Shown piece after piece: positions 1-64,000 of a stretch of 64,000 nucleotides of DNA. The notes under the pieces were generated by a model. It did no database searches, was not told the origin of the DNA, and worked only from the letters and a program-made list of their open reading frames with translations. The number at the start of each line of letters is the position of its first letter. The first letter of the stretch is position 1. The translations under genes were made by a program, and so were the position numbers. Where the stretch lies: assembly GCA_949292635.1 (NCBI GenBank), contig CASEZY010000003.1:1-64000 (forward strand), in the 5' to 3' direction. The stretch comes from an uncultured Methanomassiliicoccales archaeon (lineage in GTDB: Archaea; Thermoplasmatota; Thermoplasmata; Methanomassiliicoccales; Methanomethylophilaceae).

Positions 1-145
1 TAATACCTTTCTTTATAAATCTTTTAAATACCATATATAAAGAAGAATCAAAGATCCGTACGGTTACATCGCTGTAGTACTACAAACCGCAGATTTAGGA
101 TTCCTACAAAACTATGGAATCAAGGATGTTACGGCGGTGGGATGT
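1..145. other. AT-rich intergenic segment at the window edge
   Basis: No gene can be supported here. The stretch is much richer in A and T than the flanking coding DNA and has TATA-like elements (TTTATAA near 13-19 and TATATAA at 34-40), so it probably holds a promoter. Which gene it serves cannot be told, because the left neighbour is outside the window. An open frame running right from 114 is antisense to the membrane-protein gene and is not credible. Confidence 0.35.
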
Positions 146-715
146 TCAATCCTGCAGGTCGAAGGTGTCCCTGAGGTTCAAGCCTCCGCCGATCAGTGCC
201 AGCAGCCCTCCCGTCATGGTCACGAAGTTGCCGATCGATACCGTCACCGTGAGGGTATCCGCATCGATCATCCCCCTCACCAGATCCGCCGCCGTTCCGG
301 TGAACAGCCCAGCTCCGCCTCCCATGTACGTGAAGGCCATGGCGCAGGCGAAGGCGAGAAGACCCAGCACCATCTGCGCTGCGGGGATGATCCTGCCCTT
401 GGGCTCCCTGACGGTGCCGTATACCGATATCACGACACAAAGCACCCCGAACACAAGTGCCAGCAGCGGCAGGAACTTGGCGAATCCAAGGCCGTCGGAG
501 CCTATCCCCATGAACCCGGCGCCCTCGGTGAGCATGGACAGCCCCGTCGGCGACGACGACTGCCCGACGACGGGTTCGATGAGCACCCATCCCAGGAAGA
601 ATCCCATTGCCGACACGATGCCGCCGATGATCATCAGCAGCGAACCGTAGGTTATCTTCACGTTCCCGATGACGATCCCGGTGCCGATGCGCTTGGCGAT
701 GTCCGATACGGCCAT
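146..715 (-). CDS. Four-helix predicted membrane protein, family not recognised
   Basis: The 189-aa product has about four strongly hydrophobic segments (near residues 18-45, 80-100, 110-133 and 155-185) joined by short glycine-rich loops, so it should sit in the cytoplasmic membrane. No catalytic motif is visible and I do not recognise the family. The frame stays open upstream to about 1030, but the residues before the ATG at 715 read as the antisense-like shadow of the neighbouring gene, so 715 is taken as the start. It lies 35 bases after the 89-aa gene on the same strand and is probably cotranscribed with it. Confidence 0.6.
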   Translation of the reverse strand: MAVSDIAKRIGTGIVIGNVKITYGSLLMIIGGIVSAMGFFLGWVLIEPVVGQSSSPTGLSMLTEGAGFMGIGSDGLGFAKFLPLLALVFGVLCVVISVYGTVREPKGRIIPAAQMVLGLLAFACAMAFTYMGGGAGLFTGTAADLVRGMIDADTLTVTVSIGNFVTMTGGLLALIGGGLNLRDTFDLQD

Positions 716-750
716 GTCAACGACAAGGCGGACAAGGTAGTTAACCGCTT

Positions 751-1020
751 CTAGAGCTCCGCTCCCAAAAGGGCGTAGATCTCCCTGGCATATCTCAGTG
801 CCAGGTCCCCGTCCTCTATGCGGTAGAACAGCATGTTCCCCCTGGAATACAACGTGACGGAGATCCCGTTCCATCTGAACCTCACGAACTCGTTCCCGAA
901 CCTGGCGTCCGCCTTCAGCAGCGATTCTGCGGCATCCATGTCGATGTCCGGGCGCCGCCGGGGGTTCAGGAACACAGAATGTCCCTCGCACAGCCGCATC
1001 ATGCCGAAGTCGTCCTCCAT
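751..1020 (-). CDS. Small conserved-looking hypothetical protein (89 aa)
   Basis: The 89-aa product is soluble, with alternating beta-rich and charged segments (NGISVTLYSRGNMLFYRI, then a helical tail ending ALLGAEL). The strand-turn-strand-helix order is loosely reminiscent of half a TATA-binding-protein fold, but this is only an impression and no function is assigned. The ATG at 1020 is favoured because an AT-rich TATA-like stretch at about 1036-1046 gives a leaderless start. It is first in a two-gene leftward unit with the membrane protein and is divergent from the ABC operon. Confidence 0.6.
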   Translation of the reverse strand: MEDDFGMMRLCEGHSVFLNPRRRPDIDMDAAESLLKADARFGNEFVRFRWNGISVTLYSRGNMLFYRIEDGDLALRYAREIYALLGAEL

Positions 1021-1092
1021 GGCCCCACATGTTATGATAAGAATATCCCTCTGTCGATATCGTTTGAGTTCAAACTCGAATATTGCAAATTC

Positions 1093-1099
1093 TATTATA
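1093..1099 (+). promoter_or_regulatory. TATA element of the ABC/UroD operon
   Basis: TATTATA is centred at 1096, exactly 26 bases before the ATG at 1122, which predicts a leaderless mRNA. A small inverted repeat (GAGTT-CA-AACTC, 1066-1077) lies just upstream and could be a regulator site. Confidence 0.5.
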
Positions 1100-1121
1100 C
1101 CGAATACATTCTTCCCGATAC

Positions 1122-2021
1122 ATGAATCTCAGGACCCTCCGCCGCAGCGATGACGAGTTCATCCGCGACGCGATAATGTCTTCAGGAGAGGACGAGGCCG
1201 AACTCCCCGACAGCAAGGCCCGCAGCCTCTCGGTGACGCTTCTGTATGTCATCGCCGGCATCGTCATCTGCCTGGCGGTGTGGTGGATCTTCGCCGAGGT
1301 CTACAACTCCTTCGCAGCTCGCGTGATAACCTTCCCCACCCCGCCGGAATGCTTCGCCAGGGTGTTCGAGATGTTCGCCGAAGGGTTCAGCATCCTGGGT
1401 AGCGACATCGGCACCCATGTGCTGAACAGCCTCAGGAGATGGGTGGAAGGGTTCCTGATCGCGTTGGTGATCGGTCTGGCGATAGGGGTCGCCATGGGCT
1501 GGAGTTCGAGGATATACCGTCTGGCCTCCGTGCCGGTGAACATCCTGCAGACGATCCCGGGACTGGCCTGGTACCCGGTGTGCATACTCATGTTCGGCCT
1601 GGGCGAGAACTCCGCGCTGTTCATCATCGCCGTCACCGCCATCTCCCCTATAGCCATCAACGTGGCCTCCGGATTGAGGAGGGTTCCCCAGGTGAACCTG
1701 AGGGTGGCCCAGATGTGCGGCAAATCCAGGATGGACACCTTCTCCGAGGTCCTGCTGCCTTATGCGGCCATCGACTTCATCAACGGCATACGCATCGCCA
1801 TGGCCAACGCCTGGAGGATGCTGATCGCCGCGGAGATGGTCGTCGGGGTGGCCGTGGGTCTCGGCTACGCGATACAGATCGAGACGGCGTACATGGATTA
1901 CGTCACAGCCTTCGCTTGCATCCTGATCATATGCGTCATCGGTTTGGTGATCGACAAGCTGATCCTGGCCAACGTGGAATCATATGCATCAAAGAGACTC
2001 GGACTGGAGGCGTCGGCATGA
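1122..2021 (+). CDS. ABC transporter permease, NitT/TauT-like
   Basis: The 299-aa inner-membrane permease is of the SsuC/TauC/nitrate type. After a charged cytoplasmic N-terminus, a first helix (about residues 35-57) is followed by five more segments. The cytoplasmic coupling loop reads SGLRRVPQVNLRVAQMCGKS near residues 185-204, ahead of AMANAWRMLIAAEM, which is typical of the BPD_transp_1 fold. The ATG at 1122 is chosen over the upstream frame opening at 1083 because of its perfectly spaced TATA box. Its stop overlaps the ATPase start by four bases (ATGA). With the next two genes it forms a complete importer. The substrate is unknown. Confidence 0.88.
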   Translation: MNLRTLRRSDDEFIRDAIMSSGEDEAELPDSKARSLSVTLLYVIAGIVICLAVWWIFAEVYNSFAARVITFPTPPECFARVFEMFAEGFSILGSDIGTHVLNSLRRWVEGFLIALVIGLAIGVAMGWSSRIYRLASVPVNILQTIPGLAWYPVCILMFGLGENSALFIIAVTAISPIAINVASGLRRVPQVNLRVAQMCGKSRMDTFSEVLLPYAAIDFINGIRIAMANAWRMLIAAEMVVGVAVGLGYAIQIETAYMDYVTAFACILIICVIGLVIDKLILANVESYASKRLGLEASA

Positions 2022-2821
2022 GCGTTCTCGAAGCGGAAGGGGTTTGGAAGGCCTTCGCGGACAGGAGGCGCACCAGGGCCCGGGTGGTGCTGAAGGATGT
2101 GACGCTCAGGGTGGAGGAGAACGAGTTCGTCTGCATACTGGGTCCTTCCGGCTGCGGGAAGACCACATTGCTGAACCTGTTGGCAGGGTTCGACAGACCC
2201 ATGGAGGGTCATGTGCGCTACCGCGGCGAGGAGGTCACCGGACCCTCGTCTCAGAGGGCGATGGTGTTCCAGGAGTTCAGTCTCCTGCCGTGGATGAACG
2301 TCCTGGGCAACGTGGAGTTCGCCATATCCAAGGATATCAGGGATCCCGATGCAAGGAGGGAGAAGGCCATGCACTACCTGAGGATGGTGGGTTTGGAGGC
2401 CTTCGCCGACCAGATGCCCGCCTCGTTGTCGGGAGGGATGAAGCAGAGGGTGGCCATCGCCCGCACCCTGGCGATGGAACCGGACGTGCTGCTGATGGAC
2501 GAGCCCTTCTCCAGTCTCGACGAGCAGACCAAGAGCCACCTGGACAACGAACTGAAGAGGATCTGGAACATGGACCGCAAGACCGTGGTGTTCATCACCC
2601 ACAGCATCGACGAGGCCATGCTGATGGCCACCCGCATCATCATGCTGTCCGCCTCCCCCGGCCGCATCTCCAGGGAATGGGTATTGGACCCGTCGGAGGA
2701 GCGGGACCCGTTATCGGACCGCTTCATCAAGCTGAAGAAGGAGATCCTCTCCGAATTGAGCCTCTGTTCCTGCACGTCCACCGGCCCGAAGATCATCACC
2801 GTGGAGGACCTGATATCATGA
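2018..2821 (+). CDS. ABC transporter ATP-binding protein, NitT/TauT-like
   Basis: The 267-aa ATPase energises the importer. Walker A is GPSGCGKTT (residues 42-50), the Q-loop is VFQEF (83-87), the signature is LSGGMKQR (137-144) and Walker B ends LMDEP (159-163), with SSLD after it and the switch histidine in ITHS. The order and spacing match SsuB/TauB/NrtD ATPases, normally about 250-270 aa. The C-terminal 30 residues include a CSC pair and are not part of the core fold. Start and stop overlap the flanking genes by ATGA, indicating translational coupling. Confidence 0.92.
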   Translation: MSVLEAEGVWKAFADRRRTRARVVLKDVTLRVEENEFVCILGPSGCGKTTLLNLLAGFDRPMEGHVRYRGEEVTGPSSQRAMVFQEFSLLPWMNVLGNVEFAISKDIRDPDARREKAMHYLRMVGLEAFADQMPASLSGGMKQRVAIARTLAMEPDVLLMDEPFSSLDEQTKSHLDNELKRIWNMDRKTVVFITHSIDEAMLMATRIIMLSASPGRISREWVLDPSEERDPLSDRFIKLKKEILSELSLCSCTSTGPKIITVEDLIS

Positions 2822-3939
2822 GCAGGAAGGCCATGGCCGTGCTCGCGGTGTATGTGATCATGGTGGCGGGGGCCGTCGCCGTGGTGGGCTCTCACGTGAG
2901 CGCCAACGACGACGCCGACATCTCCATAGCGGTTGGCACCAAGAATTGTTACGAGCCCATGTGGATCGCCGAGAGGCTCGGGTATTACGCGGACGAGGGC
3001 ATCACCGTCAAGTCCAACTATGTGGACGGCGGCGGCAACGCCTCCGTATCGCTGATGGAAGGAAGCTCGGACATCACACTGGTGGGTGCGGACCCTGCCA
3101 TCAGGATGATCGCCAGGGGCGGAGTCGTACTTGTGGCAGGCATAGAGATGCCGGTGAAGGATTCCTCCAGGGAGTTCGCCTATCGCAGTGGTCTGGGCAT
3201 CGATCTGAACGACGCTTCCACCTTGTTGAACAGGAACGCCGACGGCACATCCACCGTCAAGGTCCGCTGCGGCATGGACACCGCCACCGGATACTACTCC
3301 GGATATCTGATGTATCTGTACGATCAGATGCAGATGGGCAACATAACCGAAGCCGAGTATCAACTTCTGGGTGCGGTCAACGACGGCAGCAACGGCGGCG
3401 GTGTCGTCCATGTGGAGTTCGCCAACCAGGCGGTGGCCTTGGTGAACGGGGACGTGGAGATGATCACCAGCGGGAACACGGTGTTCATCGCCGAGAGTGC
3501 GGATGTGGAGATCGAGCTCGGAACATATTCCCTGCCGTCAAGCGGAGGCACCTGCTACATCTTCGCCTCCGAGGACACCTACAACAACAACTATGACAAT
3601 CTTGTGAGGGTCCTGAGGGCCTTCGACAGGGCATGCCTGTACATCCAGAGTGACGAGACCCGTCAGGGTGCGGCGGAGATGTGCGCCCGTTACTACGGAG
3701 CGACGGGATGGACGGTGGAGACCCAGTTGGAATTCTTCGAGGGCAACTTCTGGGACATCTGCATGGTCACCGACGTTGAGGGAGACCTGTCCATCAAGGC
3801 GTATCTTCTGGGATACGAGAACCTCGACTATGAGAGCGCGGTGAGGGTGGATGCGGTGCGCGATGCGCATATAGGCGTCACGCAGTACGATGGCCTGTAC
3901 ATGTACGATCTGAACGAAAGGAAGCTGGTGGAAGCATGA
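2818..3939 (+). CDS. ABC substrate-binding protein, NMT1/SsuA-like
   Basis: The 373-aa protein begins with one hydrophobic segment (residues 5-25) that would export or anchor it outside the membrane. A periplasmic-binding-like fold of the NMT1/THI5/TauA type follows: NCYEPMWIAERLGYYADEG (from about residue 42) is the classical first strand-helix, and GSSDITLVGADPAIRM is the ligand-loop equivalent. NMT1-type receptors bind sulfonates, nitrate, pyrimidines or other small organics, and the sequence does not say which. It is coupled by ATGA to the ATPase and to the UroD-like gene, so the imported compound is probably handled by that enzyme. Confidence 0.82.
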   Translation: MSRKAMAVLAVYVIMVAGAVAVVGSHVSANDDADISIAVGTKNCYEPMWIAERLGYYADEGITVKSNYVDGGGNASVSLMEGSSDITLVGADPAIRMIARGGVVLVAGIEMPVKDSSREFAYRSGLGIDLNDASTLLNRNADGTSTVKVRCGMDTATGYYSGYLMYLYDQMQMGNITEAEYQLLGAVNDGSNGGGVVHVEFANQAVALVNGDVEMITSGNTVFIAESADVEIELGTYSLPSSGGTCYIFASEDTYNNNYDNLVRVLRAFDRACLYIQSDETRQGAAEMCARYYGATGWTVETQLEFFEGNFWDICMVTDVEGDLSIKAYLLGYENLDYESAVRVDAVRDAHIGVTQYDGLYMYDLNERKLVEA

Positions 3940-4967
3940 GGACACCCCGTGAGATATTCGTCTCTGCGTTGTCCATGGAGGACACCGAGAGGGTGCCATT
4001 CTGTCCCCGCGACCTTACCTTGGGATTGGACGCGCTCGATGTGCGTACGGACTCTGTCTTCGGCGAGAGATACGATTCCAAACTCTCGGTAGCATGTGTG
4101 TTGGCACTTCAGGAGATGGTGGGTCACGACGTGACCATGGGGTGCATCTGCTCATACGGGCTGGAGGTCTTCGGCGGGGAGATGAAGTACCCGCCGGACG
4201 GGATCCCCTATGCCTCAGGATATCCGTTCGACGATATCGACCGTCTGGATCTGTACCAACCGGAGCAGATCGTCGGTGACAGGATGCGTGCCATGAGGGT
4301 AACGTGTGAGGCGGTCAGGGACAAACGTCCGGATCTGGGTCTTTGCATAAATATCCCCGGTCCGGTGACCATGGCCGGCTTCTCCAGGAAGCTGGAGACA
4401 TTCATGATGGACATGATCGAGAACCCGGACCTGGTGTCGAAGCTGGTATCGTTCTGCACCGACGCGCTGATAGTTCAGGCGGAGTACATGAGCGACGGCA
4501 TCGCCGACGCCGTTTATCTGGCGTCTGCGTCGGACAACCCGGACATGATGGGGGACGACGACTACCGCAGGCATTCCCTTCCCGCGGTGAGATGCATCGT
4601 CGATCGTTTGCACGATCTGGAGATACCCTCGATCTTCCACCCCCATGGTGTGTTCTCCACCGAGGACCGTCATGATCTGCTGATGGAATCCGCATCCGTG
4701 GCCGACGGTTTCCAGTTCGCTGAAGGGAACGATCCCCTGCCGATCGCGGGATCATGCAGGGACACCTGCGCACTGCTGGGCGGGGTCAACGGCTACTCGT
4801 CCCTATTGCTGGGGCCGGAGGAGAGGATTATCAGGGATGTGGACCGTTTCCTGGACGAGATGGAAGGAACACACTACATCATGACATGCTCCTGCTCGGT
4901 CAACCGCGGATTGCCCATAGAGAATCTCAGGGTGGTGGCGGAGGAGCTGCGGAGGCGCTCCTCGTGA
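3936..4967 (+). CDS. UroD/MtaA-family protein with His-x-His site, copy 1
   Basis: The 343-aa protein belongs to the uroporphyrinogen decarboxylase / methylcobamide:coenzyme M methyltransferase superfamily. Visible landmarks are FGGEMKYP near 79-86, INIPGPVTMAG at 138-148, ASDNPD at 198-203, HPHG at 235-238 and CSCSVNRGLPIEN at 318-330. Authentic MtaA/MtbA bind zinc with His-x-Cys plus a late Cys. Here the first pair is His-x-His (H235, H237) and the late Cys is kept (C318 or C320). Uroporphyrinogen decarboxylation is unlikely, since copies embedded in ABC operons usually act on methyl groups or corrinoids. It is fourth in the operon, with ATGA coupling to the binding protein and GTGA coupling to the GTPase. 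The true substrate is unknown. Confidence 0.8.
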   Translation: MRTPREIFVSALSMEDTERVPFCPRDLTLGLDALDVRTDSVFGERYDSKLSVACVLALQEMVGHDVTMGCICSYGLEVFGGEMKYPPDGIPYASGYPFDDIDRLDLYQPEQIVGDRMRAMRVTCEAVRDKRPDLGLCINIPGPVTMAGFSRKLETFMMDMIENPDLVSKLVSFCTDALIVQAEYMSDGIADAVYLASASDNPDMMGDDDYRRHSLPAVRCIVDRLHDLEIPSIFHPHGVFSTEDRHDLLMESASVADGFQFAEGNDPLPIAGSCRDTCALLGGVNGYSSLLLGPEERIIRDVDRFLDEMEGTHYIMTCSCSVNRGLPIENLRVVAEELRRRSS

Positions 4968-5575
4968 GATTGGTGGTGTTGGCCGGCCTCCGCGGGTCCG
5001 GGAAGACTTCCTGCCTGCTGGCGGCATCGAGGTACATCGACACGCCCATCGATTTCATCGCCAACAATCCCGAATCCCAGGAGATGATGTCCCCAGTCTG
5101 CAGGCGCACGGACAACTTCCCTTTCAAATCCCCGTGCGCCAGGGTCCGTCAGTTCAGGTTCAGGTACGACCTGATGATGGAGGGGTCGCCGGAACTGCTG
5201 GTGTGCGAACCCCCCGGCACCTGCGAGGACGAATCATCCCCGATGATCAATCCCGTGTTCGTGAAGGACCGGGGCAAGGTGTCCTTCGGCCCTCTGATCA
5301 CATTCTTCGAACCGGAGAAGGTGTTGGAGGGTCTCACGTCCAAGACCGTTCAGGGCCGCAGGCTCCGCAACATGGCGGATGAGTCGGATGCGGCCGTGGT
5401 CGCACACAGCGAATCCCTCACCGACGCGCAGCGGGTTTCCATCGCTGAGACGCTACGTTCGGTGAATCCGGACATCGAGGTGCTGTTCGTGTCCTTGGAC
5501 ACGGGAGAGGGCATCCAGTGTCTTGCACGGCTGATAGAATCCGAAGGATCCTACACGCGCCCGCTGTTCAACTGA
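4964..5575 (+). CDS. P-loop GTPase-like protein related to CobW/HypB group
   Basis: With the GTG at 4964 the product is 203 aa. The P-loop GLRGSGKTS (residues 8-16) and a strand ending LLVCEPPG (a Walker-B-like region close to the CobW vEptG strand) place it among SIMIBI-class NTPases. The metal-binding CxCC of COG0523 is missing (SPCARVRQ stands in the corresponding region) and there is no C-terminal CobW domain. GTG is chosen because it overlaps the UroD stop as GTGA and because sequence upstream in this frame is a shadow of copy 1. A role in metal or corrinoid delivery to the UroD partner, or in reactivation, is inference. Its 3' end overlaps the convergent copy 2 by 25 bases. Confidence 0.7.
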   Translation: MRLVVLAGLRGSGKTSCLLAASRYIDTPIDFIANNPESQEMMSPVCRRTDNFPFKSPCARVRQFRFRYDLMMEGSPELLVCEPPGTCEDESSPMINPVFVKDRGKVSFGPLITFFEPEKVLEGLTSKTVQGRRLRNMADESDAAVVAHSESLTDAQRVSIAETLRSVNPDIEVLFVSLDTGEGIQCLARLIESEGSYTRPLFN

Positions 5576-6582
5576 CGGACGGTGTCCGTCATCGTCCTTA
5601 TGTTCTCCAGCGGGACGCCTCTGTGCAGCGAGCAGGATGCGGAGAATATGTACGGTACATCGGATAGTCCGCGGACGTAGGTCTCCGTCTCATTCCTTAT
5701 CTCCTCCTCGGATCCTGTCATCAGCGTCGGCACTATGTCCGTTCCGCCCATGAAGGAGACCTTCCCCTTCAGGGATGATGTCATGACCCTGATGTCGCAT
5801 CTTTCAGCGAAGTGGAAGCAGTCGCATCCGGTGTCCTCGACAAGATGACCCAGATCCTTCTTATCTGAGAACAGTTCCCCGTGGGGATGCCAAATGCACG
5901 GCAGCCCCTTGCTCTTGAATATGTTGACAAATCCCTTGGTGTGACGTACTGAAACCGATTCGAACACCTCCTCACCGAAGAGGTCGGGATTGTCGGTGGC
6001 CGCCGCCAGCAGTCCGGCGTCGATGCTCCCGTCCCTGTGCATGAGATCCACCACAGATTCGGTGTTGCTCCTGCAGAATGATATCAGCTCCTCAAGCACA
6101 TCTGTATCTGTCTGGCACATCATGGACACGTTCTCGATACCGGCGAGAACCCCTGCCTTGGTCAGCGGTCCGGTGACGTTGGCCACCACCGCCGCGTCCG
6201 TCAATCCTCTGACGATCTTGTACGATTCGATGGCATCCAATGCGATGCCACGCGGTTCCGGGTCCAGGGAAGAGAAATCCGTCATACCATTCAAGGGATG
6301 GGTCAGCGGGGCGGTGATCCCCCTCTTGGGATACTTCATCTCCCCGCCGTACTGCTCCACGATGAAGGCAGGTGAGTGGCAACAGCCGATCACAGCGTCC
6401 TGTCCGGTGAAGCGAGAGAATCCGACGATGCACCTCGCCGACTGACCGGCATCGAACCTCCCCTTCGATAACACGGAATCGGTGTCCACGTCCGCCAGGT
6501 CCATGCATAATGTCATATCCCTGAGGAACACGGGTCTGGGCGTCACGTCGCCCCTCAGCGCCGATAAGAAACCATCGCGCAA
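5551..6582 (-). CDS. UroD/MtaA-family protein with His-x-His site, copy 2
   Basis: This is a second 343-aa UroD-superfamily protein, clearly paralogous to copy 1. It shares YGGEMKYP (78-85), NVTGPLTKAG (135-144), ATDNPD (195-200), WHPHG (231-235) and CSLHRGVPLEN (317-327). It too replaces the expected His-x-Cys of MtaA/MtbA by His-x-His (H232, H234) and keeps the late Cys317. It lies four bases after the 178-aa gene on the same strand and converges on the rightward ABC operon. Two diverged copies of equal length suggest a heterodimer or two related substrates. This is family-level evidence only; the reaction is not known. Confidence 0.8.
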   Translation of the reverse strand: MRDGFLSALRGDVTPRPVFLRDMTLCMDLADVDTDSVLSKGRFDAGQSARCIVGFSRFTGQDAVIGCCHSPAFIVEQYGGEMKYPKRGITAPLTHPLNGMTDFSSLDPEPRGIALDAIESYKIVRGLTDAAVVANVTGPLTKAGVLAGIENVSMMCQTDTDVLEELISFCRSNTESVVDLMHRDGSIDAGLLAAATDNPDLFGEEVFESVSVRHTKGFVNIFKSKGLPCIWHPHGELFSDKKDLGHLVEDTGCDCFHFAERCDIRVMTSSLKGKVSFMGGTDIVPTLMTGSEEEIRNETETYVRGLSDVPYIFSASCSLHRGVPLENIRTMTDTVRQLNSGRV

Positions 6583-6586
6583 CGGC

Positions 6587-7123
6587 TCACCCGTCGAACC
6601 CGATGATCAACGAGAAAAGTCTGGTGCCTACGGGCAGGTTGTGCAGCCCTTTGAGGTACGTGTCCGATATGACCGTGGGCGAAGCGCCTATGGCGCCTTC
6701 GAATCCGGAGCGTATGAGCTGGGGGATCTCGAAGGGGTACAGCACGAAACGCTCCTCCCCGGTGCCCACCGTCTCCGGGAACACCACGAAGTCCTCGGAT
6801 ACCCAGATGACATCGGTGCGTCCCCTGTATTCCTCCATCTCCTCCGGGAAGATGGTCTTGCCCATGATCGTGCCGTCGTCGCAGGTGAGCACCACCCTCG
6901 GATGGTATTCGTGCTGGAACTCGTCGGTGTAGAATGCGCAGAAGCGGTGCTCCTTCTCCGCCACCACCTTGCAGCCGACGTTCTCGTACTCCTGGTTGTT
7001 CTGGGTGAGAACGCTGCCTTCGATCTCCAGTATCTTCCTGACCTCTTCATCGCTCAGACCCCAGGTGCTGTGGATCCCTTCCACGGTGGAGAAGAAGTCC
7101 ATGGCCTGTTCCAGACGTCCCAT
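6587..7123 (-). CDS. Hypothetical protein, 178 aa, first gene of the copy-2 UroD operon
   Basis: This soluble 178-aa protein is not recognised. The N-terminus is helical (residues 1-35), followed by mixed strands with an aromatic/His-rich patch (FCAFYTDEFQHEYHPR, 61-76) and a proline-containing C-terminal half. No metal site or nucleotide loop is obvious. The ATG at 7123 is supported by a TATA element (TTTATA, 7147-7152) centred 26 bases upstream. The four-base gap to the UroD-like gene implies a joint function, perhaps as a partner subunit. Confidence 0.65.
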   Translation of the reverse strand: MGRLEQAMDFFSTVEGIHSTWGLSDEEVRKILEIEGSVLTQNNQEYENVGCKVVAEKEHRFCAFYTDEFQHEYHPRVVLTCDDGTIMGKTIFPEEMEEYRGRTDVIWVSEDFVVFPETVGTGEERFVLYPFEIPQLIRSGFEGAIGASPTVISDTYLKGLHNLPVGTRLFSLIIGFDG

Positions 7124-7146
7124 GGGGTCCGGATGGATGTAATCTA

Positions 7147-7152
7147 TTTATA
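7147..7152. promoter_or_regulatory. Shared bidirectional TATA element
   Basis: TTTATA is centred at 7149.5. Twenty-six bases to the left is the ATG at 7123 (leaderless leftward transcript). Twenty-six bases to the right is about 7176, immediately before the inverted repeat at 7177. One element can therefore serve both the UroD operon and the symporter operon. Confidence 0.5.
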
Positions 7153-7176
7153 CAAAGTTCGGCATGGGGGCGATAC

Positions 7177-7195
7177 CGTGCTAAGTGTTAGCACG
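7177..7195. promoter_or_regulatory. Perfect inverted repeat, candidate repressor operator of the symporter operon
   Basis: CGTGCTAA-GTG-TTAGCACG has 8-base arms and a 3-base spacer. It begins one base after the predicted rightward transcription start (about 7176) and ends 16 bases before the ATG of the accessory peptide, the place where an archaeal repressor would block polymerase. The arms resemble those of the bacterial CIRCE element but in opposite order, so this is not a CIRCE site. Confidence 0.55.
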
Positions 7196-7211
7196 CAACA
7201 AGGTGAATCAG

Positions 7212-7334
7212 ATGTCTCTGTTCGGAATACCCGACCCCTGGATCTGGATGGCGTACGTGGGCAGCTTCGCCTGCGTGGCCTTCTGTGCGATCTGGTACTG
7301 GCTCAAGAAGGACGAGGTGGAAGAGGATGAGTAG
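7212..7334 (+). CDS. Small symporter-associated membrane peptide (40 aa)
   Basis: The 40-residue product (from MSLFGIPDPWIWMAYV) has a single transmembrane helix and a lysine/acidic tail ending EVEEDE. Peptides of this form, with an N-terminal IPDPW-type motif, occur directly before sodium:solute symporters in many prokaryotes and are called small accessory proteins. AAGGTGA at 7200-7206 is a well-placed ribosome binding site. The reading frame overlaps the symporter start by eight bases, so the two are translationally coupled. Confidence 0.78.
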   Translation: MSLFGIPDPWIWMAYVGSFACVAFCAIWYWLKKDEVEEDE

Positions 7335-8940
7335 CGTCAATCTCGTCGTCTTCTCCGTCATGACCGTCATATTCGTGGCGGCCACGCTGCTCCTGGGTCT
7401 GTACGGTTACCGGAACTCCAAGAACAGCGAGGACTACATGCTCGGACGCAACAAGTCCAATTCCATGATCATCGCGTTATCGTACGGTGCCACATTCCTG
7501 TCCGCATCCGCGGTCATAGGTTTCGGCGGACAGGCTGCCGTCCACGGCGGAGCGCTGATGTGGCTCTGTTTCCTGAACCTCTTCGTGGGTGTGATCGTGG
7601 CGTTCATGGTGTTCGGCTACCGCACCCGCCGTATCGGCAAGAGGCTGAAGGCCTCCACCTTCGCCGACCTGCTCGGCAAGATCTACAAGTCCCGCGGCAT
7701 CAGGCTGTACACCGCGATACTGATCATCGTGATGATGCCCATCTACTGCGCCGCCGTCCTGAAGGGAGGGGTGAACTCCCTGGCCGTGATCACGGGACTG
7801 GATTACAACATGATGCTCATCCTGCTGTCCGTGGTCGTCGCCATCTACGTGGTCTACGGAGGCATCATCGCCGTCATGTACAACGATGCCCTGCAGGCGA
7901 TCATCATGCTGGTGGGCATGATCGTGATCTTCGCCGTCACCATCGCCGCCGTGGGATGGGACGGGTTCTCCATCCTCTCCGAGATGTCCATGTTGCAGAT
8001 CAACGGGCCCGGGGTCCTGCCCGGTGCCAACGGATGGACCTCCTTCGCCGACTTCGGCAGTCAGGAATGGATGACCGTGGTCACGACATTCCTGCTGGGA
8101 GTGGGCATCGGTGCATTGACCCAGCCTCAGCTGGCCGTCAGGTACATGTCCGCCAAGAGCGACAAGATGCTGAACAAGTCCATGCTCATCGGATGTGTGT
8201 TCATCCTGATCATCGTGGGTTCCGCATACACGGTGGGAGTGCTGTCCAACGTGTTCTTCATCGACGAGTTCGGACAGACCGCGGTGGCGTACGTCACCGA
8301 CGGTGTGGACTTCATCATCCCCACCTACATCATCGAGGTGTTTTCCAGCATTACCTTCGGTGACATCTTCGTGTCCCTGTTCCTGCTGTCCCTGCTGTGC
8401 GCGTCCATCTCCACCATCAGCGCCCTGATGCACACCATCGGCGCCGCCGGCGGATACGATGCGTACTCCGTGTGGAGGAGCATGAAGGAGGGTCGTGACG
8501 TGGACTCCCCGTCCATCAAGCTCAACAGGATCGTCACCATGGTGATGATGGTGATGGTGGTGGTCTACTGCTACCTGATGCCCTCGGACATCATCGCCAA
8601 GGCCACATCGGTGTTCATGGGGGTCACCGCAGCCGCGCTGCTGCCCACGTACTTCCACGGGCTGTACTCCAAGAATCCGGACCGCAAGGCCGCCATCGCC
8701 AGCATCACCGCGGGTACGGTCGTGTACCTGTTCTGGGCGCTGTTCGTATGTGCCAGCACCTCGGTGTTCCTGCCCATATGCAGTCTGATCACCGGCAATG
8801 CGGTGCTGTTCCCCGGGACCGCCCTGGCGTACACAGACCCCATGATCGCGGCGCTGCCGGTGTCCATCGTGGTCATGGCCGTCGTCCTGCTCATACGCAG
8901 GAGGGCGGAGGCCGGCTCCGAGGAGCCTGTCGCGGCATGA
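7327..8940 (+). CDS. Sodium:solute symporter family (SSS) transporter
   Basis: The 537-aa polytopic protein has about 13 membrane segments. The first helices and the segment YGATFLSASAVIGFGGQAAVHGG near residues 55-78 are typical of the SSS/LeuT-fold family, and YMLGRNKSN follows the first helix. SSS proteins move sugars, amino acids, carboxylates or vitamins with sodium ions, and the sequence does not reveal which. The ATG at 7327 is used instead of the more distal opening because it overlaps the accessory peptide in the common arrangement. Expression is probably set by the inverted repeat at 7177-7195. It is divergent from the UroD copy-2 operon and may feed the same pathway. Confidence 0.85.
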   Translation: MSSVNLVVFSVMTVIFVAATLLLGLYGYRNSKNSEDYMLGRNKSNSMIIALSYGATFLSASAVIGFGGQAAVHGGALMWLCFLNLFVGVIVAFMVFGYRTRRIGKRLKASTFADLLGKIYKSRGIRLYTAILIIVMMPIYCAAVLKGGVNSLAVITGLDYNMMLILLSVVVAIYVVYGGIIAVMYNDALQAIIMLVGMIVIFAVTIAAVGWDGFSILSEMSMLQINGPGVLPGANGWTSFADFGSQEWMTVVTTFLLGVGIGALTQPQLAVRYMSAKSDKMLNKSMLIGCVFILIIVGSAYTVGVLSNVFFIDEFGQTAVAYVTDGVDFIIPTYIIEVFSSITFGDIFVSLFLLSLLCASISTISALMHTIGAAGGYDAYSVWRSMKEGRDVDSPSIKLNRIVTMVMMVMVVVYCYLMPSDIIAKATSVFMGVTAAALLPTYFHGLYSKNPDRKAAIASITAGTVVYLFWALFVCASTSVFLPICSLITGNAVLFPGTALAYTDPMIAALPVSIVVMAVVLLIRRRAEAGSEEPVAA

Positions 8941-8943
8941 GCC

Positions 8944-8961
8944 GGAGGGCACCGCCCCTCC
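8944..8961 (+). terminator. Possible terminator hairpin after the symporter gene
   Basis: GGAGGG (8944-8949) can pair with CCCTCC (8956-8961) over a six-base loop, starting just after the symporter stop. There is no T-run, so termination is only a possibility. Confidence 0.35.
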
Positions 8962-9003
8962 TAAACACCATTTCATACCAATTTTCCAGGAATCGTAATT
9001 TTT

Positions 9004-9041
9004 CTACGAAAATCGTCAATCGTTTCCATTTCATCTACGAA
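9004..9041. promoter_or_regulatory. Two CTACGAA half-sites upstream of porCDAB
   Basis: CTACGAA occurs at 9004-9010 and 9035-9041 in the contexts TTTCTACGAAAATCG and CATCTACGAAATCC, spaced 31 bases (about three helical turns) apart. A TATA-like element (TAATATACC, 9051-9059) follows ten bases after the second copy. The same extended motif recurs as inverted pairs in the acd/trkH intergenic region, so a shared regulator is likely. Confidence 0.5.
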
Positions 9042-9112
9042 ATCCCGCCGTAATATACCTAAAATGGCGGTAACATTAAAATGTCGTCCGTAGTTACAGC
9101 ATCTTGGTCTAC

Positions 9113-9670
9113 ATGGACATGGAACTAGTTTGGCACGGAAGAGGCGGACAAGGAGTTGTCACCGCCAGTGAGATCCTCGCCGAGACGGTGGTCGGGGAGG
9201 ACAAGTACGTCAAGGCCTTCCCCGAGTTCGGTCCGGAGAGGATGGGGGCGCCCATCAGGGCGTTCACCCGCATTTCTGAGAAGCCTATCAGGGTCCACAC
9301 GCAGGTCTACGAGCCCGACATCGTCATCGTTCTCGACGGCACGCTCATCGGTAAGGTGGACGTGACCAAGGGCCTGAAGAAGGGAGGCATCGTGCTGGCC
9401 AACTACCCCGGCACGCCCGAGGAGCTGAAGAAGGCACTGGGCACCGATGCCGAGTGCCACACGGTCAACGCCACCAAGATCTCCATGGAGGAGATCGGCA
9501 GGCCGGTGGCCAACACCGCCATGCTCGGCGCACTGATCAAGCTCTCGCCCATCGTCTCGTACCCCGCCCTGGAGTACCAGATCGTCTCCAAGTTCACCGG
9601 CAAGCTGTCGGAGAAGGCGATCAAGGCCAACCTGGCCGCACTGAACAGGGCCCACGAGGAGGTGATCTGA
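9113..9670 (+). CDS. porC: Pyruvate:ferredoxin oxidoreductase, gamma subunit
   Basis: The 185-aa gamma subunit belongs to the four-subunit archaeal pyruvate:ferredoxin oxidoreductase, which converts pyruvate and CoA to acetyl-CoA, CO2 and reduced ferredoxin. The N-terminal WHGRGGQGVVTA (from about residue 7), FPEFGPERMGAPIRAFTRIS and ANTAMLGAL are hallmarks of PorC/VorC. The ATG at 9113 is used; an ATG six bases later (9119) gives the more usual N-terminus and cannot be excluded, and a TTG at 9104 is also in frame. It is the first of four genes in the order C-D-A-B, with a one-base overlap to porD. Confidence 0.93.
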   Translation: MDMELVWHGRGGQGVVTASEILAETVVGEDKYVKAFPEFGPERMGAPIRAFTRISEKPIRVHTQVYEPDIVIVLDGTLIGKVDVTKGLKKGGIVLANYPGTPEELKKALGTDAECHTVNATKISMEEIGRPVANTAMLGALIKLSPIVSYPALEYQIVSKFTGKLSEKAIKANLAALNRAHEEVI

Positions 9671-9933
9671 TGAATCACAAGGACATGATCATCGGATCCC
9701 GCGTCACCGGCGGGACCGCGGAGAAGTTCGAGACCGGGGACTGGAGATCCGTCACCCCCGTGGTGGACATGGACAGCTGCATCGACTGCATGACCTGCTG
9801 GATCTACTGCCCCGATGACTGCATTCTGATCGACAAGGGCAAGATGGCCGGCATCAAGCTCAGCCACTGCAAGGGCTGCGGCATCTGCGCCAAGATGTGC
9901 CCCAAGGACGCCATCACGATGAAGGAGGACTGA
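9670..9933 (+). CDS. porD: Pyruvate:ferredoxin oxidoreductase, delta (ferredoxin-like) subunit
   Basis: This 87-aa subunit carries two [4Fe-4S] clusters. The ligand sets CIDCMTCWIYCPDDC and CKGCGICAKMCP are both complete, as in 8-Fe ferredoxins. It passes electrons from the thiamine site to external ferredoxin. The start overlaps the porC stop (TGATG), and the gene ends two bases before porA. Confidence 0.93.
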   Translation: MNHKDMIIGSRVTGGTAEKFETGDWRSVTPVVDMDSCIDCMTCWIYCPDDCILIDKGKMAGIKLSHCKGCGICAKMCPKDAITMKED

Positions 9934-9935
9934 AC

Positions 9936-11096
9936 ATGGGAGATTTGGCAATCAACGGAGACAGCGCCATCGCATTGGCATGGAAGCAGATCGACCCCGA
10001 TGTGTGCGCCGCGTACCCCATCACACCGCAGACCATCATCGTGGAGAGGTTCTCCGACTACGTTAACGACGGAGACGTCAGCACCGAGTTCGTCTGCGTC
10101 GAGAGCGAGCACTCCGCCCTGACCGTGTGTACCGCATCCGGTTCCGCCGGAGCGAGGACCTTCACCGCCACCTCCTCCCAGGGGCTGGCGTACATGTGGG
10201 AGATGCTGCCCATCACATCCGCCATGAGGGTGCCTCTGGTCATGGCAGTGGCCAACAGGACCGTCAGCGGACCCATCAACATCCAGAACGACCACGGGGA
10301 CGTCATGTCGGCCAGAGACACCGGATGGCTGTCCATCTTCGCCGAGAACGTGCAGGAGGCCTACGACTGCGCGATCATGGCCCCAAGGATGGCGGAGCAC
10401 CCCGATGTGCAGCTACCGATCCTGGTGAACCTGGACGGATTCATATTGACCCACGCCATCGAGAGGATGACCCCTCTGGAGGACGCGGTTGTCAAGGAGT
10501 TCGTGGGCGAGTTCAAGCCCTTCATGCCGCTGCTGGACTACAAGAACCCCGTGTCCCACGGCCTGATGGACGGCCCCGAGTTCTACATAGAGCACAAGTA
10601 CCAGCTGGTCCAGGCCATGGAGAATGCCGTCCCTGTGATCGAGCAGGTCTTCGAGGACTACGGCAAGCTCACCGGCAGGAAGTACAACATGGTGGAGCAG
10701 TACATGTGCGACGACGCCGAGTACGTGGCCGTCGTCCTCGGTTCCGCCTACGGCACCATGAAGGCCGCGGTGGACGAGCTCCGCGCCAAGGGAATCAAGG
10801 CGGGAGTGTGCATGCCTCGTGTGTTCAGGCCTTGGCCCGCCAAGGCGCTGGCCAAGATCCTGGACGGCAAGAAGGCCGTGGCGGTCATGGACAAGCACCT
10901 GTCCGTGGGAGCCTACGGTCCGCTGTACCCCGAGGTCACCGCTTGCCTGGAGGCATGCAAGAAGGCGCCCAAGGCCTACGACTTCGTCTTCGGCCTGGGC
11001 GGAAAGGACACAAGGGTCTCCGAGTTGGAGGTCGTGTACGAGAAGATCGCCTCCGGCAAGGCGAAGATCGTCAACTATCTGGGGGTGGAAGAATGA
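9936..11096 (+). CDS. porA: Pyruvate:ferredoxin oxidoreductase, alpha subunit
   Basis: The 386-aa alpha subunit includes AAYPITPQTIIVE near residues 24-36 (the conserved PITPQT loop), VESEHSALT and TSSQGLAYMWE, followed by the transketolase C-terminal-type domain with VFRPWPAK. Length matches archaeal PorA (about 390 aa). It forms the substrate and CoA pocket with PorB. The ATG at 9936 follows porD by two bases, and the stop overlaps the porB ATG by four bases. Confidence 0.93.
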   Translation: MGDLAINGDSAIALAWKQIDPDVCAAYPITPQTIIVERFSDYVNDGDVSTEFVCVESEHSALTVCTASGSAGARTFTATSSQGLAYMWEMLPITSAMRVPLVMAVANRTVSGPINIQNDHGDVMSARDTGWLSIFAENVQEAYDCAIMAPRMAEHPDVQLPILVNLDGFILTHAIERMTPLEDAVVKEFVGEFKPFMPLLDYKNPVSHGLMDGPEFYIEHKYQLVQAMENAVPVIEQVFEDYGKLTGRKYNMVEQYMCDDAEYVAVVLGSAYGTMKAAVDELRAKGIKAGVCMPRVFRPWPAKALAKILDGKKAVAVMDKHLSVGAYGPLYPEVTACLEACKKAPKAYDFVFGLGGKDTRVSELEVVYEKIASGKAKIVNYLGVEE

Positions 11097-12040
11097 GCTC
11101 CAAACCTATCAAGGAACTGATCAACTCCGACGTGAGGCTCACCTCCGGCCACAGGCTGTGCGCCGGATGCATCGAGTCCGTCATCGCCAGGCAGGTGCTG
11201 ATGAGCACCGACAAGCCCGTCGCAGTGGCCAACGCCACCGGATGCTTCGAGGTGTCCACCACCATCTTCCCCTACACCGCATGGAACGTGCCGTGGATCC
11301 ACACCGCCTTCGGCAACGGCGCCGCCACCGGCGCCGGTGTTGAGGCCGCCTACCAGGCTCTGAAGAGGAAGGGCAAGATCACCGAGGAGATGCGCTTCGT
11401 CGCCTTCGGCGGAGACGGTGCCACCTACGACATCGGTTTCCAGGCCCTGTCCGGTATGATCGAGAGGGGACACCAGCTCATGTACGTCTGTCTGAACAAC
11501 GAGGCCTACATGAACACCGGTATCCAGAGGTCCGGTGCCACCGGATTCGGCGCATCCACCACCACCTCCCCCGCAGGGACCGTGGTGCCCGGTAAGACCG
11601 AGTACCCCAAGGACCTGACCATGATCATCGCCGCCCACGACCTGCCCTATGCGGCTCAGGTGTCCCCCCACAACTGGAGGGACTTGATCGGCAAGTGCGA
11701 GAAGGGATTCGAGTGCGGCGGTCCTGCGTTCATCAACGCACTGTCCCCCTGCCCCAGGGGATGGAGGTTCAACTCCGAGGACGGCATACTGATGGCTAAG
11801 CTGGCCGTCGAGACCTGCGTCTGGCCCCTCTACGAGTACGAGAACGGCAAGTTCACCCTGACGGCAGAGTCCAAGAGGATCGCCGACGGCGTGATCGAGA
11901 AGAAGCCGGTCACCGAGTGGTTCAAGGCCCAGGGCAGGTACAAGCACATGCTCACCGAGACCAACGCCCCGCTGGTGGCCAAGGTCCAGGCCGAGATCGA
12001 TCGCAAGTGGGAGAGGCTGGTAGCCCTCTCCAAGCTCTAA
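11093..12040 (+). CDS. porB: Pyruvate:ferredoxin oxidoreductase, beta subunit
   Basis: The 315-aa beta subunit binds thiamine diphosphate. GGDGATYDIGFQALSG followed by NNEAYMNTGIQRSG is the TPP/magnesium motif (GDG...N). LCAGC near residue 22 and later Cys residues supply the proximal [4Fe-4S] ligands. ATSPAG-type residues and HDLPYAAQVSP match PorB rather than 2-oxoglutarate or branched-chain homologues, so pyruvate is the likely substrate. It is the last gene of the por operon, followed by a GC-rich hairpin. Confidence 0.93.
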   Translation: MSSKPIKELINSDVRLTSGHRLCAGCIESVIARQVLMSTDKPVAVANATGCFEVSTTIFPYTAWNVPWIHTAFGNGAATGAGVEAAYQALKRKGKITEEMRFVAFGGDGATYDIGFQALSGMIERGHQLMYVCLNNEAYMNTGIQRSGATGFGASTTTSPAGTVVPGKTEYPKDLTMIIAAHDLPYAAQVSPHNWRDLIGKCEKGFECGGPAFINALSPCPRGWRFNSEDGILMAKLAVETCVWPLYEYENGKFTLTAESKRIADGVIEKKPVTEWFKAQGRYKHMLTETNAPLVAKVQAEIDRKWERLVALSKL

Positions 12041-12048
12041 ACCTCACA

Positions 12049-12068
12049 GCCGCGGCGCAAGCCGCGGC
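12049..12068 (+). terminator. Hairpin after the por operon
   Basis: GCCGCGG-CGCAAG-CCGCGGC is a perfect 7-base-pair stem with a 6-base loop, starting eight bases after the porB stop. No T-run follows, so it may be a processing or stability element rather than a classical terminator. Confidence 0.5.
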
Positions 12069-12178
12069 ACCACACCTTCTCCAACCCCCATCCAGCATAT
12101 GCACGAATATATGTGCCAGTCTTGAGGATCCAACATCGTAGGGTGTCTTTGATAGAAAAGATCTAAGGGGTTTGGTGA

Positions 12179-12196
12179 TCCCGGGCGAACCCGGGA
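12179..12196 (-). terminator. Hairpin after the surface-protein gene
   Basis: TCCCGGG-CGAA-CCCGGGA has 7-base arms and a tetraloop. It lies immediately downstream of the leftward operon stop at 12198 and is the likely 3' end of that transcript. Confidence 0.5.
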
Positions 12197-12197
12197 C

Positions 12198-13487
12198 TCA
12201 CTTCTTGGACCACTTGGGCTTCATACCGGAGACGAACAGCAGTGAGAACACCAGCACGCAGAGTATGATGAACACGACCGCAACCACTCCCGCATTATTG
12301 CTGGGCGAAGGTATGCCGCTAACACTCACCTCCACGGGGATGTATCCTGCCGTAGCATCGGGTGGGTAGTACAGGTGGACCGTCATCTCGTATGTCCCGG
12401 GCTTCTCATTCTCGATGCTGTATGATATCCCCGATTCCAACACGTATCTCTGACCGTTGGATGAGCTCAGATACACGTATCCCTGCGAGTCATCGTAGTC
12501 CACTGCGACGGTGAACGTACTATATGCACCCATATAGAACGAGAACTCATCGATCTGGCTATTCGTAGCTGTCAGGGGTATTGTCCTGGACTCCGAGACG
12601 CCACCGTCCTGAGGGTAGATATATGCGGTCACGCTGCTGTTACCCAACGAATAGATGCTGTAAGTGCCGTTGGCGTCACCTATGTATGTGCTCATGTCAT
12701 AATCTGACGGGTTAAAGCTGGTCTTGCCTACGTTGACGACTTCCTCGAGGAATCTGGTTTCAGAACTCGATCCCTTCTCTATGAGGTAGTTACCACCCAG
12801 AGAGATGCTGCTGTTTCTGACGGTGGTCTCACCCCGATACCACTCATATTGTGTGCCGCAATTGATCTGGTTCCCGGTCACCGTGGTCTCGCTGCCGGTG
12901 ATCGGTGCCTTGTCGAAGGTAATCTTCGCTTCTGTGGGAACGTACTGACCGTAGGTATAATATCTGTCCAGGGTGAAGTAGTAGCTCCCGGCAGTGGCGA
13001 TATTGACGACGTTGTCCGTGTTGGGTTCCAGAGTCTGATACGAGTAGCTGTTGGGGGTGCGCATATCGATATCGCTGTTACCTGATATGGCGATATTGAT
13101 CTTGTACGTTCCCGGTTCCAGGTTGAAGTATGTATGTTGGTACTCGAAACGTTTGACATCGCCGCTACCGTTGTAGCTACTGCAGTACTGATAGTATGTG
13201 TCGCCAACTATCGGGGAGGTAACCCTATATTTTTCCATGGCAGTGTAGTCCCCGCTGACGTACCTCATGAACGCATCGTCATGCGGTTCCTCCGTCAGGA
13301 TGACATATCCGTAGCTATTGGGGTCAGGATATGTGATTTGCGCCCTATAGCCTGCCACATTGTTGGAGTATATTGTGATGTTCTGTGTGTATTCTTCTAC
13401 GGCATCCGATTCTTCGGACAATACCAAAGGTACCGCGGAGAAGACCATCGCCGCTATGATCAACGATGTAATGATTCTCTTGTGCAT
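12198..13487 (-). CDS. Secreted or surface-anchored protein of the ABC-2 operon
   Basis: The 429-aa protein starts with a signal peptide (residues 1-24) followed by EESDAVEE, the ESDA-type boundary common in Methanomethylophilaceae exported proteins. The middle is beta-rich with many Tyr, Ser, Thr and Asn and short repeated strand-turn units, resembling Ig-like or jelly-roll surface modules. One C-terminal helix (VVAVVFIILCVLVFSLLFVSG) followed by KPKWSKK anchors it, with a positive tail inside. Codon use is less GC-rich than its neighbours, common for surface proteins. The start overlaps the permease stop by one base, so it is probably a cargo or accessory component of the exporter. Exact function is unknown. 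Confidence 0.72.
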   Translation of the reverse strand: MHKRIITSLIIAAMVFSAVPLVLSEESDAVEEYTQNITIYSNNVAGYRAQITYPDPNSYGYVILTEEPHDDAFMRYVSGDYTAMEKYRVTSPIVGDTYYQYCSSYNGSGDVKRFEYQHTYFNLEPGTYKINIAISGNSDIDMRTPNSYSYQTLEPNTDNVVNIATAGSYYFTLDRYYTYGQYVPTEAKITFDKAPITGSETTVTGNQINCGTQYEWYRGETTVRNSSISLGGNYLIEKGSSSETRFLEEVVNVGKTSFNPSDYDMSTYIGDANGTYSIYSLGNSSVTAYIYPQDGGVSESRTIPLTATNSQIDEFSFYMGAYSTFTVAVDYDDSQGYVYLSSSNGQRYVLESGISYSIENEKPGTYEMTVHLYYPPDATAGYIPVEVSVSGIPSPSNNAGVVAVVFIILCVLVFSLLFVSGMKPKWSKK

Positions 13488-14491
13488 CACATATCCCTCC
13501 TTGCGATGACCCTGTTGCCGTGGATCAGGCAGAGTATTCCCAATATGACACAGACAAGGCACATGATCCCGATGCTGGAGCCGACGGTGAATCCGGGGAT
13601 AAGCTGCTGTCCAGACATCATGCTCAACATATCCACCAGACTGTAGAGGGAAGCACCGCTGGACATTCCCATCATATTTGGTCCCAGATACAGCAGTGCC
13701 AGATCGAAGGAGAAGCAGGGGAAGTATCCTAGTATGTGCGAGAATGATGTGGCATCGAACATGGACAGCAGATAGGCTATGACCATCGCCAGTCCGGGAA
13801 GTCCCACGACCATGATCAGCAGGGTCTTTAGCACGGCCCCCCTCTTCGACTTGGCGCTGAACATGTAGGTCATGGCGCAGAAGAAGAACGTTCCACACAG
13901 TACCAGTATCATGGATTGCACTATGGGGCCGGTGTATGCCTCAGCACCACCCATAGAGAGTAGCAGGGCGATGCCGTAGGCCGCGAACACTGTGCCGGCG
14001 GCGAGACTTAATCCGCTGAGGAACTTCCCGATGTAGAAAGCACCCCTGGTTACGGGCAGCGGCAGCGAAAGGTATACGGTGCGCTCGTTGAACTCGGTGG
14101 GGAGCATGGCCGCACAGGTTACGGTGGCCATGAGCGCCGCCAATATGGGAAGCAGTGTCAGTATGGTGGCCATGGTGGTGTTGGCGACCTCCGCGTTCGC
14201 TATGATGTCCCTGCTGATCATGAGGTAATAGATCACAGGCATCAGGATCAGCAGGATCGCCATGAGCCAGACGGTGCGCTGCTTGGTGAATCTGTTCATC
14301 TGTGTCATGTAGCAGATCCATATCTGCGCCAGGGTGCCGGACGTAGTGTACACAGAGTCCCTGCAGGCCTCCTCATGGGACAGGGTCCTTTCGGACTCGT
14401 CGTACGCATCCTCGATCTTCTCGCCGAGTCTGGCCTCTGCCTTGGCCGCCTTGCGGGCGGCCTTCTCGGCCCTCCTCTCCTCGCGGCTCAT
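13487..14491 (-). CDS. ABC-2 type transporter permease
   Basis: The 334-aa membrane protein has a long charged, alanine/lysine-rich cytoplasmic N-terminus (residues 1-50) and about six transmembrane segments. LPTEFNERTVYLSLPLPVTRGAFYIGKFL after the second helix is the hallmark of ABC-2 permeases (the elbow region before the core helices). It works with the ATPase encoded just upstream, whose stop it overlaps by four bases. Such pairs export lipids, peptides or drugs. The linked surface protein hints at envelope assembly, but this is inference. Confidence 0.83.
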   Translation of the reverse strand: MSREERRAEKAARKAAKAEARLGEKIEDAYDESERTLSHEEACRDSVYTTSGTLAQIWICYMTQMNRFTKQRTVWLMAILLILMPVIYYLMISRDIIANAEVANTTMATILTLLPILAALMATVTCAAMLPTEFNERTVYLSLPLPVTRGAFYIGKFLSGLSLAAGTVFAAYGIALLLSMGGAEAYTGPIVQSMILVLCGTFFFCAMTYMFSAKSKRGAVLKTLLIMVVGLPGLAMVIAYLLSMFDATSFSHILGYFPCFSFDLALLYLGPNMMGMSSGASLYSLVDMLSMMSGQQLIPGFTVGSSIGIMCLVCVILGILCLIHGNRVIARRDM

Positions 14492-15459
14492 TTGACGTTC
14501 ACCTCGTTCTCGGTTAGTCTCATGTAGAGCTTCTCCAGATCAGCGCCGGTCTCGTTCATCGACAGCAGCCTCAACTTGTGCGCCGCCACCAGGTCGGCGA
14601 TGTCCGCCTGCTGTTCGTCGCTTCCGATGAAGGCGAACCTGACCGAGCGGTCTCCCGTGCGCTCGAGGTTTGAGACCCCCGGCATGGCCTTCAGGTCCGA
14701 TACGAACACAGGGGTGATGTTCGCGATGGTGCGCAGGTCGATGGTGATGCTCCTGTCGCTCACGGCCATGTTGTGGATCAGTGTGTTCACGTCTCCGCTG
14801 ATCACACAGCGTCCGCGGTTGATCATGGTCATGGAGGTGCACATCTCGGACACCTCTTTCAGGATGTGGGTGCTGATCAGAAGCGTCAGACCGCGGTCCT
14901 TCAGACTCCTGAGGGTCTCCCTGACCTCGATCATCCCTCTGGGGTCGAGACCGGATGTGGGCTCGTCCAGGATGATGATCTCCGGGTTGGGGAGCAGCGC
15001 GGCGGCGATGGCCACCCTCTGCCTCATTCCCTTGGAGAACTGTCCGATGTGCTTGTCGCGCCACTCCCACATGCGTACCTCTTCCAGAACGTCCCTGGCA
15101 CGTATGCCGATCTCCTTGCGGGGGATCCCGTGGATCTTTCCCACGTAGTCCAGCATCTCGCCGGGGGTGAAGTTGTGGTAGCATTCGGGGGTCTCGATGA
15201 CGCAGCCGACGTGCGTCATCGCCTTCCTGTGGTTCCTGGCGTCGATCCCGTTGACGAGGATCGTGCCGGATGTGGGTCTCACAAGACCCGTGATGGACTT
15301 CAGGGTGGTGCTCTTGCCCGCTCCGTTGGGGCCGAGCAGACCCATGAACTCTCCTTTGCCCACCTGCATATCGAGGTTGTCGACGGCCGTGAAGGAGCCG
15401 TAGCTCTTCGTCAGGCCTTTGATGTCGATGGCAAGCGGGGCGTCGCTCTCTTCGGTCAT
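14488..15459 (-). CDS. ABC-2 type transporter ATP-binding protein
   Basis: The 323-aa ATPase has Walker A GPNGAGKST, signature FSKGMRQR, Walker B IIILDEPTSGLDP and switch His in STH, all typical of CcmA/NatA-type ATPases. A roughly 90-residue C-terminal extension of mixed strands is usual in this group. The frame is open up to 15552. The ATG at 15459 is preferred because AGGAGA sits about eight bases upstream, and because the TATA element at 15568-15574 predicts transcription starting near 15545, downstream of the longer start. It is first gene of the three-gene leftward export operon. Confidence 0.88.
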   Translation of the reverse strand: MTEESDAPLAIDIKGLTKSYGSFTAVDNLDMQVGKGEFMGLLGPNGAGKSTTLKSITGLVRPTSGTILVNGIDARNHRKAMTHVGCVIETPECYHNFTPGEMLDYVGKIHGIPRKEIGIRARDVLEEVRMWEWRDKHIGQFSKGMRQRVAIAAALLPNPEIIILDEPTSGLDPRGMIEVRETLRSLKDRGLTLLISTHILKEVSEMCTSMTMINRGRCVISGDVNTLIHNMAVSDRSITIDLRTIANITPVFVSDLKAMPGVSNLERTGDRSVRFAFIGSDEQQADIADLVAAHKLRLLSMNETGADLEKLYMRLTENEVNVK

Positions 15460-15567
15460 TGCCGATATCTCCTGTCGTCGCGGACCAAGCGTCCGCAGGA
15501 AGTCTCCGGTCGGCGTCCGCGAGGGGGCGTCGGTGCGGAATTTGTACATCATATTTGACGGGATGCG

Positions 15568-15574
15568 TATATAA
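15568..15574 (-). promoter_or_regulatory. TATA element of the ABC-2 export operon
   Basis: TTATATA read leftward is centred at 15571, predicting a start near 15545 and an 85-base leader with a Shine-Dalgarno site. This unit is one of the few in the window with a real leader. Confidence 0.5.
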
Positions 15575-15643
15575 GTATGTACAGGTCAGTCATACACTGA
15601 ACAGAAAAAGTCATTGAACAATGGCGTTCATATGTTTGGGGCA

Positions 15644-15659
15644 GGGGGCTTGCGCCCCC
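15644..15659 (-). terminator. Hairpin after the acetyl-CoA synthetase gene
   Basis: GGGGGC-TTGC-GCCCCC is a 6-base-pair GC stem with a tetraloop, ten bases past the stop at 15670. It probably marks the 3' end of the acd transcript. Confidence 0.5.
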
Positions 15660-15669
15660 GTTAAGGTGT

Positions 15670-17760
15670 TCAGAGAAGGGTGACCAGTGCGTCCACTGCC
15701 CAGCAGCCCTTACCCTCGTCGCCGACGATGACGGGGTTGATCTCCAGCTCCTTGATCTCCGGGTTCTCCACGGAGATGAGCACGATCTTCCTGATGGTGT
15801 CCTTCATTGCCTCGATATCGGACTTGGCCATTCCTCTGGCGCCTGCCATGAGCTTGTATGCCTTGGTGGACTTGATCATCTCGTCCAGTTGCTCCTCGCT
15901 CATGGGCACGTGGGCCTGGGAGATCTCTCCGAGGATCTCCACGAAGATGCCTCCCAGTCCGAAGGATATGACGGGGCCGAACTGGGGGTCGCGGATCATG
16001 GACAGGATGACCTCCTTTCCGGAGACCATCTGCTGTATGGAGACACCCACCAGTTTCGCCTCGGGCTTGGCCTTGGCGCAGGAGGTCATGATGCTGTCGT
16101 AGGCCTTCCTGGCGGCGGCCTCGTCCTTCACTCCGACGACCACACCGCCCACATCGGTCTTGTGCTGGATGTCGGGTGAGATGATCTTCATGACCACGGG
16201 GTAGCCGATCCTGTTGCATGCGGCGGCTGCCTCGTCGGCGGATGTGACGGTAGCCTCTCCCGGGGTGGGGAGGTCGTATGCGGCGAAGATCTCCTTGCCC
16301 TCCGCTTCGGTCAGGGCCTTCCTGCCCTCCTTCTCGGCGTTGTCCAGGATCTCCTTGGCCTTGGCCCTTCCGGACTTCTTGGGCTGGATCATGGGGGTGA
16401 AGGGGATCTGTCCCCTGACGGTGTACTGCCTCAGGATGTCCAGGGCGTGGACCGCTCTGTCGGGGGTGGGGTAGGTGGGCAGTCCTCCCGCCTTGGTGAT
16501 GGCGGATGCGGCGGCGCATTTGGTGCCTCCGGCCCAGCAGACAACCATGGGAACCTTGACCTCGTCCTTCATCTTCACCAGGCTCTCCGCCACGGACTCC
16601 AGGTCAGCGGTGTCCAGCGGGGATCCCATGACCACGAGTCCTCCCACGGAGGGGTCCTCCTGGACGATCCTGATGGTCTGGTCGAAGTACTCCGCCTTGG
16701 CGTCTCCCCTCACGTCGATGGGGTTGGTGGTGCCGGCAACGGTGGGGACCTCGCGCTTGATCCTCTCGATGGTCTCCGGGGCCAGCTTGGCGGCGCCGAT
16801 ATACTTGGCGTTGAAGGCGGCGTCGGCGGACATGACTCCCAGTCCTCCGGCGTTGGTGATGATTCCGATCTTGTCCTTGTCCATGTGGTCGTAGGCGTGG
16901 AAAACCGCGAACGCATCGAACATGTCCTCCAGGTTCTCCGCGCGGTAGATGTTGAGCTTCTTGAAGACCACGCTGTTGACGGCGTCGGATCCGGCCAGTG
17001 AGCCGGTGTGGGATGACGCTGCGGCGCCTCCGGCCTCGGTGGAACCGGACTTGAAGATGACGATGGGCTTCTTGTCCTTCATGCCGCTGATGGACTCCAC
17101 GAACTTCTGTCCGTTGGAGATTCCCTCGCAGTACATACCGATGACACGGGTCTTATCATCCGCGTCAAGCACGGGGATGAGCTCGGCCTCGTCCACATCA
17201 CTCTTGTTACCGAAGGTGATGAACTTGGAGAGTCCGACGTTGTTGGCGACGGCCCAGTCGAGCATGGAGGATCCCACGGCTCCGGACTGGGAGAAGATGG
17301 ACAGGTTGCCCGTCTTGGGCATGGCCTTGGCGAAGGTGGCGTTGACCTTGCCGTAGGGGTCCATGTTGCCGAAGCAGTTGGGACCCAGGATCCTGATTCC
17401 GTACTCCTTGGCCTTGGCGACCAGCTGCCTCTCCAGCTCGGCGCCCTCGGGACTGTCCTCCTTGAATCCGGCGGTGAGGATGATGGCATACTTGATCCCG
17501 GCGGCGTTCAGGTTGTCCAGCTCGGGGATGACGTAGGATGACTTGATGACGATGACCGCCAGGTCAACGGGTTCGCCGATCTCCGTGACGCTCTTGTACG
17601 ACTTCATGCCCTGGATGTCCTCGCCCTTGGGGTTGATGGGGTAGAGCTTACCGTCGAAGCCGGCGTTCAGCATGTTCATGATGATCATACCGCCGATCTT
17701 CGTGGTGTCGTTGGATGCGCCTATGACGGCTATCGACTTCGGATCTGCGAAACCTTTCAT
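15670..17760 (-). CDS. Acetate--CoA ligase (ADP-forming), fused alpha-beta type
   Basis: The 696-aa enzyme converts acetyl-CoA, ADP and phosphate to acetate, CoA and ATP, giving substrate-level phosphorylation. It contains the CoA-binding Rossmann domain (SIAVIGASND, residues 9-18), the succinyl-CoA-ligase-like domains with the phospho-histidine segment SSHTGSLAG near residue 250, and a C-terminal ATP-grasp domain (about 470-696). Alpha and beta subunits are joined in one chain. The frame opens at a GTG (17781), but the ATG at 17760 is chosen because TTTAATATA (17783-17791) is centred 26-27 bases upstream and because family members begin at this point. Together with por it links pyruvate to acetate. 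Confidence 0.9.
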   Translation of the reverse strand: MKGFADPKSIAVIGASNDTTKIGGMIIMNMLNAGFDGKLYPINPKGEDIQGMKSYKSVTEIGEPVDLAVIVIKSSYVIPELDNLNAAGIKYAIILTAGFKEDSPEGAELERQLVAKAKEYGIRILGPNCFGNMDPYGKVNATFAKAMPKTGNLSIFSQSGAVGSSMLDWAVANNVGLSKFITFGNKSDVDEAELIPVLDADDKTRVIGMYCEGISNGQKFVESISGMKDKKPIVIFKSGSTEAGGAAASSHTGSLAGSDAVNSVVFKKLNIYRAENLEDMFDAFAVFHAYDHMDKDKIGIITNAGGLGVMSADAAFNAKYIGAAKLAPETIERIKREVPTVAGTTNPIDVRGDAKAEYFDQTIRIVQEDPSVGGLVVMGSPLDTADLESVAESLVKMKDEVKVPMVVCWAGGTKCAAASAITKAGGLPTYPTPDRAVHALDILRQYTVRGQIPFTPMIQPKKSGRAKAKEILDNAEKEGRKALTEAEGKEIFAAYDLPTPGEATVTSADEAAAACNRIGYPVVMKIISPDIQHKTDVGGVVVGVKDEAAARKAYDSIMTSCAKAKPEAKLVGVSIQQMVSGKEVILSMIRDPQFGPVISFGLGGIFVEILGEISQAHVPMSEEQLDEMIKSTKAYKLMAGARGMAKSDIEAMKDTIRKIVLISVENPEIKELEINPVIVGDEGKGCWAVDALVTLL

Positions 17761-17782
17761 GTCACCGCGAATGATGGTCACC

Positions 17783-17791
17783 TTTAATATA
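17783..17791 (-). promoter_or_regulatory. TATA element of the acd gene
   Basis: TTTAATATA (plus-strand reading) is centred at 17787, predicting a transcript starting at about 17761, that is, a leaderless mRNA from ATG 17760. Confidence 0.55.
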
Positions 17792-17812
17792 CTTTCTCAG
17801 CAGATTTTGTCG

Positions 17813-17847
17813 GAATTCGTAGAAATTCGACGATTTGCTACGAATTC
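17813..17847. promoter_or_regulatory. Inverted CTACGAA pair upstream of acd
   Basis: GAATTCGTAG (17813-17822) and CTACGAATTC (17838-17847) are perfect 10-base inverted arms separated by 15 bases. The pair begins 22 bases upstream of the acd TATA element. The half-sites match those before the por operon. Confidence 0.55.
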
Positions 17848-17886
17848 TGATTCGGCCACTATTATTATAGAATGAATGACCCGATA

Positions 17887-17905
17887 TTCTACGAAATCCG
17901 TAGAA
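17887..17905. promoter_or_regulatory. Second inverted CTACG pair between acd and trkH
   Basis: TTCTACG-AAATC-CGTAGAA has perfect 7-base arms and a 5-base spacer. It lies between the two divergent genes and could serve either. It belongs to the same site family as 17813-17847 and 9004-9041. Confidence 0.55.
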
Positions 17906-18044
17906 ATTGATGTCATTTACTGCGGATATCGTATATCTGACGTATCAAATATACGACGATTGACGACAACACCCCATCCAACCGGTATCTCTGACGATAT
18001 TTCAGACCGACACGTTATTAAGAAAAGGAGTGGGTGGCCAGCCG

Positions 18045-19550
18045 ATGGCCCGGCACTCGTTCTCGCTGCCAAAGCTTTCGCAGAAGCGCATCGAGAGTCC
18101 TTCTCTTTGCGTATCGGGCTATCTGTTGTGCGCTCTGGGTCTGGTGATGCTGCCCTGCTACATCCTCGGGTGGATCGACGGCGATGCCACCGAGATCACC
18201 GGGATCCCCATGGCGCTGGGTCTTGTTCTCGGACTCATCTTCATCCTGAGCTTCCGCTCCTCGGAGTTCCTGCGCCCGGTCAATGCGGTGTCCATGCTGG
18301 GCATCCTGTGGCTGGTGTGCTTCCTGTTCGGGATGATACCTTACCTGATTTACGGTTTCACCCCGATGGAGGCGCTCTTCGAGTCCGCCAGCGGTTTCAC
18401 CGCCGTCGGCGCCACCGTGATCCCCGACGTGTCCGTGCTTCCCCGCAGTCTGCTGCTCTGGCGTCAGCTCAGCAACTGGTTCGGAGGGATCATGGTGATC
18501 CTGCTGTTCATGCTGTTGCTCCCCATGGTGGGGTTCGGCAGCCGCGGGTCCTTCAGCAACGAGATGTCCGGTGCCTCGGGCTCCCGCGGGATGACCGTCC
18601 GCGTGAAGGATGCGGCGCTACAGTTCACCATGATCTACATGGTCCTCACGATCACCATGATGCTGCTTATGACGGTGCTGGGCCTGGACCTCTTCGACGC
18701 GGTCTGCCTGACACTGCCCACCGTCTCCACGGGAGGGTTCAGTTGCACGGTGTCGGAGTTCACCGCGGCCATGAAGGTGGTCATCATCCTCTTCATGTTC
18801 CTGGGCGCCACCAACTTCTATCTCCACTTCAGGGCGATCTTCATGAAGAAGCCCGACGCCTACCGCAGGAACCGGGAGTTCATGGCCATGCTGCTGATCA
18901 TAGCGGCGGGTTCGGTGCTGATGTTCCTCATTGTCAATCCCGGTTCCGCTGGCTCTTCGGCGGAGGTGTTCCTGGATTCCGTGTTCATGACCGTCTCTGC
19001 CTCATCCAGCGCCTGTATAATATCCGTGGAGTTCACCGCCTGGCCGGAGCTGGCACAGTTGCTGTTCTTCGCGCTGGGAATCATCGGTGGGTCCGCGGGG
19101 TCCACCGCGAGCGGTATCAAGATCTTCAGGATAGTCATACTGTGCCAATACATCCGCAGCATGTTCTTCCGCATCTTGCATCCCAACAACGTGCGCACCG
19201 TCACCGCCGGCGAGTCGTACGCCGCCGATGAGGAGGTCAGGTCCACCCTGGTGGTGATAATGATGTTCATCCTCACCATCGTGGTATTCTCCGTGGTGTT
19301 CATGGCATTCGGCTACTCCACGGTGGAGAGCATAACCTCGGTGACCTCCGCACTCTCCAATCTGGGTCTTGGTGTGGGGACGTTCACATCCAGTTTCGAA
19401 TCCATGAACGTGGCGCCTCAGGCTATAATGGTGCTGCTGATGTGGATGGGTCGTCTGGAGATCGTCACCGCCATCGCGATATTGTCCCCAGGCACCTGGC
19501 GGGAGCAGATAAAGGATATGAGGCACCGCCGCGAGGCAGCCGCACAGTGA
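18045..19550 (+). CDS. trkH: TrkH-family potassium uptake protein
   Basis: The 501-aa ion-channel-like transporter has the four membrane-pore-membrane repeats of the TrkH/KtrB/HKT family. Filter-like segments are visible as ASGFTAVGAT, TVSTGGFSC, SASSSACIIS and SALSNLGLGVG. It would take up potassium together with a cytoplasmic TrkA/KtrA subunit, which is not in this window. A GTG at 18030 is also in frame, but the ATG at 18045 lies 14 bases after AAGGAG (18025-18030) and is preferred. It is divergent from acd across 280 bases containing the CTACG sites and further AT-rich short repeats. It ends directly against the convergent dehydrogenase gene. Confidence 0.83.
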   Translation: MARHSFSLPKLSQKRIESPSLCVSGYLLCALGLVMLPCYILGWIDGDATEITGIPMALGLVLGLIFILSFRSSEFLRPVNAVSMLGILWLVCFLFGMIPYLIYGFTPMEALFESASGFTAVGATVIPDVSVLPRSLLLWRQLSNWFGGIMVILLFMLLLPMVGFGSRGSFSNEMSGASGSRGMTVRVKDAALQFTMIYMVLTITMMLLMTVLGLDLFDAVCLTLPTVSTGGFSCTVSEFTAAMKVVIILFMFLGATNFYLHFRAIFMKKPDAYRRNREFMAMLLIIAAGSVLMFLIVNPGSAGSSAEVFLDSVFMTVSASSSACIISVEFTAWPELAQLLFFALGIIGGSAGSTASGIKIFRIVILCQYIRSMFFRILHPNNVRTVTAGESYAADEEVRSTLVVIMMFILTIVVFSVVFMAFGYSTVESITSVTSALSNLGLGVGTFTSSFESMNVAPQAIMVLLMWMGRLEIVTAIAILSPGTWREQIKDMRHRREAAAQ

Positions 19551-20546
19551 TCAGATGGGGTCTTCGAAATAATGTGCCACCTGCGCCGCGAAGTCGTAGG
19601 TGCCGGTGGTGCCGCCCAGGTCCCTTGGTATGTATCCCTGCTCGTAGGCCGAGCTTATGGCCGCGTTCAGGATGACGGCTTCGTTGGGCAGGCCGATGTG
19701 CCTGAGCATCATCACCGCCGCCATCATGAGGCCGGTGGGGTTGGCGCAGTTCAGACCCTCGAGGTGGGGGCAGTGTCCGTGGGATGCGCGGAACAGTGCA
19801 CCGTTGTGACCCGGGGTCATCACACCCATGAGGTAGGTTCCTCCCACGGTGGCCGAGAGTCCCTTCGCCAAAAGGAATGCGTGCAGGTCGCTGACCACGG
19901 CGATGTCGAAATCCGTCCTGGCATCGGCGATCCACTGCATCACCTGCACCATGGTGGTCTCCGAGAGTTCGAGACCCTTGCCGTCCATCTCCTTGCGGAA
20001 GATCTCCGTGTACCTCTCGTCGGTGAGGGGGGACGTCCTGCCTCCCAGGACGCAGCTCACACGGTTCCTACCGGTCCTCTCGGCGATGGTGGCGGCCACG
20101 CCGCAGGCCGCATGCACCTGACTGTACTGCATACGGGTGCTGCGGGTGATGCCGTCCATGTCCTCCGTCTCCGTCACCATGTTGGAGCCGGGGCGGTTGG
20201 AGACGATGTAGCAGTCAACATCACCGTGGCCGATGTTAGGCGCGACGCGTTTGATCCTGCGGACGTTGGCCATGCCATCGATGCTACGGACGATGTCGTC
20301 CTCCGGGTTGCGGTATCCTTTGACGGTGTGGGGTGTCGCGAAGGCGCCCACCAGCACCGCCTCGCATTCCGGGAGTGCTTCCAGGGCCTCGGCGGACATT
20401 GTCCTGCCGGTATCCTTGAAGTATTCGATGCCGGCGTCGCCCATGATGAACTCCACCCTGTCGGTGAGGGCACCCACGGCCTGGATGGTGGCGGAGAGTA
20501 TCTCGTCCCCGATACCGTCTCCCGGAATGGCTAGGACCTTGTGCAT
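19551..20546 (-). CDS. Isocitrate/isopropylmalate dehydrogenase family protein
   Basis: The 331-aa protein begins VLAIPGDGIGDEI, the canonical start of NAD(P)-dependent beta-decarboxylating dehydrogenases, and contains SNRPGSNMVTE and NPTG. The usual cofactor segment HGSAPDIAG is altered to HGHCPHLEG, and the Arg cluster that recognises the substrate is not a clean match to either isocitrate or isopropylmalate. The substrate is therefore left open: isopropylmalate, homoisocitrate (coenzyme B side-chain synthesis) or another malate derivative. The ATG overlaps the deoxyhypusine synthase stop by one base, an unexpected partnership. Confidence 0.72.
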   Translation of the reverse strand: MHKVLAIPGDGIGDEILSATIQAVGALTDRVEFIMGDAGIEYFKDTGRTMSAEALEALPECEAVLVGAFATPHTVKGYRNPEDDIVRSIDGMANVRRIKRVAPNIGHGDVDCYIVSNRPGSNMVTETEDMDGITRSTRMQYSQVHAACGVAATIAERTGRNRVSCVLGGRTSPLTDERYTEIFRKEMDGKGLELSETTMVQVMQWIADARTDFDIAVVSDLHAFLLAKGLSATVGGTYLMGVMTPGHNGALFRASHGHCPHLEGLNCANPTGLMMAAVMMLRHIGLPNEAVILNAAISSAYEQGYIPRDLGGTTGTYDFAAQVAHYFEDPI

Positions 20547-21478
20547 CAGAGCCTTTCCCTCAGCGCGGCGTATATCACCGGCAGTGAGATGGTGGCATCG
20601 CCCTCCACGGTGATCTTCTTGGCGTCGGGCTTGACCTTGCCCCAGGACACGGCCTCTCTGATCTGGGCGCCGGAGAGGGAGCCGTCGAACTCCTGGGCGG
20701 TGGTCATGTAGACGCAGTAGTCCAGGCCTCCGCGGAACTGGTTCCACCAGATCACGTGGTGCTTGGAGATGCCTCCGCCGATGAGGATTCCGCCGGTGTA
20801 CTTGGCGTGGTCGGTCATCTCGGACAGCATCTGCTCGTCGGCGAACAGGTCGATCTTGAACTTCCTGTGGAACTGGTAGTACATCCACAGCTGGCAGCCG
20901 AAGGATCCGTCGGTGATGCCGGGGACCACGATCGGCACGTTGTGCTTGTGGCACTGGTACAGCAGGGACTCCTCGTCGTCCAGGCGGGCGCCCACGGCGT
21001 CGATGATCTCATGGGTGCTCATGGAGTCCTTGCCCTCGAAGATCTCCTCGAACATGGGCAGCAGGTTGTCCTCCAGGACCTCACCGTAGCACTTGTCGGG
21101 GACGAGCACGTTTCCAAGCCTGCTGGTCTCGTACTTCTCCCTCAGCATCTCGTCGTCCATGTCGAAGGATCCCTTGTAATACTCGGCCCAGGTCCTGGAA
21201 AGGTCGTGGTCCAGGGTGCCGCAGGTGGTGATGATCAGGTCGATGAGGCCGTTCTTGACCATGTCGACGATGACACCCCTGGTGCCGGTGGCCATGATGC
21301 AGGCGGGGAAGGAGAGGATCCTCAGGCAGTCCTTCTGCTTCATCATCCTCTCGATGATGTCCACGGAGTCCGCCAGCTTCTGGGCGGTGAATCCTCCGGA
21401 CTCGCCCATCATCTTGATGAGCTCGTTGACAGTCACGGGGCCGTTCACTTTGATGTCTTTGACGGGAATCATGTCCAT
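20546..21478 (-). CDS. dys: Deoxyhypusine synthase
   Basis: The 310-aa enzyme transfers the aminobutyl group of spermidine to a lysine of translation factor aIF5A. The active-site block EFDGSLSGAQIREAVSWGKV (residues 263-282) includes the catalytic lysine K281, and ATGTRGVIVDMV and TTCGTLDHDL form the NAD-binding segments. Length fits archaeal enzymes (about 310-330 aa). A TATA-like TTTATAG (21500-21506) is centred 25-26 bases before ATG 21478, supporting a leaderless start. It is first gene of a two-gene unit with the dehydrogenase-family protein. Confidence 0.92.
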   Translation of the reverse strand: MDMIPVKDIKVNGPVTVNELIKMMGESGGFTAQKLADSVDIIERMMKQKDCLRILSFPACIMATGTRGVIVDMVKNGLIDLIITTCGTLDHDLSRTWAEYYKGSFDMDDEMLREKYETSRLGNVLVPDKCYGEVLEDNLLPMFEEIFEGKDSMSTHEIIDAVGARLDDEESLLYQCHKHNVPIVVPGITDGSFGCQLWMYYQFHRKFKIDLFADEQMLSEMTDHAKYTGGILIGGGISKHHVIWWNQFRGGLDYCVYMTTAQEFDGSLSGAQIREAVSWGKVKPDAKKITVEGDATISLPVIYAALRERL

Positions 21479-21570
21479 CGAATCAGCTTCCTGGCGCCGT
21501 TTATAGCATACCCTATTTTATGTTGTGGGTTCATCGATTCGCTCGCGGATTCCGAAAAGGGATACTAAAC

Positions 21571-21640
21571 AATGTTATTATCCTAGTTGTAATAACATTA
21601 TCCCAAAGGGAAAAGTCATATTCAAATTATCCTAATTGTA
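21571..21640. repeat. Operator-like inverted and direct repeats
   Basis: AATGTTATTA (21571-21580) and TAATAACATT (21590-21599) form a perfect 10-base inverted repeat with a 9-base spacer. The 15-mer ATTATCCTAGTTGTA (21577-21591) returns with one change as ATTATCCTAATTGTA (21626-21640), 49 bases on. The block lies in a 390-base region between two converted leftward genes and just upstream of the 50-aa candidate gene, so it looks like a regulator-binding region for that gene. Confidence 0.5.
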
Positions 21641-21686
21641 CAAATAATTCCTTAAAGTGTTAAGTGGCCCCCGCCTATCAGAGACC

Positions 21687-21839
21687 ATGGAGCCCTCCCC
21701 CGAAGGTATCGCCGATGCGGTTGGCAGGCCGGGGTTCAAGCTGATCCAGGCGATGATACGCCCCGGGAATTCCGCTTCGCCCAACATCGCCATGTCGGCG
21801 GAGGGGATCCGGGACCGCTTCGAGGAAGCCGTCAGGTGA
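21687..21839 (+). CDS. Candidate small protein, 50 aa
   Basis: The frame from ATG 21687 encodes 50 residues (MEPSPEGIADAVGRPGFKLI onward) with the strong G/C third-position bias of real genes here, unlike the AT-rich DNA before it. A TTG 30 bases upstream would add ten residues. A TATA-like CTTAAA (21651-21656) lies upstream and a strong hairpin (21846-21869) starts seven bases after the stop. I do not recognise the product; it ends in a helical, charged segment. It may be a small regulator or toxin-like peptide, or the remnant of a larger gene. Confidence 0.42.
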   Translation: MEPSPEGIADAVGRPGFKLIQAMIRPGNSASPNIAMSAEGIRDRFEEAVR

Positions 21840-21845
21840 ATCAAA

Positions 21846-21869
21846 AGGGTCTGCGGTCCTGCAGACCCT
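21846..21869. terminator. Bidirectional terminator hairpin
   Basis: AGGGTCTGC-GGTCCT-GCAGACCCT is a perfect 9-base-pair stem, placed between the 50-aa candidate gene and the stop of the aldehyde dehydrogenase. Read leftward it is followed by TTTT, so it probably ends the dehydrogenase transcript and possibly both. Confidence 0.65.
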
Positions 21870-21870
21870 C

Positions 21871-23421
21871 TCACTCCCTTTTCGTCATCCTGAGGAAGGA
21901 CCTTATGGCGGAGACCTTGCCCTTCCCTCTGCCGAAGAACGCCTCGTTCAATCCCTTCATAGCATCGGAGGACCCTTTCCTGTAAGGCATCCACCAGGCG
22001 TCCCTCTTGAAGCGGCAGGTGTCCACGTGCACGTGATGGGGGTGCATCATCTGTCTGAAGCCCTCCTCCGCATGGGTGGTGCCGATGCCGCTGAGATGTC
22101 TGCCTCCCCAGGGGGTGGCGGGCAGTCCGAAGGTGTATGTGGAATTGTTCACATCCACCGTCCCGGCGTGCATGCGCGAGGCCAGACGTCTTGCTCTGGC
22201 TATGTCGTTGCTCCATACCGACCCGCCTAACGCGAAGCAGCATCCGTTGGCGAGTGCCACGGCCTCCTCGTCGTCCCTGAAGGTGTACAGGCTCACGATG
22301 GGTCCGAACATCTCCACATCCGTTATCCCGCTGTCCTTGGGAAGGCCGTCCACCACCGTCGGCCGGAAGTAGTATCCTTGCAGTGCGTCGTTCCGCCTCC
22401 CGCCGGTGAGGAATCTTCCGCCTTCCTTCACGATCATGTCGCAGAGCTCCTCCATGCGGTGAAGCTCGGTCTCGTTGATCATCGGGCCCACGGACACCTC
22501 CTCGTCATCCCAGCCGTTGCCTTGTCTCAGTCCTTCGACCTTGGCGACGAACATCTCCCTGAAACGGTCGGCGATGCCCTCCTGCAGATAGATGCGCTTG
22601 GTGCTCACGCACACCTGGCCGGAGTTCACGAACGATGACCACAGCGCACAATCGGTCGCCCTCTCCAGATCCGCGTCGTTCAGGACTACGAAGGCGTCCT
22701 TGCCTCCCAGCTCCAGGATCACCGGTGTGACGGTGGACGACGCGGCTGACATGACGTTGGAGCCTGTGTCGGTTCCTCCGGTGAAGACGATCTTATCCGC
22801 TCCCGCCGAGGTGATCGCGGAGCCCACGCCCCTGCCGTTCACCACCCGGACCAATCCCTCGGGGAATCCGGCTTCCGCGAACAGCCGTTCCATCAACGCC
22901 CCGGTGAGCGGCGTGTCCGAGGACGGTTTGATAATCACGCCGTTGCCGGCGGAGACCGCCATCAGCGCCTCCGTAAACGGTATCGCCAGGGGGAAGTTGT
23001 ACGACGAGATGATGGCGATAACGCCGTATGGTACATGCTCGATGTAGGATCTGCGGCCCAGCATGGAGCACATAAGCGACATGGGTCCCTGATCCACCCT
23101 CTCGGTGAACCTGAACCTTCCGAGCAGGGACTCGCAGTACTTCGCCATGGCGGTGCAGCTGAGGATCTCGGTGCTGTAGCATTCGCATCTCGGCTTCCCG
23201 GTGTCTCTGTGAATGGTGAGGGCGATCTCGTCCGCCCTGTCCGACAGCAGCATCCTCAGATTGCGAACCATCTTGATGCGTTCCCCCGGCGGAACGGTAC
23301 ACCACCGGCTCTGTACATTGCGGATGCTCTCCACGATCCCGGGGACGTCTCCGGGGACCGTGGCCTCCGGTCCCTCGGTCTCTGTCAGGTCGGCGGGGTT
23401 CACGGACACCAGCCTCGTCAT
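21871..23421 (-). CDS. Aldehyde dehydrogenase (NAD(P)-dependent)
   Basis: The 516-aa enzyme oxidises an aldehyde, probably to the free acid. ISSYNFPLAIP, the glutamate segment TPVILELGGKDAFVVL, the catalytic cysteine in NSGQVCVSTKRIYL and EMFGPIVS near the C-terminus are the standard ALDH landmarks. A roughly 40-residue tail rich in Arg and Lys follows the usual end. The frame is open to an ATG at 23496, but 23421 is preferred: a TATA-like TATAT at 23444-23448 is centred 25-26 bases upstream, and the homologous N-terminus begins here. The upstream start would overlap the divergent gene. The physiological aldehyde is unknown. Confidence 0.85.
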   Translation of the reverse strand: MTRLVSVNPADLTETEGPEATVPGDVPGIVESIRNVQSRWCTVPPGERIKMVRNLRMLLSDRADEIALTIHRDTGKPRCECYSTEILSCTAMAKYCESLLGRFRFTERVDQGPMSLMCSMLGRRSYIEHVPYGVIAIISSYNFPLAIPFTEALMAVSAGNGVIIKPSSDTPLTGALMERLFAEAGFPEGLVRVVNGRGVGSAITSAGADKIVFTGGTDTGSNVMSAASSTVTPVILELGGKDAFVVLNDADLERATDCALWSSFVNSGQVCVSTKRIYLQEGIADRFREMFVAKVEGLRQGNGWDDEEVSVGPMINETELHRMEELCDMIVKEGGRFLTGGRRNDALQGYYFRPTVVDGLPKDSGITDVEMFGPIVSLYTFRDDEEAVALANGCCFALGGSVWSNDIARARRLASRMHAGTVDVNNSTYTFGLPATPWGGRHLSGIGTTHAEEGFRQMMHPHHVHVDTCRFKRDAWWMPYRKGSSDAMKGLNEAFFGRGKGKVSAIRSFLRMTKRE

Positions 23422-23494
23422 GCCGGGCGTATCGTTCCCACAGTATATCAACAGGGGAGGACATTCGCCTGCGATGATGGTCCTCAGACGCTCC

Positions 23495-23896
23495 ATGGAT
23501 TATCCGCAGTTGCTGTCAGCCGTTAGGGGAAGGAAGGTCCTGATCTGGACGTGCAACACATGTGCCAGACTATGCGGCGGTCTCGGGGGAGAGGAGTCCG
23601 CGAAGCGCTTGGCGGACCGTCTCTTCGAGGACGGTGTGAATGTTGTCGGCGTCATCTCCACAAGCGCGTCATGCCTGGAGGAGAAGGTCATCGCCAAGTG
23701 CGATTCCTTCGACGGTCATGCCGACCTCATCATCTCGCTGACCTGCGACGTGGGATCCTGTCTTGCCGCCGGAGTTTTCGGCATCCCGGCGATCGACCCT
23801 CTGGAGACCCTGGGCCCCGGACATCTGGACCGCAACGGGATGCCCGTGCTGCGGGACGGATCCGTGGTGATGATGGGTACCGACCCCCTCGTCTGA
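23495..23896 (+). CDS. MetV-like cysteine-rich protein
   Basis: The 133-aa protein contains VLIWTCNTCARLCGGLGGEESAKRL in its first 40 residues and seven cysteines in all (20, 23, 27, 60, 69, 84, 89). The pattern, with C-x2-C-x3-C, a GGEE helix, a later Cys after STSAS and a CDVGS turn, resembles MetV, the zinc- or iron-sulfur-binding partner of bacterial methylenetetrahydrofolate reductase MetF, and the equivalent C-terminal domains of corrinoid-linked proteins. It stands alone, divergent from aldehyde dehydrogenase. A C1-transfer or redox role is inferred, not shown. Confidence 0.6.
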   Translation: MDYPQLLSAVRGRKVLIWTCNTCARLCGGLGGEESAKRLADRLFEDGVNVVGVISTSASCLEEKVIAKCDSFDGHADLIISLTCDVGSCLAAGVFGIPAIDPLETLGPGHLDRNGMPVLRDGSVVMMGTDPLV

Positions 23897-23982
23897 CCTA
23901 CTTTTATTAGTCACGCGTACTCACGCTTATATATGAAACGGGTTTACCATGGGTCCAAGCAACAATAGGGGTGTAACTCACT

Positions 23983-26181
<2,199 letters not shown>

Positions 26182-26188
26182 AACCATC

Positions 26189-26220
26189 GAGGGGGTTCTT
26201 CCCCCCTCCTATTTTTTATT
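26189..26220 (+). terminator. Terminator of hppA
   Basis: GAGGGGG (26189-26195) pairs with CCCCCTC (26202-26208), followed by CTATTTTTTATT. Stem plus T-run make this the clearest intrinsic terminator in the window. Confidence 0.7.
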
Positions 26221-26284
26221 ATAACACATCGCGCACCCTTATATACGAGATGGCCATAGCCCACCTCTACTCAGAGGGTCCACT

Positions 26285-26842
26285 ATGTACATGCGCACAC
26301 AGGCTGAAAGGGTCGTCCGCATCCCCCCGTCCCAACTGGGCGAGGATATCGACAAGATCATCGACAAGCTCACCTGGGAGTCCTTCGAGGGGAAGCTGGG
26401 ACCGGACAAGGCGGTAACCGTGCTGGTGGAGAACGTGCAGCCCGTAGGTCAGGGCCGCATCGTCCACGGAGACGGAGCTGTGTACCAGACGGTCAGGTTC
26501 GACCAGATCGTCTTCAAGCCCAAGGAGAACGAGCTCGTGGAGGGCGATGTGGTGGAGGTGCTGAAGTTCGGTGCCTTCGTCAGGTTCGGACCCCTGGACG
26601 GCCTGCTGCACATCAGCCAGGTCATGCAGGACAGGGTCGACATCGACACCGAGAACCAGCGTCTGATCGGCAAGGACACGCACCACACCCTGTCGGTGGG
26701 TGACCGCGTGAAGGCCAGGGTCGTGAGCATGGACCTCAACGAGAAGAACCCCCAGGACAGCAAGATCGGACTGACCATGCGCCAGTCCGGACTGGGAAGG
26801 CCCGAGTGGATCGCAGAGGAAGCGGAGAAAGGTGGTGAGTGA
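26285..26842 (+). CDS. rpo7: DNA-directed RNA polymerase subunit Rpo7 (E')
   Basis: The 185-aa stalk subunit of archaeal RNA polymerase. The N-terminal RNP-like domain (VVRIPPSQLGEDIDKIIDKL from residue 10) is followed by an S1 RNA-binding domain with GDVVEVLKFGAFVRFGPLDGLLHISQ at about 88-113. It binds nascent RNA together with Rpo4 and helps open the promoter. TTATATA (26239-26245) predicts a leader of about 17 bases. It is first of a conserved archaeal information-processing cluster with spt4, a coenzyme A gene and two ribosomal protein genes. Confidence 0.95.
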   Translation: MYMRTQAERVVRIPPSQLGEDIDKIIDKLTWESFEGKLGPDKAVTVLVENVQPVGQGRIVHGDGAVYQTVRFDQIVFKPKENELVEGDVVEVLKFGAFVRFGPLDGLLHISQVMQDRVDIDTENQRLIGKDTHHTLSVGDRVKARVVSMDLNEKNPQDSKIGLTMRQSGLGRPEWIAEEAEKGGE

Positions 26843-27033
26843 TGGTCGGACCAGTGCTCAAGGCATGCAAGAAGTGCAGTCGTATCACCGAGGATGACGT
26901 CTGCCCCATATGCAACGAGCCGACCTCCAGAGAGTGGCAGGGCTACGTCATAATCACGGACCATACCAAGTCCGAGATCGCCAAGCGGATGAACATAACC
27001 GAGAACGGCAAGTACGCTCTCAGGGTCCGCTGA
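26842..27033 (+). CDS. spt4: Transcription elongation factor Spt4 (RpoE'')
   Basis: This 63-aa zinc protein pairs with Spt5 on the polymerase clamp. CKKC and CPIC form the four-cysteine zinc site, followed by EWQGYVIITDHTKSEIAKRM, the conserved Spt4 core. The ATG at 26842 overlaps the rpo7 stop by one base; a GTG three bases earlier would add one residue. Confidence 0.93.
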   Translation: MVGPVLKACKKCSRITEDDVCPICNEPTSREWQGYVIITDHTKSEIAKRMNITENGKYALRVR

Positions 27034-27038
27034 TCCCG

Positions 27039-27533
27039 ATGGAAGGCTGGCGCATCCCCGAGGGGAAGCGTGACCTCTTCAAGGAGGTCATCGGCCGGCC
27101 GGTGGACATCGAGGAGATAAGAAACGCTAACATGACCGTCACCGTGGGGGATGTGGTGTCCCTGACGGTGAGGGAGGCAGGCATCGTTCCCGCCCTGGCC
27201 GTCTACGACGGCTATACGGAGCGGAGGGAGATGACGGGCTTCGCGGTCCTGGTCGGAAGGCTGGGGCTGGAGGAGACCGTGGTCGCCAATCCCGCGGGGA
27301 CAATAACCCGCGAGCTGGACGATGCCGTGAGAAACGCTTTGGAGAACGGCCCCGCGCTGATCCGCGTCGAAGGGGAGGAGGACCTGGCATTGATGCCGGT
27401 GATCCGCCACGCCCCGGACGGCGCCATGATCGTGTACGGATGGCCGGGAAAGGGAATGATGGCCGTGATCGACGATGAGGCCGTCAGATCCCGGATCGAG
27501 ACACTCTGGAAAGAGATGGAGGAGATCGAATGA
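27039..27533 (+). CDS. GTP-dependent dephospho-CoA kinase (DUF359 type)
   Basis: The 164-aa protein contains VGDVVSLTV, GIVPALAVYDGYTERRE and the acidic EGEEDLALMPVI segment typical of the archaeal DUF359 family, shown in Thermococcus to phosphorylate dephospho-CoA with GTP, the last step of coenzyme A synthesis. The usual VDxKTxR segment reads YDGYTER here. It lies between spt4 and rps24e, its habitual place in Euryarchaeota, with an ATGA overlap to the next gene. The ATG at 27039 is the first plausible start after spt4. Confidence 0.83.
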   Translation: MEGWRIPEGKRDLFKEVIGRPVDIEEIRNANMTVTVGDVVSLTVREAGIVPALAVYDGYTERREMTGFAVLVGRLGLEETVVANPAGTITRELDDAVRNALENGPALIRVEGEEDLALMPVIRHAPDGAMIVYGWPGKGMMAVIDDEAVRSRIETLWKEMEEIE

Positions 27534-27847
27534 AGATGGAGATATCCGAGAAGAAGGTCAACCCCCTGCTGAAGAGGACCGAGGTCCGCTTCACCATCGA
27601 CCACAAGGGTGCGGCCACCCCCACCAAGGGCGCCGTGGTTGAAGAGATCGCAAAGCAGATGGGCGCGTCCAAGGACTGCATCGTCCTGGACCGCATGGAG
27701 TCCGTGTTCGGCAACGGCATCACCAACGGATACGTCAAGGTGTACGAGTCCAAGGATGCCGCTCTGGAGATCGAGCGCGAGCACATCCTCAAGAGGAACG
27801 GCATCGAGAAGCCCCAGTACGTTCCCGAGGAGCCTAAGGAGGAGTGA
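27530..27847 (+). CDS. rps24e: Ribosomal protein S24e
   Basis: This 105-aa small-subunit protein is recognised by [39 protein letters not shown] and a C-terminal acidic tail. Size and order are standard for archaeal S24e. It is translationally coupled to the kinase gene by ATGA and followed two bases later by rps27ae. Confidence 0.95.
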
Positions 27848-27849
27848 GC

Positions 27850-28035
27850 ATGGCAAAGAAGGCAAGCTCCGAGCCCAAGACGTCTCCCGCCAAGTCCACC
27901 GCTTACAAGGTCAGCGGCGACAGCGTCACCAGGGAGAAGCCGGTCTGCCCCAAGTGCGGCCCCGGCGTGTTCATGGCGACCCACAAGGACCGCGTGTCCT
28001 GCGGCAAGTGCGGGTACACCGAGTTCAAGAAGTAA
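27850..28035 (+). CDS. rps27ae: Ribosomal protein S27ae
   Basis: The 61-aa zinc-ribbon ribosomal protein has [27 protein letters not shown], with all four zinc cysteines. The first 25 residues are lysine-rich. ATG 27850 is two bases after the S24e stop; a GTG six bases earlier is also open but less likely. It ends the operon. Confidence 0.93.
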
Positions 28036-28140
28036 ACAGGAAGGTTATATCTCCATCGGCCCCTCCCTCTCACCCGGGGCCGCCCAGGATCGCCGGTTCA
28101 TCGACAGCTAAACCACTTCCCTTCCGAAACCATTACCCAC

Positions 28141-28214
28141 GGGCCTGTGGTATAGCATGGATATTATCGGGGCCTCCGGAGCCTCTGACCCGGGTTCGAA
28201 TCCCGGCGGGCCCG
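28141..28214 (+). tRNA. tRNA-Arg (anticodon CCG)
   Basis: A 74-base cloverleaf. The acceptor stem GGGCCTG/CGGGCCC has one G-T pair. The D-loop carries GG and A20 (an arginine identity base). The anticodon stem GGGGC/GCCTC closes the loop CTCCGGA, giving CCG, which reads CGG codons. The T-arm is CCGGG-TTCGAAT-CCCGG and the discriminator is G. CCA is not encoded and no intron is seen. It lies about 100 bases after rps27ae, and a TATA-like stretch at 28045-28050 is far upstream. Confidence 0.9.
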
Positions 28215-28306
28215 CTCCATGAACGTAACGGGTCCTTCTAGAAACGTACAAGAATCTTGATGAATGATGTTTGAGTGCCTGCGCACAGCGGCGCAGGCTA
28301 AGGGGA

Positions 28307-28660
28307 TCACTCCTTCTTCTTCTCTTCCTTCTTCTCTTCGGATGCGGCAATGGCTGCCTGGCGGTTGGCCTCGCGCTCATCCTTGTGAGTCTGTTTGTAC
28401 TCCTCCAACTGCTTCTCCAGCTCGGCGATCTTGGCCTCGTTGTCCTCGATCGCCTTGCAGGCCACATCCATCTCGGACTGGAACTCGGGGTAGGGGTTCC
28501 TGCGGTTGTTGTGGTACTTCTTGCCGATCTCGTTGTAGCGCCTCTCGTTCTCCTCCCTCAGAGTGCTGATGGAACTCTTGATCCTCATCGTTCCGACTTC
28601 CTCTTCGGTCTTGTTGAGGGCGTTCTTCGCTCCTGCTTTGACACTGTCCAATAATCCCAT
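28307..28660 (-). CDS. Small coiled-coil protein, 117 aa
   Basis: The 117-aa product is almost entirely helical and charged. Residues 25-50 and 65-100 have heptad-like spacing (IEDNEAKIAELEKQLEEYK), and the C-terminus is a run of Lys and Glu. The N-terminal MGLLDSVKAGAKNALNKTEEE recalls small bacterial stress or phage-shock-like proteins, but no family is assigned. A TATA-like element at about 28683-28689 is centred 26 bases before ATG 28660, which supports the start. Confidence 0.65.
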   Translation of the reverse strand: MGLLDSVKAGAKNALNKTEEEVGTMRIKSSISTLREENERRYNEIGKKYHNNRRNPYPEFQSEMDVACKAIEDNEAKIAELEKQLEEYKQTHKDEREANRQAAIAASEEKKEEKKKE

Positions 28661-28746
28661 GCATGAGGAACGCAGTCTGGTACTTTTAGGGTTTCGCCAT
28701 ACCGAACTACGATGGTTTGAAATGCAGACAGTAAGATTCCCGTGGC

Positions 28747-28896
28747 ATGTGCGGAATCAAGGAAGACTGTCCATGCAAGAACTCCGGCTGTCCCCGTCAC
28801 GGGAACTGCAGGGCCTGTGTAGAATTCCATGTGGAGAAGAAGAACAAGCCCCCGTTCTGCCTGCGTGACATCCAGTGGACCGAGTACAACAACTGA
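28747..28896 (+). CDS. Small cysteine-rich protein (DUF6485-like)
   Basis: The 49-aa product, MCGIKEDCPCKNSGCPRHGN at its start, has seven cysteines (2, 8, 10, 15, 21, 24, 38) with the pattern C-x-C-x4-C-P-R-H-G-x-C-x2-C, typical of a widespread family of tiny metal-binding proteins of unknown role. It was too short for routine ORF calling. The flanks are intergenic and no other gene overlaps it. A GC-rich hairpin follows (GGCGG 28905-28909, CCGCC 28918-28922). A metal-storage or sensing role would be a guess. Confidence 0.68.
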   Translation: MCGIKEDCPCKNSGCPRHGNCRACVEFHVEKKNKPPFCLRDIQWTEYNN

Positions 28897-28904
28897 GCAA
28901 ACCA

Positions 28905-28922
28905 GGCGGGAGGGATTCCGCC
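28905..28922 (+). terminator. Weak hairpin after the cysteine-rich gene
   Basis: GGCGG pairs with CCGCC over an 8-base loop, followed by a pyrimidine-rich CCCCTTTCCC stretch. It may end the short transcript. Confidence 0.35.
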
Positions 28923-28952
28923 CCTTTCCCATTACAAGTGTTATTATCCTGC

Positions 28953-28968
28953 GAGGGGATGACCCCTC
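28953..28968. promoter_or_regulatory. Inverted repeat abutting the AcnX start codon
   Basis: GAGGGG-ATGA-CCCCTC lies between the TATA-like TTATTAT (28941-28947) and the ATG at 28969, directly over the predicted leaderless start. A protein bound here would block transcription of the isoprenoid operon. It could also be fortuitous GC symmetry. Confidence 0.4.
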
Positions 28969-30141
28969 ATGTATCTGACCGACGCTGAGCAGGCCGTCCT
29001 GGACGGCGAATCCGGCGAAGGCGCCCAGAAGGCCATGGAGCTGGTTGTGGCTCTGGGCAAGGTCTACGGCGCCGAAGGGCTGGTGGACATAACCTCCGCG
29101 CACCTGTCCGGGGCCTCGTACAAGACCATCGGCGACGGGGGCCTGAAGTATCTGAGGGACATGGCGGACGGCGGGGCCAAGGTGTCCGTGCCGTCCACGC
29201 TGAATCCCATAGGCATGGACAGGGACAGATGGGCGGAGATGCACATCGGCGAGGACTTCGCCGTGAAGCAGAACGAGATCGTCCGCCTCTACGGCGCCAT
29301 GGGCGTCAGGACCACATGCTCATGCACCCCGTACATGGGAGTGAACGTTCCCGCCAAGGGCGACCATATCGCATGGGCGGAATCCTCCGCGTTATCTTAC
29401 GCCAACTCCATGCTCGGCGCCAGGACCAACCGTGAGGGCGGTCCCGGAGCGCTTGCCGCCGCCATAATCGGGAAGACGGCCAATTACGGATTGCATCTGA
29501 CGGAGAACCGCAGACCCACCGTGGTGATCGACGCGGACATCGGCGACTCACTCTTCGAACATTCATTGCTGGGGCAGGCCGTGGGCATGAGGATCGGCGG
29601 CGGCATCCCGTATTTCAGGGGCATACGCCCCGGTCCCGAGGAGGGCAAGACCATGGCCGCAGCCATGGCCGCCGCCGGTGCGGTCGCCATGTGGCATGTG
29701 GAAGGCGTCACACCCGAGGCGGGGGACTTCGATGTTTCCGATTTGGAGGTGATCCACATCGGGAAGGAGGAGCTGAAGGACGCGGAGGAGAAGGTGAACA
29801 CCGTGGATGACGTCCAACTCATCGCGTTGGGCTGTCCCCATCTCACCGAGAGGGAGATGCATGAGATCGCCATGATGCTCAAGGGCAAGAAGAAGCGGGG
29901 GGACACCGAGATATGGTTCTGCACCTCCGCCGCAATCAGGGAGAGGTGCGCAGATGACGTCAAGATACTGGAGGAGTTCGGCCCGGTGCTGGCGGACACC
30001 TGCATGGTGGTCGCCCCCATCGAGGGCACGTTCTCCCGCACAGCCACCAACTCATGCAAGGCCGGAAACTACCTTCCCACGCTCTGTTCCCAGAAGGTCA
30101 TGTGCCGTGATGTGGCACAGCTACTGAAGGTGATATCGTGA
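28969..30141 (+). CDS. Phosphomevalonate dehydratase large subunit (aconitase X catalytic)
   Basis: The 390-aa catalytic subunit of the DUF521/AcnX family in archaea dehydrates mevalonate 5-phosphate to trans-anhydromevalonate 5-phosphate, an early step of the archaeal mevalonate pathway. Conserved features include SAHLSGASYKTIGDGG (43-58), the cysteine region TTCSCTPYMGVNVPAKGDH with YANSMLGARTNREGG shortly after, GCPHLTE and CTSAAIRE; these cysteines bind the iron-sulfur cluster. Isoprenoid precursors feed membrane ether lipids. The small subunit follows immediately with an ATGA overlap, as usual for this enzyme. Confidence 0.88.
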   Translation: MYLTDAEQAVLDGESGEGAQKAMELVVALGKVYGAEGLVDITSAHLSGASYKTIGDGGLKYLRDMADGGAKVSVPSTLNPIGMDRDRWAEMHIGEDFAVKQNEIVRLYGAMGVRTTCSCTPYMGVNVPAKGDHIAWAESSALSYANSMLGARTNREGGPGALAAAIIGKTANYGLHLTENRRPTVVIDADIGDSLFEHSLLGQAVGMRIGGGIPYFRGIRPGPEEGKTMAAAMAAAGAVAMWHVEGVTPEAGDFDVSDLEVIHIGKEELKDAEEKVNTVDDVQLIALGCPHLTEREMHEIAMMLKGKKKRGDTEIWFCTSAAIRERCADDVKILEEFGPVLADTCMVVAPIEGTFSRTATNSCKAGNYLPTLCSQKVMCRDVAQLLKVIS

Positions 30142-30917
30142 TCCTGCAGGGACGGAGCATATCCCGTGGCAGGGCCGACGGCACCGTTCTCAAGTTGGAG
30201 GAGGCTCTCAGCTTCCTGGGAGGCGTGGACGCCTCCACCGGTGAGCTCAGGGTGCAGCGGGAAGGCAATGTGAAGGACCGCATACTGGTGTTCCCTAGAG
30301 GGAAGGGCAGTACCGTGGGGTCATTCGTGATGTATGACCTGATGGTCCACGACGCCGCACCCGCGGCCGTGGTCAACTCGTCGGCGGAGACCATCGTCAC
30401 CACCGGCGCGGTAATCTCGTCGATACCGATGGTGGATTCCGTGGATGTCGCTCTCATCAAGGACGGCGACCGGGCTGTCATCGACGGCGATGCCGGTACG
30501 GTGGAGCTTCCGGACGTCCGTGTGACAGAGAGTTCCTCGTCGGCGGTGTTCATAGGAGACAGGATCCTCATGCTGCACCGGCCCGACGGCGCACGTTCCT
30601 TCCCCGGACGCTGGTCGCTGGTGGCCGGCAAGCGGGAGGGTTCCGAGACTCATCTGGAGACCGCCAAGAGGGAGATCATGGAGGAGACCGGGCTGACCGT
30701 CGGTGAGCCGGAGGCCTCCGAGGGTCCGCTGCTGGTCCGTGAGGGCGACGTGATCTGGAGTGTCAGCATGTTCCTGTTCCGTCTTCCCGAGGGTTCGGAG
30801 GTGCACATCAACAGGGAGAACACCGAGTACCGGCTGTGCTCCTTGGAAGAGCTGAAGGCGATGGACCTGGTGCCTCTGACCCTGGAGTCGGTGGGCAGGA
30901 TGACCGGTGGGAGATGA
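30138..30917 (+). CDS. Phosphomevalonate dehydratase small subunit fused to a Nudix domain
   Basis: The 259-aa protein has two domains. Residues 1-130 are the AcnX small (swivel, DUF126) subunit, with GRSISRGRADG at the start, PRGKGSTVGSF (53-63) and PMVDS; normal small subunits end here. Residues about 133-259 form a Nudix hydrolase with a perfect box from G164 to L186 (G-x5-E-x7-R-E-I-x-E-E-x-G-L), preceded by PGRWSLVAGK. The reading frame is continuous with no sign of error. The Nudix part may clear or sense a pathway intermediate, or remove unwanted nucleotides; type I isopentenyl isomerases share this fold but have a degenerate box. The following TatD gene overlaps by ATGA. Confidence 0.82.
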   Translation: MILQGRSISRGRADGTVLKLEEALSFLGGVDASTGELRVQREGNVKDRILVFPRGKGSTVGSFVMYDLMVHDAAPAAVVNSSAETIVTTGAVISSIPMVDSVDVALIKDGDRAVIDGDAGTVELPDVRVTESSSSAVFIGDRILMLHRPDGARSFPGRWSLVAGKREGSETHLETAKREIMEETGLTVGEPEASEGPLLVREGDVIWSVSMFLFRLPEGSEVHINRENTEYRLCSLEELKAMDLVPLTLESVGRMTGGR

Positions 30918-31576
30918 GGACCTCGGACGCCCATCTCCACGACCTCTCCTGCGGTGTGCCAGATCTATACATCGCATGCGGTACCCGTCCGGAGGATTGG
31001 GATTCCCTGCCCGCTGAGGGTAACGGGATCAGATGCTACGGCATCCACCCGTGGTACGCCGACCAATGGTCCCCGGAGGCCGAGGCCGCGCTGCGCACAC
31101 GTCTCGCGGAGGATCCGAATGCGGGAGTGGGGGAGATAGGCCTGGATTCGGTGAGACAGGGCGGAAACGCCAAGGAGGCGTTCATGTGCCAGATGTCTAT
31201 AGCCTCGGAGTTGGGCAGGGTGACATCGGTGCACAACGTGTGCTCCGACGAAGGCATCCTGGAAGCGGTACGCGAATACGGCGGCGGATGCAGGAGCATA
31301 ATCCTGCATGCGTTCTCCTCGGAATCCATATCCGTCAGGGAGCTGGCGTCCATGAACTGCTATTTCTCGCTGTCACCGAGGGTACTCAAACGCAGTCCCG
31401 CACGCATCAAGGCGCTGTTGGACAAGATCCCCGACGATCGCCTGCTGCTGGAGACGGACTGCCCGTACGGCTCGGACATCGGGGGTCTGGCACTTATGAT
31501 ATCTCAGATCAAAGGCATGGATGCGGAGGCGTTCTGCGATATGGTGTACGACAATCTCGGGAGGGCGATATCATGA
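30914..31576 (+). CDS. TatD-family metal-dependent hydrolase
   Basis: The 220-aa TIM-barrel hydrolase has the N-terminal metal motif DAHLH (5-9), a glutamate in GVGEIGLDS, a histidine in SVHNV, HAF in the later barrel strand and LLLETDCPYG near the C-terminus. Family members are 3'-5' DNases or phosphodiesterases. It is shorter than bacterial TatD (about 260 aa). It is coupled to both neighbours by ATGA overlaps, which may be organisational rather than functional. Confidence 0.82.
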   Translation: MRTSDAHLHDLSCGVPDLYIACGTRPEDWDSLPAEGNGIRCYGIHPWYADQWSPEAEAALRTRLAEDPNAGVGEIGLDSVRQGGNAKEAFMCQMSIASELGRVTSVHNVCSDEGILEAVREYGGGCRSIILHAFSSESISVRELASMNCYFSLSPRVLKRSPARIKALLDKIPDDRLLLETDCPYGSDIGGLALMISQIKGMDAEAFCDMVYDNLGRAIS

Positions 31577-32274
31577 CCATGACCGAACGCACCGGCCTGC
31601 TGATCGGGGCGCAGGGCGTGGAGCGTCTGCAGTCATCCTTCGTGGTCATCGCCGGCGTCGGTGCCGTCGGAGGATACGTATTGGAAGGCCTGGTCCGTGC
31701 CGGCGTCGGTCACATCCGCGTGGTGGACCATGATGTGTTCGACGAGACCAACCTCAACCGTCAGCTGCTGGCTACCAGGGACACCGTCGGTCAGAGCAAG
31801 GTGCGGACCGCTGTGGAACGCGCCCGTTCGATAAATCCGGACATAGACATCGAGGCCATGGACGTCATGGTCTCTGCCGACACCGTCGAGGACATACTCT
31901 CCGGCGGACCGGATGCGTTGGCGGATGCCATCGACACCGTGGAGCACAAGGTGGCCCTGCTGAGGGCGGCCATGGCCCACGGGATCCCGTGCTTCTCATC
32001 CATGGGTGCGGCTCTTCACCTGGAGACCCAGATGATACGTGTCGCACCGTTGAAGAGGACCAAGGTGTGCCCTCTAGCGGCCACCGTTCGCTCCAAGCTG
32101 AGGGACACCGACACCGGTTCCATAACCTGCGTTTACTCCGAGGAGCCGCCGTTGTTGAGGCCCGGGACCCGGGACGCCCACGGAAAGAGCGTCCTGGGGT
32201 CCCTGCCCACCGTGCCGGCGGTCTTCGGGATGACCCTGGCCAACGAGGTGATCAAGCACCTCCTGCAGGACTGA
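31573..32274 (+). CDS. tcdA: ThiF/TcdA-family adenylyltransferase-like protein
   Basis: The 233-aa E1-like protein has the nucleotide loop GVGAVGGYVLEGLVRAGV, then VVDHDVFDETNLNRQLLA with Asp/Arg activation residues. The closest well-known match is TcdA (CsdL), which cyclises t6A37 in tRNA to ct6A. AVFGMTLANEVIKHLL closes the fold. Only one Cys pair-like region (KVCPLAATV) is seen. It ends with no gap to the convergent ileS gene. MoeB- or ThiF-like sulfur chemistry is a possible alternative. Confidence 0.75.
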   Translation: MTMTERTGLLIGAQGVERLQSSFVVIAGVGAVGGYVLEGLVRAGVGHIRVVDHDVFDETNLNRQLLATRDTVGQSKVRTAVERARSINPDIDIEAMDVMVSADTVEDILSGGPDALADAIDTVEHKVALLRAAMAHGIPCFSSMGAALHLETQMIRVAPLKRTKVCPLAATVRSKLRDTDTGSITCVYSEEPPLLRPGTRDAHGKSVLGSLPTVPAVFGMTLANEVIKHLLQD

Positions 32275-35200
32275 TCACAGAGGTCTGATGCCGATGGTGA
32301 CTTCCTTGCCGGTGATGTCCCAGGTCTTGACCTCGTCCCCGGTGGCCTCGGAGGCGATCTCCAGGCTCTCCGCTCTGACCTCCTTGGAGATGAAGTCCTT
32401 CCAGGAGTCGAACAGCTTCGCCAGGTAGTCGTCGGCGGAGACGCGGATGTCCACGAACCTCTCCACATCCAGCTTCATGTCCTTGCGCATCTGCTGGATC
32501 CTTCTGATGAGCTCCCGGGCATATCCCTCGGCCTCGATCTCCGGGGTGACGTCGAAGTCGATCACGATCTGACCGCCGCTGAAGGAGCAGGGCTCCTTGT
32601 CCCTGGGCATCCTGTCCGCGGTGATGTAGGCGATGTCCTTCACGTTGCCCTGCTGCTTCAGGACGTCCTCGAACATGCGGACGGAGTCGCCGCCGCAGAT
32701 CATCACCTGCTTCAGCGGCCACCTGAGCTTGCTGCCCATCTTGGCCCTCTCGGTGGCGATGATCTCCACCAGCTCCTGCACCTCGGACATGGCCTCTTCG
32801 ATGTCGTCCCTGATCAGACTCCGGTCGGCCTCCGGCCAGTCCTCCATGTGCACGGTGAGCAGCTTGCCGTCCATGTGCCTGTACACCTCCTCCGCTATGT
32901 GGGGGGTGAACGGCGCCATGGCGATGGCGGTCTGCATGATCGCGTAGTGCAGTGTGCAGTAGGACGCCAGCTTGTCCATGGAACCCTCGTCCTCGGACCA
33001 GCTGCGGTCCCTGATGAGCTTGACGTACCATTTGGAGAGGTCTTCCATGATGTAGTACTCCAGCGCCCTGGCGGCCTTGTGGAGCTCCCTGGACTCGATG
33101 CCCTCCTTGATGGAGGCCTTCATCTTCTCGGTCCTGGACAGCATCCAGCGGTCCTCGCCTCTGAGGTGGGGGTCCATCTCCTTCAGCGGGTGCGCGGAGG
33201 GGTCGAAGTCGTCGATCTCCATGTACATGGTGGCGAACTTGACCACGTTCCAGTAGGTGTTCAGCACCTTCCAGGCGTTCTTGGGACCCTCCTTCAGCGG
33301 GGGGTTCTTCCTGGTGTCCCACTGGAAGCAGGTGTCCTCCCAGGGCGCGTTCGCCCTTACGGAGTAGAGCCTCAGCGCATCGGCGCCGAACTCGGAGATG
33401 ACCTCCTTGGGCTCCACCGCGTTGCCCTGGGACTTGGACATCTTCTGTCCCTTGGGGTCCAGCATCCAGGCGTGCATCATGACCTCGTCGTAGGGTGCCT
33501 TGTCCATGGACATGACACCGGCGCCCAGCTGGGAGTAGAACCAGCCGCGGGTCTGGTCGTGGGCCTCGACGATGAACCTGGGAGGCCACCATGTGTCGTA
33601 CTCGTCTCTGCGGGCGGGGTATCCCAGCGAGGCCCATGCAGCCACGCCGGAGTCGAACCAGACGTCCAGGATGTCCGGCACCCTGTGCATGCTGCGCCCG
33701 CACTTGGGGCATTTGAATGTGACGTTGTCGATCCAGGGGCGGTGGATGTCCATGCCCTCGGTGTATCCGTCCCCGTCCTTCAGCTCGCTGACCTGTCCGA
33801 TGACCTTGCGCTCGCCGCAGGCGCACTCCCAGACGGGGATGGGTATGCCCCAGTACCTCTGCCTGGAGATGCACCAGTCCCTGGCGCCCTCCACCCAGTT
33901 CCTCTCCCTGGTGGAGCCGGCCCATTCCGGCACCCATTTGACCCTGTCGATCTCGGCCAGCATCTTCTCCTTGATCTTGGGGACGGTGACGAACCACTGT
34001 CTTGTGTTGCGGTAGATGATGGGGGTCTTGCACCTCCAGCAGTGGCCGTACCTGTGCTTGATCTTCTCCTTGTTGAACAGCACGCCCTTCTCGTCCAGGT
34101 ACCTCATCACGTCGTCGTTGACGGTCCTGACCTTGCGGCCCTCCATCATGGGGAAGGCCTCGGTGAACCTCCCGGCGCCGTCCACGGGGCAGAACACGGA
34201 CAGGCCGTAGCGCTTCCCGGTCTCGTAGTCGTCGGGACCGAAGCCGGGGGCGGTGTGCACCAGTCCGGTGTTGTCCTTCTCCACGTAATCGGCGTTGACC
34301 ACCTTGAACGTGTAGTCTGTGCGCTTCATGAAGTCGGGGCTGATGTCGAAGGGGGGCACGTATGCCATGCCCACCATGTCCTTGCCCTTGAACCTCTCAA
34401 GCACCTCGAATTTGTCGAACCCGCCCTTCTTGGTGACGTACTCCGCCTGGGATTCCAGGCAGATGACGGTGTCCTCGCCGTCCTTGCCGGTGAGCTTGAT
34501 CTTGGCGTAGTCGAAGTCGGGGTGGGCGGCCACCGCCATGTTGGACGGCAGTGTCCAGGGGGTGGTGGTCCATATCAGCAGGGACGTACCGGAACCGTCG
34601 GTGAGGGGGAACCTGACCATTACGGAGGGGTCGGTCTCGTCCCAGTACTCTATCTCCGCCTCGGCGAGAGCGGTCTCGCATCTGGGGCACCAGGTGACCA
34701 CGCGGCTACTGGAATCCAGCAGGCCGTTCTCGTCGGCACGCTTGATGGTCCACCAGGCGGACTCCATGTACTCGCCCTTGATGGTCTGATAGGGGTGCTC
34801 CCAATCCATCCAGGCGCCCAGCTGCTTGAACTCGTCGGTCATGCTGGCGTGGAGGGAGAGGGCACGTTCCCTGCAGGTCCTCACGAAGTTGTCTATGCCG
34901 ATGATCTCCTCGATCTCCTTCTTCGACCTGACACCCACCTCGTCGGGCTTCCCGTCCCTGCCGGTCCTGCCGGGGACGCGGATGTCCTTCTCAACCATCA
35001 CCTCGATGGGGAGTCCGTGCATGTCGAATCCGGGCTGGTCGCGGACGTTGAGGCCGTTCATCCTCCAGTATCTCAGCAGGATGTCCTTGATGGTCTTGTT
35101 CAGGGCGGTGCCCATGTGCACGTGCCCGGACGTGTACGGGGGGCCGTCCACGAAGTAGAATCTCTCGCCGGTGCTGCGGAGCTCCTTGGTCTTGTGGTAG

Positions 35201-35280
35201 GCGTCCTCAGCCTCCCAGGACTCCTGGATCTCGCGTTCGATCGTCGGTGCGTCATAATTCGAGCGGACCTGCTTTATCAT
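32275..35280 (-). CDS. ileS: Isoleucyl-tRNA synthetase
   Basis: The 1001-aa class I synthetase charges tRNA-Ile. It has the HIGH signature as HVHMG (53-57), an editing domain with TPWTLPSNMAVAAHPD, KMSKS in GQKMSKSQGN, a WFDSG turn, and cysteine pairs CPRC, CWRC and CPKC typical of the archaeal/eukaryal type. The frame extends to 35385, but ATG 35280 gives the family N-terminus and has GGAGGA ten bases upstream. Its stop abuts the convergent tcdA-like gene. Confidence 0.95.
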   Translation of the reverse strand: MIKQVRSNYDAPTIEREIQESWEAEDAYHKTKELRSTGERFYFVDGPPYTSGHVHMGTALNKTIKDILLRYWRMNGLNVRDQPGFDMHGLPIEVMVEKDIRVPGRTGRDGKPDEVGVRSKKEIEEIIGIDNFVRTCRERALSLHASMTDEFKQLGAWMDWEHPYQTIKGEYMESAWWTIKRADENGLLDSSSRVVTWCPRCETALAEAEIEYWDETDPSVMVRFPLTDGSGTSLLIWTTTPWTLPSNMAVAAHPDFDYAKIKLTGKDGEDTVICLESQAEYVTKKGGFDKFEVLERFKGKDMVGMAYVPPFDISPDFMKRTDYTFKVVNADYVEKDNTGLVHTAPGFGPDDYETGKRYGLSVFCPVDGAGRFTEAFPMMEGRKVRTVNDDVMRYLDEKGVLFNKEKIKHRYGHCWRCKTPIIYRNTRQWFVTVPKIKEKMLAEIDRVKWVPEWAGSTRERNWVEGARDWCISRQRYWGIPIPVWECACGERKVIGQVSELKDGDGYTEGMDIHRPWIDNVTFKCPKCGRSMHRVPDILDVWFDSGVAAWASLGYPARRDEYDTWWPPRFIVEAHDQTRGWFYSQLGAGVMSMDKAPYDEVMMHAWMLDPKGQKMSKSQGNAVEPKEVISEFGADALRLYSVRANAPWEDTCFQWDTRKNPPLKEGPKNAWKVLNTYWNVVKFATMYMEIDDFDPSAHPLKEMDPHLRGEDRWMLSRTEKMKASIKEGIESRELHKAARALEYYIMEDLSKWYVKLIRDRSWSEDEGSMDKLASYCTLHYAIMQTAIAMAPFTPHIAEEVYRHMDGKLLTVHMEDWPEADRSLIRDDIEEAMSEVQELVEIIATERAKMGSKLRWPLKQVMICGGDSVRMFEDVLKQQGNVKDIAYITADRMPRDKEPCSFSGGQIVIDFDVTPEIEAEGYARELIRRIQQMRKDMKLDVERFVDIRVSADDYLAKLFDSWKDFISKEVRAESLEIASEATGDEVKTWDITGKEVTIGIRPL

Positions 35281-35353
35281 CACAGTCACTTCCTCCGGAA
35301 CTATCTTGTCCGGATGTGGCCGTGTAACATCCTCTCTTTTATAATGGTGATGT

Positions 35354-36382
35354 TCAGAAGAAGGAGTCCAGGGACCTCTGGGCACGCTTCGCCTTGTTGG
35401 CGACCCTGGATGATTCTATGCGGTCCAATGCGGATGACACCCTCTGCTGGGAGAACCCGTACTCGGTCATGAACTCCAGGACGGCGTCCTTGTCCAGCTC
35501 CCCGGGCTTGACGGTATACTCGTCTGTGTACGAACCGTTGAGGAAGATGTTGCGGACCTCTTCGTACTCCGGGATCTCCATCTCCAGGTGCTGCAGCACG
35601 CTCTCCAGGTCCCCGTATTGGCGGATGAGCTTCAGTCCCTTCTTGGGTCCGATGCCGCTGATGCCGGCGTTGAAGTCTGTGCCCATGAGGATGCACATGT
35701 CCACCAGCTGCTTCCTATCGATGCCCAATTCTTCCAAGAACTCCCCGGTCTCGATGACCTCGGTGCGCACGTCCCTGTAGAGGTCCTTCCCGGGGACCTT
35801 CCTGCGGCCGGTGATGGTGACGTTGCGCAACAGCCTCGGAGTGCCGAACAGCAGTGAGTCGAAATCCTGCGACGCCGCTCCCCAGACGTCACCCTTGGAG
35901 CACATGTACGCTCCCTGGGCCTCTCCGTCGCTGGGTGCGCTGACGCAGGGCATGCCCATGAGCTTCAGCAGATCCCTGGAGGAATCGCGGATCTCGTCGG
36001 TCATGCGGGAGGTCTGCTGCGCCTTCGAGAAGGCCTTCTTCATGTCACCTTCCTCGACGGCCTTCTGCCATTCCTCCACCGCCTTCTCCCTGCGCTCCCT
36101 CCTGCCGGAGAGGGTCTCGCTCTTGAGGCGGTGGGGCTTTCCGTCGAAGACGAACACCGGTTCGATACCCGCCTCGATCAGATTGGCGGTGCGGTAGAGA
36201 AGTCCGGACAGGTGGGATGTGACCCTGCCCTTGTCGTCGGTCAGGGGATATCCGTCCGGTTGCCTGATTATGGAAAGGAACTGATAGATGGTGTTGTAGG
36301 CGTCGATGGCCACGGTCTTGCCGGAAAGGTCGGCCAGTTCGACGTTCCGGGGCTCGGTGAGCCCCGAGAGATTTACTCCCAT
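35354..36382 (-). CDS. fen: Flap endonuclease FEN-1
   Basis: The 342-aa structure-specific nuclease removes 5' flaps during Okazaki fragment processing and repair. Catalytic acidic residues are visible in VAIDAYNTIYQFL, FVFDGKPHRLK, SDGEAQGAYM, ASQDFDSLLFG and GTDFN. GISGIGPKKGLKLI is the helix-hairpin-helix. The last eight residues, QRSLDSFF, form the PCNA-interacting peptide. It follows the small membrane protein gene by one base. Confidence 0.95.
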   Translation of the reverse strand: MGVNLSGLTEPRNVELADLSGKTVAIDAYNTIYQFLSIIRQPDGYPLTDDKGRVTSHLSGLLYRTANLIEAGIEPVFVFDGKPHRLKSETLSGRRERREKAVEEWQKAVEEGDMKKAFSKAQQTSRMTDEIRDSSRDLLKLMGMPCVSAPSDGEAQGAYMCSKGDVWGAASQDFDSLLFGTPRLLRNVTITGRRKVPGKDLYRDVRTEVIETGEFLEELGIDRKQLVDMCILMGTDFNAGISGIGPKKGLKLIRQYGDLESVLQHLEMEIPEYEEVRNIFLNGSYTDEYTVKPGELDKDAVLEFMTEYGFSQQRVSSALDRIESSRVANKAKRAQRSLDSFF

Positions 36383-36383
36383 C

Positions 36384-36563
36384 TCAATCCGTCCCCTCGA
36401 CGCCGCCGTAGAGACAGACGCCGAAGACCACCAGCAGGAATGTGACGATGAGCATGATCACGGCCACGTTGGTGTTGATGAAGCAGAACACCACGAACAG
36501 CACCGCGAATACAATGGTCAGCAGGAGCGACAGGTTCCTGCCATCCGTCAGCTTCGAAGACAT
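36384..36563 (-). CDS. Small two-helix membrane protein (59 aa)
   Basis: From ATG 36563 the product is 59 aa: a charged N-terminus (MSSKLTDGRN), two hydrophobic helices (about 11-28 and 32-53) and a short acidic tail ending GVEGTD. A TATA element (TTTATTAT read leftward, near 36587-36594) lies 26 bases upstream, so the longer frame to 36647 is not used. It is linked to fen by a one-base gap. Function is unknown. Confidence 0.6.
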   Translation of the reverse strand: MSSKLTDGRNLSLLLTIVFAVLFVVFCFINTNVAVIMLIVTFLLVVFGVCLYGGVEGTD

Positions 36564-36660
36564 GTCCCGCCAATCGCCCGTTACAATAATAAAGGTACTT
36601 GTCGGCAGAAGGGTGCGGAGGGGAAGGATCTCGGAGGTTCGATGCACTCCGGACAGTCCT

Positions 36661-36732
36661 CCGGACCAGGAAATCTGAAAATCCGGTCCGAAAAGTCGTG
36701 TATTTTATGTCCTGAAAATCATGTATTTTATG
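36661..36732. repeat. Direct and inverted short repeats upstream of the fen unit
   Basis: The 246-base gap between the small membrane protein and rpe holds no gene. It contains TGTATTTTATG twice (36699-36709 and 36722-36732, 23 bases apart) and an inverted CGGACC/GGTCCG pair (36662-36667, 36685-36690). This may be a regulator region, but nothing ties it to a specific promoter. Confidence 0.4.
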
Positions 36733-36809
36733 ATGTGCCAGCACACATCTGTAAGATGCTCGTGCAAGGCGATAGTTCAGCATATAAAGGCATGCCTACG
36801 GCACTGTGT

Positions 36810-37460
36810 TCAGAAGGTCTCCTTCCACAGCCTTATCTCGGCAGCCATGTCCTCCCTTCCGAAGAGGTAGCTGCCGGCGGCCAGCACGTCCACGCCCGCT
36901 TCTTTGCACCTCTTCCCGGTCTCCCGGTTGATGCCGCCGTCCACCGAGATGAGGATGTCCCTTCCGGAGGAATCGATCAACCTCCTCAGAGCGGAGATCT
37001 TCTCCAGTCCCTCCTCCTTGAACGATTGCCCCCCGAAGCCGGGCTCCACGGTCATCACCAGGATCAGGTCTATCATGTCTAGGTACGGCTCCACCGCGGA
37101 CACGGGTGTCGCGGGTTTGATGGAGATGCCCGCCTTCACACCGAGCTCCCTGATCAGTTTAAGGGCGGCGGGGATGTCGCCCTCCGCCTCGATGTGCACC
37201 GTCAGATAATCCGCACCCGCATCCGCGAACTGCCTGACGTATCTCACCGGGTCCTGGATCATCAGGTGGACGTCGAAGACGATGTCCGAGCAGTTGCGGA
37301 TGGCCTTGACCACCAGGGGGCCGATGGTGATGTTGGGGACGAACATGCCGTCCATCACGTCCAGGTGTGCCCAGTCCGCACCTGCATCGCTTACGCGCCT
37401 GAGCTCTTCGCCCAGCTTGGAGAAGTCTGCCGACAGCATCGACGGGGCCACCAGTACCAT
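36810..37460 (-). CDS. rpe: Ribulose-phosphate 3-epimerase
   Basis: The 216-aa TIM-barrel enzyme interconverts ribulose 5-phosphate and xylulose 5-phosphate. APSMLSADFSKLGEE, HLDVMDGMFVPNITIGP, FDVHLMI, VMTVEPGFGGQ and SVDGGIN are textbook motifs with the metal-binding His and Asp residues. A TATA-like TTATAAT read leftward near 37483-37490 is centred 26 bases before ATG 37460, giving a leaderless start. Confidence 0.95.
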   Translation of the reverse strand: MVLVAPSMLSADFSKLGEELRRVSDAGADWAHLDVMDGMFVPNITIGPLVVKAIRNCSDIVFDVHLMIQDPVRYVRQFADAGADYLTVHIEAEGDIPAALKLIRELGVKAGISIKPATPVSAVEPYLDMIDLILVMTVEPGFGGQSFKEEGLEKISALRRLIDSSGRDILISVDGGINRETGKRCKEAGVDVLAAGSYLFGREDMAAEIRLWKETF

Positions 37461-37557
37461 GGTTGCCGTATCGCCGTTAAGACATTATAATCCTGCGACC
37501 GCCCGGAACCTTCGGGAACCAGCGGGTTATAAACGGGTGATGGGCGATTCCGCGGAC

Positions 37558-37749
37558 ATGACGGATCACGTTTGCGACGCGGCCGGCTGCAGCGCCGCCG
37601 CCGAGAGGTCGCTGAACATCAAGAAGGTGGCTCCCACCGGTATGGAGCTGAAGGACCCGGAGGCCAGGCAGGTCCACCTCTGCAAGGAGCACTATCGCTC
37701 CTGGAAGAAGATGGCCAAGGATGCCATCCCGGATTACCTCGGTAACTGA
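37558..37749 (+). CDS. Small Cys/His protein, possible zinc finger (63 aa)
   Basis: From ATG 37558 the product begins MTDHVCDAAGCSAAAERSLN and contains C6, C11, then VHLCKEH in the middle, a C-x4-C plus C-x2-H arrangement that could bind zinc. An ATG at 37540 is also in frame, but TTATAAA (37527-37533) centred 27-28 bases before 37558 favours the shorter, leaderless form. It is one base before rnz. The family is not recognised beyond similar small archaeal proteins. Confidence 0.6.
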   Translation: MTDHVCDAAGCSAAAERSLNIKKVAPTGMELKDPEARQVHLCKEHYRSWKKMAKDAIPDYLGN

Positions 37750-37750
37750 C

Positions 37751-38662
37751 ATGCTGGGTCTTACCTTCCTGGGTACCGCCGCCAGTGTCCCGTCCCGGGA
37801 CCGCACCATGTCCTGCATAGCTGTTAAGCAAGGGAAGGCGGTGACGCTCTTCGACTGTGCCGAGGGCTCCCAGCGCCAGCTGATGATCTCCCGGCTCTCG
37901 TTCATGAAGGTGAACTCCATCTTCATCACCCATCTGCATGGCGATCATGTGCTGGGTCTTCCCGGATTGTTGCAGACCATGGGCATGAGCGGCCGCACCG
38001 CGCCGCTGGATGTGTGCGGTCCCGTCGGGATGAGGGATGCGTTGGATTCCATGATGAGGGCCTGCGACGGCACCCTGGAGTACGAGTGCAATGTGCACGA
38101 GCTCTCCGACGGCGACACGTTCAGGCTGGAATCAGCGACCGTCACCGCATTTGCCACCGAACATGGGGTCCCGTCGTTGGGTTACCTTTACGCGGAGGAC
38201 GACGGGCCGGGCAGGTTCGACAGAGCCAGAGCTGTAGAGTTGGGCATCCGTCCCGGTCCGGATTTCACAAGACTGCAGAACGGCGAGATCGTGAGGGGCG
38301 TGGAGCCGTCTATGGTCATCGGCCCGCCGAGGAGGGGCATGCGCATAGTCTACACCGGCGACACCCTGCCCGGAGGGCGCATCATCGAGATGGCGAGGGA
38401 TGCGGACGTCCTGATACACGAGTCCACCTACGTTCCCGCGGATGCGAAGCTCGCCAAGGAGCACATGCACTCCACCTGCATGGACGCCGCCGAGACAGCA
38501 TCCGAATGCAACGTGCGCTTCCTGTTCCTGACGCACATCAGCAACCGCTACGACGACGCCTCGGTGCTGGAGCAGATGGCGAGAACGGTGTTCGAGAACA
38601 CCATCGCCGCCATGGACATGGATTCCTTCGAGATCTCCGACAAGGGGCTCATACGAGTTTGA
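37751..38662 (+). CDS. rnz: Ribonuclease Z
   Basis: The 303-aa metallo-beta-lactamase-fold endonuclease matures the 3' ends of tRNA precursors. The zinc site HLHGDH is at 61-66, followed by LGLPGLL, GPVGM, VYTGDT and HESTY, with HMHST and LTHIS later; these are the tRNase Z motifs. Length fits the short form. The 3' end overlaps the convergent HTH-CBS gene by 14 bases. Confidence 0.93.
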   Translation: MLGLTFLGTAASVPSRDRTMSCIAVKQGKAVTLFDCAEGSQRQLMISRLSFMKVNSIFITHLHGDHVLGLPGLLQTMGMSGRTAPLDVCGPVGMRDALDSMMRACDGTLEYECNVHELSDGDTFRLESATVTAFATEHGVPSLGYLYAEDDGPGRFDRARAVELGIRPGPDFTRLQNGEIVRGVEPSMVIGPPRRGMRIVYTGDTLPGGRIIEMARDADVLIHESTYVPADAKLAKEHMHSTCMDAAETASECNVRFLFLTHISNRYDDASVLEQMARTVFENTIAAMDMDSFEISDKGLIRV

Positions 38663-39209
38663 GGATGTCCGCACTGGTAACCAGACCGACGATTTTCCCT
38701 TTTCTCGTGACAAGCACAGCATCCGCCGTGGCGAGCATGGAAGACAGCGCTGCCATGGACGCGCTCTCGGACACCGTGGGGAAGGATTCGTCCATGATCT
38801 CCGATACCATCACCTTCCCTATCTGATCCATGGTCCTTCCGCTGCGGATGTGCTCGAAGATCGTCCTCTCGGAGATGCTACCCACGGGGGAATCCCCTCT
38901 GAGGACGGGTATCTGCGATACCCCTGTGCGCTTGAGGAGGTCGGCCACCTCATGAACCGGCACGTCCTCCTGCACAGAGATGATATCGGTGGTGGCGATG
39001 TCCATTATCCTCACGCCCCGGTCGCGGTCGGCCATGGCGTCCAGGGTCTCGAAGAGTCTGACAACTGTGTCGTATCCTGCCGAGATCCTTCCGGTCTCGA
39101 TCTTGGTTATGGTGCTCTGACTCACACCCGAGGCGGAGGCCAGTTCCGCCTGGGTTACACCGAGCATGAGCCTTCTTTTCTTTATCTCGGTGGCGGGCGG
39201 GAATCTCAT
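38649..39209 (-). CDS. HTH (Xre-type) regulator with two CBS domains
   Basis: From ATG 39209 the product is 186 aa. Residues 8-57 form a Cro/CI-type helix-turn-helix (GVTQAELASASGVSQSTITK), followed by two CBS domains (about 65-120 and 128-186) that bind adenosyl ligands such as AMP, ATP or SAM. The ATG at 39251 is also open, but the palindrome-embedded TATA (39224-39243) is placed 25 bases before 39209. The neighbouring SAM synthetase gene makes SAM or a related ligand an attractive effector, by inference. Confidence 0.82.
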   Translation of the reverse strand: MRFPPATEIKKRRLMLGVTQAELASASGVSQSTITKIETGRISAGYDTVVRLFETLDAMADRDRGVRIMDIATTDIISVQEDVPVHEVADLLKRTGVSQIPVLRGDSPVGSISERTIFEHIRSGRTMDQIGKVMVSEIMDESFPTVSESASMAALSSMLATADAVLVTRKGKIVGLVTSADILKLV

Positions 39210-39223
39210 GAAGGTGATACCTG

Positions 39224-39243
39224 AATATTCATATATGAATATT
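39224..39243. promoter_or_regulatory. Perfect 20-base palindrome over the HTH-CBS promoter
   Basis: AATATTCATATATGAATATT is completely symmetrical and contains a TATA core. Centred at 39233.5, it is the expected TATA position for ATG 39209. It could be the binding site of the HTH-CBS regulator (autoregulation) and may affect the divergent SAM synthetase gene. Confidence 0.55.
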
Positions 39244-39269
39244 TTACTCAACGTTCTTTATTTACAATA

Positions 39270-39285
39270 AGAGGTTGTTACCTCT
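39270..39285 (+). other. Small hairpin in the SAM synthetase leader
   Basis: AGAGGT-TGTT-ACCTCT is a 6-base-pair stem in the leader between the divergent promoters and the start at 39326. It is too small for a known SAM riboswitch. It may influence initiation or mark the transcript end. No further structure is seen. Confidence 0.35.
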
Positions 39286-39325
39286 CCATCCGACCCAATT
39301 GGTCAAATTAGAAGGGAGTCAGACT

Positions 39326-40561
39326 ATGGCAGCACCCAAGAACATCTACGTGGAGAACATTCACGACCTACCTACACCCCGCGGAAAGATCGAGCTCGTC
39401 GAGAGGAAGGGTATCGGACACCCCGACTCCGTCTCCGACGCACTTGCCGAGACGGTCTCCAGGGCCCTTTGCAAGATGTATCTGAAGGAGTTCGGCACCG
39501 TCCTCCACCACAACACCGACGAGACGCAGATTGCCGCCGGCAGGTCCGCGCCCAAGTTCGGCGGGGGAACCATCGTGGACCCCACCTACATCCTCCTGGT
39601 CGGACGCGCCACCACCGAGGTCACCCAGGACAACAACCTCAGGGAGCTCCCCTGCAAGCCCGTTGCCCTCAAGGCGGCCCACGAGTACATCAAGAAGACC
39701 TTCCCCAACGTGGACCCCGATTCCGACATCATCCTGGATGCCAAGATCGGCATGGGATCCGACGACCTGAGGGGAGTCTACCAGACCTCCAAGGTCCTGG
39801 CCAACGACACATCCTTCGGTGTGGGCTACGCACCCTACTCCATCACCGACAGGCTGGTCCTGAAGACCGAGGAGATGATCAACAACCCCAAGTTCAAGAA
39901 GATCCTGCCCGAGACCGGACAGGACGTCAAGGTCATGGGCTCCCGTGTGGGCAAGGACCTGACCATGACCATCGCCTGCGCCATGGTGGACAGATACATC
40001 GACGACGCCGGCCACTACGCCTCGGCGATGGAGCAGCTCTACGACAAGGTCAAGGAGAACGCCCTGAACATCATCGATAAGTCCGGAGAGGACATCAACT
40101 TCAAGCTGGACATCAACACCGGCGACGACTACGCCAGGGGCGTCTACTACCTGACGGTCACCGGACTCTCCCAGGAGATGGGGGACGACGGTTCCGTGGG
40201 ACGCGGCAACAGGTGCAACGGTCTGATCACCCCCTACCGCCCCATGTCCATGGAGGCCACCTCCGGAAAGAACCCCATCACCCACATCGGAAAGATCTAC
40301 AACGTCATGTCCAGGCTCATCGCCCAGGACATCGCCGACAAGATCTCCGCGGATGTGGAGGTCAAGGTGAGGATCCTGTCCCAGATCGGCAAGCCCGTCT
40401 CCGAGCCCCTCAACTGCAGCGTGCAGCTGGTGAGCATGACCGACAGGCCCCACATCCTCAACAGGTGGAAGTCCGAGGCGGAGTCCATCGCCTACGACTG
40501 GTTGGACAACGTGGACAAGATCACCAAGCTCATCATCGAGGGGAAGGTCAGGACCTTCTGA
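39326..40561 (+). CDS. mat: S-adenosylmethionine synthetase, archaeal type
   Basis: The 411-aa enzyme makes S-adenosylmethionine from ATP and methionine. It belongs to the archaeal family, unlike bacterial MetK. GIGHPDSVSDALAE (about 30-43), GRATTEVTQ, GMGSDDLRG, GSRVGKDLTMT and SGKNPITHIGK are family landmarks. ATG 39326 has GGGAG about eleven bases upstream and gives the usual N-terminus; the frame opening at 39275 is ignored. SAM is needed for all methyl transfers and radical SAM enzymes nearby. The 4-base gap to the next gene implies an operon. Confidence 0.93.
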   Translation: MAAPKNIYVENIHDLPTPRGKIELVERKGIGHPDSVSDALAETVSRALCKMYLKEFGTVLHHNTDETQIAAGRSAPKFGGGTIVDPTYILLVGRATTEVTQDNNLRELPCKPVALKAAHEYIKKTFPNVDPDSDIILDAKIGMGSDDLRGVYQTSKVLANDTSFGVGYAPYSITDRLVLKTEEMINNPKFKKILPETGQDVKVMGSRVGKDLTMTIACAMVDRYIDDAGHYASAMEQLYDKVKENALNIIDKSGEDINFKLDINTGDDYARGVYYLTVTGLSQEMGDDGSVGRGNRCNGLITPYRPMSMEATSGKNPITHIGKIYNVMSRLIAQDIADKISADVEVKVRILSQIGKPVSEPLNCSVQLVSMTDRPHILNRWKSEAESIAYDWLDNVDKITKLIIEGKVRTF

Positions 40562-40565
40562 TTCC

Positions 40566-41150
40566 ATGAGGATCATCGACGTTCCGCAGTACGGTCCGAT
40601 GTTCCGGTTCACGGACGCCAACGTCTACTGGACGCTCTATGTCCTATCCGACGGAAGGAGGGTGGGCAGGAAGCGTCTGGCGGAATCCGTCGGGGTGGGG
40701 GAGGGCAGCATGCGCCGCATCCTCAAGACCCTGGAGGAGTGGGAGATGGTGATGATCAAGCAGACAGGCATCACCATCACCCGGGCCGGCATGTCCTTCC
40801 TGGAGGAGGTTCCGGTGAAGGTCATCGACGTGGACCTTGGCGACATGGCCCTGGGTGACTACGTCCAAGCGATCCTGGTGAAGGGAGTGGCCGACAAGGT
40901 CCAGAACGGAATGCAGCAGAGGGACGCCGGCATCAGGGCCGGCGCCCTGGGCTGCACCACCCTTCTCATCCGCGACGGAGTCCTCATGATGCCTCCCGAT
41001 TGGAACATCGACGAGCGCAATCCCGCGCTTGCCAAGGACATCAGGGAGAAGTCCGGCATCACCGAGGACGACATCATCATCGTGGGTAGCGCCAACGACA
41101 GGGAGGCGGCGGTGAACGCGGCGCTCTCCGCTGCGTTCGAGCTGTTCTGA
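40566..41150 (+). CDS. Winged-helix regulator-like protein, possibly DUF4443
   Basis: The 194-aa protein has an N-terminal winged helix (about 18-75, RVGRKRLAESVGVGEGSMRRILKTLEEWEMV) and a C-terminal ligand-binding-like domain with GIRAGALGCTTLLIRDG and DDIIIVGSANDREAAVNAAL. This architecture is found in archaeal DUF4443-type regulators. The family assignment is made from layout only. It follows the SAM synthetase by four bases and precedes the TIM-barrel gene by one, so it may sense a metabolite of that pathway. Confidence 0.65.
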   Translation: MRIIDVPQYGPMFRFTDANVYWTLYVLSDGRRVGRKRLAESVGVGEGSMRRILKTLEEWEMVMIKQTGITITRAGMSFLEEVPVKVIDVDLGDMALGDYVQAILVKGVADKVQNGMQQRDAGIRAGALGCTTLLIRDGVLMMPPDWNIDERNPALAKDIREKSGITEDDIIIVGSANDREAAVNAALSAAFELF

Positions 41151-41151
41151 G

Positions 41152-42132
41152 ATGGACCATCTCTTCAACATATCCGTCTTCCACGCACCCGAGGAGATAG
41201 CCGCGGTGGTCAACTTCCGCGGCGGATTGTCCGCCATGGGGGCGGACGGATTGGAACTGCAGACCGGGTACTCCCCGGCTCCTGCGGACCTTTCCCCTTC
41301 TGTGACATCCGTGCACCTGCCTTACGCTGTGGACTGGTTCGGTCCCTGGACCGGTCGCAGGTCCCCCGGCCAGGGCCTTGAGGGCGATTGGCTCAGATAC
41401 AGGTGCTACGGTCATGACAGGGATTCCATAATCGATTCATTGCGTCTGGCCATCCGCTGCGCGGAGCCGGTTGAGCCGGTGTTCGGCGTCATGCACGCCG
41501 GGTGCGGCAACATAGAGGAGATCCTCTGCACGGAGTACACCGACGATTCCGGCGAGGTCATCAACGCGTTCTGCGAGATGGTGAACGAGGCGGTGTCATC
41601 GTTCCCCGGGGAAGAGCCGCCCTTCACATTGGCCTTCGAGAACACCTGGTGGCCGGGATTCCGGGCACTGGACGGGGAGTGCTTCCGCGTCATGGAGCGG
41701 GAACTCGCCTTCGACGATTGGGGTCTGTGCATAGACACAGGCCACATGCTGGTCTCCGCCGGAGGGGCGGGAGGCGAGGCGGAGGCACTGTCCAAGCTGA
41801 ACGCATGCGTGGACCGGTACCCCCAATCAATGATCGACCGTGTGGTCTCCATGCATCTCCACACAGGCGCGGGAGGAAGTGCCAGACATGCGGAATCCAT
41901 GACCAGGGAGCAGGCCATGGCGCTGCCGGAGGAGGAGCGGGTGAACCGCGCCTTCTCGTATCTGGGTCATGTGGATCCGCACCATCCGTTCACATCTGGG
42001 GAGGTGACGCATCTGGTGGAACGCCTGTCCCCGGACTGCATAGTCCACGAGATGTCCGCCCTGAGGATCGAGGATCACATCCGCGACCATATATGCCAGC
42101 GTTCGCTTTTCGGCGGTGTGGACAAGCTTTAA
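41152..42132 (+). CDS. Xylose-isomerase-like TIM-barrel protein
   Basis: The 326-aa protein resembles the AP-endonuclease-2/xylose isomerase superfamily: VTSVHLPYAVDWFGPW, VFGVMHAGCG, FTLAFENTWWPGF, WGLCIDTGHML and VSMHLHTG supply the metal-binding His, Glu and Asp of the barrel. The family contains isomerases, epimerases and endonuclease IV, and the substrate here cannot be read. It is the last gene of the mat operon. Confidence 0.7.
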   Translation: MDHLFNISVFHAPEEIAAVVNFRGGLSAMGADGLELQTGYSPAPADLSPSVTSVHLPYAVDWFGPWTGRRSPGQGLEGDWLRYRCYGHDRDSIIDSLRLAIRCAEPVEPVFGVMHAGCGNIEEILCTEYTDDSGEVINAFCEMVNEAVSSFPGEEPPFTLAFENTWWPGFRALDGECFRVMERELAFDDWGLCIDTGHMLVSAGGAGGEAEALSKLNACVDRYPQSMIDRVVSMHLHTGAGGSARHAESMTREQAMALPEEERVNRAFSYLGHVDPHHPFTSGEVTHLVERLSPDCIVHEMSALRIEDHIRDHICQRSLFGGVDKL

Positions 42133-42167
42133 TAACGGATCTCTGATTAATCAATGGGAGGGTACTC

Positions 42168-42401
42168 ATGCAGGAAGGAAGTCAGAAGAAGACCCGCGGA
42201 GAACTTGGGGATGTGCTCATGCTCCTTGTGATCGCCGTGGTCGCACTCGTCATCGTTCTCGTTGTGGCGTTGCTGCTCTGTCTGATCTTCGGTGTCGCCG
42301 TGGACGTCATCAACAACGGCTATGCGGTCATCGACGCCGTGGCCATCTTCATGGCAGGTGCCATGATCGCCATGGCGCTGGCACTGGGGAAGAGGCGTTA
42401 G
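42168..42401 (+). CDS. Small membrane protein (77 aa)
   Basis: After a charged start (MQEGSQKKTRGELGDV) come two long hydrophobic helices (about 16-45 and 52-73) and GKRR. GGGAGG seven bases upstream and a TATA-like CTTTAATAAC (near 42127-42136) support the start. No family is recognised. It overlaps the convergent redox protein by four bases. Confidence 0.6.
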   Translation: MQEGSQKKTRGELGDVLMLLVIAVVALVIVLVVALLLCLIFGVAVDVINNGYAVIDAVAIFMAGAMIAMALALGKRR

Positions 42402-42823
42402 ATCAGGCCTTTGGCGATGTCTATCGCATCCAGGCACAGCTTGGTGCACAGGGTGTCGAAAAGTCCGTCCGCGTAGGCCTTGGTGTTGCCTTCGTTGGTA
42501 CGGACGTCCACGCCCATCAAATCAGGGCAGGTCAACCTGCCGTTCCTCTTTTGGAACTCATCCAAGAACTGTTCCCTCTTTATCAGTGCCAGACCCTTGG
42601 AGGAAGCGTCCGGTTCCGTCGAACCGTACCTCCATCCTATCACGATCAGCCCGCCCAGGATCGCTCCGCACACGGTCCCGCGGAACAGTCCCATGCCCAT
42701 GCAGGATGCGGTATGCATCACCGCCTCGAAATCATCGCCCAGCTCCTCCCTGAAAGCGGACACCACGCATTGAGTGCAGTCGAAGCCTCTGTCGAACAGC
42801 GCAGATATCTCCGCCCGGTCCAT
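42398..42823 (-). CDS. C_GCAxxG_C_C family protein
   Basis: The 141-aa protein belongs to the redox-active C_GCAxxG_C_C family: FDCTQCVVSAF near residue 13, ASCMGMGLFRGTVCGAILGGL and CTKLC at the C-terminus give the characteristic cysteines. Family members are thought to bind a metal cluster or form disulfides; no reaction is established. A TATA-like AAATACC read leftward at about 42843-42849 supports the start at 42823. Confidence 0.75.
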   Translation of the reverse strand: MDRAEISALFDRGFDCTQCVVSAFREELGDDFEAVMHTASCMGMGLFRGTVCGAILGGLIVIGWRYGSTEPDASSKGLALIKREQFLDEFQKRNGRLTCPDLMGVDVRTNEGNTKAYADGLFDTLCTKLCLDAIDIAKGLI

Positions 42824-42932
42824 ATCGTGCAATCGACATGGCGGTATTTGGAACAGGCCGTAGGAACTCTGCGGTGAAGTAGCATGATTTAAATATGGCA
42901 TCAATATTGGGTGCTTCCAAGAGGTAAACACC

Positions 42933-43082
42933 ATGGCACGCTTCAAAGAGGCAGAGAGCAGGCTCCTGGACAAGACCGTCTGCATGAACTGCTCCGCCAC
43001 CAACCCGAAGAACGCGACCAAGTGCCGCAAGTGCGGGTACAGCAACCTCAGGCCCAAGGCGAAGGAGAGCAGGAAGCAGTAA
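42933..43082 (+). CDS. rpl40e: Ribosomal protein L40e
   Basis: The 49-aa zinc-ribbon protein of the large subunit begins [20 protein letters not shown], with four cysteines (17, 20, 31, 34) in C-x2-C-x10-C-x2-C. It was too short for routine ORF calling. TTTAAATAT (42888-42896) gives a start about 15 bases before the ATG, and GAGGT is a ribosome-binding site. Confidence 0.92.
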
Positions 43083-43243
43083 GCTCCCTCTCCCATTCCA
43101 AGGGACCTGTGGATCAAACGACCCGGACGGCGGCGTCCCAGCGGCGCACGTCATGCTGGGCGTCCCCCACCGGTTTCCCGTTTCTGTTAACAGATTAATA
43201 TAGGTTGAACCGCTACCAGCAGACAAGCAACGGCGGGGTTCAA

Positions 43244-44254
43244 ATGACTGAGTCCACCAAGGTCCTCATTGTCGAAGATAACGATGCCATCCGTGAGATC
43301 ATCGCACAGGTCCTGGATGTAGATGGCTGCGAGACCAGGAAGGCATCCACGCTAGAGGAGGCGGCGAAGGAGATCGATTCGTTCAAGCCCCACATCACCA
43401 TCCTCGATACCCGCATGCCCGGCGGCGCCCTGAACTTCGCCCAGGGCTTGGACCCCGACTGCGGCACCAAGGTCATCCTCATCCTCAGCGGCAAGGAGGA
43501 GATCCCCAAGGACAGCAACATCATCGTCGGCGGGTTCCACAAGCCGTTCAAGAGTTCTGACATCCTGGATGCGGTGCGTGCGCAGCGCGAAGATATGAAG
43601 GCCGAGAGGACCTCCGGCACCAAGGACCGCCCCAGATTCAGGTTCTTCTTCCTGGGGAAGTCTAAGACGCAGGAGCCCCAGGAGGAGCCTGACGACGGCG
43701 GGCTGATGTTTGGCAAGAACTACCTCGTGCTCGAGGACTCCCCGTCGGACGTCTACGAGGCGGTACGCATGATGGCGGTGCACAACTGCGACATCTTCGT
43801 CATCACCGCCGACCGTCCCAAGTCGGTGAAGGACCGTTTCGAATCCAAGTCGTTCCTGAAGACCCTGAGGGGCGGGAACAGCGACGAGGGGTCACCGGAG
43901 GAGGAGAGCGTCAAGACCACCTACAAGGTCACCGGCCTTGCCCCCCGCGAGAGGGAGGGGTACATGGACGTCTCCCGTCTGGGCACCCTGATGGCGGAGA
44001 TCATGAACCATGCCAAAACCTCGGTGCGCCCGGTGATCGTCATCGACAACCTCACGTACATCATCGAATCCAACAACATGAACCTGGCATTGACGCTGGT
44101 CTACCAGGTGATGACTTCGCTCCAGATGCGTAGCTCGGTCATCGTCTCGGTACGGGAGTCCATCCTCACCGAGAAGGATAAGAACCTGCTGCTGTCCCGT
44201 ATGGAGCTGTACAAACCCGATAACGCTGAACCCCAGAACAAAGGGAAGGAATGA
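43244..44254 (+). CDS. Response regulator receiver domain fused to DUF835
   Basis: The 336-aa protein has a receiver domain (1-115) with acidic pocket VEDND, phospho-acceptor in ILDTRMPG and conserved lysine in FHKPFK. A basic linker (RFRFFFLGKSK) leads to a DUF835 domain (about 150-330: NYLVLEDSPSDVYEAVRMM, PVIVIDNLTYIIESNNM), a RecA-like module lacking clear Walker motifs that is common in Thermoplasmata. No histidine kinase is nearby. ATG 43244 follows GGCGGGG and is used over the TTG at 43205. It is one base from eno, an unusual link of signalling and glycolysis. Confidence 0.8.
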   Translation: MTESTKVLIVEDNDAIREIIAQVLDVDGCETRKASTLEEAAKEIDSFKPHITILDTRMPGGALNFAQGLDPDCGTKVILILSGKEEIPKDSNIIVGGFHKPFKSSDILDAVRAQREDMKAERTSGTKDRPRFRFFFLGKSKTQEPQEEPDDGGLMFGKNYLVLEDSPSDVYEAVRMMAVHNCDIFVITADRPKSVKDRFESKSFLKTLRGGNSDEGSPEEESVKTTYKVTGLAPREREGYMDVSRLGTLMAEIMNHAKTSVRPVIVIDNLTYIIESNNMNLALTLVYQVMTSLQMRSSVIVSVRESILTEKDKNLLLSRMELYKPDNAEPQNKGKE

Positions 44255-44255
44255 C

Positions 44256-45521
44256 ATGACAGGCATCGAGAAGGTATGGGCCCGCGAGGTCCTGGATTCC
44301 AGGGGCAACCCCACCGTGGAGGCGGAGATCACCGTCTCCGGACACAAGATAACCGCTATCGCACCCTCCGGTGCATCCACCGGCTCCTGGGAGGCCCACG
44401 AGCTTAGGGACGGAGGCGCCCGCTACGGCGGCAAGGGAGTGACCAAGGCCGTGGAGAACGTCAGGACGGTCATCGCCAAGGCCATCACCGGCATGGACCC
44501 CACCGACCAGGCGTCCGTGGACAGGGCCATGATCGAGGCGGACGGCACCCCCAACAAGAACAACCTGGGCGCCAACGCCATCATCGCCACCTCTTTGGCC
44601 GTGGCCAAGGCCGGGGCGTTCTGCGAGCACGTCCCGCTGTACAGGCACATCGGCAGCAACGGCGTCACGCTCCCCGTGCCCATGCTCAACATCATCAACG
44701 GCGGCAAGCACGCCGGCGGGAACCTGAAGATACAGGAGTTCATGATCATCCCCGCAGGCGCACCCTCGTTCTCCGAGTGCCTGAGGATGTCCTCCGAGAT
44801 CTACATGTCACTCAAGTCCATGCTGAAGAAGAAGTACGGCGTGGGCGCCATCAACCTGGGCGACGAGGGAGGCTTCGCCCCTCCCCTGGACACCGCCGCA
44901 GAGGCTATGGAGACCATCGTCTCCGCCGCATCCGATGCGGGCTACGTTCCCGGCAAGGATGTGTTCCTCGCCCTGGACGCGGCGTCCAGCGAGTTCTTCT
45001 CCGACGGCGTCTACGAGGTGGACGGCATGAAACTGTCCGCGGGAGAGCTGGCCGACCACTACGTGTCGCTGACCAAGCAGTTCCCCCTCATCAGCATCGA
45101 GGACCCGTTCTTCGAGGATGATTTCGAATCAACCGCGGAGCTCACCCGCAAGGTCACCGGCGTGCAGATCGTGGGCGACGACCTGTTCGTCACCAACACC
45201 GCCCGCCTGGAGAAAGGGATCGCGCAGGGCGCAGCAAACGCACTGCTGCTGAAGGTCAATCAGATCGGTACCGTCACCGAGGCCGGCAACGCGGCTGAGA
45301 TGAGCTTCGCCAACGGATACAACGTGGTGGTCTCCCACCGCTCCGGCGAGTCCGAGGACGTGTCCATCGCGGACCTGTCCGTGGGATGGGGCTCCGGTCA
45401 GATCAAGACCGGCGCACCCGCACGCGGGGAGCGCACCGCCAAGTACAACAGGCTCCTCAGGATCGAGGAGGCCCTGGGAAGCGAGGCCGTATTCCCCGGC
45501 ATCAAGGCCTTCCGCAAGTGA
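44256..45521 (+). CDS. eno: Enolase
   Basis: The 421-aa enzyme interconverts 2-phosphoglycerate and phosphoenolpyruvate. REVLDSRGNPTVEAEI, PSGASTGSWEAHELRD, NLGANAIIATSLA, SIEDPFFEDDFE, GDDLFVTN, LLLKVNQIGTVTEA and VVSHRSGESED give the metal and catalytic residues. It is in an operon with the receiver-DUF835 gene and is followed by two stable hairpins. Confidence 0.96.
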   Translation: MTGIEKVWAREVLDSRGNPTVEAEITVSGHKITAIAPSGASTGSWEAHELRDGGARYGGKGVTKAVENVRTVIAKAITGMDPTDQASVDRAMIEADGTPNKNNLGANAIIATSLAVAKAGAFCEHVPLYRHIGSNGVTLPVPMLNIINGGKHAGGNLKIQEFMIIPAGAPSFSECLRMSSEIYMSLKSMLKKKYGVGAINLGDEGGFAPPLDTAAEAMETIVSAASDAGYVPGKDVFLALDAASSEFFSDGVYEVDGMKLSAGELADHYVSLTKQFPLISIEDPFFEDDFESTAELTRKVTGVQIVGDDLFVTNTARLEKGIAQGAANALLLKVNQIGTVTEAGNAAEMSFANGYNVVVSHRSGESEDVSIADLSVGWGSGQIKTGAPARGERTAKYNRLLRIEEALGSEAVFPGIKAFRK

Positions 45522-45527
45522 TTCTTA

Positions 45528-45547
45528 CGCCGGCCGCAAGGCCGGCG
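45528..45547 (+). terminator. GNRA-loop hairpin after eno
   Basis: CGCCGGCC-GCAA-GGCCGGCG is a perfect 8-base-pair stem with a GCAA tetraloop, six bases past the eno stop. This is a very stable 3' end or stability element. Confidence 0.6.
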
Positions 45548-45561
45548 GATGCCCTTCTCGA

Positions 45562-45579
45562 GGGGCGCTTCGGCGCCCC
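45562..45579 (+). terminator. TTCG-loop hairpin after eno
   Basis: GGGGCGC-TTCG-GCGCCCC is a second perfect stem, 14 bases after the first, with the exceptionally stable UUCG tetraloop. Two tandem hairpins imply tight transcript ending or protection. Confidence 0.6.
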
Positions 45580-45935
45580 CTTCACATGTGCTCAAAAACG
45601 TAGGAAGATGAGCATCAATGCGGTCTGTTCCCGACCCCTCCATTTCCTGTGGAAACCCTACGTTACGGTGTTCCCAGGAGTCTATATATACGTTGGTCGG
45701 CCCGCATATAAACAGATACTCAAAACAGCCATCCATTGTACTATAATATACAGTAATGTATTATTTCCTATGGAAAAACCCACTATTTATACTCCCGATC
45801 ATCACACTTTTTGCGTTAAAACGGCGTTTATGACTAACTATAAATGCTATCTACACATGGAGAGGGAAGCCGGCGGCGGAGGGCCGAAGCCTCGTCTAGA
45901 GGGGTCTGCGCCGCACGAACTGCAAGGGGAGAGAG
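45580..45935. other. AT-rich 350-base intergenic region with repeated TTTCCTRTGGAAA
   Basis: No credible gene was found. Two copies of the quasi-palindrome TTTCCTRTGGAAA lie at 45643-45655 and 45764-45776, each followed by CCC within a few bases. Several TATA-like stretches (near 45690, 45740, 45788 and 45841) lie between and after them. The last, ACTATAAAT, predicts a transcript from about 45867 that would carry a GC-rich, foldable 70-base leader into the zinc-ribbon gene at 45936. A small RNA cannot be excluded. Confidence 0.45.
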
Positions 45936-46196
45936 ATGGAGTTCGGGTATGTATCAGGCGGGCCTAGGAGAGCCCGTTTAGCCACGATCGACGGCGACGT
46001 CGGTGGGCTCATGCGCAAGGTCTACTGCAGATGCGGACGCATCGTGGACGTGGACCGCTGCTACATGAGCCGCAGGCTGTCCCTCCACAAGGAGCTGGAA
46101 TGTCCCGAGTGCCGCAACGCCCGCATCTCCAAGGAGATCGACGAGCTCAACGCACACTTCTCCCCGGAACAGCAGGAAGACGGCCTCTGCTGGTGA
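45936..46196 (+). CDS. Small zinc-ribbon protein
   Basis: The 86-aa product has CRCG and CPEC separated by 24 residues, a plausible zinc ribbon, followed by a helical tail. GGGGAG just before ATG 45936 is a strong ribosome-binding site. An internal ATG at 46011 would give a 61-aa form starting at the ribbon. It lies 28 bases before the CobW-type gene, which has its own TATA element. Function is unknown; a role in metal handling fits the neighbours. Confidence 0.6.
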   Translation: MEFGYVSGGPRRARLATIDGDVGGLMRKVYCRCGRIVDVDRCYMSRRLSLHKELECPECRNARISKEIDELNAHFSPEQQEDGLCW

Positions 46197-46224
46197 TTTT
46201 ATACCGACCCGACGATCCCTGGTC

Positions 46225-46812
46225 ATGCACCTTGTCATCGTGTCCGGGATGCTCGGTTCGGGCAAGACCTCCGTGATCCTGAAGCTGTTGGACGGGATGT
46301 TCCCCGCCGGAGCGAAGGTCGCCGTCATCGAGAACGAGTTCGGTGAGTTGGGCGTTGATACCGAGGTGCTGGAACGCAGCGGCATGCCTGTCCGCGATCT
46401 GAAGGGCGGATGCATCTGCTGCACATTGGCGGGAGGTCTGGCGGATACCCTGCGCGGGTTGTCCCAGTATTCCCCCGACTATGTGGTAGTGGAGCCCACC
46501 GGCATCGCAGACCCGTCTATAGTGGTGAACTCGGTCACCGACGTGGACGGCATACACATCGACGGGATCACCGTCCTGGTGACCGTGGACTGCGAGAGGT
46601 TCCTGAAGGTCAGGATGATGTTCGAACATCCCCTCAAGAACCAGTTCAAGGTGGCCGACGCGGTGCTGATGAACAAGGTGGACACCGTCTCGGCGGAAGA
46701 CCTGGATGCTATCGAGGCGGGCGTCCGCGAGATCGGTTATGGTGGAAAGGTCATCCGTATCAGAGCGGACAGCGGCGAGGGCATGGATGCTGTGAAGGGG
46801 ATGTTCGCATGA
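46225..46812 (+). CDS. CobW/COG0523-type GTPase without C-terminal domain
   Basis: The 195-aa P-loop protein has GMLGSGKTS (8-16), ENEFGELGVD (37-46), the metal site GGCICC (61-66), VVEPTG and the guanine motif NKVD. COG0523 GTPases deliver or sense metals such as zinc, cobalt or nickel. Normal members add a CobW_C domain (total over 300 aa), which is absent. TTTTATACC centred about 26 bases upstream supports a leaderless ATG. The following gene overlaps by ATGA and may stand in for the missing half. Confidence 0.83.
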   Translation: MHLVIVSGMLGSGKTSVILKLLDGMFPAGAKVAVIENEFGELGVDTEVLERSGMPVRDLKGGCICCTLAGGLADTLRGLSQYSPDYVVVEPTGIADPSIVVNSVTDVDGIHIDGITVLVTVDCERFLKVRMMFEHPLKNQFKVADAVLMNKVDTVSAEDLDAIEAGVREIGYGGKVIRIRADSGEGMDAVKGMFA

Positions 46813-47249
46813 CCTCCGACCAGGAGTTCATACCGACGGTGGCCGCCTGCAGACTGTACGGCGCCGTTGATCTCCCTGCAGCTGAGGCCAACAACCTCCT
46901 GAAAGGATTGCTGTCCCGCATCTCGGTGCGCTGCGGAAGGATCGGGGTCATAGGTCACAACAAGGCCAACTTCCGCTGCGGGGACGACCTGCTGTCCATT
47001 AGCTGCACCACCGAGGACGGGAACGTGCGTTCCAAGACCGAGTTCACCGACAGGGTGTGCGACGTGGAAGGGGTGATGGACGTCATCGTCTACTCCGCCG
47101 ATTTCCATGATCTCAAACATATCATCGAGGACGAGACGTCCGAGACGGGACTGAGGGCGGAGGTGAAAGAGCCGGAGGGCTGTCACGACCCCGATTGTCA
47201 CGATCCAGATTGCCACGACCCCAGACACAGATTGGTGAGGTTCGATTGA
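46809..47249 (+). CDS. Partner of CobW-type GTPase with Cys-His-rich tail
   Basis: The 146-aa protein begins with a globular domain (1-120; single Cys residues at 14, 42, 57, 66 and 84) of unknown family. It ends with three tandem CHDPD-like units (C125-H126, C130-H131, C135-H136, then H140), coded by a 15-base repeat. Such tails bind soft transition metals. Its ATGA overlap with the GTPase argues that the pair forms a metal chaperone or sensor. The metal (zinc, nickel or cobalt) is not known. This is a clear candidate for a new split CobW-like system. Confidence 0.7.
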   Translation: MTSDQEFIPTVAACRLYGAVDLPAAEANNLLKGLLSRISVRCGRIGVIGHNKANFRCGDDLLSISCTTEDGNVRSKTEFTDRVCDVEGVMDVIVYSADFHDLKHIIEDETSETGLRAEVKEPEGCHDPDCHDPDCHDPRHRLVRFD

Positions 47250-47250
47250 G

Positions 47251-47763
47251 ATGGGTTTCACAGAGCTTGCTAGGATGAGGTATTCCGTCAGGGACTATAG
47301 CGACGAGCCGGTCTCCGACGCCGACTTGGAGAAGATAATCGAAGCGGGGATGCTTGCCCCCACGGGTAAGAACAACCAGCCTCAGCGCATCTACGTCATC
47401 AGGAGCCCGGAGGGCATTGCCAAAGCCCGTTCGCTGTCGAAGATGGCCTTCAACGCCCCTGTGGTGCTGATGGTCTCCTATAAGAAAGACGAGGCCTGGG
47501 TCTGTCCCTTCAACGGCCGCACCATCGGTGAGACCGATGTCGCGATAGTCTCGACGCACATGATGCTGAAGGCGGCGGAATTGGGATTGGGCACATGCTG
47601 GATCGGCTACTTCGATGCCGCACTCTTCGCCAAGGAGTTCGACGTCCCGGAGGACGAACAGGTGGTCCATCTGATGACGCTGGGTCATCCTTCGGAGAAG
47701 GCCGAACCCACGAAGATGCACTTCGAGTCCAAGGACCCTTCCGAAGTGGTCAGATATCTCTGA
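47251..47763 (+). CDS. Nitroreductase-family flavoprotein
   Basis: The 170-aa FMN enzyme has RYSVRDYSDEPV near residue 10, APTGKNNQPQRIYVI and LGLGTCWIGYFD, the usual flavin-contacting segments of small nitroreductases. It would reduce a quinone-, nitro- or flavin-like substrate with NAD(P)H. It is one base behind the metal-tail gene and thus probably in its operon, and its 3' end abuts topA. Confidence 0.85.
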   Translation: MGFTELARMRYSVRDYSDEPVSDADLEKIIEAGMLAPTGKNNQPQRIYVIRSPEGIAKARSLSKMAFNAPVVLMVSYKKDEAWVCPFNGRTIGETDVAIVSTHMMLKAAELGLGTCWIGYFDAALFAKEFDVPEDEQVVHLMTLGHPSEKAEPTKMHFESKDPSEVVRYL

Positions 47764-50022
47764 TCACTCGGGGGCCTTCCGCTTCCTGCTGTCGCAGGAC
47801 ATGTTGATGCATTCCCTGTGGTTGCCCATGGAGATGATCGGTGCGCCGCAGACCTCGCATGCCTCCCCGGTGGGGGTGATGGTGCCCTTGGGGCGCAGCG
47901 GATAGGTCTGGTTGCACTGAGGCCAGTTGGAGCATCCGGCGAAGCGCTTCCCCGCCTTGGAGAACAGGATGCGGATGTGTCCCTCCCCGCAGGTGGGACA
48001 GACGCCCAGATCCGTCTTGGCGGTGTTGCTGGAGCATTTCGGGTCTATGCATTGGATCTGGGGAGGGTTGCCCTTCCTGATGATCCTCAGCTGGGGCAGT
48101 CCGCAGACCTCGCACTTGGAATCCACGGTCTGCACCATGGCGCCCTTTGGCATGGGGTAGGCGCAGGTGCACTCTGGGTAGCCGTCGCATCCGATGAAGT
48201 TCCCGTTCTTGGACTTCTTGATGGACAGGTTGTTGCCGCAGTTCGGACAGATGCCTATGTGCTGCTGTGCGTGCAGCGCCTCCCTGATCTCCTTGCCGAT
48301 GGCGTCGCTCTGATCGGAGATCTGCTCCGCCGCATCGTGCAGCATCTTCTGCGACTCCGAGACCACACCGTCAAGGGTGCGCTCGCCGCTGCTGATCTTG
48401 ATCATGTCCTCTTCCAGCCTGGCGGTCATGGCGGGCTCGGCTATGCCTCCCCCGTGCCTCTCCAGCGACTTCGTCAAAGCGATGCCGCTGGCGGTGGGGA
48501 TCATGTGGTTGCCCTGCACGTAGTTCCTGGAGTACAGCTTGCTGATGATGTCGTGTCTGGTGGACTTGGTCCCCAGGTTCAGACGGTCCATCTCCTGCAC
48601 CAGGGAACCCTGGTTGTACCTGTACGGGGGCTTGGTCTCCTCCGCCGCGATGGTCATGGAGCGGATGTCGATGGACGAGCCCACCTCCAACTTGGGTATG
48701 TGGACGTCCCTGGAGGGCATGTACTTCTTCCAGTACCTCTTCCAGCCCTCCTCCACCGTGCGGTGGCCGTTGGCACTGAAGGTCTCACCTTCGACCTCCA
48801 CCTCCACCTCGGACACCTCGGCCTTGGCGTTGGGTGCAACGGTGGCCAGGAACCTCCTGGCGATGAGCTCGTAGAGCTTCCACTTGTCGCCCTTGAGCTT
48901 CTCGGCGGTGGCCCCGGATGTGGGGTATATGGGGGGGTGGTCGGTGGTCCTGCGCTTGCCGCGGGAGGGGTAGATGTTCTTCTGCGCCAGCACCTCCTCC
49001 GCCTCCTTCCTCAGGTCGGATTCCTTCAGCTTCTCCAGGACGCTCCTGAGGTTCAGGCTCTTGGGGTACTCCGTGTTCTCGGTACGGGGGTACGAGATGT
49101 ATCCGCCGGTATACAGGTCCTCGGCGATCTTCATGGCTGTCGCGGGCGGGATGCCGATCTTGTTGGCCTCCACCTGCATCTGCGTGGTGTCGAAGGGCGG
49201 GGGGCGGAACTCCTCCTTGTCGCTGACCTCATACTTAGTGACGGTGCCCTTCTTGGCGCTCTTGCACTTCTCGTGGACGGCGTCAGCGACCTCCTTCTCC
49301 CAGAAGGGATTGTCCACGTGATTGCCCTCGAAGGCCAGCATGCCGAACCTGCCCACGATCCTCCAGTAGGGCTTGGGGACGAACCTCTCGATCTCCTCGT
49401 GGCGGTCCACCAGGAGCTTGAGCGTGGGGCTCTGGACCCTGCCCACGGACATGAAGTTCTTGCCGACCTGTCCCGAGGACAGCGAGATGAGGCGTGTGAG
49501 GACCGCGCCCCAGGAGAGGTCGATGATCTGTCTAGCCTCGGCGGCGTCCGCCAGCCGGGCATCCGGGAGGGTGAGGGCCTCGAAGGCGCTCTCCACCTCG
49601 GCCTTGGTCAGGGCGCTGAACCTGGCCCTCTTGACCTTGGACATGTCCGCCTCCGCGTAGCGGACCGTCTCCATGCCGATGAGCTCCCCTTCCCTGTCGA
49701 AGTCGGTGGCGATGACGATCTCGTCCGCATCCTTCATCAGCTGGCGGATGGCGCTGACGATGCTCTTGAACTTCACGGTCTTGACCTGAGGAGCGTACAC
49801 CAGGTCCACGGGGGAGCTGGCGCTCCAGTCGTTGTATTCCGAGGGATAGTCGAGCTCGATGATGTGGCCTCTGAGGCTGATGACATCGTACTCGTCCCCC
49901 TTGTGCGTGAATGAGAGGACCCTCACCCCGTTCACGTTCCTGGATGCGGGGGTGGCGTCGGACAGGATGGTGGATATCCTCCTGGCGGCGTTGGCCTTCT
50001 CGGTGATCACTAGTTTCCTCAT
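47764..50022 (-). CDS. topA: DNA topoisomerase I (type IA)
   Basis: The 752-aa enzyme relaxes negative supercoils through a 5'-phosphotyrosine intermediate. The Toprim domain holds ATDFDREGELIG, the active tyrosine is in GGYISYPRTENT (about residue 310), and HPPIYPT follows. The last 200 residues hold several four-cysteine zinc ribbons (CPNCG, CEVCG, CPTCG and others) that bind single strands. A TATA element TATATTAAA (50044-50052) is centred 26 bases before ATG 50022, giving a leaderless start. Confidence 0.95.
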   Translation of the reverse strand: MRKLVITEKANAARRISTILSDATPASRNVNGVRVLSFTHKGDEYDVISLRGHIIELDYPSEYNDWSASSPVDLVYAPQVKTVKFKSIVSAIRQLMKDADEIVIATDFDREGELIGMETVRYAEADMSKVKRARFSALTKAEVESAFEALTLPDARLADAAEARQIIDLSWGAVLTRLISLSSGQVGKNFMSVGRVQSPTLKLLVDRHEEIERFVPKPYWRIVGRFGMLAFEGNHVDNPFWEKEVADAVHEKCKSAKKGTVTKYEVSDKEEFRPPPFDTTQMQVEANKIGIPPATAMKIAEDLYTGGYISYPRTENTEYPKSLNLRSVLEKLKESDLRKEAEEVLAQKNIYPSRGKRRTTDHPPIYPTSGATAEKLKGDKWKLYELIARRFLATVAPNAKAEVSEVEVEVEGETFSANGHRTVEEGWKRYWKKYMPSRDVHIPKLEVGSSIDIRSMTIAAEETKPPYRYNQGSLVQEMDRLNLGTKSTRHDIISKLYSRNYVQGNHMIPTASGIALTKSLERHGGGIAEPAMTARLEEDMIKISSGERTLDGVVSESQKMLHDAAEQISDQSDAIGKEIREALHAQQHIGICPNCGNNLSIKKSKNGNFIGCDGYPECTCAYPMPKGAMVQTVDSKCEVCGLPQLRIIRKGNPPQIQCIDPKCSSNTAKTDLGVCPTCGEGHIRILFSKAGKRFAGCSNWPQCNQTYPLRPKGTITPTGEACEVCGAPIISMGNHRECINMSCDSRKRKAPE

Positions 50023-50103
50023 CGGCTCCCCATCCGACTGCTCTATATTAAATAATTAGTAAGGGGAGAACCCGATAAATACGGCCTCGATGGTTCGTCA
50101 GAC

Positions 50104-50871
50104 ATGAGCGGACTCCTGCCGATCCTGGAAGATGCGGTGTCGCGTTCCGTCTCCGGACGGAGGGTGGCGGTGGCCTTCTCCGGGGGCATTGACAGCTCCC
50201 TGGTGGCGTATCTCGCCGGGAGGCATGCGGACTCCGTCTCCCTCTACGTAGCGGGCTTCGAGGGTAGCCACGATATCGAGGCCGCACGCTCCGCCGCGGA
50301 GGCGTTGGGCCTGCAGTTGAGGGTCGTTCCGATGGACGACGCATCGGTGGAGGGGATGCTTTCCGTCATGGTGTCGGTAACCGGCACCACCGATCCTGTG
50401 ATGCTGTCCTTCGAGATGCCGCTGGCACATGTATTGGCGGCATGTGAGGAGGACTTCGTGGTCGGCGGGCAGGGGGCGGACGAGGCCTTCGCCGGATACT
50501 CCCGCTTCGAGGGCATGGATCCCGGGGATTTCATGAGTGCCAGACAGGAGGCTATAGACAAGCTGATGGGGCCGACGATGTCTCACGAGTCCAAGATGTC
50601 CGCCCATTTCGGGAAGACCATACTGTATCCCTTCGCAGACCCGGCAGTCATGTCATACGCTGGATCATTGGGTCCGGAGGGTCTGATGCCCAGGGACGGC
50701 TTGCGCAAGCACGCCCTCAGGGAGACGGCGGAGGAGGTGCTTCCGATAGTAGCGGCCAGGAGGAAGAAGGCCGCCCAGTATGGTTCGGGCGCGATGGCAT
50801 CCATGCGTCGTATCGCCAAGGCCAGAGGTTCCTCCGTGGAAGAACTTATTATAGCATCACTGAATGGGTAG
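50104..50871 (+). CDS. Asparagine-synthase-like ATP pyrophosphatase
   Basis: The 255-aa PP-loop protein has SGGIDSS (26-32), typical of enzymes that adenylate a substrate carboxyl or carbonyl, and GGQGADEAFAGY later, the asparagine-synthase C-terminal-domain signature. The N-terminal glutaminase domain is missing, so it may use ammonia or another nitrogen or sulfur donor. A TATA-like GATAAATA centred 26 bases upstream supports ATG 50104. It overlaps the FolC-like gene by eight bases. Confidence 0.78.
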   Translation: MSGLLPILEDAVSRSVSGRRVAVAFSGGIDSSLVAYLAGRHADSVSLYVAGFEGSHDIEAARSAAEALGLQLRVVPMDDASVEGMLSVMVSVTGTTDPVMLSFEMPLAHVLAACEEDFVVGGQGADEAFAGYSRFEGMDPGDFMSARQEAIDKLMGPTMSHESKMSAHFGKTILYPFADPAVMSYAGSLGPEGLMPRDGLRKHALRETAEEVLPIVAARRKKAAQYGSGAMASMRRIAKARGSSVEELIIASLNG

Positions 50872-52135
50872 GCCCGTGAGCGACTTCGTGAAGGAGGACG
50901 TCGTCGACTGGCTGAAAGGCCTGGCATCCCACGGCGTCAAACTGGAGCTGAAGAACATCAACGAACTTCTCGACAGGGTCGGCAATCCACAGTGCTCCTT
51001 CAGGACCGTCCATGTCGCCGGTTCCGACGGCAAGGGTTCCACCAGCGCCATGATCGCATCCATCCTGCAGGAGGCGGGCGTGAGGACGGGATTGTACACA
51101 TCCCCCCACATCAGTGAGATCAACGAGCGTCTGAGGGTGGACGGGGAATGCGTCACCGACGACGACATACTTCTCATGGCCCACGAGGTGATGATCGTGG
51201 TGGAGTGCATGAAGGACGAGGGGTTCGACTGCACGTTCTTCGAGACCGTCACCGCCATGGCCTTCCTTTACTTCCAGAGGATGGGTGTGCAGACCGCCGT
51301 CATCGAGGTGGGTATGGGCGGGCGCTTCGACGCCACCAACGTCCTCTCCCCCGATGTGACGGTGATCACCAACATCAGCAAGGAGCACACCAAGTATCTG
51401 GGCAACACCATCGCCGAGATCGCCTTCGAGAAGGCGGGCATCATCAAATCGGATGTGCCCTGCGTCACATGCAACGACGGCGAGGCGCTGAAGGTGATCA
51501 TCGACGTGGCCAGCTGCCACGGAGCCCCGCTGAAGCGTGTGGACGACACGGAGCTGGTGTCCATGGACACCGAGGGCTCCGTGGGGAGGTACGACGGCAG
51601 GGAATATCGCATCGGCATCCCAGGCTCATATCAGATCGTCAACGCGGCCATGGCCATCGAGGCCGTCCGCAGGATCAAGGGTGCGGAGATAACGGAGGAG
51701 CACATAGCCAGAGGCCTGGAGAAGGTCAGATGGCCCGGCAGGATGCAGCTGTTCCCCGAGAAAGATCTGATAATAGACGTGACCCACACATCCGCAGGCA
51801 TGAAGGTGCTGAGGGACGATGTGCTGGCTCTTTACGGGAAGGTGGTCACGGTGTTCGGCATCCTTGACGACAAGGACCTGGTGGGCATGGCATCCTCGGT
51901 GGGTGACATGTCCGACCTGGTGTTCGTCGCCGCTCCGGACACGGATCGGGCGCTGGACCCGGCGGAGCTGCGGAGGGCCACCGGGATAATATGCGACGAC
52001 GTGACCCCCGCCGCCACCGTGGAGGAGGCCATCGACATGGCCATGGCCGCACGGTGCGACAGGAAGGTGCTGGTCACGGGATCGTTCAGAATGGCGGAGG
52101 CGGCGTTCAAATGGCTGAGAAGGACATCTGCGTGA
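50864..52135 (+). CDS. FolC-like Mur ligase (folylpolyglutamate-synthase type)
   Basis: The 423-aa ATP-dependent ligase has the nucleotide loop HVAGSDGKGSTSAM, YTSPHISEINERLRV, EVGMGGRFDATNV, HTKYLGNTIAEIAFEKAGIIK and VTHTSAGMKVL, the FolC order. Archaeal homologues may extend folate-like or pterin cofactors, or link other glutamates. A GTG twelve bases later is a possible start. The ORF overlaps nth at its end by 25 bases. Confidence 0.85.
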   Translation: MGRPVSDFVKEDVVDWLKGLASHGVKLELKNINELLDRVGNPQCSFRTVHVAGSDGKGSTSAMIASILQEAGVRTGLYTSPHISEINERLRVDGECVTDDDILLMAHEVMIVVECMKDEGFDCTFFETVTAMAFLYFQRMGVQTAVIEVGMGGRFDATNVLSPDVTVITNISKEHTKYLGNTIAEIAFEKAGIIKSDVPCVTCNDGEALKVIIDVASCHGAPLKRVDDTELVSMDTEGSVGRYDGREYRIGIPGSYQIVNAAMAIEAVRRIKGAEITEEHIARGLEKVRWPGRMQLFPEKDLIIDVTHTSAGMKVLRDDVLALYGKVVTVFGILDDKDLVGMASSVGDMSDLVFVAAPDTDRALDPAELRRATGIICDDVTPAATVEEAIDMAMAARCDRKVLVTGSFRMAEAAFKWLRRTSA

Positions 52136-52767
52136 TGCTTGACCGCATGGCGGAGGAGTACAACCAGGGGTGCTATCCCGGCAGGAACTCCGAGGGACTG
52201 AACCCGGAGTGGGAGCCCGATCCATTCCATGTTCTGATCGCGACGATACTTTCGCAGCGCACCAAGGACGACAACACCCGCAAGGCATCGGACAACCTCT
52301 TCCACAAGTATGATTCCATCGAGGCCATCGCGGACGCCCCCATCGAAGAGGTGGCGGAGCTGATCCGTCCCGCAGGGTTCCCCATGCAGAAGGCCAAGGG
52401 GATCGTGAACTGCTGCCGGGTGCTGAGGGACCAATACGACTGCAGGATCCCGGAGGACACCGAGTCATTGATCACGCTGCCCATGGTGGGCAGGAAGACC
52501 GCCGCCTGCGTGCGCTCCTACGCCATGAACATCCCCTCGGTGTGCGTGGACACCCACGTCCACAGGATCGCCAATCTCATGGGATTGGTGAGCACCAAGG
52601 ATCCGGAGGCCACGGAGTTCGCATTGATGGATCTCACCCCCAGGGAGAGGTGGAGCGACATCAACCGCTACTTCGTCCGTCACGGTCAGGTCATCTGCAT
52701 CCCCAACCACATGCGCTGCGACCGCTGCATGGTGGTGGACATGTGCGATCACGCGCTGAACCGCTGA
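52111..52767 (+). CDS. nth: Endonuclease III (DNA glycosylase/AP lyase)
   Basis: The 218-aa base-excision repair enzyme has the helix-hairpin-helix LPMVGRKTA with catalytic K129 and D147 in VDTH, and a [4Fe-4S] loop of C196-x6-C203-x2-C206-x5-C212. The usual LPGVG is LPMVG here (M125), an odd substitution in the DNA-contact hairpin. A roughly 25-base overlap with the ligase gene sets the start at ATG 52111. It ends directly against the convergent AT-rich gene. Confidence 0.93.
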   Translation: MAEKDICVMLDRMAEEYNQGCYPGRNSEGLNPEWEPDPFHVLIATILSQRTKDDNTRKASDNLFHKYDSIEAIADAPIEEVAELIRPAGFPMQKAKGIVNCCRVLRDQYDCRIPEDTESLITLPMVGRKTAACVRSYAMNIPSVCVDTHVHRIANLMGLVSTKDPEATEFALMDLTPRERWSDINRYFVRHGQVICIPNHMRCDRCMVVDMCDHALNR

Positions 52768-54282
52768 TCATTGTGCCCGATCCTTCGACAGGCGTATCTT
52801 CTGACGTTTGTCCTTAGGTTTATCGGGATACAGATATTCCACCTTACCACATTCCATCAATTCCATCAGGCACCTTCTGAAGGTGTTGTTGATGCCGTTG
52901 TATCCTATGGATGCAGCCAAGGTTTTGCTACTCTGACATCCATTGATGCGCAGGGATTCCAGTATGAGTCCCTTTGTCTCTTCTGAGGTTCTATAAGTGG
53001 ATTGCTTGACAACAGGAGTTGGGTATGGCTTGGGTTTGAACCCGGGATGTATTGGGATGGTGACTCTTGTGAATCTGCGGTCAGGATCCGTCTCATAAGT
53101 TGGCATGTTGGAACCATTGTAACTGAGTGCTCTCTTGACCTTGGGAATCCCAGTGTTCCGACCCTCTGCCAGTTTTAGTTCTTTCAGAAAATCACCGAGT
53201 CTCCTGTTCAGATTGTATTCGCATCTGAGATCACCATTGGCTATTTTCTCATCGGAAATGCTTCTATCTGGTCCAGGGCAGTTGAATACCTCAATACGAT
53301 CGGGGCGCACTGTTACTTTGATAGGTTCAGAAATCTCGTAATCCTTGTGATATACTGCATTCACTAACGTTTCTTCTATGGCCTCATACGGGTAGTTGAA
53401 GAATCTTATCGCCTCAGCCCGGTCAGACACCTTGAATACCTTCTCTTCTATGACCGTATTGCGAATCAATGTCAACGCACTTCTAATCTGATTGTCTAAT
53501 GGCCCGTGGAATATCCTCTCCAACATGCCTTCTCCTGTTTCGTCTGGCATAATGGCCACTTCAATGCGGGCGCCTCTGAAGAAGTCGTCTGGACGGTCGT
53601 TGAACATCATGAGTCCAATATTCACCGGGCGTAACATCTCTTCGGATCCTCTGACAATCTTCATAGAGCGGCATAATGTCACCAGATCTGTGTTCAGATC
53701 CGTATGACTGCCTACTCTACCAAGGTAGTCTTGTATGTAGTTGAACTTTATATCGCGAACAACGGCGTTCTCATTGACCATATCATCAAAAGGAAGTTTC
53801 CTAGACCTTCTGATAAGGTCAATCTCCTCATTTCTATCTGCGCGAACAGTGTTGGATAATTTTCTGATATAGTATGCGTTTTCACCGTGTTCGCTCTTTT
53901 TTCCACCTATTGATACGGGACATTTGTAAGGTCTTGATTCACCGCCGGGCACCCATATTATGATTATCCCTGCGCCACGGAATTTAGTATATTGTGTGTC
54001 GGGCGTATAACGCGGAGAGATTAGGTTACATATGCGGAACAAGTCCTTCTCAATATTCACAAACGACTTTTCGTTTATGTTGTTGAAATCAGTAGCAACA
54101 CCGTTTGTTTCTTTGACACCTATTACAATGTATCCCCCGCCGATGTTGTCGATATCGTTGGCGAATGCGCAGATGGTGTGAAGTATCTTTTCGGGATTCC
54201 AGTCGCTTTCGAATTCAATGCGGTTGCTTTCAATAATATTTTCACACAACAGCGCCTCAGGGTTGATTGGAATAATCTTCAC
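52768..54282 (-). CDS. AlbA_2/Schlafen-type regulator with ATPase-like domain
   Basis: The 504-aa protein has an AlbA_2 (divergent AAA-4/Schlafen-like) domain (about 20-140: FESDWNPEKILHTICAFAND, then GGGYIVIGVKE), a HATPase_c_4-like region (YEAIEETLVNAVYHKDYE around 305-322, then a PGPDRSIS turn) and a C-terminal winged helix (about 430-490). This layout is the COG2865 group, often linked to mobile elements and defence or toxin regulation. Third codon positions are far less GC-rich than all neighbours, and it is flanked by a short-repeat tract, pointing to recent acquisition. Its role is unknown. Confidence 0.8.
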   Translation of the reverse strand: MKIIPINPEALLCENIIESNRIEFESDWNPEKILHTICAFANDIDNIGGGYIVIGVKETNGVATDFNNINEKSFVNIEKDLFRICNLISPRYTPDTQYTKFRGAGIIIIWVPGGESRPYKCPVSIGGKKSEHGENAYYIRKLSNTVRADRNEEIDLIRRSRKLPFDDMVNENAVVRDIKFNYIQDYLGRVGSHTDLNTDLVTLCRSMKIVRGSEEMLRPVNIGLMMFNDRPDDFFRGARIEVAIMPDETGEGMLERIFHGPLDNQIRSALTLIRNTVIEEKVFKVSDRAEAIRFFNYPYEAIEETLVNAVYHKDYEISEPIKVTVRPDRIEVFNCPGPDRSISDEKIANGDLRCEYNLNRRLGDFLKELKLAEGRNTGIPKVKRALSYNGSNMPTYETDPDRRFTRVTIPIHPGFKPKPYPTPVVKQSTYRTSEETKGLILESLRINGCQSSKTLAASIGYNGINNTFRRCLMELMECGKVEYLYPDKPKDKRQKIRLSKDRAQ

Positions 54283-54306
54283 ACCTTTGTTTTTATGAGT
54301 GATTTC

Positions 54307-54378
54307 TTATGCCTATGCTTGTGCTTATTCATATGCTTATGCATATGCATATGCTTATGCACATTCATGTGCACATGA
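54307..54378. repeat. Imperfect hexanucleotide tandem repeat (12 units)
   Basis: Twelve units of the form NTATGC (TTATGC, CTATGC, TTGTGC, ATATGC and similar) run without a gap. They read as Leu-Cys repeats in the rightward frame, which is not a gene. The tract lies just upstream of the AlbA_2 gene and 80 bases before hypA. It may mark an insertion edge or be a protein-binding or slippage element. Confidence 0.7.
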
Positions 54379-54457
54379 TACGGGTAATGTTAGGTTGACC
54401 CCTGTTTCGGCCCGTTGTCGCTGATGACTTTTTTAACGGCGTTCGCTATGCGCACCC

Positions 54458-54832
54458 ATGCACGAAGTGGCGGTGATATCCAACATCGTCGACGCCGTCC
54501 TCCGCAAACTGGAGGAATACCCCGACGCCAAGGTGGAGGCGGTGAACCTTGTGATCGGCGACCTGACCAGCCTGGGATTCGAGCAGCTGGAGTTCGCCTA
54601 CGGCATCGTCACCAGAGGCACCCGCCTAGAAGGCACCAAGGTCAACATCGAACGGGAGGAGGTCAGGGTCCGCTGCAGGACATGCGGGTACGAAGGCCCC
54701 GCAGGCTCCTTCGGTTCGGATTATCTGGACCACACCGTACCCATCCTCGCCTGCCCGGAATGCGGAGGCGGGGTGGAGGTCACCGCGGGGGAGTCCTGCG
54801 GCGTGAAGGACATCGAGATCACGGAGGACTGA
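54458..54832 (+). CDS. hypA: Hydrogenase maturation protein HypA
   Basis: This 124-aa nickel chaperone inserts nickel into [NiFe] hydrogenases. The N-terminal MHE (nickel site) and the zinc ribbon CRTCG...CPECG are complete. The TATA-like TTTTTAAC is centred 26 bases before ATG 54458. It is in an operon with hypD. Its hydrogenase is elsewhere. Confidence 0.93.
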   Translation: MHEVAVISNIVDAVLRKLEEYPDAKVEAVNLVIGDLTSLGFEQLEFAYGIVTRGTRLEGTKVNIEREEVRVRCRTCGYEGPAGSFGSDYLDHTVPILACPECGGGVEVTAGESCGVKDIEITED

Positions 54833-54835
54833 ATA

Positions 54836-55915
54836 ATGTACAAGCTCAGGGACGAGGCCACCGCCAACAAGATCCTTTCCAAGATCAGGGACATGCACAT
54901 GGAGGACGTGAAGTTCATGCACGTCTGCGGAACGCACCAGGACACCATGGTCCGCTTCGGCCTCGATGCCATGCTGAAGGAGGTCGGCGTGGAGATCAAG
55001 CAGGGTCCCGGTTGCCCGGTGTGCGTCACCACCAGCAGGGAGGTGGCGGATGCCATCACATTGGCACGCAACGGGGTGACCATCTGCGCCTTCGGCGACA
55101 TGATGAAGGTGCCCACCACCATCGGCACCCTGAACGACGCCAAGGCCGACGGTGCCGACGTGAGGATCGTCTACTCCATCGAGGACGCCGTGAAGATGGC
55201 GGAGGCACAGACCAAGCCGCTGACCTTCGTGTCCGTGGGATTCGAGACCACCGCCCCGTCCACCTGCGTCCCGTTGGCCAAGGGCGTGCCGGAGAATTTC
55301 AGCATCTACAGCTGCCATCGCATCTGCCCCCCGATCCTGAAGACGCTGTTGGACCTGGGCGAGAGCAAGGTGCAGGGATTCATCGAGCCCGGCCATGTGG
55401 CTGTGATTACCGGAACCCACATATTCGAACCGCTGGCACAGCAGTATCACCTACCACAGGTCGTGGCGGGATTCGAGCCTCTTGACATGCTGATGGCGGT
55501 CTACATGCTCTGCAAGCAGCTCAAGGGGGGCAGGGCGGAGGTGGAGAACGAGTACACCCGCCTGGTCAAGCCGGACGGCAACCCCAAGGCACGCAAGCTG
55601 ATGGATGATACCTTCGATGCGGTCGACAGAGCATGGCGCGGGTTCCCGGTGATACCCAAGAGCGCACTGGCACTGAAGCCCAAGTTCCAGGACCACGACG
55701 CCAACAAGGTCCACGAGGACATCCTCGCCAAGGCGCCGGAGGTGGAGGAGGAGGCCAAGGGATGCAGGTGCGGGGACGTGCTCCGCGGACTGATCGCATC
55801 CGAGGAGTGCCCCATGTTCGGCACCGCCTGCAAGCCCCTGTCGCCGAAAGGACCGTGCATGGTGTCAGCCGAGGGCGGATGCAACATCGCCTTCCGCTTC
55901 TCCGGGAGGAGGTAG
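54836..55915 (+). CDS. hypD: Hydrogenase maturation protein HypD
   Basis: The 359-aa iron-sulfur protein builds the Fe(CN)2CO unit with HypC. Motifs are HVCGTHQDT (29-37), GPGCPVC, FETTAPST and the C-terminal cluster CRCGD. HypC is not present in this window, nor are HypB, E or F. The stop TAG is followed by a frame that collides with the next gene, so read-through by pyrrolysine is not suggested. Confidence 0.95.
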   Translation: MYKLRDEATANKILSKIRDMHMEDVKFMHVCGTHQDTMVRFGLDAMLKEVGVEIKQGPGCPVCVTTSREVADAITLARNGVTICAFGDMMKVPTTIGTLNDAKADGADVRIVYSIEDAVKMAEAQTKPLTFVSVGFETTAPSTCVPLAKGVPENFSIYSCHRICPPILKTLLDLGESKVQGFIEPGHVAVITGTHIFEPLAQQYHLPQVVAGFEPLDMLMAVYMLCKQLKGGRAEVENEYTRLVKPDGNPKARKLMDDTFDAVDRAWRGFPVIPKSALALKPKFQDHDANKVHEDILAKAPEVEEEAKGCRCGDVLRGLIASEECPMFGTACKPLSPKGPCMVSAEGGCNIAFRFSGRR

Positions 55916-55917
55916 GC

Positions 55918-56481
55918 GTGTCCGACGAGATCCCCGTGTTCAGCAACGTCCGCAAGACCGCGGAGCCCATGGGATACAAGCCCGATCGCAAGCAGGTGCT
56001 GGTGATCACCAACGATTCCACGGTGTTCCTCACCAAGAAGTGGGTGAGCGCCTACGAGATGTTCGGCGGCAGGCTCACGGAAGTGAAGAATCTCGTGGAG
56101 CGTCTCTCCGAGCATGCGCAGATGTCCTTCGGCATCATTTCCGGACAGTACGGGTTCATCCCTGCCAACTATGTGGTGATGCCCTACGACAACGTGCCGT
56201 CTGACAAGGCAGGTTATCTGGAATTACAGGAGCGCACCGACTACGCCGGGAAGATCGAGTTCGTCACCAAGGGGTTCTTCGACCGCATCGTGGTCTGCGT
56301 GCCCAAGGACATGTTCGACATCCTGAAGACCAGGCTGCCGGACAACAGGGTCATCGCCGTCACCAGTCCGGAGTACGAGGAATACTGCAACATGCGCGGC
56401 TGGACCTTCCTGCCCCGCAGCGGCGCAAGGGTGGGGAACGAGAACGCCGACAGGATCGAGGAGATCGTCAGGTCACTTTGA
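55918..56481 (+). CDS. YaaA/DUF6884-like protein, hyp-linked
   Basis: The 187-aa protein has VLVITNDST near residue 27, then SGQYGFIPANYVVMPYDNV, a pattern close to DUF6884/YaaA-like proteins in which a loop contributes to DNA or nucleotide binding. GGAGGAGG just before GTG 55918 sets the start; an ATG at 55969 is less likely. It is two bases after hypD. A role in hydrogenase assembly is a possibility only. The end overlaps the convergent AlkD-like gene by nine bases. Confidence 0.62.
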   Translation: MSDEIPVFSNVRKTAEPMGYKPDRKQVLVITNDSTVFLTKKWVSAYEMFGGRLTEVKNLVERLSEHAQMSFGIISGQYGFIPANYVVMPYDNVPSDKAGYLELQERTDYAGKIEFVTKGFFDRIVVCVPKDMFDILKTRLPDNRVIAVTSPEYEEYCNMRGWTFLPRSGARVGNENADRIEEIVRSL

Positions 56482-57147
56482 CCTGCGCATCTCCTTGATC
56501 ACCGCTTTGGTGTCATCGTCCACCTGATAGGACTCCACTATCTTGGTCAAAGTCTTCCTGTAGGTCCACTGGTCCAGTGGACAGTCCTGTCTGAGGAACG
56601 ACATGGTCTCCTCGGGATGCTTGGCGAAGCACATGGACAGCGCCCAGGCAACGCCCATCTTGAGATAGTATCCGTCGTGTCTGGCACTTCCCAGGAGATC
56701 GAATATCTCCTGCAGACGGTCGTCCATGTACTGCATCATGCCCACTGCGGCGAATCTCATGCCGTACTCGGTGCCGCAGTTGATGTAATCGACGAGTATG
56801 TGCCAGTATTCGTCCCTCTCGTTATTCTTGGGTTTGTAGACGAAGCCGTCGCAGACCGCCCAGTTGTCTATGTGCGGTATGAACCCACGGATGCGGGAGA
56901 TGCGTTCGTCGAGGGGCATGGGGGCGTTCATGATCACGTTGCCTACAACCATCCTCTCCTCCACGGAAGTCATGGAGTCCATGGAATCAAGGGTCGTCCG
57001 CCAGTCGTCCTTGATGATCAATTTGGCGATGCGCTTGACCACGGGGGCTCTCACGCCGATGATGTCGTCGCATCCCGGGATGTGCTTCCTCTGAAAGTCC
57101 CTGTATCCTATGTCCTGCTCGGCCTCCAGCATCGCCCTGACGTCCAT
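56473..57147 (-). CDS. DNA alkylation repair protein (AlkD-like)
   Basis: The 224-aa HEAT-repeat-like protein matches the AlkD family: GVRAPVVKRIAK, DNWAVCDGF, then YYLKMGVAWALSMCF and LDQWTYRKTLTKI give helical repeats that cup DNA. AlkD excises alkylated purines. The start at 57147 is 26 bases from the shared palindromic CTTAAG box. Confidence 0.85.
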   Translation of the reverse strand: MDVRAMLEAEQDIGYRDFQRKHIPGCDDIIGVRAPVVKRIAKLIIKDDWRTTLDSMDSMTSVEERMVVGNVIMNAPMPLDERISRIRGFIPHIDNWAVCDGFVYKPKNNERDEYWHILVDYINCGTEYGMRFAAVGMMQYMDDRLQEIFDLLGSARHDGYYLKMGVAWALSMCFAKHPEETMSFLRQDCPLDQWTYRKTLTKIVESYQVDDDTKAVIKEMRRSK

Positions 57148-57170
57148 GTTCGTGGAACGTTGGGGAAGTA

Positions 57171-57176
57171 CTTAAG
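57171..57176. promoter_or_regulatory. Palindromic CTTAAG core shared by two leaderless genes
   Basis: CTTAAG is centred at 57173.5. Exactly 26 bases left is ATG 57147 and 26 bases right is the TTG at 57199. A single symmetrical TATA-type box can therefore drive both divergent transcripts, both leaderless. Confidence 0.5.
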
Positions 57177-57198
57177 CCCGTTACGCATCCTTGGAGCG

Positions 57199-58119
57199 TT
57201 GATAATAAGTGCCAGCAGACGGACCGACATCCCAGCCTTCCACGGGGAATGGTTCATGAACCGTATCAGGGCGGGCTATGCGTTGGTGCGCAACGCAGGC
57301 AGGCCGAACATGATCCACCGGGTACCGCTGGACCTGCCGTCGGTGGATATGATCGTCTTCAGCACCAAGGATCCCGGGCCGATGCTGGATTCCTTCCGTG
57401 AGTTGAAGGACATGGGATACAGCATGTCCTTCCACATCACCGTCAATGCATACGGCCGTGACCTGGAACCCAATGTCCCCGATTGGCAATCCGTCGTCGA
57501 AAGCGTCAGGGAGGTGTCAGGCATCGTGGGCAGGGATATGATCGCGTGGAGATACGACCCCATCATAGTGAACGACCGCTACGACCTCCGTTTCCACCGC
57601 GACTCCTTCCGTGCCATCGCCGAAGGGTTGGAGGGGAGCGTCTCCCGCTGCTCCTACAGCTTCCTGTCCACCTACAGCAAGCTGGTGGATTACATATCCA
57701 TGGGACTGATCCGTGCTCCGGATGCGGTCGAGAGCAGGGCCTTCGTCGAGGATGCCGTCTCCGTCGCCGCATCCCACGGGATGCACATGACCTGCTGCCC
57801 CGCATCCCACGGTCTGATCCAAGGGATAGAGACGGAAGCGTGCATCGGCCCGGAATGCATGCGCAGGTGGGGCGTACCGTACCGCATGCCCTCCACACCC
57901 TCACGCAAGGGCTGCGGATGCGTGGAGATGGAGGAGGTGGGCATCTATGACTCCTGCTTCCACGACTGCGTGTACTGTTACGCCAACGCTCCCAACAGGA
58001 TTCGCAGGTCGCGCAAGGAATACGATCCGCAGGGCGAGATGCTCTTCGGTACGCCGGGGAAGGACGACATCATCCTGGACAGGAGGGTGCCTAACCGCCG
58101 GCTCACTGATTTCCTCTGA
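57199..58119 (+). CDS. DUF1848 family protein
   Basis: The 306-aa protein begins with TTG as (M)IISASRRTDIPAFHGEWFM, the family N-terminus, and contains IAWRYDPIIVNDRY and FSTKDP. Near the C-terminus CFHDCVYC (253-260) is a C-x3-C-x2-C motif like that of radical SAM enzymes, but here at the wrong end of the chain. No ATG gives a full family N-terminus, and the TTG lies at the right distance from the CTTAAG box. The function of DUF1848 is not established. Confidence 0.72.
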   Translation: MIISASRRTDIPAFHGEWFMNRIRAGYALVRNAGRPNMIHRVPLDLPSVDMIVFSTKDPGPMLDSFRELKDMGYSMSFHITVNAYGRDLEPNVPDWQSVVESVREVSGIVGRDMIAWRYDPIIVNDRYDLRFHRDSFRAIAEGLEGSVSRCSYSFLSTYSKLVDYISMGLIRAPDAVESRAFVEDAVSVAASHGMHMTCCPASHGLIQGIETEACIGPECMRRWGVPYRMPSTPSRKGCGCVEMEEVGIYDSCFHDCVYCYANAPNRIRRSRKEYDPQGEMLFGTPGKDDIILDRRVPNRRLTDFL

Positions 58120-58159
58120 TGCACCAATTATTTCAATACAGAACCTTTCAACCCGTGTT

Positions 58160-59152
58160 ATGAGATTCAAGGACCTGCTGTGCAGCAGCGCTTTCATGAT
58201 GAGTCTCGCGATCATCGTGTCCCTCATCACCAACGCCTCCGGCCTGTTCCCCGGAGGTGCCGGCGAGGCGCTCAACTCCGACGTGAGGTCCAATCTGACC
58301 GTCTTCTTCCTGGCGGTGATGATGACCATATCCTTCTCCAGGTTCTCGTACAGGGACCTCAATCCCCTCAAGAACGTGAAGTCCGTCGGTCGCGCCGTCC
58401 TCCTGGGCATGGTGGTCGCCTCGATCATCCCGCTGCTGGGCTTCTTCCTGCTGAAGGACAGTGAATATTATTCGTATGTGGTAGGGCTGGTGTTCATCGC
58501 CGCCACGCCATTCGCCGCCTCGGTCCCGCCTTTGTCATATATACTCAGAGGAGACATGGAGCACGCTCTGCGTTCGACCATCGTGGTGTACATCCTCTCG
58601 TTGGTCTGGATACCGTTCATCATCTGGATGTGCATCGGAGAGTTGGTGGACATGAAGAGCGTGGCCATCACCGTGGTGGAGATCATCGGTATCCCGTTCG
58701 TCCTCTCCCGTCTGCTCACCGGGTTGAAGATAAGCAAGGAGACCATGGGCATTATACTGAATCTGATCATCTTTTTCCTGGTCTGGCTCTCCGTGAGTTC
58801 CGCCAACTTCAACATCGGTCTGACCATCCTCCTGGCGTTCGTTCTCGTGGCGGTGCTGAGGACGTTCTTCCTGGGCAATGTGGTGGAAGCGGCGGAGAAG
58901 AGGAGGGGCATCCACTGGAAGCAGAGGGTCACCGACATTTTGATGACTTCTTACAAGAACAAGGGAATCGCGTTGGCCATGTGCGCCGCCGCCCTCCCCG
59001 GATACATGGTCCCCAACGCCATGGTCGCAATAGCGGCCTCGATAATAGTGGAGGTCTGTTGGGTTGCTTTCATGGATGGTGTGCTGTTCTCCAAGAAGAG
59101 GATGATCAGGGAGCTCTCCGCCGAGGGAGAGGATGTTTCGGATCTGATGTGA
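58160..59152 (+). CDS. Bile acid:sodium symporter (BASS)-family transporter
   Basis: The 330-aa protein has about ten membrane segments in an inverted-repeat arrangement like BASS proteins, with VFIAATPFAASVPPLSYILRGDMEHALRSTIVVY near residues 112-146 as a family segment. Substrates of the family include organic acids and pyruvate. The sequence does not name one. It lies one base before the prenyltransferase gene and may be cotranscribed with it. Confidence 0.7.
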   Translation: MRFKDLLCSSAFMMSLAIIVSLITNASGLFPGGAGEALNSDVRSNLTVFFLAVMMTISFSRFSYRDLNPLKNVKSVGRAVLLGMVVASIIPLLGFFLLKDSEYYSYVVGLVFIAATPFAASVPPLSYILRGDMEHALRSTIVVYILSLVWIPFIIWMCIGELVDMKSVAITVVEIIGIPFVLSRLLTGLKISKETMGIILNLIIFFLVWLSVSSANFNIGLTILLAFVLVAVLRTFFLGNVVEAAEKRRGIHWKQRVTDILMTSYKNKGIALAMCAAALPGYMVPNAMVAIAASIIVEVCWVAFMDGVLFSKKRMIRELSAEGEDVSDLM

Positions 59153-59153
59153 C

Positions 59154-60059
59154 ATGGCCGGTGTGAAGCAGGTCAAGGCCGGGTGGTACAACGCGTTCCG
59201 CCCCTGGACGCTGCACGGGGCGATTATCCCCGTGTTGATAGGCGGAGTCATCGCTTATGGCGACGGGTCCAGGGAGTGGGTGCTCTTCGCCATGGCACTG
59301 GCGGGAGGCATACTGCTACAGTCCGCGGCCAATCTGCTGAACACCTACGGCGACTTCAAGACCGGACTGGACACCGAGGAGAACCACACCCGCTCTCCGG
59401 AGCTGGTCTCCGGGAAGCTGAGGCCGAAGTCGGTCCTCATGGCCGGGTTGGGATGTCTGGGGATCACCGCGTTGCTGGGGCTGTACATGGTGTGGCAGAC
59501 CGGCTGGGGGATCGTGATATTCGGCATCGCAGGCATCGCCGGGGCCGGACTGTATACCATAGGGATATCGTACAAGTACATGGGTCTGGGTCAGCTGTCC
59601 GTCATGGTGATGATGGGCTTCCTGATGCCCCTGGGAACATACTACCTGATGACCGGTGACGTGACCTGGCAGGTGTTCCTGGTCAGCATCCCCAACGCCT
59701 TGATGATCACCGCCGTGCTGGGAGGCAACGAGCTGAGGGACTTCGAGTCCGACACCGCCGCCGGCGTGAAGACCCAGTCGTCCAGATTGGGGTACGACAA
59801 CGCCATGCGTTTGTATCTGATCATGAACACACTGCCGTTCATCATCGTGCCGATATTGATCGTACTGGAATACCTGCCCGTATGGTGTCTGTTGGCACTG
59901 CTGGCTCTTTGGCAGTGGCGTCACACGTACATCAATGCCCGCGGTGCGGGGGAGGATCCTCACAAAGGGTTCATGCTGGTGCCCCTGGCCTTCAAGCAGA
60001 ACTGGGTGTTCGGTCTGCTGTTGGTGATAGGTTATTTATGTGGTCTGCTTACGGCATGA
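59154..60059 (+). CDS. UbiA-family prenyltransferase (MenA-like)
   Basis: The 301-aa membrane enzyme of about nine helices has the first allylic-diphosphate site as NLLNTYGDFKTGLD (60-73) and the second as GNELRDFESDTAAGVKT. This arrangement is closest to 1,4-dihydroxy-2-naphthoate prenyltransferase (MenA). It would attach an isoprenoid chain to an aromatic ring. With the following methyltransferase this resembles the last two steps of menaquinone-like synthesis; methanophenazine synthesis is an alternative in a methanogen. No other men gene is seen. Confidence 0.8.
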   Translation: MAGVKQVKAGWYNAFRPWTLHGAIIPVLIGGVIAYGDGSREWVLFAMALAGGILLQSAANLLNTYGDFKTGLDTEENHTRSPELVSGKLRPKSVLMAGLGCLGITALLGLYMVWQTGWGIVIFGIAGIAGAGLYTIGISYKYMGLGQLSVMVMMGFLMPLGTYYLMTGDVTWQVFLVSIPNALMITAVLGGNELRDFESDTAAGVKTQSSRLGYDNAMRLYLIMNTLPFIIVPILIVLEYLPVWCLLALLALWQWRHTYINARGAGEDPHKGFMLVPLAFKQNWVFGLLLVIGYLCGLLTA

Positions 60060-60072
60060 ACGAGGTCGGCAC

Positions 60073-60834
60073 ATGAGCGAAGAGTTGATCGGCAATCAGT
60101 TCGAGGGCAAGGAAGAGTACGTCAGGGACGTCTTCGAGGAGATCGCCGAGTACTATGACCGCATGAACGGCATCATGTCCATCGGCATGGTCCGCGGATG
60201 GCACAAGTTCATGTTCAAGAAGGCCGGGGACATCCAAGGCGCCAAGGTCTGCGACGTGGGCTGCGGCACCGGCGAGCTGGCCTTCATGGCCGCCGAGCGC
60301 GTGGGTACCGAGGGATGGGTCTGCGGAGTGGACCTTACTCCGGGCATGATCGCCATGGCCAAGAAGAAGATGCCCGAGCGCAACCTCCCTAAGGAGGTGG
60401 ACTTCCGTGTGGGCAACGCACTCAACATGGAGTTCGAGGACGGCACCTTCGATCTGGTGACCTCGGGATACATGCTCAGGAACGTCACCGACATCCAGAA
60501 GGCGGTGGACGAGATGTTCAGGATCCTCCGTCCCGGTGGGAAGGTGGTTGTCGCGGAACTCTCCATGCCCAAGAACAAGGTGGTCCGCTGGTTCCACAAC
60601 ATCTACGTCTTCAAGATCGTCCCCATCTTCGGCAGGCGCTACGACAAGGGGAAGCAGATTGACGGCCGCGAGTCCGCCTACCAGTGGCTGATGTCCTCCA
60701 GGCAGGGTTTCCCCCACGGCGAGGACATGGTCAAGGTGTTCAAGAAGGCCGGATTCTCCGATGCCCGTTACTATTCCAAGACCTTCGGGGCCGTGAACAT
60801 CTACGTGGGCTCCAAGCCCTCAGAAGACCAGTGA
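60073..60834 (+). CDS. UbiE/MenG-like methyltransferase
   Basis: The 253-aa SAM-dependent enzyme has AKVCDVGCGTGELAFMAA near residue 60, VCGVDLTPGMIAMAKKK, NALNMEFEDGTFDLVTSGYMLRNVTD and RILRPGGKVVVAEL, the complete UbiE/Coq5 set including the signature NVTD. These enzymes methylate prenylated quinones at C2. It follows the MenA-like gene by 13 bases, so both are likely used on one molecule. The end overlaps the convergent permease by 15 bases. Confidence 0.82.
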   Translation: MSEELIGNQFEGKEEYVRDVFEEIAEYYDRMNGIMSIGMVRGWHKFMFKKAGDIQGAKVCDVGCGTGELAFMAAERVGTEGWVCGVDLTPGMIAMAKKKMPERNLPKEVDFRVGNALNMEFEDGTFDLVTSGYMLRNVTDIQKAVDEMFRILRPGGKVVVAELSMPKNKVVRWFHNIYVFKIVPIFGRRYDKGKQIDGRESAYQWLMSSRQGFPHGEDMVKVFKKAGFSDARYYSKTFGAVNIYVGSKPSEDQ

Positions 60835-62064
60835 GCACCACAGCCACGATATCAGCAAGGTGGAGACGCACACCGGTGCTCCAACCTTCAGGTATCTGAA
60901 GAAGCTCAGGGCGATGCATTCCTTCTCGGCCTCCTCTTCCACGATCACGTTTGCCGCGGCACCTATCAGCGTGAGGTTGCCGGCGAGGGTGGAAGATGCG
61001 GCCAAGGTCATCCACAACGCCGTGTTCCCCACGGGGATCATTTCGCCTATCAATACCACCGCGGGCACGTTGCTGATCAGGTTGGACATCACCGCCGTAA
61101 ACACGGTGAGCTCGCCAATGGATGGCGTGTTGCCGTCGGAGAATCCCGGGAATACTCCCGCGAGAACGTCCACCAGTCCGGAGAGCACCGCCCCCTCCAT
61201 CACGATGAACAGCCCGATGAAGAAGATCAGCACGCCCCAGTCCACCCTCAATGCTACACCGTAAGCGGTGCGGACGCCTCCGGTGGCGGCCACCGCGAAC
61301 GAGACGATCCCGGCGATCACCGCAATGACCCAGAGCTCCACACCCATGATGTCGGAAAGGGCGAATGCCGCAACCATCAGAACCAGGATGGCGGACATGA
61401 CCCTCAGTCTCAGAGGGTCGGTGGCGGCGCCCTCCGGTTCGGTCGGTGTGATCTGCAACCTCTTACCGAAGATGTACGCAAGCATCGCATACGACACCAG
61501 AAGACAGAGAAGTGCCAGCGGTATCATGTACATGGAGAACTCCGCGAATCCGATGCCCGCGTGCGACGCTATGTATGCATTCTGCGGATTCCCCACGGCG
61601 GTGGCCACGCTACCTATGTTCGCACTGATGAACAGTCCGACGAGATACGGTATGGGGTCCGCCCTCAGCCTGCGGCAGCATCCTATGACAGCGGGGGTGA
61701 GCAGAAGCACGACGGCATCGTTCAGCATCAGCGCCGACAGCACCGCCGACATCAGCATCAGGATGCCGAGTAGCCTCCTTCCGTCGGATGCCTTACCGAC
61801 CAGGATGTCGCCGACCACACCGAAGAACCCGGAGGTCTCCAGCGAGGACGCCAGCAGCATCATCCCCAAAAGCAGGAGTATGGTGCCTGTGTCCACAGAA
61901 TCGACGGCCTCCGATGGTGAGACGATACCGAGGAGCACCATCAGCACCGCCCCGACGGCGGTGGCGTAGGGCATGCGGATGTTCACACCCTTCACCCTGC
62001 GCACCGAGATCAGGACGTACGTCAGCAAGAATATCGCGCCTGCGACGGTAAGCTCCCACTCCAT
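60820..62064 (-). CDS. ArsB/NhaD/SLC13-family permease
   Basis: The 414-aa membrane protein has about eleven helices. MLNDAVVLLLTPAVI, SANIGSVATAVGNPQNAYI and SNLISNVPAVVLIGE are the ion-transporter superfamily motifs found in ArsB and NhaD. It could extrude arsenite or exchange sodium and protons, or carry a dicarboxylate. No arsenic-resistance neighbour is seen. ATG 62064 is preferred to the GTG opening at 62103. The promoter is shared with cysS. Confidence 0.75.
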   Translation of the reverse strand: MEWELTVAGAIFLLTYVLISVRRVKGVNIRMPYATAVGAVLMVLLGIVSPSEAVDSVDTGTILLLLGMMLLASSLETSGFFGVVGDILVGKASDGRRLLGILMLMSAVLSALMLNDAVVLLLTPAVIGCCRRLRADPIPYLVGLFISANIGSVATAVGNPQNAYIASHAGIGFAEFSMYMIPLALLCLLVSYAMLAYIFGKRLQITPTEPEGAATDPLRLRVMSAILVLMVAAFALSDIMGVELWVIAVIAGIVSFAVAATGGVRTAYGVALRVDWGVLIFFIGLFIVMEGAVLSGLVDVLAGVFPGFSDGNTPSIGELTVFTAVMSNLISNVPAVVLIGEMIPVGNTALWMTLAASSTLAGNLTLIGAAANVIVEEEAEKECIALSFFRYLKVGAPVCVSTLLISWLWCSLVF

Positions 62065-62108
62065 CGTGCGCGTGAGAGCGTGCCCGTAGAAATACACGCG
62101 CACGGAAA

Positions 62109-62117
62109 CTTATTAAG
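62109..62117. promoter_or_regulatory. Symmetrical TATA element shared by cysS and the permease
   Basis: CTTATTAAG is centred at 62113, exactly 26 bases before ATG 62139 of cysS. The same core read leftward gives a start near 62087, 23 bases before the permease ATG. Confidence 0.5.
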
Positions 62118-62138
62118 CGTGCCGTCGTACGCGGTGGC

Positions 62139-63557
62139 ATGGCCCTGAGGATACACAACACGCTGACCGGAAAGAAGGAGGACTTCGTCCCCGTGGAAGA
62201 GGGGAAGGTCAGGATGTACGTGTGCGGCGTGACCGTCTACGACGACATTCACATGGGACACGCCAGGAGCATGATCGTCTTCGACATGGTGGCGAGATAC
62301 CTGCGCCACTGCGGCTATCAGGTCACCCATGTCACCAACTTCACCGACGTGGACGACAAGATCATGATCAGGGCCGCCGAGAAGGGTATCGAGCCCCTGC
62401 AGCTGTCGTCCATGTACATCGACGAGTTCTTCAAGGACGCTGAGAGTCTGGGGATCCGCAGGGCGGACATCTATCCCAAGGCCTCCGAGTGCATCGGCGA
62501 CATCATCGCGATGGTCAAGGAGATCATCGACAACGGATACGGCTACGTCACCGATGACGGCAGCGTCTACTTCTCGGTGGAGAAGGTGAAGGACTACGGC
62601 CGCCTCACCAACCAGAGGCTGGAGGACCTGGCCAATCAGGGCAGGCAGGTCATGGAGGACAGCGGCAAGCGGAACCCCAAGGACTTCGCCGTTTGGAAGG
62701 CGGCCAAGGACGGGGAGATCTCCTGGGACTCGCCCTGGGGCAAGGGCAGGCCGGGATGGCACATCGAGTGCTCCGCCATGATCAGGAGGTACCTCGGAGG
62801 TACCATCGACATCCACGGCGGAGGGAACGATCTGATATTCCCGCATCACGAGAACGAGATCCTGCAGACCGAGGCCGCCACCGGTGAACCATTATCCAAC
62901 TACTGGATGCACAACGGTATGCTGCAGGTTAAGGGCGTGGGCATGAGCAAGGAGGAGAAGATGTCCAAGTCCCTGGGCAACTTCTTCAGGGTCAGGGACG
63001 TGGCGGCGAAGTTCGACTCCCACGTGATCCGCTTCTACTTTCTGAACACCCACTACCGCAGCCCCCTGGTATACGGGGAGGACATGCTCGAGGAGGCGTC
63101 CGCGGCGCTGGGCAGGCTGGTGAACAACTACCGCGCCCTGCAGTCCTGCGCGAAAGCTTCCGAAGGCACCGACGACGCATCCGAGGCCATAGAGGAGGCG
63201 AGGAAGGCCTTCGCCGACAGCATGGACGACGACTTCAACACCCGCGGCGCCTTGGAGGGATTGTTCGCGTTGGCCAAGACCACCAACCGCATGATCGGCG
63301 AGGGCACGCTCTCGTCCAAGGGCGCATCCGATGCCATCTCCTTCCTGAAGGAGGCTGACGACGTGTTCGGCATCCTGCCGGAGGACGGACAGGAGGATTC
63401 CGTCATGGACGATGTGATGAACATCCTTATCGACATCAGGGCCGAGCTGAGGAAGAGGAAGGCCTACGACTTGGCGGACACCATCCGTGACCGCCTCACC
63501 GAGGCGGGCATCCGCCTGGAGGACTCCTCAGAGGGTGCGAGATGGAAGCGGATTTGA
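62139..63557 (+). CDS. cysS: Cysteinyl-tRNA synthetase
   Basis: The 472-aa class I synthetase charges tRNA-Cys. The zinc-binding and HIGH region reads YVCGVTVYDDIHMGHARSM (26-44), GWHIECSAM and HGGGNDLIFPHHENEI hold the zinc and substrate residues, and KMSKS is in EKMSKSLGNF. Leaderless start from the box at 62109. A radical SAM gene overlaps its 3' end by 16 bases. Confidence 0.95.
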   Translation: MALRIHNTLTGKKEDFVPVEEGKVRMYVCGVTVYDDIHMGHARSMIVFDMVARYLRHCGYQVTHVTNFTDVDDKIMIRAAEKGIEPLQLSSMYIDEFFKDAESLGIRRADIYPKASECIGDIIAMVKEIIDNGYGYVTDDGSVYFSVEKVKDYGRLTNQRLEDLANQGRQVMEDSGKRNPKDFAVWKAAKDGEISWDSPWGKGRPGWHIECSAMIRRYLGGTIDIHGGGNDLIFPHHENEILQTEAATGEPLSNYWMHNGMLQVKGVGMSKEEKMSKSLGNFFRVRDVAAKFDSHVIRFYFLNTHYRSPLVYGEDMLEEASAALGRLVNNYRALQSCAKASEGTDDASEAIEEARKAFADSMDDDFNTRGALEGLFALAKTTNRMIGEGTLSSKGASDAISFLKEADDVFGILPEDGQEDSVMDDVMNILIDIRAELRKRKAYDLADTIRDRLTEAGIRLEDSSEGARWKRI

Positions 63558-64000
63558 AGGCCAAGGCGGAACTGGTCCTGGGAGGCGGCGTCAGGCTGCC
63601 CGAAGGGTTCGAGATCCCGGTGAGGCTGTCCCGTTCCACCGCAGGTCCAGGTGCGGGTTCGGGTTCCCTGGTGTTCTCCTTCGGCGGATACAGGGTGAAG
63701 AAGCCCGTGTCCTACGATTACGGCGAGTTCGATCTGCATATCGACGGCGAGAGACTCTCCCTCTGGCGGGACGGAGTGGTGATCGCGGATGATGTGGAGA
63801 TCGTCCCGGTGGGATTCCACGCTCCGGAGCAGGCGTTCTTCACCATAGACGAGAGGTGCATCTTCCGCTGCGCATATTGTGCGTCGCCCCATCTGGACAA
63901 GAGCATGTCCAAAGGCCTCACTCCGGAGAAGGTGGTCTCCATGATCCGCGAGTCCCCCCAAAGGGACTCCATCAAGGCCATAGCGTTCACCAGCGGGGTG
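63542..64000 (+). CDS. Radical SAM protein, N-terminal part (runs off the window)
   Basis: The first 153 residues are present. An N-terminal domain of about 100 residues (VRLSRSTAGPGAGSGSLVFS, then GEFDLHIDG) precedes CIFRCAYC (C106, C110, C113), the C-x3-C-x2-C site of the [4Fe-4S] cluster of radical SAM enzymes. The segment before it, VGFHAPEQAFFTID, is distinctive and I link it only loosely to uncharacterised methanogen proteins. The rest is outside the window. Frame overlap with cysS supports one operon. Confidence 0.75.
   Translation, partial: MEADLKAKAELVLGGGVRLPEGFEIPVRLSRSTAGPGAGSGSLVFSFGGYRVKKPVSYDYGEFDLHIDGERLSLWRDGVVIADDVEIVPVGFHAPEQAFFTIDERCIFRCAYCASPHLDKSMSKGLTPEKVVSMIRESPQRDSIKAIAFTSGV

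Follow-up and report, generated by a model that had tools for sequence, protein, structure and literature searches.

An ABC importer and HPHG-motif UroD-superfamily proteins form a conserved, co-inherited unit in Methanomassiliicoccales

The DNA analyzed here, called the window, is a stretch of 64,000 nucleotides (positions 1 to 64,000, forward strand) of contig CASEZY010000003.1 in assembly GCA_949292635.1, from an uncultured Methanomassiliicoccales archaeon of the Methanomethylophilaceae. An earlier note had proposed that positions 1122 to 8940 hold an uptake-and-methyltransfer module, and every gene that it named was recovered in place by open reading frame (ORF) calls. These genes, with the por genes behind them, are listed below. 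L numbers denote loci, G numbers genomes, g numbers genera, and f numbers families of the order; G000 is the window's genome.

1122 to 2021, plus strand: ABC importer permease (BPD_transp_1); nearest NCBIfam models SaoP, TauC, NtrB, and SsuC, all below cut-off
2018 to 2821, plus strand: ABC importer ATPase (ABC_tran); nearest NCBIfam models SaoA, TauB, and NtrCD, below cut-off
2818 to 3939, plus strand: binding protein, NMT1/SsuA-type, with a hydrophobic N-terminal segment
3936 to 4967, plus strand: uroA (URO-D), UroD-superfamily enzyme with the HPHG motif
4964 to 5575, plus strand: CobW-like (G3E) P-loop NTPase, GTG start
5551 to 6582, minus strand: uroB (URO-D), second HPHG paralogue, TTG start
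6587 to 7123, minus strand: u178, 178-aa ORF without a Pfam or NCBIfam family
7212 to 7334, plus strand: symporter small accessory protein, 40 aa (NF045580)
7330 to 8940, plus strand: SSS-family sodium:solute symporter (SSF), PanF/PutP-like
9113 to 12040, plus strand: porC, porD, porA, and porB, 2-oxoacid:ferredoxin oxidoreductase

As the earlier note had described, the five leading plus-strand genes are coupled by 4-base overlaps at all four junctions (ATGA, ATGA, ATGA, and GTGA). On the minus strand, uroB starts 4 bases after u178 and converges with the NTPase gene, the two 3' ends overlapping by 25 bases. The 40-aa peptide and the SSS symporter diverge from u178. The Pfam domains across the locus are BPD_transp_1, ABC_tran, NMT1, URO-D (twice), and SSF. 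This arrangement is not due to chance, since several families of Methanomassiliicoccales share the gene order and the NTPase gene always adjoins uroA. Elsewhere in the window, a C-GCAxxG-C-C family protein is encoded at 42398-42823, and 46225-47249 holds another CobW-like NTPase gene with a 146-aa ORF behind it.

The 40-aa peptide scored 40.9 bits against NF045580 (cut-off, 35), which identifies it as a symporter small accessory protein. Behind the symporter come the por genes, and the same symporter-por arrangement was found in L034, L026, and L148; in L148 (G092) no UroD gene lies beside it. The symporter was treated as a neighboring unit because porCDAB comes after it in four genomes of the genus, in L148 with no UroD beside it, and it probably belongs with porCDAB, separate from the UroD module. 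For u178, neither Pfam nor NCBIfam gave a match, and a PDB fold search with its confident model (pLDDT 92) gave none. Of 120 genomes from the order, 118 encode a relative of u178, and the relatives examined in detail often adjoin mcrBDGA or genes for an AtwA-like ATPase/McrC. The window's u178 is a diverged paralogue of this order-wide protein encoded beside mcr; further copies of the family lie at L138:5605-6126, L145:786-1358 and 5597-6142, and L139:9709-10272. It is very unlikely that the whole span from 1122 to 8940 works as one functional module. An HPHG-family UroD gene adjoins u178 and the symporter in L026, L034, and the window itself and lies within ~7 kb of them in L025, but the por genes also follow the symporter where no UroD is adjacent, and no UroD gene neighbors the close u178 paralogues of L142-L144. 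Of the span put forward as a single module, the ABC/UroD part holds, whereas four genomes of the genus link the symporter to u178 and to the downstream porCDAB.

The permease, ATPase, and NMT1-family binding protein are encoded in one operon and constitute an ABC importer, all scoring above their Pfam cut-offs (BPD_transp_1, 63.7 bits against 26.4; ABC_tran, 116.5 against 25; NMT1, 24.4 against 20.5). None of the subunits reached an equivalog cut-off among curated NCBIfam transporter models. An orthologue of the binding protein in L062 scored 113.7 bits against SsuA_fam (TIGR01728). The importer has its subunit families and nearest curated models in common with SsuABC/TauABC/NrtABC-type importers and with SaoXPA of the SAO system. 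Membership of the SAO organometal system was rejected, with SaoP, SaoA, and SaoX among the nearest models but all far below cut-off; the other components of that system were not identified in the window module. Uptake of coenzyme M (CoM) to offset missing biosynthesis was likewise set aside as weakly motivated, because Borrel et al. inferred the CoM pathway in three sequenced Methanomassiliicoccales members (PMC4153887).

Across the order, the arrangement permease-ATPase-binding protein-uroD was seen in families f1, f2, f3, f4, and f6. In one large subclade it was found for 19 of 24 UroD genes, two of the 19 at contig ends. Presence and absence were compared in 120 genomes, scored by score gaps and counting family UroD proteins and close permeases. 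Both were present in 35 genomes and neither in 79; four had UroD only (G069 and G112, plus G057 and G067, whose cassettes are cut by contig ends), and two had the permease only (G042 and G103). The co-occurrence gave a Fisher p of ~2e-23, uncorrected for relatedness. In genera g13 and g18, UroD and the permease were both present or both absent; the exceptions were G057, with its cassette at a contig end, and G024, with a fragment of UroD. When a UroD gene had no adjacent ABC genes, a close permease was often encoded elsewhere in the genome; in five genomes of g21 and some of g1, the ABC genes are located away from UroD. Thus, the link between importer and UroD-like protein drawn in the earlier note is borne out at the genome level, where homologues do not turn up in a scatter of genomes lacking the ABC genes. 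The UroD, ATPase, and permease trees also concur: g7 genomes of f1 group with f2, and L058 (G029, f6) groups with f1. These shared odd placements suggest transfer as a unit. Established computationally by gene order, co-occurrence, and co-inheritance, the ABC importer and the UroD-like protein are a conserved, co-inherited unit.

A second type of ABC importer, with four genes encoding a ~550-aa binding protein, two permeases, and a Pot/Fbp-like ATPase, is linked to another UroD subclade (L025:10689-15402, L056:12026-16471, and L073:8770-13187). A BioB/HydE/PylB-like radical SAM gene also recurs, both beside UroD and next to ABC genes that have no UroD (L025, L041, L043, L046, and L058, a remnant in L040, and L167). 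Its L058 copy is a fusion with a CobW domain, and a homologue is encoded in the window's genome at G000:C8:11700-12587.

UroA and UroB are members of one sharply separated clade of the UroD superfamily, found here only in Methanomassiliicoccales. In the sampled phylum, members scored at least 443 bits against the family profile, and every other match among those listed scored at most 127 bits; about 200 phylum genomes outside the order gave no family match at 1e-30. A pattern scan of 84,980 species, which requires one of two conserved peptides and could miss remote relatives, found 36 loci, all in archaeal records consistent with Methanomassiliicoccales. In the tree, 55 rows (54 distinct sequences, with the window's uroB entered twice) formed one clade with support of 97/96, and uroA and uroB fell into different subclades of this HPHG family.

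The AlphaFold model of UroA (mean pLDDT, 96) found its best PDB match in M. mazei MtaA (4ay7; TM 0.86), with HemE structures at ~0.8. The hemE cut-off of 303 bits in NCBIfam was missed by UroB (22 bits), and UroA gave no match. Identity as a HemE decarboxylase was rejected on this score and on the closer fold match to MtaA, so that profile searches against MtaA, MtbA, and HemE together with structure prediction place neither protein among these decarboxylases. The MtaA-like character was upheld for the fold but not for the curated families or for the His-Cys-Cys zinc motif, which is absent. Against mtaA_cmuA, MtaA, and MtbA (cut-offs of 235, 400, and 600 bits), UroA scored 67, 60, and 48 bits and UroB 73, 53, and 33 bits, respectively. 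In common with MtaA/MtbA/MtsA, the HPHG proteins have the fold, the superfamily, the aligned His, Glu, and later ligand Cys, and CobW-type neighbors, as in COG0523 subfamily 13. They differ in having HxH for HxC, identity of only ~20%, scores far below the curated cut-offs, and coupling to an ABC importer with no corrinoid gene nearby.

The zinc ligands of described S-methyltransferases of the superfamily are His-Cys-Cys (PMC10418091). In an alignment of 27 relatives (uroA numbering), HPH replaces HIC in 27 of 27, and the HxC ... C pattern is not kept. D200, N201, H235, P236, H237, E263, G282, and G283 are invariant, and C320 is nearly so, being Gly in L054 and L072, where a Cys sits two residues earlier. 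Motif variants are HPRG in L026, which is outside this alignment, and HPHS in L056. The two closest canonical paralogues in the window's genome carry HICG at the HPHG position. A profile alignment to 4ay7 set HPHG over HICG and C320 over the later ligand Cys; it was used instead of the pairwise phmmer alignment, which misplaces the His motif by three residues. HPHG in the place of HICG points to zinc coordination by His-His-Cys(+Glu) rather than by His-Cys-Cys, with H235, H237, E263, and C320 as the predicted ligands in UroA. Since one of the two zinc Cys residues of MtaA is replaced in every motif-covering member, thiol or methyl-sulfur chemistry becomes less certain.

The inclusion of the NTPase in the module stood in part. 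Clear orthologues were found in 11 genomes and directly follow uroA in all 11, usually with a 4-base overlap (the gene call in L035 begins late), but the gene is tied to uroA only and to one family of the order. The window NTPase gave weak Pfam matches and none to PF02492 (CobW/HypB/UreG), a family matched by its L040 orthologue at 3.3e-9 (37.0 bits; gathering cut-off, 20.7). Like the COG0523/CobW (G3E) putative metal chaperones, it is a P-loop NTPase, but it is short (~200 aa) and without their CxCC metal motif; SPCAR or TPCAR is the sole Cys motif in orthologues covering this region. COG0523 proteins have a genomic link to zinc-dependent corrinoid methyltransferases, and in Methanosarcina their genes adjoin mtaA, mtaB, and mtaC (Haas et al.; PMC2770081). 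By analogy with these neighborhoods, a metal-chaperone role for the NTPase is a reasonable proposal.

Described UroD-type methyltransferases usually have a corrinoid protein nearby. Here, no corrinoid protein or MtaB-type methyltransferase was found beside the UroD genes, which the earlier note had pointed out for this locus and which extends to ~49 related neighborhoods. The window's genome encodes four corrinoid proteins, all on other contigs. When the UroD neighborhoods were searched with these four, no corrinoid protein was found, and one activase-like ORF (82 bits) was detected in L042. A canonical cluster is present in the window's genome at L135:717-8640 (G000:C6), comprising CobW, a corrinoid protein, a UroD protein with HNC, a zinc ribbon, and a hydantoinase-like protein.

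These observations bear on whether the UroD-like proteins are methyltransferases at all. Their zinc site might instead hydrolyze the imported compound, cleave a C-S/C-X bond in it, or carry out some other reaction. A second His is conserved in place of the Cys ligand, the neighborhood is free of corrinoid genes, and the superfamily includes other chemistries, among them decarboxylation and epoxide:CoM transfer. However, the closest fold and profile neighbors are methyltransferases, and CobW and zinc-ribbon partners are common to the canonical corrinoid methyltransferase cluster of the same genome. We consider such a reaction possible but unlikely.

Among the closest described systems are the mlp gene clusters of type 1 (Kountz and Balskus 2023; PMC10418091), defined by at least two Mlps, a corrinoid protein, and Ram in the same direction within 2 kb. 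Similarly, they hold several MtaA-like proteins per locus without an MtaB-type methyltransferase and have transporters among their accessory genes. In contrast, the window module has no corrinoid protein and no Ram/RACE, uroA and uroB lie on opposite strands, His-Cys-Cys is not kept, and the range found here is confined to one order. No description of this module was found in the open-access literature. The module is a variant of UroD-type methyltransferase systems, and what is new is the motif and the transporter link.

Nutrient salvage rather than energy metabolism has been proposed for type 1 mlp gene clusters, and the same role could apply here: an organosulfur, sulfonate, or selenium compound would be imported, and the UroD-like enzyme would free S or Se. 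The binding protein is nearest to SsuA, and the permease and ATPase are nearest to TauC/SsuC/SaoP/SaoA. Mlp2 methylates selenide (Kountz and Balskus; PMC10418091), and related loci hold peroxiredoxin-like, C-GCAxxG-C-C, and CobW_rel_Se-like neighbors. Every curated transporter cut-off was missed, however, and salvage seems a rather improbable role.

We tentatively favor, at somewhat less than even confidence, a reading in which a solute is imported and then demethylated in a zinc-dependent step, the corrinoid partner being encoded elsewhere. Family, fold, and motif, like gene order, co-occurrence, and co-inheritance, are computed results; from fold, motif, and context, we infer zinc binding, methyl transfer, corrinoid partner, substrate, and NTPase role. 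The ABC transporter would import a small solute, perhaps an organosulfur or similar anionic compound to judge from the SsuA/TauA/NMT1 class. UroA and UroB, as MtaA-fold zinc enzymes with a His-His-Cys(+Glu) site, would bind its methylated group and remove the methyl, most likely onto one of the corrinoid proteins that the genome encodes at other sites; with the methyl group so bound, MtaA-type enzymes would then make methyl-CoM. Loading or upkeep of the zinc site may fall to the CobW-like NTPase encoded behind uroA. Against this reading stand the lack of any corrinoid or MtaB neighbor in the neighborhoods searched, the replaced zinc Cys, the ABC genes located away from UroD in g21 and g1 genomes, and the UroD genes of G069 and G112, which have no close permease. 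The stronger proposal, that the HPHG proteins make up a functionally new class of UroD-superfamily zinc enzyme in a transporter-fed pathway that brings an unrecognized methyl donor into Methanomassiliicoccales methanogenesis, is doubtful.

To our knowledge, all described members of Methanomassiliicoccales are methylotrophic. Few substrates are known for these archaea, which matter for methane in guts and wetlands. The UroD clade is gained and lost with the importer across genera, which points to a specific compound used by some lineages and not by others. The module could give these methanogens an undescribed route to food or nutrients. The altered zinc motif also raises the biochemical question of which reactions a His-His-Cys site opens to the superfamily. 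In genus g21 (L050 and L061), an HPHG UroD protein carries a fused C-terminal zinc ribbon, and longer UroD ORFs occur in L052, L055, and L057. The g21 ribbon resembles the stand-alone one beside canonical UroD genes of the window's genome (L135 and L156).
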